A stretch of DNA of 24,881 nt from positions 1-24,881 of IMG/VR virus record IMGVR_UViG_3300037517_002795. The stretch is one strand, 5' to 3'. Source of the stretch: a virus. Position 1 is the stretch's first letter, and every line of letters starts with the position of its first letter. Shown piece by piece: positions 1-24,881 of the stretch. The notes beneath the pieces are model-generated. The model searched no databases and was not told where the DNA came from. It saw only the letters and a list, made by a program, of their open reading frames with translations. Position numbers and translations under genes: made by a program.

Positions 1-165
1 CCTTTTGCATTCTTTTAATAAGGTATTTTTTGGATAGATTCTTCCATTGCGGTTTTTAACGTCAGATTGCATAAATACACCTTCGATAAAATAATGTTTA
101 TCGCCATTTCCGACATTTTCTTTGACGTATTTAATATCTTCAGTTAATTCTGTAATTAGTTTCAT
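1..165 (-). CDS. gp21: Prohead core protease, N-terminal part (window edge)
   Basis: This is the first 55 codons of the T4-like prohead maturation protease, running off the left edge. The protease sits in the scaffold core and cuts core and capsid proteins after assembly. The translation opens MKLITE and contains FIEGVF and NRNGRIYP, the conserved gp21 opening (an [IV]EG.[FY]..AD..N.NGR.YP type strand). The ATG at 165 has an AAAGGA ribosome site 6 bases upstream. It follows two small genes downstream of the portal, where T4 has gp67, gp68 and then gp21. The catalytic residues lie outside the window. Confidence 0.85.
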   Translation of the reverse strand, partial: MKLITELTEDIKYVKENVGNGDKHYFIEGVFMQSDVKNRNGRIYPKNTLLKECKR

Positions 166-174
166 TGTTTTCCT

Positions 175-687
175 TTAGCGGCCTGGTCCGGTGTCATCTG
201 ATCCTGGTTTTTTCTTTGGAAATTTTTTATTGTGTACATATTGAGCGTGTTTTTTAGAATAATAATCCCACCTTTGCTTGGCTCTATCCCAAGCTTCTCT
301 AGCTCTTTTATATCCTTCTTTATCATCTGGATAGTCAGATGATTTTGGTGGATTAGTTGGGCTAAGTGGATGAGGGAAAAAATCTCTTATTCCTGGTGGG
401 GCTGAATAGTTATCAGGATCTGGTCCGTAATAAGGTGGATCTGGCCAATCATAGGTTGGACTGCCCATAGCAGCACTAATTTCTCCTTCACCAGTATCTG
501 TTAAAGCTGTAAAATTTGGATTAGCGACTTCATTTACACTTTTAAAAACATTTTTTGCAACATTTGCATATTCATTTTTTAAACGATCTGATAGCTTTTT
601 GTATAATTCTTTAGAAGCATTTTCTTTAAATTGAACAATGTTTTCTTCCAATACATTTTTTACTAGGTTGTTTACTTTATTTTCCAT
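175..687 (-). CDS. Putative prohead core protein, proline-rich C-terminus
   Basis: This 170-residue protein is not matched to a named family. Residues 1-50 are a charged amphipathic helix region (LVKNVLEEN, then FKENASKELYKKL). Residues about 70-115 are rich in Pro, Asp, Tyr and Gly, and the tail is Lys-rich and ends in a Gly/Asp stretch. It lies between portal and protease, the T4 position of core proteins gp67/gp68. Its N-terminal pattern (LEE followed by FK.....L...L) resembles that of the next gene upstream. The VLEE string fits the general LxE cleavage preference of gp21, so internal cleavage is possible. The scaffold-core role is inferred from position and composition only. Confidence 0.55.
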   Translation of the reverse strand: MENKVNNLVKNVLEENIVQFKENASKELYKKLSDRLKNEYANVAKNVFKSVNEVANPNFTALTDTGEGEISAAMGSPTYDWPDPPYYGPDPDNYSAPPGIRDFFPHPLSPTNPPKSSDYPDDKEGYKRAREAWDRAKQRWDYYSKKHAQYVHNKKFPKKKPGSDDTGPGR

Positions 688-693
688 TTTTTC

Positions 694-1119
694 TCACTTG
701 TAGATAGTTTGTGCGTTTCTATAAAACTCTAAGTGGTTTTTTAATTTATGCGGAGTTTGTAATATTTCTTCCAACATAAATTTTCTATTTTTTGGTGATA
801 ATGAATTAAAAAGCCCTGTTAAAGCTTTTAAATCAGATTCACTAATATTTATATAAGTTTCATTCTTCAATTTTAAACGATTATTAAATTTTAAATCATA
901 TTTTTCAACAAATTCTATAAAATAATTTAAATCTTCATTTGATTCAGTAGTTTCTGTTTTATTGAAAAAATTATTGTGTAGCTGCTCATTTACTTCTGAA
1001 AGAGCATAATTTAATTTTAAAGATAAACAATCGGTAAGACTCTTTTTAAAAGCCAAATCTTCCTCTAATAAAAGATCTTTAATGCCTTGTTTTAATATTA
1101 GGGATGAAAGTTCATTCAT
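694..1119 (-). CDS. Putative prohead core protein (gp68 position)
   Basis: This 141-residue protein is helical and charged. Its start overlaps the portal stop as ATGA, so translation is probably coupled to gp20. The N-terminus (ILKQGIKDLLLEEDLAFKK) has a hydrophobic helix, a leucine-rich LLLEE and an FK motif, much like the N-terminus of the next protein. T4 gp68 is also 141 residues and lies in the same gap between genes 20 and 21, but I see no clear sequence identity. The likely role is an internal scaffold protein, inferred from position and from being co-translated with the portal on which the core assembles. Confidence 0.55.
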   Translation of the reverse strand: MNELSSLILKQGIKDLLLEEDLAFKKSLTDCLSLKLNYALSEVNEQLHNNFFNKTETTESNEDLNYFIEFVEKYDLKFNNRLKLKNETYINISESDLKALTGLFNSLSPKNRKFMLEEILQTPHKLKNHLEFYRNAQTIYK

Positions 1120-2669
1120 TGTTGTTGCCCTTCAGTTTGAGCTTGCATCTGCTGTGCCATTATTTGTTGCATTTGCTCTTGTCTCATTTTTTCAATATCA
1201 ACCTTCATTTGTTGATCTATTTCTTGAATATCTTCATCAGTTTGTTTTAGAATCTTTCTTCTAATAAACTCTGAAGAGAAATACTTACCAACATAAGGTT
1301 CTACAATAGATAGCATCTTAATTCTTTCAGCTAAAATTTCTGATTCTTTTAAATCCCAGAAATAATTATCGGTATTGTATACAAACTTAATATGTTCTTT
1401 GAGAACAGTCCAATCATCTTCTGTTATTACTCCACGTAGAAGCAATTGTACACGTAAAAAGTCATAGAATAACTTAGAAAAATGTGTTCTCAGTCTCTCA
1501 ATAAATTTATAAAATTTTACTTCTTCTCTGGTAATTTCCACAGATCTTCCCATATTAAATCCGGTTTGATCTGCTACTAAACGACTCAATGGAACGTTTA
1601 AAGAATTATAAAGTTTCTTTTTAAAGTAATCAACGTCCTCAATTTGGGACATAGCATTGCCACCCGGCAATGTAGTAATTTGTGTTCCTTGTGAACCTTC
1701 TCTTCTTGGAAGCCAATAATCTTCCAAAACAGAAAGATGATTTCTTTCATCACGAATTTCACCACTGTTTTGATTATAGATGATTCGATTTCTAAATCGA
1801 CTCATCATATCACGCATATACTGTTCAGCTTTTTGTTTTGGCAATTGTCCCACGTCAACATAAAATACTCTGCGTTCTGGTGCGCGAGCTACGCGGTAAA
1901 CTAGAAGAGCATCTTCTAGTTGTCTTAGCATGTTTAATGACCTTATGGCTTTGTGCAGATATCCCAAGACGCGCTTGGTGTTCATGTCAATTACACCAGA
2001 TGGAACGTAAACAACGCTGTCCAAAGAAAGGTGTAAACCACCAGGTCCAGTCAAAAGATAGGAATCTTTATCGGAATCAGTATAAAGATAATATTCTTCA
2101 ATTTCTTTGATCAAAGAAACTGGTTGATGAAAACCTTTTTGTGGTTCTTTTTTTACTTTACGAACCTTTTTAATTTTCATCGGATCAATTGGTAATATTT
2201 CTTTGATGCCTTCTTGAGGATTGTCTTTATCTATGACAATATTATAAAAAAGTTTTGAATCAATATACCATCTTCTAAAAATTTCATAACCACGATCTTG
2301 AAAATCTAATAGACTTACAATTTTATCAAATTCTTTATAAATTTTAGTTTTGATTGCTTCGGATATTGGAACTTCTCTCAAATCCATTTTAACTGGACGT
2401 TTTTCAGTTCCTTTGACAATCGCAGAATTAACAATTTCTTCAATTGCATTATCAATTTCTGGATATACAGCCATATTTCTATACTGTATTACGGAACTAG
2501 ATTCGTCTTTTAAAGTTCCAGTATAATCAATTGCGCTACTAAAAAAGCCACCAGCTTCAACAGTTACGGTACCATCGAAAGTTTCTGGTACTGAAAACTT
2601 TTGTAAAACCTCTTCTTGGTTTTGATCTGCGGTTTTTTTCTTTCCAAACTCAAATCCAAATAGTTCAAT
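1116..2669 (-). CDS. gp20: Portal vertex protein, with an anomalous start (ATG-TAA)
   Basis: This is the T4-like portal that forms the dodecameric ring at the unique capsid vertex, through which DNA is packaged and to which the neck binds. The frame matches gp20 along its length: YPEIDNAIEEIVN, FRRWYIDSKLFY, a KEILPIDPMKI block, RVARAPERRVFYVDVG, EDYWLPRREG and TLPGGN, with a Gln-rich C-terminus. An ATG at 2474 would begin inside the conserved AVYPEID segment and lose about 65 residues. The frame continues upstream without interruption (LFGFEFGKKK, FDGTVTVEAGGFF, SSSVIQYRN) to an ATT at 2669, giving 517 residues against 524 in T4. The codon just before that ATT is TAA, and the one before is ATG at 2675. 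The start is therefore the ATT, or the TAA is a mutation or error (AAA would give MKIELFGFEF). A late-promoter box ends 5 nt before the ATG. Confidence 0.9.
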   Translation of the reverse strand: MELFGFEFGKKKTADQNQEEVLQKFSVPETFDGTVTVEAGGFFSSAIDYTGTLKDESSSVIQYRNMAVYPEIDNAIEEIVNSAIVKGTEKRPVKMDLREVPISEAIKTKIYKEFDKIVSLLDFQDRGYEIFRRWYIDSKLFYNIVIDKDNPQEGIKEILPIDPMKIKKVRKVKKEPQKGFHQPVSLIKEIEEYYLYTDSDKDSYLLTGPGGLHLSLDSVVYVPSGVIDMNTKRVLGYLHKAIRSLNMLRQLEDALLVYRVARAPERRVFYVDVGQLPKQKAEQYMRDMMSRFRNRIIYNQNSGEIRDERNHLSVLEDYWLPRREGSQGTQITTLPGGNAMSQIEDVDYFKKKLYNSLNVPLSRLVADQTGFNMGRSVEITREEVKFYKFIERLRTHFSKLFYDFLRVQLLLRGVITEDDWTVLKEHIKFVYNTDNYFWDLKESEILAERIKMLSIVEPYVGKYFSSEFIRRKILKQTDEDIQEIDQQMKVDIEKMRQEQMQQIMAQQMQAQTEGQQQ

Positions 2670-2680
2670 TTACATATATG

Positions 2681-2687
2681 TATTTAG
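2681..2687 (-). promoter_or_regulatory. Late promoter box for gp20 (CTAAATA)
   Basis: CTAAATA on the minus strand in the short gap between the gp19 stop and gp20. It is similar to the T4 late box TATAAATA. Five bases separate it from the ATG at 2675, the same spacing as at gp4, gp13 and gp25. With T4 late geometry (box centred about 10 bases before the start site), the mRNA would begin at or next to that ATG. Confidence 0.55.
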
Positions 2688-2697
2688 AACGACTTTA

Positions 2698-3276
2698 TTA
2701 TGGTTCGGCTGTTAACCTGTTTCCAGCGTTATAAGCGCCGGAATAAAGTTTAATGTAGTCAAAAACCAAAACAACAGTAAATTGATTTAACGTATTTGGG
2801 GTGGCCATATTTAAATTTACGTCCATTATAGCTCTGGGCCATACACCAAACATTTCAAATGTTTTTAATGAAGGGTCTATTTCGCCATTCAAATTTAATT
2901 GTTGAACTGTCCACGAATCAGCTTTATAATTTTTAAATGAATCTGAAATATTGTTGCTGTGTTGGTTTATTTGATTATGCCAATAGCTAAACTTTTTCCA
3001 CATATCATAAAGTTCTGGAGTATCGTCTATGACAGCAACGCTCCACGCTGGATATTGTTTTTCTCCAGGATAATACCCTTTACGACCAAAATAATTATAT
3101 TCCATTGTTAACGTTGACAAAGCTGGCATTTGCGTAGCTCTTATATGAAATTTACTCACAGAAGAAGGACCACCTCCCTGTACCTCTCCATAAGGAAAAT
3201 TACCAGTTACAACAAATCTATTTTGTCTTGTTCCACCACCGAATGCTGTTTTAAAATCATTGATATGTATTGTCAT
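2698..3276 (-). CDS. gp19: Tail tube protein, copy 1
   Basis: This 192-residue protein forms hexameric rings that stack into the inner tail tube. It belongs to the gp19 family: opening DFKTAFGGGTRQNRFVV, a central AWSVAVIDD.. strand followed by an aromatic helix (WKKFSYWHNQI), and a closing FTVVLVFDYIK strand. T4 gp19 is 163 residues. Start ATG 3276 has AAAGGG upstream and begins 3 nt after the stop of the second copy. It lies directly before portal gp20, as in T4. It shares the FKTAFGGGTR.NRF..G.FP opening with its neighbour, so the two are tandem paralogs. Which copy builds the main tube is unknown. Confidence 0.85.
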   Translation of the reverse strand: MTIHINDFKTAFGGGTRQNRFVVTGNFPYGEVQGGGPSSVSKFHIRATQMPALSTLTMEYNYFGRKGYYPGEKQYPAWSVAVIDDTPELYDMWKKFSYWHNQINQHSNNISDSFKNYKADSWTVQQLNLNGEIDPSLKTFEMFGVWPRAIMDVNLNMATPNTLNQFTVVLVFDYIKLYSGAYNAGNRLTAEP

Positions 3277-3278
3277 GG

Positions 3279-3848
3279 TTAAATACCCTTTACAATTTCA
3301 AACCAATCAAAAGTTAAAACAACGCTAAAAACACATTGATCGGCTTTTGCCATATCTAAGTCCAACGCACTTATTTGACTTGGCCAACAATTAATTAGCT
3401 TAATAGTTCTAATGGGCGGTATGCTAGCCGAAGGGCTACCATTTAATCCAAGTTGATTTACAGTCCAGTCAACTTGCAAGTCGCCATAATCAAAATCGCT
3501 ACCAGCAACAGTGTGAGTTACGTGACCGTCTAAAAGTTCTTTCCACTTATTAAAAGCTTTCCATAAATTTTGTGTATTATTATCATCGTATACGGATACA
3601 GTCCAAAAACCATAAGCCCGATCACCAGCAAAATTTAATAGTCTGCCACGATATGGGACTTGAATCGTTCCTAACTCGGCTTTTGGTAAACTTGCAGCAA
3701 ATATTTTAAATTTAGTTTCATTTGCCGGAACACTTATCCCCGTAGCAGAACCACCAACGGTAGTTGGAAAGGCACCTACAACTTCAAATCTGTTGGCTCT
3801 TGTTCCACCACCAAAGGCAGTTTTAAATGCTGTAATTGAATTACTCAT
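3279..3848 (-). CDS. gp19: Tail tube protein, copy 2 (paralog)
   Basis: This 189-residue second tube-family protein lies immediately upstream of copy 1 in the same transcript. The opening TAFKTAFGGGTRANRFEVVG is nearly the same as in copy 1. The rest has the same layout (FWTVSVYDD strand, WKAFNKWKELL helix, WTVNQLGLNG, FSVVLTFDWFE closing strand), but the middle differs a good deal. It starts 5 nt after the sheath stop with no separate promoter box. T4 has one gene 19, so this is a duplication. It may be the main tube protein, a minor tube end piece, or part of a mixed tube. Confidence 0.8.
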   Translation of the reverse strand: MSNSITAFKTAFGGGTRANRFEVVGAFPTTVGGSATGISVPANETKFKIFAASLPKAELGTIQVPYRGRLLNFAGDRAYGFWTVSVYDDNNTQNLWKAFNKWKELLDGHVTHTVAGSDFDYGDLQVDWTVNQLGLNGSPSASIPPIRTIKLINCWPSQISALDLDMAKADQCVFSVVLTFDWFEIVKGI

Positions 3849-3853
3849 TTATT

Positions 3854-5155
3854 TTATGATCCAGAAACTGAAACTGTTACTGTATAAGATGTTGTTGATA
3901 ATATTGGTTTTACTGTTACGCTAGCATTTAAAGTAGAACTGTTATCTGTGTTATTGGTTGTGTCACAAATAATTTGTGTATAATTTGTATCAATATAATT
4001 TGATATTGTTGATATAAATGATTCTATTTGTGTCGATGCCGATGATCTTGTAGTGCTATTATTTAAGCTGAAAACATATTTTAAGAGAATTGCATTAACA
4101 TTTTTTTGAATGTAATTTTGTAAGTATGCTGGACCAACTCTTTCTCCAGATGTGTATGTAAATCCTGCTGCAGCAGTTGCTCCAACAAGATCAGATCCCA
4201 AGAAATAACTTGTAGATGTACCAGTATCTACTTTTGTATAAAAATTAACTCGATTTTTCTTGTACACATTTTTTGTACTATCATCAGTCCAACTGACAAT
4301 ATTGTTAATTTTTGTGTTAAGTGGTGTCGAAAAATTTGAACCAGCAACAGTTAATGGCAAACTATTTGTATTTTTAGATCTAGTAAAAGCCCCAGCTACA
4401 TCGGAAACAGATGAGATTGTGTATTCTAAACTTGTTCCGCTCTGCAAGCTATCTGTAGCAAAACTTGCTTTGAAGCTTTGGGCACCAACATTAAAGATTC
4501 TATCCGATGCTGTTGCACCTTCGCTATATGGAACAAAAGCTGGACCCATAAAAGAGTCATAATTTATAGCAGTAAATCCTACACCATTTAAAGTCGATGC
4601 AAATACACCAAAAATGTAATCATTATCTCTTACAAAAGATACGTTTGAAGCATTTCCGGTTTGGCCCAAGAACAAATCAAGACCGTTTGTATTTTCATTT
4701 AGATAGTCTTTCAGACCACTAGTAGAGCCTGCAATTATTAGATTACCGCCGTATGCCAAATAATTTAAAGCGTATATGAAATCATATCCATTATTTTTTG
4801 GTGTTACTACAGTTCCTGCATACGAGAAGAATCCATGAGTACCACCCTCGGTGGTTTTGGATATTAAGCAATAAGTCACACCCTGCAAAAGGTTTAAATC
4901 GTTTATAAATGAATTGTAATCTGTATACAAAAGATAAGTTTCGCCTGTATTTCCTCTGGTTGGGTTTGCAAGCTGAGTTCTACCATAGATCAACCACCCG
5001 AAAAGACCACCTGGGTCATTTGAAGTGGCAGAAGAGGCCCCGTTAAACGTTGGCTGAACATATGTTGACCCAGCCAACATACCCGCATAGAGAGGATTTG
5101 TTGTTAGTTCGTTGCTAAAAATTAATGGTGCAATAAATGAATTTAGCGTTGGCAT
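3854..5155 (-). CDS. gp18: Tail sheath protein, short form
   Basis: This 433-residue protein lies between terminase gp17 and the tube genes, the T4 position of the contractile sheath. The C-terminal part looks like the conserved sheath core: QNYIQKNVNAILLKYVF, then IESFISTISNYID, then YTQIICDTTNN followed by a strand pair ending TVTVSVSGS. The N-terminal part has small repeated hydrophobic strands and FGWLIYGRTQ. T4 gp18 is 659 residues, so surface insertion domains appear to be absent. Start ATG 5155 has AAGGT upstream and a CTAAATA box 22 nt before it. The call rests mainly on position and the C-terminal domain; the middle is divergent. Confidence 0.75.
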   Translation of the reverse strand: MPTLNSFIAPLIFSNELTTNPLYAGMLAGSTYVQPTFNGASSATSNDPGGLFGWLIYGRTQLANPTRGNTGETYLLYTDYNSFINDLNLLQGVTYCLISKTTEGGTHGFFSYAGTVVTPKNNGYDFIYALNYLAYGGNLIIAGSTSGLKDYLNENTNGLDLFLGQTGNASNVSFVRDNDYIFGVFASTLNGVGFTAINYDSFMGPAFVPYSEGATASDRIFNVGAQSFKASFATDSLQSGTSLEYTISSVSDVAGAFTRSKNTNSLPLTVAGSNFSTPLNTKINNIVSWTDDSTKNVYKKNRVNFYTKVDTGTSTSYFLGSDLVGATAAAGFTYTSGERVGPAYLQNYIQKNVNAILLKYVFSLNNSTTRSSASTQIESFISTISNYIDTNYTQIICDTTNNTDNSSTLNASVTVKPILSTTSYTVTVSVSGS

Positions 5156-5177
5156 CGTTTTACCTTAGTTATATTAT

Positions 5178-5184
5178 TATTTAG
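5178..5184 (-). promoter_or_regulatory. Late promoter box for gp18 (CTAAATA)
   Basis: CTAAATA on the minus strand between gp17 and gp18. It lies 22 nt before the gp18 ATG, leaving room for a short leader with an AAGGT ribosome site. Strong separate transcription fits the large sheath and tube demand. Confidence 0.55.
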
Positions 5185-5188
5185 AAAT

Positions 5189-6832
5189 TTATGCCGGATA
5201 CCAAATTACCTCCCCATCAGAAAATTTGTCTTCGTCGTCAAAAGGATTTAACATAAACAAGGTATTATCTTCTTCTGGATCTTTGGCATTTTCAAAATTT
5301 AATTTAGCAGACTCAATTAAATCTGAATAATATTCTTGACGACACAACCAAGCAAAAAATACTAACGTCATGACCATGTCATCATTGTGACCTTCGTCCG
5401 CTTTAAAAGTATTTGATCTGGATACGAAAGTCATCAATTCATTTATGATTCTTTCGTCATTTAATAAAATTTTATCTTCTTCAATTAATCTTTTTAAAAT
5501 AGAACATCCTAGTTTTTTTGTTTGAGCTGTTGTCCTGAGACCAAATTCACTTCTGTTACTTGCAAATCCTTGGGACAACATTTGCCCTTTTCGACCTTTT
5601 ATAATGGTCATCAATAAATTTTCATATTCTAAATCATTATATAATATAGAGGCCACTTGCCCACCAATATCATTTGTTTCTACTAATACATAAGCATTAT
5701 TATATTTTTCAGCAACATTTTTTATTACTGTTGGAAAATGAAAAGGGCTAACTGTGTTGTTTTTGTATGTTGCAACAACTTCATACGGTGTTTTACTTCC
5801 GTTGACAACTGTTATGGCGGAATAATCTGATCCCTGTCCCCTAGATACATCTGCCATGTTAAAATAGATATCATCTTTATTTGGCTCTTTAAAAATTCTC
5901 AGACCTTCTTTATCTTCCGACAAAAACTGTTCCGAAGCTAAAACATTTAACTTTGTAGAAGATATTAAAGTTTTTGACGAACCTAAAAAGCTACAACCAT
6001 ATTCTTGTTGAAACTGCTCTTCGCTAGTGTTTGCTATTTGTTCTGCTGCCCACTTATCATCTCTTCGTGGTCCGCCTGGGGTTATTGGAACGTCCCGCCA
6101 AGAAACTTCTATTGGTACGAATTTATTTTTAAGTTTATGCCCCTCAGGTCTATTTGCATCTATCCAAAGTTTGTGAAAGTGATTCATTCCATTTGGGGTT
6201 GATACAATAATAAGTTTAGTGGTAGTTCCCGCTGAAATAGTCGGATAAGTAGACGAATAAAATTCTTCTGCTACGTGAGAAGGCAAGAATGCGTATTCGT
6301 CAAGAAGAAGTAAATTAAAAGAACCACCACGGATTGCACTTGAAGAAGTTGCATCACATATTACTCTAGAACCATTTTCTAGTTTAAATGATGTTTTGTT
6401 CCATTCCACAACACCTTGTTGTAAAAACTGTGGTAAATTTTCATAAGCCAATTGAAGTTTTGCAAACAACTCGTCTTTGGCTGTTTTAAGTTTGTTTGCA
6501 AGAATTGCCACGCTAACGCTTTGATTAAACGTAACATAATGACAAATATAACCAATTACAGAAGTAGACTTACCGGATTGGCGCGGCCACTTTGAAATTG
6601 TAAATCTGTTGGCGTGTATTGTATTGACGAATCTTTGTTGATAATCGTATAATTCGAAGGGCATTACACCTTTATCAAGAGTTTTAACTTTTACATATTT
6701 TTTGCAAAAATATACAGGGTCATTGGCACAGCGAACATATTCTTTTAACTGTTCTTCTGTATAATTTAATTGAATCCCCGGTGGTTTTAATTTTGGATTA
6801 TTTCGGTAACCCTGGTTATTGTTTTGGGACAT
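5189..6832 (-). CDS. gp17: Terminase large subunit (packaging ATPase and nuclease)
   Basis: This 547-residue motor docks on the portal, translocates DNA with ATP and cuts the concatemer. The ATPase Walker A is PRQSGKST at about residues 83-90 and Walker B is LLLLDEYAF with D178 and E179. The C-terminal RNase H-like nuclease shows D328 (FNMADVSRGQGSDYSAI), E385 (VLVETNDIGGQ) and D484/D485 (EGHNDDMVM), the counterparts of the three T4 acidic residues. T4 gp17 is 610 residues. I chose ATG 6832, with GAGG about 9 nt upstream; an in-frame TTG lies 7 codons earlier. It overlaps the gp16 end by 17 nt, as usual for terminase pairs. Confidence 0.95.
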   Translation of the reverse strand: MSQNNNQGYRNNPKLKPPGIQLNYTEEQLKEYVRCANDPVYFCKKYVKVKTLDKGVMPFELYDYQQRFVNTIHANRFTISKWPRQSGKSTSVIGYICHYVTFNQSVSVAILANKLKTAKDELFAKLQLAYENLPQFLQQGVVEWNKTSFKLENGSRVICDATSSSAIRGGSFNLLLLDEYAFLPSHVAEEFYSSTYPTISAGTTTKLIIVSTPNGMNHFHKLWIDANRPEGHKLKNKFVPIEVSWRDVPITPGGPRRDDKWAAEQIANTSEEQFQQEYGCSFLGSSKTLISSTKLNVLASEQFLSEDKEGLRIFKEPNKDDIYFNMADVSRGQGSDYSAITVVNGSKTPYEVVATYKNNTVSPFHFPTVIKNVAEKYNNAYVLVETNDIGGQVASILYNDLEYENLLMTIIKGRKGQMLSQGFASNRSEFGLRTTAQTKKLGCSILKRLIEEDKILLNDERIINELMTFVSRSNTFKADEGHNDDMVMTLVFFAWLCRQEYYSDLIESAKLNFENAKDPEEDNTLFMLNPFDDEDKFSDGEVIWYPA

Positions 6833-7256
6833 CTTTAACAACCTCAGCTTCAATCACTTCTTTTTCAGTGCTTCTATCTTTATTTAACAAGTTTTGAAGA
6901 TCTTTGGTTGAACCAACAAATACAGCATTGTTTGTTTGTTTTACGGTTGTTTTATCTGTTCCAGTTGTTGCTTTTGCTTTTTTATGCACATCTAAAACGT
7001 TATTATTCAAATCTGCCATAGTTTTTAATAAGATTGCAACAACTTCAAAGGCTCTTGGAGAATCTGATTCAGTTGCAACCTTTAAAGCGCTTTCCAGAGC
7101 AACATTACCATTTTGAATAAGATCTTTTAAATTTGATTGAACTAGTTCATAATCTTTTTGAAAATTACCAAGATCAAATGTACCACCAGAAATTTCTTTT
7201 GATGGTTTTTCATTTTCGTTTGGTAAATTAAAAAACTGTGTTAAATTTTTATTCAT
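6816..7256 (-). CDS. gp16: Terminase small subunit
   Basis: This 146-residue protein recognises DNA and regulates the large subunit. The middle carries the T4-like gp16 pattern, a helical hairpin with DSPRAFEVVAILLKTMADLN and then VLDVHKKAK, followed by a VFVGSTKDLQNLLNK segment and a charged tail. T4 gp16 is 164 residues. I chose ATG 7256 (MNKNLTQFF); 14 codons of open frame lie upstream, but they overlap gp15 and look unconserved. The start overlaps the end of gp15 by 8 nt and the 3' end overlaps gp17, so translation is probably coupled across the three genes. Confidence 0.85.
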   Translation of the reverse strand: MNKNLTQFFNLPNENEKPSKEISGGTFDLGNFQKDYELVQSNLKDLIQNGNVALESALKVATESDSPRAFEVVAILLKTMADLNNNVLDVHKKAKATTGTDKTTVKQTNNAVFVGSTKDLQNLLNKDRSTEKEVIEAEVVKDVPKQ

Positions 7257-7923
7257 CGTATTCCACACCAAAAGAAAATCCAGCAGTTGTAATGGCACTT
7301 ATGCCTGTATTGACTTTTCCGTAAATATAGCTCTTCGCAACAAACGATAAAGATGATATGTTTATTCTTCTATTACCAAAGTCACCATCAAATCTTTCAC
7401 TTATATTGCTTGAAGTCATTATAATTGGAATTTTTACATTGTCTTGAACATCATTTAAATCTAATTCAATAACGTGATCAGGGTTAAAATAAGGTATTAT
7501 TTGTTCAACAATTTGCAAAGTATCATCTATGTGTCTCGTATACACGTATAAACTAAAACCTATATTTACTGGAACTTGTTCGTTTATTGAATCGCCCGTT
7601 GACAAACATTGACCGCCCGATTGTGAAGAAGAAAAAATGGGCATGGTTTTAACTCTTCTTCTTGAGGCATCAGGAGTTATAGTTGTCATGATATAACTCA
7701 TCTTAGGAAGTTGTGTTTCTATCCTAGTGTTATCATTAATTGAAGATGGTTCTAACAATCTTCTAATAAATTTTTCTTGTGGGGCATAAGTAATCGGAAC
7801 ACGAATATTTAATGGATTGTTTATATTATCTGGATTTTCATGACTAACATAAACATTATTAAATAATGCGCCAAATCCCACAACCATTTTTCTTAAACTT
7901 TTATTGTAAAATTGCGTAAACAT
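7249..7923 (-). CDS. gp15: Tail terminator / sheath stabiliser
   Basis: This 224-residue protein caps the finished tail at its head-proximal end and connects it to the neck. It resembles T4 gp15 over most of its length: opening F..FYN.S.R, IRVPITYAPQEKFI, IETQLPKMS, FSLYVYTRHIDDTLQIVEQIIPYFNPD, and IMTSSNISERFDGD followed by RRINISSLSF. T4 gp15 is 272 residues; the proline-rich T4 tail is missing here. It follows gp14 with 6 nt between stop and start and no clear ribosome site, so it probably relies on coupling. Confidence 0.92.
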   Translation of the reverse strand: MFTQFYNKSLRKMVVGFGALFNNVYVSHENPDNINNPLNIRVPITYAPQEKFIRRLLEPSSINDNTRIETQLPKMSYIMTTITPDASRRRVKTMPIFSSSQSGGQCLSTGDSINEQVPVNIGFSLYVYTRHIDDTLQIVEQIIPYFNPDHVIELDLNDVQDNVKIPIIMTSSNISERFDGDFGNRRINISSLSFVAKSYIYGKVNTGISAITTAGFSFGVEYDE

Positions 7924-7929
7924 AATTTT

Positions 7930-8580
7930 TTAATCGCATTCAGCAAAAGGGTTATTGGGATCGAAAGTATATCCTGCGGCTTCTGTTTGAAGTATATCGT
8001 TAGACCCAGCTGTTGTGCCTAGGCCATTGTTTAGTGGGATGATGTTGGAACCAGAAAGCCCTCTTGTATTTGATACAAGAGCATCAACCGCATCAATAGA
8101 TGTAGACATTTTTTCGTAACTGTAAGTAAAGAGTTCTGCTGTTATAAAGTAAGAATACAATCTTCCAAGTGGATAAAAAGGATTTTCGTGTTCTACAAAG
8201 TTTATTTCAAATAATGATTTTGAAGGTGGAAAATAAATTAAATCGCCTTCGCGGGGTCTTGTGATTGAACTGTTTTTATCTGTTACTTCTTGCTTAAATC
8301 TTTTTCTAGCAAAAACTAAATTTACTTTGTCTTTTATTTCCAAACCAAACTGAGTAATTACATCATTTCCTTCAAAGCCTTTAAATGATTGAAGATACAT
8401 TTCTAAAACATATGCATTGTCAAAATAAGAACCAGGGTCTTCACCAAAAATTTTATCAATCGAAAGATAGTCTCTTGGAATGTAGTAACAATCCACACCA
8501 GTAGCTTGAATAATTTCAATAGTTATTCCTTCTACTAAATCTTGTTCACCTTGATAATTTTGAAAGTATGGGTTTTTCAA
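7930..8580 (-). CDS. gp14: Neck protein
   Basis: This 216-residue neck protein (T4 gp14 is 256) joins the filled head to the tail with gp13. Matching features are the opening NPYFQNY.GEQDLVE, the IIQATGVDCYYIPRDYL segment, PREGDLIYFP, LFEINFVEHENPFYPLG and ELFTYSYE. The start is a TTG at 8580, chosen because AGGA lies 6 nt upstream and the conserved opening begins there; no suitable ATG exists. The gp13 stop is 3 nt upstream. Confidence 0.9.
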   Translation of the reverse strand: MKNPYFQNYQGEQDLVEGITIEIIQATGVDCYYIPRDYLSIDKIFGEDPGSYFDNAYVLEMYLQSFKGFEGNDVITQFGLEIKDKVNLVFARKRFKQEVTDKNSSITRPREGDLIYFPPSKSLFEINFVEHENPFYPLGRLYSYFITAELFTYSYEKMSTSIDAVDALVSNTRGLSGSNIIPLNNGLGTTAGSNDILQTEAAGYTFDPNNPFAECD

Positions 8581-8583
8581 AGT

Positions 8584-9414
8584 TTATCCTATAAGTGGAT
8601 CAGGTGGCAATTCTTGAGTCTTAGTCAGCATTACTTCAATCGTATTGAGTTCATTTACCGCTTCAGCCATGATTGCCGCAGCATTAAGCTGCGCCCCACC
8701 GGGTAGTGGAACTCCAGCAAATTTCATTAAATTTTGAGCCCATTGCTTCTTTAAAAGAGCTGTATAGTATTTTTTAAATACTCTGTCTTGCCAAACTTTT
8801 TGATATTGGTTTGGATCTATTTGCACATAAGCTTCGACCAATAAATATGAACCAGGAATTAAAGTAGAGTTGTCCATATCCAAAGTTAATCTATCTGTTG
8901 TTCTTGTATAAGTGTATGAAACTGGATAATTAAAAACATCATTTACAAGTTTCAAATAACTCATTGATTCCATATAATTGGCCATTGGACCAATGTTTAA
9001 TCCACCTTGATTAAAATAAAGACCAAAGAAATCAAAAAGGGTCAATTGGTAACGCAGATCAAACATATAATCACCAGAAACATCAGATGGTCTATAGACT
9101 TTAGTGATTGTTCTTATGTCGGTTGCAAGGGGCCAATCACCAGTAACACCTGTTGTTGGATCATATTTTGGCTGGGCGCCCACAGCACTTCCAAATGTTG
9201 TAGTATCAAAATATTTGTTAGCAACATCGCTTTGAGATATTTGATACAAAAATAAAGCTCTTTGATTAAAATCAAAATGCCTTTCATACATATACTCCAG
9301 CGCTTCATCTAAACGGTCTTGAGCCTGTTGGGGATCTATATTTACTTGAATAACCGGAGCACCAAGTGATCTAAAACAGTAATCGATGAATTCTTGACGG
9401 GTTGTTGCTGCCAT
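8584..9414 (-). CDS. gp13: Neck protein
   Basis: This 276-residue protein (T4 gp13 is 309) binds below the portal with gp14 to complete the head. The family opening is clear: TRQEFIDYCFRSLGAPVIQVNID, then AQDRLDEALEYMYERHFD. Further on come YTYTRTTDRLTLDMD, EAYVQIDPNQY, LLKKQWAQNLMKFAGV and a short C-terminal helix. The ATG at 9414 has no ribosome site; instead an ATAAATA box lies 5 nt upstream, overlapping the stop of the preceding gene. It may thus be read both by coupling and from a leaderless late mRNA. Confidence 0.92.
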   Translation of the reverse strand: MAATTRQEFIDYCFRSLGAPVIQVNIDPQQAQDRLDEALEYMYERHFDFNQRALFLYQISQSDVANKYFDTTTFGSAVGAQPKYDPTTGVTGDWPLATDIRTITKVYRPSDVSGDYMFDLRYQLTLFDFFGLYFNQGGLNIGPMANYMESMSYLKLVNDVFNYPVSYTYTRTTDRLTLDMDNSTLIPGSYLLVEAYVQIDPNQYQKVWQDRVFKKYYTALLKKQWAQNLMKFAGVPLPGGAQLNAAAIMAEAVNELNTIEVMLTKTQELPPDPLIG

Positions 9415-9419
9415 AAAAT

Positions 9420-9426
9420 TATTTAT
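9420..9426 (-). promoter_or_regulatory. Late promoter box for gp13 (ATAAATA)
   Basis: CATAAATA on the minus strand, ending 5 nt before the gp13 ATG. It includes the TAA stop of the upstream Cys-rich gene, so part of the match could be chance. The spacing is the same as at gp4, gp20 and gp25. Confidence 0.4.
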
Positions 9427-9866
9427 GAATTTTCAATTATTTTATTAATTTTATCAAACATCTCTTCTTTTTGTTTGTTAACAGAAACTGTAAGTTGTAC
9501 TTTTTGAATATTTTGAGGATCCATGTTTTCTACTTTTCGTTTTCTGCTAATGCTTTCTTCGGGGGAGTGGGGATCATAATTTGTAAACCCGGGCATTTTG
9601 AGGGGACAAGTTAAATATGGATAATCAAGTTTTGAATATACGCCTGGTTCTCTCAAAAGCCATGTGTGTTTATGGTCACCGCAACCACAACCACCACAAT
9701 AATAAAAATTTGATTTACTGCTTTGTTTCAGCATATGGCATGGTGAAAGATTGTCTAAACCAAAGCAGGAAACATATCTTAATTTTTTAACATCATCACC
9801 AATTTTATTATTGTCTTTGCCCCGAGAGGCTATAGACATAGCAAACATCATAATTTTTGTTATCAT
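9423..9866 (-). CDS. Cys-rich, probably zinc-binding protein of unknown function
   Basis: This 147-residue protein has cysteines at 34, 43, 57, 60, 62 and 87 and a histidine-rich patch. The core YYCGGCGCGDHKHTWL has a CxxCxC arrangement with H65 and H67, typical of metal binding. Before it is CFGLDNLSPCHML, after it KLDYPYLTCPLKMPGFTNY, and the end is a charged helix with KQKEEMFDKINKI. The start overlaps the stop of the preceding gene as ATGA, and it lies between the gp7 candidate and neck gene gp13. The style recalls small conserved proteins near the neck genes of marine T4-like phages, but I cannot name a family with proof. A structural or assembly role is inferred from position. Confidence 0.7.
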   Translation of the reverse strand: MITKIMMFAMSIASRGKDNNKIGDDVKKLRYVSCFGLDNLSPCHMLKQSSKSNFYYCGGCGCGDHKHTWLLREPGVYSKLDYPYLTCPLKMPGFTNYDPHSPEESISRKRKVENMDPQNIQKVQLTVSVNKQKEEMFDKINKIIENS

Positions 9867-10486
9867 GGAGTTTCGTATATAATATAAGTTCCAGCTGGAT
9901 AAACTGATCTATTTAAAAATGGTTTATATTTTTCTGGAACATTTGCCCTAACAATCATAAAACCAGGACTTCCTGTTTGAACTTTGCATTGTGAAATTGG
10001 AAGATTTAAAAGTGTAGTTAAAACATATTTTACAGAATCACAACTACCTTTTATATTAAAATAATTTTCATCAACATTTAATGCAAATTTTTTAATATTT
10101 GGAAGCAAATCATTTAAGTCTGAGGTTGAAGAAAAATCTTCATAAGGAAAATATTTATCAGCTAAAGCTTCTAAAAATTTATTTTTAATAGAAAAAGGGC
10201 ATTGTATATTTTCCCAATCAACTTTACCACCATATCCATAATCTTCACTAAAAAGCCATCTTAGATAAGATTTTACTATTTGGACAATCAATACGTTTGA
10301 AGAATCTTGTTCTGCTTTTTTATAAATCCAATTTGGAAATAAAGATTTAACTGTTAGTTTATCGCCAAACCAAGGATTTCCTGAAAGATTATAAAAATTA
10401 GAACCAAGAATAGCCTGAACAGATTCGACCATCTGTTTTATTTTTATCTCTAAAGAAACTTGAATTTTGTTAAATAATAAAATCAT
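9863..10486 (-). CDS. Small baseplate wedge protein, gp7 / tail protein I candidate
   Basis: This 207-residue protein follows directly after gp6. In simpler contractile tails (P2: W, J, I) the genes for gp25, gp6 and gp7 equivalents stand in this order, which makes it a gp7/gpI candidate. T4 gp7 is 1032 residues, so this would be a minimal version. The sequence has NPWFGDKLTVKSLFPNWIYKK, a helix IVQIVKSYLRWLFS, and a C-terminal strand region ending VYPAGTYIIYE. Its start lacks a clear ribosome site; a later ATG at 10432 is possible. The identification rests on synteny, not on a recognised motif. Confidence 0.6.
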   Translation of the reverse strand: MILLFNKIQVSLEIKIKQMVESVQAILGSNFYNLSGNPWFGDKLTVKSLFPNWIYKKAEQDSSNVLIVQIVKSYLRWLFSEDYGYGGKVDWENIQCPFSIKNKFLEALADKYFPYEDFSSTSDLNDLLPNIKKFALNVDENYFNIKGSCDSVKYVLTTLLNLPISQCKVQTGSPGFMIVRANVPEKYKPFLNRSVYPAGTYIIYETP

Positions 10487-10489
10487 TTT

Positions 10490-11566
10490 TTATTGAGAAT
10501 AAATTACGTTAATTCCCGCAACGGCTCTTTCTGCAATATAAGTCATAAGTTGGGATATTATTGTTGTGTCAGTAACACCATCAACATATACTTTTATTGT
10601 TGATGGTTCATCTGCGTTTGCTACAGTAACATTAGACTCACTTGCTATAACTATTCCAGAAGCAAGAATTGCAGTTTTAAAGTCATTTAATGTGACACAC
10701 CTGTGTTGTGCAGTAGCAGCAAAATTAACTTTTGATCTAGCCAATCCAACAGAAAGGTTATCGTAACCTCCAGTCGGAGTGTTTATTGTTAAAAACCCTA
10801 GATAAGAATTGCTAGTTTGTATTGTACTTTCATTGCCAGCTGATCCATCTGATATTACTGCCGTACAAGAAACTGTATAATCTGTAGTTAGATTAAAAGA
10901 TTCTGGCAAATTTGATGTAACCAAATATCCGTTAACTGTGTTTAATACTGTAAAATAATAACCTGTGGTGGTTAATGCTATATTAGATTTATCAACCTTT
11001 TCCCACTGTATCAAATTTCCAGAAGAGTCTACGGTTTTCATTGTAATTGTAGAAGGATCTACAGTTAGCGGCAGTGCCATTGATTGCGTTGTAAAATCCC
11101 AGTTTGTATATTCAACTGCCTCCGTACCACAGTAAAAAGTTATTGTGTCAATTGCATTTGCAGGAAGTTCTTCGGTGTTAAAAAACAATAAAGACGATCC
11201 GCTTGTGCTAGTTGCTTGAAATGGAGTATATGCTGATAAAGTTGCGCCATATACAATTACATTTCTTGTAGTTGATGCTGATTTTTTAACTTCTAGTAAA
11301 ACAGACGAGTTCGAAGCTAAACCAACAATAGAGGGCAAAAGTGTAGCGGTACTTAAAAAAGATTCTTTATAACCCATTTGGGCATAAATTCCATTGTATG
11401 CAGTAGCTGTAGCCAAAATATTTACAAGCATATTTACCGCACTGGCTTTATTTTCATAATCTAAATCTGCTAAAGTCGGTTCTGATTTTAAAAATGTAGT
11501 TAAAGATTGAACAATATCATTGTAATCTAAAGAAGCTACATCTAAATTTTTAAAATTTAAAGTCAT
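10490..11566 (-). CDS. gp6: Baseplate wedge protein, short form
   Basis: This 358-residue protein belongs to the gp6 / P2 gpJ family that builds the inner baseplate ring. The N-terminal helix region DYNDIVQSLTTFLKSEPTLADLDYEN, then AVNMLVNILATATAYNGIYA and the ESFLSTATLLPSIVGLA block, are typical of gp6. The C-terminal part has LARSKVNFAATAQHRCVTLNDFKTAI, the usual VT..DY-type segment, and a closing ERAVAGINV. T4 gp6 is 660 residues; the extra domains are absent, so the length is nearer to P2 gpJ. The ATG overlaps the gp25 stop as ATGA, with GAGG 10 nt upstream. Confidence 0.8.
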   Translation of the reverse strand: MTLNFKNLDVASLDYNDIVQSLTTFLKSEPTLADLDYENKASAVNMLVNILATATAYNGIYAQMGYKESFLSTATLLPSIVGLASNSSVLLEVKKSASTTRNVIVYGATLSAYTPFQATSTSGSSLLFFNTEELPANAIDTITFYCGTEAVEYTNWDFTTQSMALPLTVDPSTITMKTVDSSGNLIQWEKVDKSNIALTTTGYYFTVLNTVNGYLVTSNLPESFNLTTDYTVSCTAVISDGSAGNESTIQTSNSYLGFLTINTPTGGYDNLSVGLARSKVNFAATAQHRCVTLNDFKTAILASGIVIASESNVTVANADEPSTIKVYVDGVTDTTIISQLMTYIAERAVAGINVIYSQ

Positions 11567-11946
11567 TGTAATGGGACCTCAATTGTGCATTTCATTTTTT
11601 GTTGTTTTAAATACTCTGATTTTTCAAATGCAATGTCTACTATTATTTTTGTATCATCAATATACGAAATAAAAGTTTTAACATTGTTTATTTCTTTTAT
11701 AGCGTCTTCTATATAATTTTCTAAATCTGTTTCAGTAAAACTTTTATTGCTAACTGGATCAAAAATAAGATTATAATAGTTAGACCCCAAATAAGGACTT
11801 GACGGCAATTCTCCCTTTTGTGTTTTACAAACATTTTCAATTTTTTGAACAATAGAGTTATACCCACTAACAACTCCTATATCTTTTTTAGAAGCTACAG
11901 TGCTAACTTTATATCCCAAAATATTAAAATCTCTGTACGTTGCCAT
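11563..11946 (-). CDS. gp25: Baseplate wedge protein
   Basis: This 127-residue protein (T4 gp25 is 132) belongs to the gp25/TssE-like family with a lysozyme-like fold. It links wedges to the sheath and starts sheath assembly. Visible family features are VVSGYNSIVQKIENVCKTQKGELPSSPYLGSNYYNLIFDP, with the conserved KGE.P..P..G, and a following helix TDLENYIEDAIKEINNV. ATG 11946 was chosen (MATYRDFN) because the 22 codons of open frame upstream overlap the previous gene and are Arg/Trp-rich. A CTAAATA box ends 5 nt before it. Confidence 0.88.
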   Translation of the reverse strand: MATYRDFNILGYKVSTVASKKDIGVVSGYNSIVQKIENVCKTQKGELPSSPYLGSNYYNLIFDPVSNKSFTETDLENYIEDAIKEINNVKTFISYIDDTKIIVDIAFEKSEYLKQQKMKCTIEVPLQ

Positions 11947-11951
11947 CCTAA

Positions 11952-11958
11952 TATTTAG
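11952..11958 (-). promoter_or_regulatory. Late promoter box for gp25 (CTAAATA)
   Basis: CTAAATA on the minus strand ends 5 nt before the gp25 ATG, with TTAGG between. It includes the TAA stop of the upstream gene, so a chance match is possible. Confidence 0.4.
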
Positions 11959-12677
11959 TAAAGCAATTCGACGGCAGTAACGGAAGTTTCTCCAACTCCA
12001 CTGTTTGTACATGTATGTTTTGTAGATAAAACATAATACTTTTTGCTTAAACTAGATGTTGATGTAGATGTGCTATATCCGCTTATTGCATTTACAGCAA
12101 TATCAATAACATTTCCCGGTCTAAGTTTTAAATCTGCAGCTACAACTAAAGTTACTTTTGGACCATATGTAATTGCATCCAAAAACCTTTTTCTTTTTAT
12201 TGGAGTTTCTTTTGGTGTATTCCAAAACGTAGCAACATTTAATCTTAATTTTAAATAATCAAGATATTTACTTCCAATTTCAGGACATTCGCAGCTTATT
12301 ATTGAGTCAGGAGCAGCCCAAAAACAACCTTTCCAACTTGCTCCAAGATCGCTTTCTATTTTTTCACATTCTGGAGACTTTTCACCAATTAAAGGACTGT
12401 CAATTTGGTTTGGCTGTGGGTCTATTAAAGATGGCGGACCAGACCAATTTGGATTAAATCCTGTAATGTTATCCACAATGTCTTGGACTTTAGAACCATA
12501 TAACTCATTTGCTAAACAATCTTCGTAACTTAAAGCACCGGTTGTCAAACCTCTAGTAATAAAAGGATTAGCACATTCATAAGTTGAACGCGATCCGGGT
12601 GGGTATATTAAAGTTTGCACCTCGGTGGCATTTACTGTTTTTATTTGTTGTGCAAAGCCGTCAAATCTTTCTGCCAT
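11955..12677 (-). CDS. Hub-barrel-like baseplate protein (C-terminal half of a split hub?)
   Basis: This 240-residue protein has a Pro/Cys-rich N-terminal half (residues 25-145) with several Cys residues. Its C-terminal part reads VVAADLKLRPGNVIDIAVN, then KKYYVLSTKHTCTNSG and TAVELLY. This matches the usual end of baseplate hub proteins (gp27/P2 gpD type): a beta-barrel with a 'RPGdvi' turn and a 'Y.V...H' strand. It lies directly downstream of the larger hub-like protein. The start ATG 12677 has AAGGAG upstream. It may supply the last barrel of the hub as a separate chain or be a hub-bound accessory. This is inferred from motif style and position. Confidence 0.6.
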   Translation of the reverse strand: MAERFDGFAQQIKTVNATEVQTLIYPPGSRSTYECANPFITRGLTTGALSYEDCLANELYGSKVQDIVDNITGFNPNWSGPPSLIDPQPNQIDSPLIGEKSPECEKIESDLGASWKGCFWAAPDSIISCECPEIGSKYLDYLKLRLNVATFWNTPKETPIKRKRFLDAITYGPKVTLVVAADLKLRPGNVIDIAVNAISGYSTSTSTSSLSKKYYVLSTKHTCTNSGVGETSVTAVELLY

Positions 12678-12689
12678 AAATCTCCTTAA

Positions 12690-14645
12690 TTATGTAACCT
12701 CATTGCATTTACCGTCTGTAATATTAGATAGTTCAAAGCAATACAAATATTTTCCCTCAGAAGCTTTTATATATTCCAATAAACGGTCTCTGTCTGCACC
12801 AATTGCACTTTCATAATTTTTAGAATTTAAAATAATTTGTATATATGGTATTTTTCTCATTAATACAATATGCAAACAGCTAGATTGATTTTGAAAAGTT
12901 TCAAGTTCGCCTGTATCGTTGCCAACAGGTCTATAAGTTATCGAACCATCAAAAACAGGCTCATTTAAATTTTCAGCATACCACCCCGGACCATAATATT
13001 CTAAACTATTTTTTCTTTCATTTAAATTAATTGCCAAAGTGTTAAGATAATTATTAGAACCCTCATCCATCTGACTCCAGGGACTATATTCTGGATAATT
13101 AAAATTATCAAAATTAGTTATTTCACTTGGAAGGTTTACACCTATCCGTTTCCACCTATATCTATAGACTAAAGGTTCATTATTGACACCAGTTACATCA
13201 TTATTTACATCTTGTTCCCATCCTGTAATACAAGCAAAAAAAGTTTCCTCTTCTTCAATTACAGGTTTACGCAAACAACAAAGAACATAATATACAAAGT
13301 TTTGAATTTCAATATCTCTTATTTGATCCAGTTTTGCTGTATCTGTTTTTGTATCATTTCTCAGTTTATAAATTTTTTGTAAATTTGTATTTGGACCATT
13401 TATTGTTCCAGATGTAGACGACCCCTGGTTTGGGTGGACTGGAGTCATATCCCACATATTTTTCCACATTTCCGGATTGTCAATGAATGGATATGGATCA
13501 GCAACTCCCATTAAATTTTTATTTTCATATGCATTTTTGTTTCCATATTCCATTCCTAATAGTGTTGAATTGGAATAAGGGGTAAAAGAATCATTTTGTT
13601 GATAGTAGCCGAAGTGTTTTCTTTCATACTCCAGATCACTTAAACCAATAGTACCAGAAAGATTGGACACCACACCAGATTCAGTAACAATTTCGATATC
13701 GTATTTTTTACCATCATCTAAAAATTGATGATTTATTAGTAAAACTTCTTGAGTTTCTGTTGATGCTGCTTCGGGTTTATTTAAAATTTTTGGTGTTTTT
13801 CTAATGTAGTAATATTGTCTATTTAAATATTGTGCTGCTGGTGCTGTTGTAAGAACATAAATCTTTTTTCTTCCAGCACTGTTTGTTGGGGTATCTTGTG
13901 GAAAAATTGCATAAGACCCATACGTAGATTCGCCAGATGCATTTTCAGTAAAATATTTAAAATTTATTTGATTATTGAATCCAGTCCAAAATAAAAATCT
14001 TGGTTTCTTGCTTGTATTTTCACAAGCCAAGCTAGTAATATAATTCATATATTGAATTGGGTTTTCGCTTAATTCTTCAATTTTTTCTTTAAGTGGATTT
14101 ATTGGTCTATATGTAATAACATTAGAACACTTTTTATTTCCCCAATTTATTAATTTCACAGCATCCACACCACTATTCAAACCCGTGCTAATTTTTATTT
14201 TATCTGTTAGTGTTTCTAAAAATGTTTCTATATTTAATACTTGAGGAAAAGTATAAGATGACACTAAATTGGTTGTAGAAATATTTTGATTTACAAAAAA
14301 CAATTTATTTGTAAAATTAATTCCAACAAAATTTTCTTCTGTTTGAGAAGCTGCATTATTTAAATAAGAAACACCACTGATATAAAATGTTTCTGCTGGA
14401 TCTCCATTCAAATATTCAATGACAATTTTTTTGTCAATTGGATTTGTTGATAATCTATTGACAAATGTTACCACATCATCTAAATCCCTAACAGTTAGAC
14501 ACCCACTAGGAAACAAATCAAAAACACTTTCACTAAATTCAATTTTTTCAAATTGACAAATCGTATTTGGGCGTGTTATAACCAAAGAACCGAGGCTGAT
14601 ACTTTTAATTGGTGAAGATAAAGGATTTGTAGGAGAAAATGTCAT
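12690..14645 (-). CDS. Central baseplate hub protein (gp27-like)
   Basis: This 651-residue protein begins with an SLGSLVITRP..ICQFEKIEFSESVFDLFPSGCLTVRDL segment, like the first hub barrel of T4-like phages, followed by VIEYLNGDPAETFYISGV. Residues about 200-230 contain YMNYITSLACENTSKKPRFLFWTGF and INFKYF, matching the hub's reading strand. The C-terminal 200 residues contain FFACITGWEQDV and LVYRYRWKRIG and are less familiar. T4 gp27 is 391 residues. The hub trimer sits under the tube and holds the spike. It follows the gp53-like gene with 2 nt between stop and start. A gp5-type spike is not visible in the window. Confidence 0.65.
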   Translation of the reverse strand: MTFSPTNPLSSPIKSISLGSLVITRPNTICQFEKIEFSESVFDLFPSGCLTVRDLDDVVTFVNRLSTNPIDKKIVIEYLNGDPAETFYISGVSYLNNAASQTEENFVGINFTNKLFFVNQNISTTNLVSSYTFPQVLNIETFLETLTDKIKISTGLNSGVDAVKLINWGNKKCSNVITYRPINPLKEKIEELSENPIQYMNYITSLACENTSKKPRFLFWTGFNNQINFKYFTENASGESTYGSYAIFPQDTPTNSAGRKKIYVLTTAPAAQYLNRQYYYIRKTPKILNKPEAASTETQEVLLINHQFLDDGKKYDIEIVTESGVVSNLSGTIGLSDLEYERKHFGYYQQNDSFTPYSNSTLLGMEYGNKNAYENKNLMGVADPYPFIDNPEMWKNMWDMTPVHPNQGSSTSGTINGPNTNLQKIYKLRNDTKTDTAKLDQIRDIEIQNFVYYVLCCLRKPVIEEEETFFACITGWEQDVNNDVTGVNNEPLVYRYRWKRIGVNLPSEITNFDNFNYPEYSPWSQMDEGSNNYLNTLAINLNERKNSLEYYGPGWYAENLNEPVFDGSITYRPVGNDTGELETFQNQSSCLHIVLMRKIPYIQIILNSKNYESAIGADRDRLLEYIKASEGKYLYCFELSNITDGKCNEVT

Positions 14646-14647
14646 AA

Positions 14648-15469
14648 TTAAACGATATAGTTTTGTTCAACTTTTGTAAAATTTAAAGAATTAAATGTAT
14701 AAGGTAAAAAGTATTTTATATTTGTATCTGTAGTTTGAGCCGCTTCTTTATAAGTTATTGCCTGACTTACACCAGGGAGGCCAAAGTTTTCTCCGGATGT
14801 AATAGGCAAATCATCTTCCAATGCACCAAATACTTGTAAATTGCCAAATGTTTTGTATTTAACTTCTTTTGTTGCATCTGTCTGTGTTTGAATATAATTG
14901 ATTTTATTTGTAGCACCTCCATACGTACCTTTGTACGAATAGGTGCTACCATTTACTATAAAATTTACATCTTGATTGAGACCAAATGAAATGCCACCAT
15001 AAGTTTCTACAATTGTATTTTTGGTAAATGGGTTATAACTTTTTACAAAACCAAATCCACCTGTTAAGCTAAAATTTCCGGTTGACCCATATTGCCAAGT
15101 TGGACCAGAGTTTGCAATATATGGTAATACCAAAGAACCTTCAGTTACGATTACATCTTGATTTGTTAAAGTATTTATTGTACTAATTTCTGAATTAATG
15201 CTGTATTCATCTAATAAATCAACTGTGTCTGGACTCAACAAAGTAAATGGATTAAAAGTATCATTGGCATATAAGAAAAGCCAATAACTTTCGATATCGG
15301 AATAAACAGTATTAGCAAGTTCTAAAAGAGTTGTATTTGACGATACATCAATTAAAGCAGTTTCTCTATTTTTTGAATCTAAAACATAATAAGAAGATAT
15401 GTCTGTAACCTTTATATCTCCCAGTTCGGTTGTATATTCTATTTTCGGTAAATTTTTTGAATAATTCAT
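14648..15469 (-). CDS. gp53: Baseplate wedge protein (gp53-like)
   Basis: In this 273-residue protein the N-terminal part resembles T4 gp53: YYVLDSKNRETALIDVS, TTLLELANTVYSDIESYWLFLYANDTFNPFTLL. The LANTVYSD..SYW.FLYAND string parallels the gp53 LANAIYGN..LYWVLLMCND segment, which is related to LysM domains. The C-terminal two thirds are Gly/Thr/Asn-rich beta strands not found in the 196-residue T4 protein. It stands between the tube cap gp48 and the hub, which fits a wedge protein that fastens the wedges together. The role of the C-terminal extension is unknown. Confidence 0.65.
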   Translation of the reverse strand: MNYSKNLPKIEYTTELGDIKVTDISSYYVLDSKNRETALIDVSSNTTLLELANTVYSDIESYWLFLYANDTFNPFTLLSPDTVDLLDEYSINSEISTINTLTNQDVIVTEGSLVLPYIANSGPTWQYGSTGNFSLTGGFGFVKSYNPFTKNTIVETYGGISFGLNQDVNFIVNGSTYSYKGTYGGATNKINYIQTQTDATKEVKYKTFGNLQVFGALEDDLPITSGENFGLPGVSQAITYKEAAQTTDTNIKYFLPYTFNSLNFTKVEQNYIV

Positions 15470-15482
15470 CTAATACTCACTA

Positions 15483-16304
15483 TTACAATATTATTTCAGA
15501 CTTCGATTGCAATCCACCCTGACCACCATCACCAGAAATATTTGGATTATATGTACCAGTTTCAAATTCTCTAAATGTTAATCCTAGTAAAGTAAGATTT
15601 GATCTACCATTTGGCAAAGTTCTTACAACAGAATCGGCAGCATCACTATATTTAACAGTCATTGAAGTTAATACTAGTGGCATTGGTTCTCCAAGCCAAT
15701 CTGCAGTATAATTAAGATCATTTTCCAAACCACTTTGTCCTAAAGGTCTTCCTCTAGAAACTCTTAAAGTCCAAATTGGCTGTGGATAACTTCTTTCAGG
15801 TAAACCTGGAACAATTTGTGGATAGGATGCTTTTCTAAAACTGCCAACAATTCCCCTGACAGCTTCACTTTCTGCTTCAGATTTAGGAACAAAAATATAT
15901 TCAAAATTATATTCTTTTCTTGCTTCGGAAACCATAGTCGCTTCTGTTACGTTAGAAAATCTCCTATAAGTTGTGGTAGCATACATATATTCATTTTGAA
16001 ATTTTGCTGGATCTATGATTCTATTCCACAAAAGTTCAAAATCACCACCAGAGTTATTAAGTGCAGCCATAGATAAAACTGGGCCCACTGGATTTGTACC
16101 TTCACCAAATTCGTGACGAACTGTATAACCAGGTTCTTTGGGCAAAGGCAAAACAATTTGCACTTGTGCTCTATTGTAAATGCCTGATCTGGTTCTGTCT
16201 GCAGCTTGCAAACTATAAGGAGCTGCAAAAAATCTTAACCAATGTGGTATTTCCTGTGCAGGATCACTACCAGAAATTGGATATTGGTATATTGTTGCTG
16301 CCAT
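15483..16304 (-). CDS. gp48: Baseplate tail-tube cap protein (gp48-like)
   Basis: This 273-residue protein resembles gp48, which sits on the hub and starts the tube. The pattern includes AQVQIVLPLPKEPGY, a central DFELLWNRIIDP, EYNFEYIFVPKSEAESEAVRGIVGSFRKASYP, PIWTLRVSRG, VLTSMTVKYSDAADS and the closing TLLGLTFREFETG, close to the T4 end (LEITMREI). T4 gp48 is 364 residues. It is the first gene of the leftward transcript. An upstream CTAAATA box lies 8 nt before the ATG, back to back with the box of gp4. A gp54-like partner is on the opposite strand. Confidence 0.72.
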   Translation of the reverse strand: MAATIYQYPISGSDPAQEIPHWLRFFAAPYSLQAADRTRSGIYNRAQVQIVLPLPKEPGYTVRHEFGEGTNPVGPVLSMAALNNSGGDFELLWNRIIDPAKFQNEYMYATTTYRRFSNVTEATMVSEARKEYNFEYIFVPKSEAESEAVRGIVGSFRKASYPQIVPGLPERSYPQPIWTLRVSRGRPLGQSGLENDLNYTADWLGEPMPLVLTSMTVKYSDAADSVVRTLPNGRSNLTLLGLTFREFETGTYNPNISGDGGQGGLQSKSEIIL

Positions 16305-16312
16305 TATATTAC

Positions 16313-16319
16313 TATTTAG
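16313..16319 (-). promoter_or_regulatory. Late promoter box for the leftward tail operon (CTAAATA)
   Basis: CTAAATA on the minus strand, 8 nt before the gp48 ATG. Together with the plus-strand box at 16330 it forms a divergent late promoter pair within 37 nt, where promoters are required on both sides. This is the best evidence that CTAAATA is the late motif of this phage. Confidence 0.65.
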
Positions 16320-16329
16320 TGAAAATTAC

Positions 16330-16336
16330 CTAAATA
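16330..16336 (+). promoter_or_regulatory. Late promoter box for gp4 operon (CTAAATA)
   Basis: CTAAATA on the plus strand, 5 nt (ATTTT) before the gp4 ATG. No Shine-Dalgarno sequence can fit if transcription starts about 6 nt after the box, so the mRNA would start at the ATG. Confidence 0.65.
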
Positions 16337-16341
16337 ATTTT

Positions 16342-16770
16342 ATGGCATATAAAACATTATTTAAACCCAAAAATGTAAAAAAATATATTGGTGATTCCAA
16401 TAATATTGTATGCCGATCTTTGTGGGAACGACGTGTTTGCAAATTTTTAGATGAAAACAAAAACATATTAAAATGGTCTTCTGAAGAAATAGTTATTCCA
16501 TATTTAAGCCCAATAGACCAAAAGATACACAATTATTATCCCGATTTTTTAGTTCAATTTAATGATGGAAGTAAAGTAAAAACTTGGTTACTTGAAGTAA
16601 AACCATCAAAACAATTGGTATTAAAAGAAAATAGCAGCAAAAAAGAAAAAATTACATGGATTGTAAATACCGCAAAATGGGAAGCTGCAAAAAATTATTC
16701 TTTAAAAAACAATATGGAATTTAAAATTTTAACAGAAAAAGAAATATTTACTAATGCCAACGCCAACTAA
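16342..16770 (+). CDS. gp4: Head completion nuclease
   Basis: This 142-residue protein (T4 gp4/50 is 150) is needed to finish filled heads before tail joining. It aligns well with gp4: KTLFKPKNVKKYIGDSNNIVCRSLWER, WSSEEIVIPYLSPID.KIHNYYPDF, LLEVKPSKQ, TWIVNTAKWEAAK and a closing MEFKILTEKEIF. The TnsA-like nuclease residues are visible as E29, D68 and the E85/K87 pair (EVK). It is first in the rightward transcript and overlaps the next gene by 17 nt. Confidence 0.93.
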   Translation: MAYKTLFKPKNVKKYIGDSNNIVCRSLWERRVCKFLDENKNILKWSSEEIVIPYLSPIDQKIHNYYPDFLVQFNDGSKVKTWLLEVKPSKQLVLKENSSKKEKITWIVNTAKWEAAKNYSLKNNMEFKILTEKEIFTNANAN

Positions 16771-17371
16771 TCCAATAACTTCAATTAAAACATATTTTGA
16801 AAACCATAATGGTTTACAATTGGCAAATAGATTTTCCGTCTCCTTTGCTGGATTACCCGGAGGTATTTCTATTGGTGATAATTCTGATGGGTTTGTACAG
16901 GCCGAATATATGGCTTTAGGACCAAGAGCACTAAACACTGTACAAGACAATTTAAATGGTTTTGGTTTTGGTAGGTTTGTGCCAAGAAGCCAAGATTTAC
17001 TTAGCGGTGGATTTGGTGTTCAATTAATATTTCCCGTAACAAATGACCATCATCTTATTAAATTTTTTAATGATTGGTTTTCTTACTTTTATAAAAGCCC
17101 CCGCCAAGCTGGTGGTAATCCTTTAAATGTATATAAAATTCCATATTACAATGATGCAGTAAGGCCAGTCACAATGACTGTAAATATGTTAAATCCAAAT
17201 GGTGGTGTTAATAATTCAATAACATTTTATGAAGTTTTTCCTGTAGAGACACAACCAATAGAAATGAGTATGGCCTTTACCGATAAATATTTAAAATATG
17301 CTGTTACATTTGCATACAGAGATTTTGTTCAAACTATAGGAATACAAACACCCAGTAGCCCTGAAGGTTAA
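16754..17371 (+). CDS. gp54: Tail-tube initiator / tube-family protein (gp54-like)
   Basis: This 205-residue protein shows the tube fold pattern: LANRFSVSFAGLPGG, FGVQLIFPV.NDHHLIKFFNDWFSYFY, YYNDAVRPVTMTVNM, ITFYEVFPVETQPIEMSM and a closing KYAVTFAYRDF. The end parallels T4 gp54 (TTFDVTFAYR), the protein joining the cap to the first tube ring. T4 gp54 is 320 residues. Its place next to gp4 and across from gp48 fits. It could also be a third gp19-type tube protein, since gp48, gp54 and gp19 share a fold. The ATG lies inside the gp4 end with no clear ribosome site. Confidence 0.7.
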   Translation: MPTPTNPITSIKTYFENHNGLQLANRFSVSFAGLPGGISIGDNSDGFVQAEYMALGPRALNTVQDNLNGFGFGRFVPRSQDLLSGGFGVQLIFPVTNDHHLIKFFNDWFSYFYKSPRQAGGNPLNVYKIPYYNDAVRPVTMTVNMLNPNGGVNNSITFYEVFPVETQPIEMSMAFTDKYLKYAVTFAYRDFVQTIGIQTPSSPEG

Positions 17372-17379
17372 TAGTAATT

Positions 17380-18060
17380 ATGGATAAAGATGATATTAAA
17401 ACATTGATAGATTCATTAAGTCCCACTTATGAAACTATTTTGCCTGTTTCAGGAAAAACAGTTTTATTTATTCCATTTAAAGTTAAAGATGCAAAAAACA
17501 TCTCAATTATTTTAAATGAACAAAATAAAAAACTTTCATTAATTGCAATGGTAAATTTGCTAAAGGCAAATACAAAGGGAATTAATATTGAAGAACTTTG
17601 TCTTGCAGATGCAGAATACTTGTATTTAAAAATAAGATCTAAAAGTGTTGGCGAACTAATAAATATTAAAATTGGTGAAGAAAAATACAATATAAACATT
17701 GATGATATCAAATGCCGCAATACCCCAACAGAACAAAATTTGTTAATAAAAGATGGTGTTTATGCTGTAATAAAAACACCACAAATAAAAACAATACTAA
17801 ATTCTGATTTTAATGACGAACACTCAGTACTTAAAAAATACATACACACAATAATAATAAAAAATGAAATATTTAATTTAAGTACTTTTGTTCCTGACAC
17901 TCTAAAAGAACTTATAGAAAATTTACCATATTCCTTAATCAAGGATATTCAAGAAATATCAAAAAAACAACCTGAACTATATTTTTCTATTCCAGCAAAA
18001 GATGGAGAAAGAGAGGTGTCAGGTACACTAAATTTTTTTACTTGGCTTCAAACTTCATAG
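17380..18060 (+). CDS. gp26: Baseplate hub / tail assembly protein gp26 family
   Basis: This 226-residue protein matches the T4 gp26 family (Pfam T4 baseplate): KTVLFIPFKVKDAKNISIIL, a helix LSLIAMVNLLKANTKGINIEEL, then DAEYLYLKIRSKSVGE, the family hallmark. T4 gp26 is 208 residues. The C-terminal helices YIHTIIIKNEIF and LPYSLIKDIQEISKKQPELYF resemble tail assembly chaperones. Near its end is a run of seven T at 18033-18039, just before the stop at 18058, with a second frame overlapping (next entry). ATG 17380 has AAGG upstream. It is thought to act in baseplate hub assembly and as a tape-measure chaperone; the latter is inferred. Confidence 0.75.
   Translation: MDKDDIKTLIDSLSPTYETILPVSGKTVLFIPFKVKDAKNISIILNEQNKKLSLIAMVNLLKANTKGINIEELCLADAEYLYLKIRSKSVGELINIKIGEEKYNINIDDIKCRNTPTEQNLLIKDGVYAVIKTPQIKTILNSDFNDEHSVLKKYIHTIIIKNEIFNLSTFVPDTLKELIENLPYSLIKDIQEISKKQPELYFSIPAKDGEREVSGTLNFFTWLQTS
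18033..18040 (+). promoter_or_regulatory. Candidate -1 frameshift slippery site (T7-A)
   Basis: In the gp26 frame this reads AAT TTT TTT ACT, that is X XXY YYZ with T TTT TTT. A -1 slip there changes the next codon to TAC and leads to the 62-residue frame without a stop. The -1 frame is open well upstream of the run. AGG lies 9 nt upstream; no clear downstream hairpin is seen. It is not proven that it slips. Confidence 0.6.
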
Positions 18061-18230
18061 ACCTATTTGACTACTACAAAACTAATTTTTCATTGATAAA
18101 TTATTACAAATGGTCAATCGAAGATATTGAAAATATGATGTTTTGGGAAAGAGAAATTTATATAAATCTTTTGGCTGAAGAAAAACAAAAAGAAAGTCAA
18201 TTAAAAATGTCACAGCAATTTGGTAGGTAA
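18042..18230 (+). CDS. Tail assembly chaperone second frame, probably made as gp26 fusion
   Basis: This is a 62-residue frame in -1 relative to gp26. It overlaps the end of gp26, with a TTG as its only upstream start codon and no ribosome site. Its sequence FIDLFDYYKTNFSLINYYKWSIEDIENMMFWEREIYINLLAEEKQK is the usual form of the short tail-chaperone C-terminus (M.fWERe.Yi..L). By -1 slipping at 18033 it would be translated as a fusion of 220 gp26 residues plus 63, about 283 residues in all, like lambda G-GT and P2 E-E'. It holds the place of T4 gp51. It could also be a separate protein from TTG 18042, which is less likely. Confidence 0.65.
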   Translation: MASNFIDLFDYYKTNFSLINYYKWSIEDIENMMFWEREIYINLLAEEKQKESQLKMSQQFGR

Positions 18231-18233
18231 AAT

Positions 18234-18737
18234 ATGGAAGCAAACAATACGGGATTACCGGAACCAACAAAAGAAACTATAAATGTTGAGCAAGTAGTTC
18301 AAAATTATTTAATTGAGCCAGATATGCTTTTTTCAAATACAGAAAAAGCAACAACAACATTAGGCGAAGTTAAATTTTCAGAAGAAGATTTAAAGCAGTC
18401 AAATGTAAACAATAACTTTCAAAACTTGTCTGCCAGTGGCCAATATATACCACCATTCAACAATTCTGCCAGTTTAAAATTAACAGCACCATCAGTTGTT
18501 TTAGAAAAGCCAATTGAACCTCAAAATGTTTCAAAAAAAGAATTTCAAAATGTTTTAAATCAGTTGACTGGAACTATAAATCCTGCACTTCAAAATCTCT
18601 ATAGTTCAGTATCTGCTGTAATGGAAAAGGGTAAAGATCCAAAAGGATTTACAGAAATTAGACCAACATATAATGGTGATGCATTTTTCTTTGCTGACGA
18701 AGTAAAAAGAACAAGTCAAAAATTTTTATGGTCATAA
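18234..18737 (+). CDS. Hypothetical protein, last gene of gp4 operon
   Basis: This 167-residue protein is not recognised. The N-terminus is acidic and probably disordered (residues 1-90, rich in Asn, Glu, Thr and Ser). A helical region follows (KKEFQNVLNQLTG, ALQNLYSSVSAVMEKG), then a C-terminal block FTEIRPTYNGDAFFFADEVKRTSQKFLWS. ATG 18234 has a TAGGT ribosome site overlapping the stop of the preceding frame. It belongs to the gp4-gp54-gp26 transcript, which suggests a tail assembly or hub accessory part. It is followed immediately by a terminator. No membrane segment is visible. Confidence 0.6.
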   Translation: MEANNTGLPEPTKETINVEQVVQNYLIEPDMLFSNTEKATTTLGEVKFSEEDLKQSNVNNNFQNLSASGQYIPPFNNSASLKLTAPSVVLEKPIEPQNVSKKEFQNVLNQLTGTINPALQNLYSSVSAVMEKGKDPKGFTEIRPTYNGDAFFFADEVKRTSQKFLWS

Positions 18738-18738
18738 A

Positions 18739-18760
18739 AAAAGCCCCTTTCGGGGCTTTT
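18739..18760. terminator. Bidirectional rho-independent terminator
   Basis: GCCCC-TTTC-GGGGC with an A-run on the left and TTTT on the right, extended by four A-T pairs. It lies between converging genes (18234-18737 plus, gp32 minus) and works in both directions. Confidence 0.9.
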
Positions 18761-18761
18761 C

Positions 18762-19616
18762 TCACTCATTCTCCATTTCGGAGAAGTATTGCAGTGGATC
18801 TTTTTCCTCTGCTTCTGTAATTGATGGTTCCTCTACATCATCCTCAACACTCTTAGATTCAGTGTATTGAGAACGAATATCATCACCAACAGCTTTCTTG
18901 AATCTCTCTTTAAGTTCATCAAAGCTCTTAAATTGAGACTTATCAATAAATGGCTTGAGAGGATATTGCTTTTTCCAAAGCTCCTCAAGTTTCTTATCGT
19001 CACCACCAAAAAGAGGTGCAGGTGATGCAAATTCACTTCTATCGTAATTTACATATCCACCAACGTTTCGGATCTTTAGCTTAAAATCAGCTCCAGTCCA
19101 AAAGTTAAATGGGTCTACAGCAACTTCATCTTGAAATTCCGGGTGAGCTAGACTTTGGATTTTTTGAAAAATCTTCGTGCCATATTGGTATAGGAACACC
19201 TTACCCTTGTTTTCTGGATTTGCAGGATCTTCAATTACCAAAATATTAGAAATGTAAGTTAGCTTACGCTTACGGTTCCGAGCGATGTTTTTATCATCTT
19301 CGATACCGCTATTCCAAAGTTCGGTGTTTGCTGCACAAACTGGGCACTTTTCACCAATAGTCGTGGGGCAGTTTTCATAAAGCCATCCACCCTTGCCCTT
19401 GAATGTGTGACTATAAAGAGAAACAAAGGGGGTATCTTCGCCAGCAATTTCTGGAAGAAAACGGATAACCGCATAGCCGTTACCTGCTTTATCGATACCG
19501 GGCTTCCAAACCCTTTCGTCTTTATAGCTTTCCTTGGAGGTCATCTTTTCAAGACGCTCTGTTAAATTTGCGACTGAGTTCTTACTTTTCTTTTTAAAAT
19601 CTGAAAAACTTGCCAT
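18762..19616 (-). CDS. gp32: Single-stranded DNA binding protein
   Basis: This 284-residue protein (T4 gp32 is 301) coats ssDNA in replication, recombination and repair. It shows the basic N-terminus (MASFSDFKKKSK), the OB-fold core with FVSLYSHTFKGKGGWLYENCP, and a zinc site made of H70, C83, C91 and C94 (GEKCPVC). The core also has FLYQYGTKIFQKI and DPFNFWTGADFKLKI, and the C-terminal tail is acidic (EDDVEEP, FSEMENE). Its base use is somewhat richer in G+C than the structural genes. It is monocistronic or follows gp33, with its own sigma70-type promoter and a hairpin in the leader, and ends at the shared terminator. Confidence 0.95.
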   Translation of the reverse strand: MASFSDFKKKSKNSVANLTERLEKMTSKESYKDERVWKPGIDKAGNGYAVIRFLPEIAGEDTPFVSLYSHTFKGKGGWLYENCPTTIGEKCPVCAANTELWNSGIEDDKNIARNRKRKLTYISNILVIEDPANPENKGKVFLYQYGTKIFQKIQSLAHPEFQDEVAVDPFNFWTGADFKLKIRNVGGYVNYDRSEFASPAPLFGGDDKKLEELWKKQYPLKPFIDKSQFKSFDELKERFKKAVGDDIRSQYTESKSVEDDVEEPSITEAEEKDPLQYFSEMENE

Positions 19617-19625
19617 ATTAATATC

Positions 19626-19642
19626 CCGAGGATCTACCTCGG
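19626..19642 (-). promoter_or_regulatory. Hairpin in the gp32 leader (possible translational operator)
   Basis: CCGAGG-TAGAT-CCTCGG, a perfect 6 bp stem with a 5 nt loop, lies 9 nt before the gp32 ATG. T4 gp32 represses its own mRNA at a leader pseudoknot, so a self-binding role is plausible but inferred. GAGG, the only ribosome-like string, is inside the stem. Confidence 0.5.
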
Positions 19643-19655
19643 CCTTTCTACTTTA

Positions 19656-19683
19656 ATTATAAGCCAACTAATATGTTAGTCAA
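19656..19683 (-). promoter_or_regulatory. sigma70-type promoter for gp32
   Basis: Minus strand: TTGACT at 19683-19678, a 16 nt spacer, and TATAAT at 19661-19656. It overlaps the end of gp33. This is a strong host-type promoter for early expression of gp32, separate from the late boxes. Confidence 0.7.
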
Positions 19684-19909
19684 TTGGTAATTTTGGCTTT
19701 TTTTTATTTTTTAAAATATTGAGCATTTTACCTTCTTGCTCAATCTTTTCGATAATAGGTTTAGTTAAAAGTTTACCAGCAGCGGTAGGATCTATTCCCA
19801 TTTCCTCGCTTAGTTCTAAAATACAATCCATAAAGGATAATTTTGTTTTTAAAACTCTTTGTAATACTTTATTTGAAAATTTTTCTTTTGCCGAATCATC
19901 TATATACAT
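19676..19909 (-). CDS. gp33: Late transcription coactivator (gp33-like)
   Basis: This 77-residue protein resembles T4-like gp33, which binds host RNA polymerase and connects the sliding clamp to late promoters. The core LSFMDCILELSEEMGIDPTAAGKLLTKPIIEKIEQEGKMLNIL is the pattern of gp33 in marine T4-like phages (a 'MdaI.elCEe.gIe' helix, then 'KLLsKPi.EKIe.Ea..LN.L'). T4 gp33 is 112 residues. Its neighbour is gp32, as in T4 (33 and 32 are close). The ATG has AAGGATT upstream. Its presence fits the many CTAAATA/ATAAATA late boxes here. Confidence 0.8.
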   Translation of the reverse strand: MYIDDSAKEKFSNKVLQRVLKTKLSFMDCILELSEEMGIDPTAAGKLLTKPIIEKIEQEGKMLNILKNKKKPKLPID

Positions 19910-19966
19910 GTGTAATCCTTATATTAATATACGGGCTAAACTAAAAAGAGCAATCATTATTCACTG

Positions 19967-19973
19967 CTAAATA
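19967..19973 (+). promoter_or_regulatory. Late promoter box for the 20000 gene (CTAAATA)
   Basis: CTAAATA on the plus strand, 26 nt before ATG 20000. The leader has an AGGA ribosome site. It is a normal leadered late mRNA, in contrast to gp4. Confidence 0.55.
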
Positions 19974-19982
19974 TTCTAGAAC

Positions 19983-19990
19983 TATTTATA
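19983..19990 (-). promoter_or_regulatory. Perfect T4 late box towards gp33 (TATAAATA)
   Basis: TATAAATA on the minus strand, about 73 nt before the gp33 ATG. It overlaps the leader of the divergent gene. It could give late expression of gp33 and read on into gp32; a chance match is possible since the region is AT-rich. Confidence 0.4.
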
Positions 19991-19999
19991 GGATAACAA

Positions 20000-20947
20000 A
20001 TGGCTTCTGACAACAACGAAAACATTATTATTGAAACTTCTGGTCTTACTGCTGCAATTGCTACAGACGTAGCACAATTTGCTGGTGTAACAGCCCACTA
20101 TCAAATTTTTAAACTAGCATATGGAATAACTGGTGTAGCTACTTTAGCTTCATCAACCAACCCACTTCCAGTTAGTTTCGGAAGCGGACTTACAGCCACA
20201 ATTTCTGGATTTAGTGGTCTTGTAACAGTACAGGGAACCGGTGGTGGTTATCCTCTTCCTGTTAGCGGAACAATCATAGCAACAGGCTCTACTGCATCCC
20301 CTGTATTTGTTAAAACATATACAGGTAGCCAAATAGAAATTACTGGTGGTAAATTATACACAACTGCAGACTCTATTTCTTGCTACGGACCCTCTGGAGC
20401 CACATCTATCTTTGTAAAGTTAGTTGGTTCTACCGGATGGTCAATAGGAACAAATGGTGATGCACTAAAAGTTTCAATCACAGGAGCCACATTTGAAGCT
20501 ACCATTCCAGCTACTGTAACTGTAGCGGGTATTTCTGGTGCTACTGCCGTTGCTGTTACCGTAGGAAATACAGTTGGTATTTCTAATACTCAAATTACAG
20601 ATGGCATAACTGCTATTTATGGCCAAGTGGTCGGCTTAAGAACAGATTTTAGTGCTCTTGGAGTTGGAAGAGCAACCACATTTAAAACAGGTAGAATTTC
20701 TCCAACATCAGCTGCAGTTCTTCAAATGGACAGTTCTGGGTTTACTTGCTTGGCTGGTATCAATGTAAAAGCTCTTTCAACAAATACAGATTTTATATAT
20801 CTCGGAAATACATCTGGCTTGATTGGATCCTCTTATGGGTATGCTTTAGATCCTGGTGAGGATGTATTCTTAAATATTCAAAATACAAATAAAATATTTG
20901 CAGTATCAAACACAGGCACACAAGTAATCACATACATGGCCTCATAA
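20000..20947 (+). CDS. Probable virion structural protein, Gly/Thr/Ala beta repeats
   Basis: This 315-residue protein is rich in Gly, Ala, Thr, Val and Ser. The middle (50-200) has loosely repeated strands (LPVSFGSGLTATISGFSG, LPVSGTIIATGSTASPVFV, then IPATVTVAGISGATAVAVTVGN). The C-terminal 90 residues form a typical phage decoration/fibre-like domain (GINVKALSTNTDFIYLGNTSGL, YGYALDPGEDVFLNI, IFAVSNTGTQVITYMAS). No signal peptide is seen. It has its own late box and a good ribosome site (AGGATAAC). It is likely a head or tail decoration or fibre component; the exact role is not known. Confidence 0.65.
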   Translation: MASDNNENIIIETSGLTAAIATDVAQFAGVTAHYQIFKLAYGITGVATLASSTNPLPVSFGSGLTATISGFSGLVTVQGTGGGYPLPVSGTIIATGSTASPVFVKTYTGSQIEITGGKLYTTADSISCYGPSGATSIFVKLVGSTGWSIGTNGDALKVSITGATFEATIPATVTVAGISGATAVAVTVGNTVGISNTQITDGITAIYGQVVGLRTDFSALGVGRATTFKTGRISPTSAAVLQMDSSGFTCLAGINVKALSTNTDFIYLGNTSGLIGSSYGYALDPGEDVFLNIQNTNKIFAVSNTGTQVITYMAS

Positions 20948-20948
20948 T

Positions 20949-22253
20949 ATGTTGTCTTATGCATTAAATGCTTGTAAAACACTTATCAATTACGGAACCA
21001 ATATACGAGGTTCTACATTTGATCCAAGCTTTTCACAGGGATTTATTTCTTCAAAACCAAATGTATCCTTAATAGGGTCTAGTTGTTTTATAGACTATAC
21101 TGGCTCTTTTAATATTTCTGATTTAACTTATCTTAAAAAATTATTTAAAAACACTCCGGTTGGAACGACTTTTGCATTTTCAGATGCTTCTTATTATGAT
21201 CCCAATTATGAATATACTGTAGATCCAAGTGGTGTGTTTCGTTTTGAATCTTTGACAGGCAATGATAAATTAATAGTCGGGGGTGTACAATCTGGATTTA
21301 CAAGTTTAACAAACTATAAATTTTATAATGCAAATAACTTTGTAAACGCCCCTCAATATAGTTCTGGATATAGTGGTGGTGCAACAGCGCACAATTACAT
21401 AGAAAATAATTTAACAATTAATGCTGGTAAATCTTTTATAAGTCTTGGTATAATTGGAAATCAATTTGGCAAAGAAGAATACGTAGAAGTTGGTGGCTCT
21501 TCCACCAATACAGGAAAGCTAAAAATTGATTCAGTAATAAAATTAAAAGATAACCGCGAACTTGTTTATCTGACTTCTACAGCTCAAAATGAAAATTTAG
21601 CAATATCGGGGATTACTTATAACCATTATTTGCGCGGAAACGCCAACCCAGAGATTTTATCAAAAAGCCGAAGACAAATAGGTTGCTACGTTGTTTATGA
21701 TTCATTGGGCAATCAAATTAGTTGTTTTGAAAATCAAAACCAACTTCAAGCATTTTTGAGATCTCAATATGAAACTTCAACTTATACGGCTGAATGGGTT
21801 CCATCCCTATCATGTTCAAGACTTTATGATATAGGATTTAGTGCCTCTACTGCCGATAAAGCATTGCCTTACGATGCTTCGGTATTCGTTTACATAGATC
21901 AATTTACGGCTGGAAATTACGATCCAAGTGGAAATTATAATGAATCTTATGTTTATTTGTTAAAAACAAACAATGGCGAAAATGGAGCCTTGCAAGTTAC
22001 TAGTGAATTAAACTTTACAATAGATACCGGATTTAAAATCGATCTTAGTCACCCTTCATTGAAAGGATTTGCTGTAAATTATTACATAGACCCAGCAAAA
22101 TCTGTTCCAATGACAGAAAACATTTACTTGCTCGGTGTACCCGGTTTTGATCAGTCGGGCATTTTGTATACTAAAACAGAAACAAGTTCACGTTCAATTT
22201 ATATTGAACTTGTTGGTCCAACTTTATTAGGACTGCAAGTTACAATACAATAA
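20949..22253 (+). CDS. Hypothetical probable virion protein
   Basis: This 434-residue protein is not recognised. It is rich in Ser, Tyr, Asn and Gly with strand-like segments throughout and few charged helices. The C-terminus (TGFKIDLSHPSLKGFAVNYYIDP, IYIELVGPTLLGLQVTIQ) is distinctive. The ATG follows the previous stop by 1 nt without a clear ribosome site, so it is co-transcribed and coupled with the decoration-like protein. It may be a fibre, adhesin or large structural protein. No enzyme motif is visible. Confidence 0.6.
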   Translation: MLSYALNACKTLINYGTNIRGSTFDPSFSQGFISSKPNVSLIGSSCFIDYTGSFNISDLTYLKKLFKNTPVGTTFAFSDASYYDPNYEYTVDPSGVFRFESLTGNDKLIVGGVQSGFTSLTNYKFYNANNFVNAPQYSSGYSGGATAHNYIENNLTINAGKSFISLGIIGNQFGKEEYVEVGGSSTNTGKLKIDSVIKLKDNRELVYLTSTAQNENLAISGITYNHYLRGNANPEILSKSRRQIGCYVVYDSLGNQISCFENQNQLQAFLRSQYETSTYTAEWVPSLSCSRLYDIGFSASTADKALPYDASVFVYIDQFTAGNYDPSGNYNESYVYLLKTNNGENGALQVTSELNFTIDTGFKIDLSHPSLKGFAVNYYIDPAKSVPMTENIYLLGVPGFDQSGILYTKTETSSRSIYIELVGPTLLGLQVTIQ

Positions 22254-22277
22254 AAAAAACCCCCGCCGAAGCGAGGG
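22252..22277 (-). terminator. Rho-independent terminator of the winged-helix gene (UUCG loop)
   Basis: Minus strand: a hairpin GGG-A-CGC, a TTCG loop, then GCG-CCC, followed by eight T. On the plus strand the tail after the hairpin is poor in T. It therefore mainly ends the leftward gene 22300-22536. Confidence 0.8.
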
Positions 22278-22299
22278 TCTTTCACAAACCGTCTTTTTA

Positions 22300-22536
22300 T
22301 TATCGTGAGCGATTTCGCGCTACACGATAATAAGTACGACCATTACGAAGCTCGCGAACTACAGTGTAGTTCATATCAAAACGATCAAATGCCTCACGAA
22401 GGTCATGCATCGTTGCACGCATATTTCCAACTCGGAAACGCTTGCGAGCTTCGCATGCACTCAGAGGCGTCCCTCTGCGCATATAATCAAAAACTCTTTG
22501 AATCTTGGTCGGACGGTCAACATTAGTAATCTCCAT
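22300..22536 (-). CDS. Small winged-helix / HTH protein
   Basis: In this 78-residue basic protein, residues 8-70 fit a winged helix: TKIQRVFDYMRRGTPLSACEARKRF, a recognition-type helix GNMRATMHDLREAFDRF, and a strand pair TVVRELRNGRTYYRVA. Arg is frequent (CGC/CGT codons), and the gene is visibly richer in G+C than its AT-rich neighbours. It has its own -35/-10 promoter, an AAAGGA ribosome site and a strong UUCG terminator, so it is an independent early unit between late genes. It is likely a DNA-binding regulator; the target is unknown. Different composition and its own signals suggest late acquisition. Confidence 0.75.
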   Translation of the reverse strand: MEITNVDRPTKIQRVFDYMRRGTPLSACEARKRFRVGNMRATMHDLREAFDRFDMNYTVVRELRNGRTYYRVARNRSR

Positions 22537-22563
22537 ATGGTTCCTTTCTAAAAGAGATAGACC

Positions 22564-22591
22564 ATTATGGCTTAATATTTTTGTATGTCAA
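22564..22591 (-). promoter_or_regulatory. sigma70-type promoter for the winged-helix gene
   Basis: Minus strand: TTGACA at 22591-22586, 16 nt, CATAAT at 22569-22564. The -35 includes the TGA stop of the upstream PAP2 gene. An early promoter separate from the late program. Confidence 0.7.
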
Positions 22592-23274
22592 ATATTATTT
22601 GGTATTTTTATCAAATTGTGTGTAAATAATGTATCTGCCAAAAATTTAGATATTTCGTTATCAGATGGATAATGCAGACCTGCAACGTATCTACTATAAG
22701 CCATATCGTTACAAAATTTGTTTATTTCTAAACTTTTTTCTGGTTTAAAATTTGTTAAAACCTTATTAACTATAAATGAATCAAGTGCGTGTCCAGAAGG
22801 ATATGCGGGGTGCATAGCTTCCGATGGCACATTGAATTTAAGTTGTATTCCATAATAGGGAGCAATTTGGTATGGTCTCGCTCTATTAAAATGGTTTTTC
22901 AGTAACATTAAAATTGGATCGCTTTGATTAAAAAGTTTATGAAAAAATTGTGTTTTTAAATTTAATCCTAAAAATGTTTTGCAAAAATTGACATAACATT
23001 TTTTTTCATCAATTTCTGCATTTATTGCAAATTCAATTTCTTCTTTTGTTGCATTTGCAGTAACTCTCTCTAAAAATAAAAGTTCATTTATAGTCTGTTC
23101 ACTGGAATTTTTTGGAGGCTTCATTGCAAAAAATTGATTAATTATTCCCGTAGCAAAAAAATAACCAATAATTGGATCTGCGCAAGTTATTTTAGATTTA
23201 TCATCGTACAATAAATCGCCATAAACTATTGTGTCAATGGCATTATTTGGTGTATTATATCTATTGTCCAACAT
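22588..23274 (-). CDS. PAP2-family phosphatase
   Basis: This 228-residue protein carries the full PAP2/haloperoxidase signature: K126-x6-R133-P134 (KNHFNRARPY), PSGH at 159-162, and S194-R195-x5-H201-x3-D205 (SRYVAGLHYPSD). These form the phosphate pocket with the nucleophilic His. No strong run of hydrophobic helices is seen, so it looks soluble, like bacterial class A acid phosphatases and vanadium enzymes rather than lipid phosphatases. No clear signal peptide. The substrate is unknown; phosphate ester or lipid-related phosphate release for nutrients is a guess. No late box lies directly upstream of ATG 23274; an AT-rich stretch precedes it. Confidence 0.88.
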   Translation of the reverse strand: MLDNRYNTPNNAIDTIVYGDLLYDDKSKITCADPIIGYFFATGIINQFFAMKPPKNSSEQTINELLFLERVTANATKEEIEFAINAEIDEKKCYVNFCKTFLGLNLKTQFFHKLFNQSDPILMLLKNHFNRARPYQIAPYYGIQLKFNVPSEAMHPAYPSGHALDSFIVNKVLTNFKPEKSLEINKFCNDMAYSRYVAGLHYPSDNEISKFLADTLFTHNLIKIPNNI

Positions 23275-23289
23275 ATTAATATCTATATA

Positions 23290-23296
23290 CTAAATA
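23290..23296 (+). promoter_or_regulatory. Late promoter box for the HExxH gene (CTAAATA)
   Basis: CTAAATA on the plus strand, 21 nt before the GTG start at 23318, leaving a leader with a strong AGGAGGT ribosome site. Confidence 0.5.
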
Positions 23297-23317
23297 TTGT
23301 TGACTGAGGAGGTTTAC

Positions 23318-23917
23318 GTGGCAAAGACCCACCATCAGTTTGTAAGATTTGTGAAACAACATCTTGCAGAATACGGCATGAAACTAATCATTGGCCGTGG
23401 AAAGCTCGTCAATACCGGACACGGTCGATGTGAAGGCTATTTCAATGAAATTGAAAAAGTAATAAAAATTGCCGGTAACAACCAATATTTTTTGCAAACT
23501 TTAGTCCACGAATACGCCCACTTTTTGCAATACATAAACCAAGTTCAGGTTTATACAAAGTCTGACAAAGCGGGATTAATTGTAGAAAATTGGTTTAACG
23601 GCAGAGAATATAACAAAAAAACCTTAAAAAGAGCCTTTTTGCTTGTTAGAGCAATGGAAAGAGACTGCGAAAAGCGTGCTTTAAAGTTGATTGATGAGTT
23701 TAATCTTAAAATTGACAAAAAACTTTATGCAAAGCGCGCAAACTGTTATATCTACACCCATTTTTTGATGGAAAAAACCAGAAAATATGGAACTTATAAG
23801 AAAAGCCCATACTTTAGCAAGTATGTTCTCAAAATTATGCCATCAAATATGGCAGTTTTGAGTCACAGATCTATTCCACCCAAAATTTACTCAATATTAG
23901 AGTCGTTTACTCTTTGA
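23318..23917 (+). CDS. Putative zinc metallopeptidase-like protein (HEYAH)
   Basis: In this 199-residue protein the motif LVHEYAHFLQY at residues 62-72 is an HExxH zinc site, as in SprT/ImmA-like phage and bacterial proteins. A preceding strand EIEKVIKIAG and a following long basic helix region (LVRAMERDCEKRALKLIDEF) are consistent with that fold. GTG 23318 was chosen because AGGAGGT lies 5 nt upstream, although the frame is open to a TTG at 23297. The C-terminal part (NMAVLSHRSIPPKIYSIL) is unplaced. Its 3' end overlaps the opposing gene by 31 nt. Whether it is a protease for a host or phage target is unknown. Confidence 0.75.
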   Translation: MAKTHHQFVRFVKQHLAEYGMKLIIGRGKLVNTGHGRCEGYFNEIEKVIKIAGNNQYFLQTLVHEYAHFLQYINQVQVYTKSDKAGLIVENWFNGREYNKKTLKRAFLLVRAMERDCEKRALKLIDEFNLKIDKKLYAKRANCYIYTHFLMEKTRKYGTYKKSPYFSKYVLKIMPSNMAVLSHRSIPPKIYSILESFTL

Positions 23918-24252
23918 GATTTTAAGTATTGTGGTATAAATTTGGTAAATTTTTCATTACCATAAGGCCAACGGTCATCTTTTTCCATAAAATTGTAATG
24001 AACTAATGAGTCTATGTGCTCTTCTAGCATTTTAAGAGTCACATCATCCACATTCCATTTTATTTCTGTGTCTGTCTCTATGGAAGGTTTTTCTGCTGAC
24101 CTATGTTCAGCAACAGCGAGATCGGAAATTTTTGCAATATTTCCAAGAATTTCCATGGATTTGGCGCATTGATAAAAAAGATCCTTTTTGACTGGATCTT
24201 CTTCTTTGCGAGCCAAGTTGCGAATTTCATAAACTAGCTCTGGGATTTTCAT
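23887..24252 (-). CDS. Hypothetical protein, third gene of right-end operon
   Basis: This 121-residue protein is not recognised. It is mostly helical and charged (ELVYEIRNLARKEEDPVKKDLFYQCAKSMEILGNI, then VTLKMLEEHIDSLVHYNF). The C-terminus (WPYGNEKFTKFIPQYLKSQ) is basic/aromatic. ATG 24252 has AAGGAG upstream. It follows two small genes on the same strand with 9 nt between stop and start. Its end overlaps the HExxH gene from the opposite strand, with no terminator visible between them. Confidence 0.65.
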   Translation of the reverse strand: MKIPELVYEIRNLARKEEDPVKKDLFYQCAKSMEILGNIAKISDLAVAEHRSAEKPSIETDTEIKWNVDDVTLKMLEEHIDSLVHYNFMEKDDRWPYGNEKFTKFIPQYLKSQRVNDSNIE

Positions 24253-24261
24253 AACAACTCC

Positions 24262-24471
24262 TTATTTTTTATGAGCTTGATTAAATACAATGAAGTCTAT
24301 CGGAACATCCTCTTGATTTTTATTTGCTCTTTTTTTTGCTGAAACAAATTCTCTGTCGGTCAACAGTAGCGGGGTAACTTCCCCAGTGGAATCCACGTGC
24401 GCTGCAAAATAATAACTGTAGTTTTCTGTAGGTTTTCTTTTTTTGTTTATTATTTTCTTTTTGTTTTTCAT
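24262..24471 (-). CDS. Small hypothetical basic protein
   Basis: This 69-residue protein has an N-terminus that is a run of Lys with Asn and Ile (KNKKKIINKKRK), which suggests nucleic acid or membrane-surface contact. The rest (YYFAAHVDSTGEVTPLLLTDREF, DVPIDFIVFNQAHKK) looks like a small beta domain. The ATG overlaps the stop of the ferritin-like gene as ATGA, so the two are translationally coupled. No family is recognised. Confidence 0.6.
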   Translation of the reverse strand: MKNKKKIINKKRKPTENYSYYFAAHVDSTGEVTPLLLTDREFVSAKKRANKNQEDVPIDFIVFNQAHKK

Positions 24472-24830
24472 TTCAAAGTCAATAGATACTTTGTTTTTTG
24501 GACTGTTGCCAGTATCTCATCTCTTATATTCAAAAGAGCTGTTTGATGTTCATCAATTTCTTTTGGTAAACCATTTATCAAATAATCTTCAAAAGAATCT
24601 AAAATTGTTTTAGGATCAATGTCTTCCGGTCCATTAAATTCTAATTGTTTTATATTATAAATCTCACCTCTCCCATAAACACCAATATAGGTTTCAGTAA
24701 AGGTATCTAAAAGATCATCTATGGCTTCATATGCTTTACCCAACGCTTTGTGTATTGGATAAGATTGTGTACCCCAGTGATGGAGTCTTAATTCATTTTG
24801 AAAGTTTAATATTATTTTTATGCATGACAT
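24468..24830 (-). CDS. Dps/ferritin-like four-helix protein (putative)
   Basis: This 120-residue helical protein has LRLHHWGTQSYPIHKALGKAYEAIDDLLDTFTE at residues 14-46, with H17, H18, H27, D38, D39, D42 and E46. These are spaced like the metal-binding helix pair of Dps (LHHFHW...H...D...E). Later helices contain EDYLINGLPKEIDEHQTALLNIRDEIL with E91, D93, E94 and H95. It is shorter than Dps (about 160) and lacks the basic tail. Such small ferritin-like proteins (DUF5856-type) occur in T4-like phages. Iron or metal binding is inferred. A CATAAATA box lies 8 nt before the ATG; there is no ribosome site. Confidence 0.65.
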   Translation of the reverse strand: MSCIKIILNFQNELRLHHWGTQSYPIHKALGKAYEAIDDLLDTFTETYIGVYGRGEIYNIKQLEFNGPEDIDPKTILDSFEDYLINGLPKEIDEHQTALLNIRDEILATVQKTKYLLTLK

Positions 24831-24838
24831 AACAATAC

Positions 24839-24846
24839 TATTTATG
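24839..24846 (-). promoter_or_regulatory. Late promoter box for the ferritin-like operon (CATAAATA)
   Basis: CATAAATA on the minus strand, 8 nt before ATG 24830. It overlaps by one base a plus-strand GATAAATA (24846-24853), forming a near-palindrome with possible two-way late transcription. Confidence 0.5.
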
Positions 24847-24853
24847 ATAAATA
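24846..24853 (+). promoter_or_regulatory. Possible late promoter box towards the right edge (GATAAATA)
   Basis: GATAAATA on the plus strand, 5 nt before an ATG at 24859 (frame MRLNNKQ, running off the edge). The spacing equals that at gp4, but only 7 codons are seen. Confidence 0.3.
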
Positions 24854-24881
24854 ATTACATGCGATTAAACAATAAACAATT

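Follow-up and report, generated by a model that had tools for sequence, protein, structure and literature searches.

A conserved programmed −1 frameshift site predicted to join gp26 to a gp51-like domain in T4-like phages

The window, an IMG/VR record of 24,881 bases considered over its whole length, derives from a distant T4-like phage whose terminase shares approximately 50% identity with the terminases of Synechococcus myophages, and it raises the question of whether a run of T close to the end of its gp26-like gene would permit a minority of ribosomes to slip back by one base and so append a second domain to the gene product. Membership of the T4 baseplate gp26 family was indicated by a match to PF12322 (E=1.2e-26; 94.3 bits relative to a gathering cut-off of 24.5) and a corresponding match to phrog_150 (E=4e-26). 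The AlphaFold model of the protein had a pLDDT of 91. A search by sequence for a solved-structure relative of the window gp26 returned none, and among the 50 PDB matches listed for the model the only entries with a probability above 0.1 were 3fgx (0.51) and 2ob9 (0.35), both non-significant (E 0.8–1.6); these two structures have been described as tail assembly chaperones (PMC9603447). Directly 5′ of gp26 lies a gene for a tail tube-like protein (16754–17371; phrog_45, E=1.6e-12), and tube-like genes also precede gp26 in several relatives. The coordinates of the principal features are collected in Table 1.

Table 1. Features of the predicted frameshift locus in the window
Feature	Position	Strand	Basis
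gp26-like gene (baseplate hub / putative tail assembly chaperone); product in zero frame TAC-N, 226 aa	17380..18060	+	PF12322, phrog_150, AlphaFold
GAGGTG, Shine-Dalgarno (SD)-like, upstream of the putative slip site	18013..18018	+	anti-SD pairing; spacing shared with L006-L010
Slippery heptamer T_TTT_TTT	18033..18039	+	in phase; present in every relative as T_TTT_TTY/A
gp51-like C-terminal domain (TAC-C), encoded by the −1 frame extension	18033..18230	+	phrog_634, hhalign, structure model
TAG ending gp26, zero-frame stop	18058..18060	+	

The gp26-frame codons at the end of the gene read AAT TTT TTT ACT TGG CTT CAA ACT TCA TAG, an in-phase heptamer of the X_XXY_YYZ type that precedes the zero-frame stop and leads into an open and conserved −1 frame, an arrangement characteristic of programmed −1 frameshifting. 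The preliminary description had placed seven T in the −1 slippage phase 19 nt before the stop; the run, its exact position and that of the stop were all confirmed, the intervening distance being 18 nt. Across the genes of the window (7,944 codons), heptamers of the form T_TTT_TTN occur in phase only 9 times, and U_UUU_UUY is one of the heptamers that slip most efficiently in E. coli measurements (PMC4066793).

The −1 frame, open from before the T run, is closed by a TAA at 18228–18230 and, as the preliminary description had proposed, slipping would give access to an open frame, here found to encode a gp51 domain. The extension matched phrog_634 ('baseplate hub assembly catalyst', gp51) with E=4e-18 and, by hhalign, the C-terminus of T4 gp51 with E=8e-11; its model was all-helical (pLDDT 84), and a search by sequence for structure relatives of the domain gave spurious coiled-coil-like matches only. 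The earlier view that TTG is the sole type of start available to this frame also held, TTG codons and no ATG being present ahead of the conserved core. The predicted fusion comprises 220 + 63 = 283 residues, the junction being ...EVSGTLNFF joined to YLASNFIDLFDYYK, from which the predicted junction peptide is EVSGTLNFFYLASNFIDLFDYYK. Directly 3′ of the gp51 domain, the window encodes a 167-residue protein (18234–18737) for which PHROG matches were weak only and a Pfam match was absent.

The relatives examined comprised 88 non-redundant entries, made up of 77 IMG/VR or cyanophage loci and 11 named phages, the latter having Vibrio, Aeromonas, Cronobacter, Sinorhizobium, Pseudomonas, Stenotrophomonas, Caulobacter, Methylophilales and Synechococcus as hosts, with one unassigned. 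A single profile scan of IMG/VR had yielded 80 loci; the count of 77 non-redundant loci becomes 78 when the near-identical L090 is included. The heptamer T_TTT_TT(C/T/A) was retained in all 88, at a distance of 0–18 nt ahead of the gp26 stop, as T6C in 70, T7 in 17 and T6A in one; the corresponding figures for the 77 loci were 64 T_TTT_TTC, 12 T_TTT_TTT and one T_TTT_TTA. Every IMG/VR-scan locus that reached the end of gp26 carried the heptamer together with a gp51 domain in the −1 frame, which extends without a stop upstream across the heptamer. The domain occupied the −1 frame of every non-redundant relative but Synechococcus phage S-SCSM1, in which the heptamer is kept, the −1 frame is broken after it (~1885–1930) and the gp51 ORF lies in the +1 frame with an ATG, a break attributable either to real loss or to sequence error. 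The retention of both T run and phase in relatives, proposed beforehand as a check, was thus borne out with that one exception as to phase, and it corresponds to the conservation expected of a programmed −1 frameshift; as judged from these relatives, it is the decisive point against a chance occurrence of the heptamer.

Because the Phe-Phe pair encoded at this point is itself conserved as protein, the choice of codons was tested separately. At other Phe-Phe pairs of the same loci the T TTT TTY form was used in 15 of 198 cases, and in T4 the pair is kept but coded TTC TTT. By this comparison, the codon choice at the putative slip site is far from background.

Two types of potential stimulator were considered. 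The best 8-mer over GAGGTG in the window pairs with the anti-SD at −9.6 kcal/mol, which places it within the top 0.08% of plus-strand 8-mers in the window, and the GAGG lies 17 nt upstream of the heptamer both there and in L006–L010. This spacing is at the far edge of the stimulatory range for an optional element, SD-like sequences 6–17 nt upstream having proved experimentally stimulatory in bacteria (PMC4066793). Among the relatives, a conserved Glu-Gly pair located before the site was written GAG GGN in 52 of 64 loci, relative to a GAG background of 27%, and coincided with a peak of anti-SD pairing (mean −6.9 kcal/mol). A stricter motif test found an SD in range in 81% of loci compared with 51% of codon-shuffled genes, a moderate excess over that null.

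RNA structure was assessed in 42-nt windows against a protein-preserving codon shuffle. Folding beyond this null was far stronger next to the site than elsewhere (mean Z of −1.96 at +4, with 66% of loci below −1.5), and a five-pair inner hairpin showed 22 two-sided changes where 10.6 were expected, a value reached by 2 of 500 shuffles, with its own register pairing best. In many marine relatives a stem-loop, beginning ~6–10 nt past the heptamer, would probably stimulate the slip. A single consensus structure for all relatives was sought with RNAalifold over 57 loci and rejected, none being returned, because the stems occur in different registers in different lineages. The window itself has no downstream stem (−0.5 kcal/mol); downstream RNA structure is optional, and hence not defining, for bacterial −1 frameshifts (PMC4066793).

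Taken as a whole, the locus is best explained, with a probability of about 0.92, by a programmed −1 frameshift that would yield both gp26 (TAC-N) and a gp26-51 fusion (TAC-NC). Most ribosomes would end at the gp26 stop and release the short chaperone of 226 residues; a minority would slip back one base on the T run, the two Phe tRNAs re-pairing in the −1 frame, read past the stop and append 63 residues to give the 283-residue product, analogous to lambda G/G-T, and the upstream GAGGTG would probably stimulate the event. The explanation is drawn from sequence anatomy, conservation and homology, from which we infer the occurrence and efficiency of the slip and the chaperone role of its products. 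On the same grounds the site is regarded as a real and strongly conserved programmed −1 frameshift site.

The most substantial alternative is that gp51 is a separate small protein, produced by termination-reinitiation or from a start of its own, and that the T run merely records the codon choice of the conserved Phe-Phe pair. In 64 of the 77 loci the −1 ORF does contain an ATG within its first 54 nt, cyanophage gp51 is annotated in databases as a gene in its own right, and an SD near a gene end can serve coupled restart (PMC5009743). Against this, the remaining 13 of the 77 loci, the window and L007–L009 included, have no ATG in that interval, and for the window's own candidate start, a TTG at 18042, the ribosome-site score is weak (−2.9 kcal/mol). 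The SD score before the ATGs where they occur is −1.98, near the random value of −1.65, so that of the separate ATG and ribosome site which the preliminary description had named as contrary evidence, the former was found in many cyanophages, the latter only at near-random strength. SD strength was nevertheless set aside as proof against separate initiation, since the gp26 starts of these phages also score poorly. Also against the alternative are a −1 frame that remains open upstream across the heptamer in every locus except one, the biased Phe-Phe codons, and the loss of the heptamer from phages with two genes. Separate translation in cyanophages appears unlikely from these comparisons, and the alternative as a whole very improbable.

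Slippage of RNA polymerase on the T run, with the fusion arising from mRNAs of altered length, is less probable still: homopolymers can slip in transcription and the window does have seven Ts, but 70 of the 88 relatives have six T followed by C, as against runs of ~9 cited for bacterial transcriptional slippage (PMC5009743), and the phase, SD and stem-loop features suit ribosomes. That the T7 reflects a mistake of assembly or sequencing which breaks a single-frame fusion gene can be given a negligible probability. Homopolymers are error-prone and the run was judged from assembled contigs, but the same T7 is present in five contigs from other metagenomes (L086–L089, with an identical gp26 protein, and L090, at 98%), which makes a homopolymer error unlikely, and the same phase and stop recur in relatives at 42–49% identity.

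T4 itself has, as stated at the outset of this work, separate genes 26 and 51; it lacks a T6/T7 heptamer. Separate full-length genes were likewise found in KARL-1, FL15, Aeromonas 31, phiP4-3, RB43 and KP15, and in all seven two-gene phages both the heptamer and the domain after gp26 were absent. Residues 1–201 of T4 gp51 match PF12322 as gp26 does, with hhalign of the bodies as further evidence, and its C-terminus matches the −1 domain; by this homology, gp51 of the two-gene phages is a gp26 paralogue with the same C-terminal domain. Since T4 gp51 thereby consists of a gp26-like body plus the −1 domain, the T4 pair mirrors the short and long products predicted in the window, although encoded by separate genes. 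Both arrangements occur within the Straboviridae, KVP40, Ah1, VmeM-32 and S13 having the predicted slip and T4, RB43 and others having two genes, a distribution with which a lineage switch, as opposed to a refutation of the slip, would fit. A tentative history, to which we give slightly less than even odds, is that the slip site was ancestral to T4-like phages with a full bacterial cassette (SD, T6Y and a lineage-specific stem-loop), that the window's lineage exchanged the stem-loop for U7 and a stronger SD, and that one branch of the Straboviridae replaced the slip by duplication into 26 and 51.

The abstract of the 2022 paper by Vladimirov, Gautam and Davidson reportedly describes frameshifting as conserved in several T4-like groups, with T4 using genes 26 and 51. 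In P2 E/E′ a C-terminal domain is added by a −1 slip close to the 3′ end of a gene for a tail chaperone, and the slippery heptamer of lambda is G_GGA_AAG, unlike that of the window. Lambda G/G-T (PMC5009743) resembles the predicted system in the same respect as P2, both being set beside the window gene by architecture and not by sequence relation. The gene architecture of the window is one of a short and a long predicted product sharing an N-terminus. The E. coli dnaX cassette is alike in combining a slippery heptamer with an SD before it and a stem-loop after it, as the marine relatives do, and unlike in its A_AAA_AAG heptamer, its different gene and the lack of a stem-loop in the window. At the TAC locus of the Vandenendeviridae and Andersonviridae, a conserved GTTTTT motif and an open −1 frame occur at the end of TAC-N (PMC12846349); these are different phage families, likened by motif and frame and not by gp26 homology. 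In Caulobacter phage Cr30 (1159–3057), gp26 and the gp51 domain are followed by a 249-nt ORF and the tail tape measure protein, a gene order as expected for a putative tail chaperone locus; in the window, no tape measure gene was identified beside gp51.

The earlier suggestion that the slip links gp26/51 with tail assembly chaperones is probably right, but had already been proposed by Vladimirov et al. 2022, as far as is evident from papers citing that work (PMC10885494, PMC12846349), which credit it with identifying the T4-like chaperone genes; one of them attributes to it (Virology 2022;566:9-15) the poly-T slippery sites that T4-like phages have in their TAC-N genes (PMC12846349). The T4-like TAC-N/TAC-NC pair so cited involves the same genes 26 and 51 and the same proposed role. 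The core claim is consequently already known, and the window's lineage is a new member. A literature text search found no earlier report of this frameshift in cyanophages and, with the 2022 paper represented through its citing papers, no description of the stimulator anatomy, which may be new, or of the window's lineage.

Among the records viewed, there was no joined CDS for gp26-gp51. In Aeromonas phage Ah1, Vibrio phage VmeM-32 and Cronobacter phage S13, the gp51 (TAC-C) domain lies in the −1 frame of the ~165 nt after gp26, in an unannotated gap.

On the breadth of this comparison, in most T4-like phages gp26 and 'gp51' would be a single frameshifted gene, which database records present as having a separate gp51 or from which, as in the three phages just named, they omit it. 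The T4 branch, in which two genes appear to replace the slip, would serve as a natural control, and the stimulator elements are sharply defined and testable.
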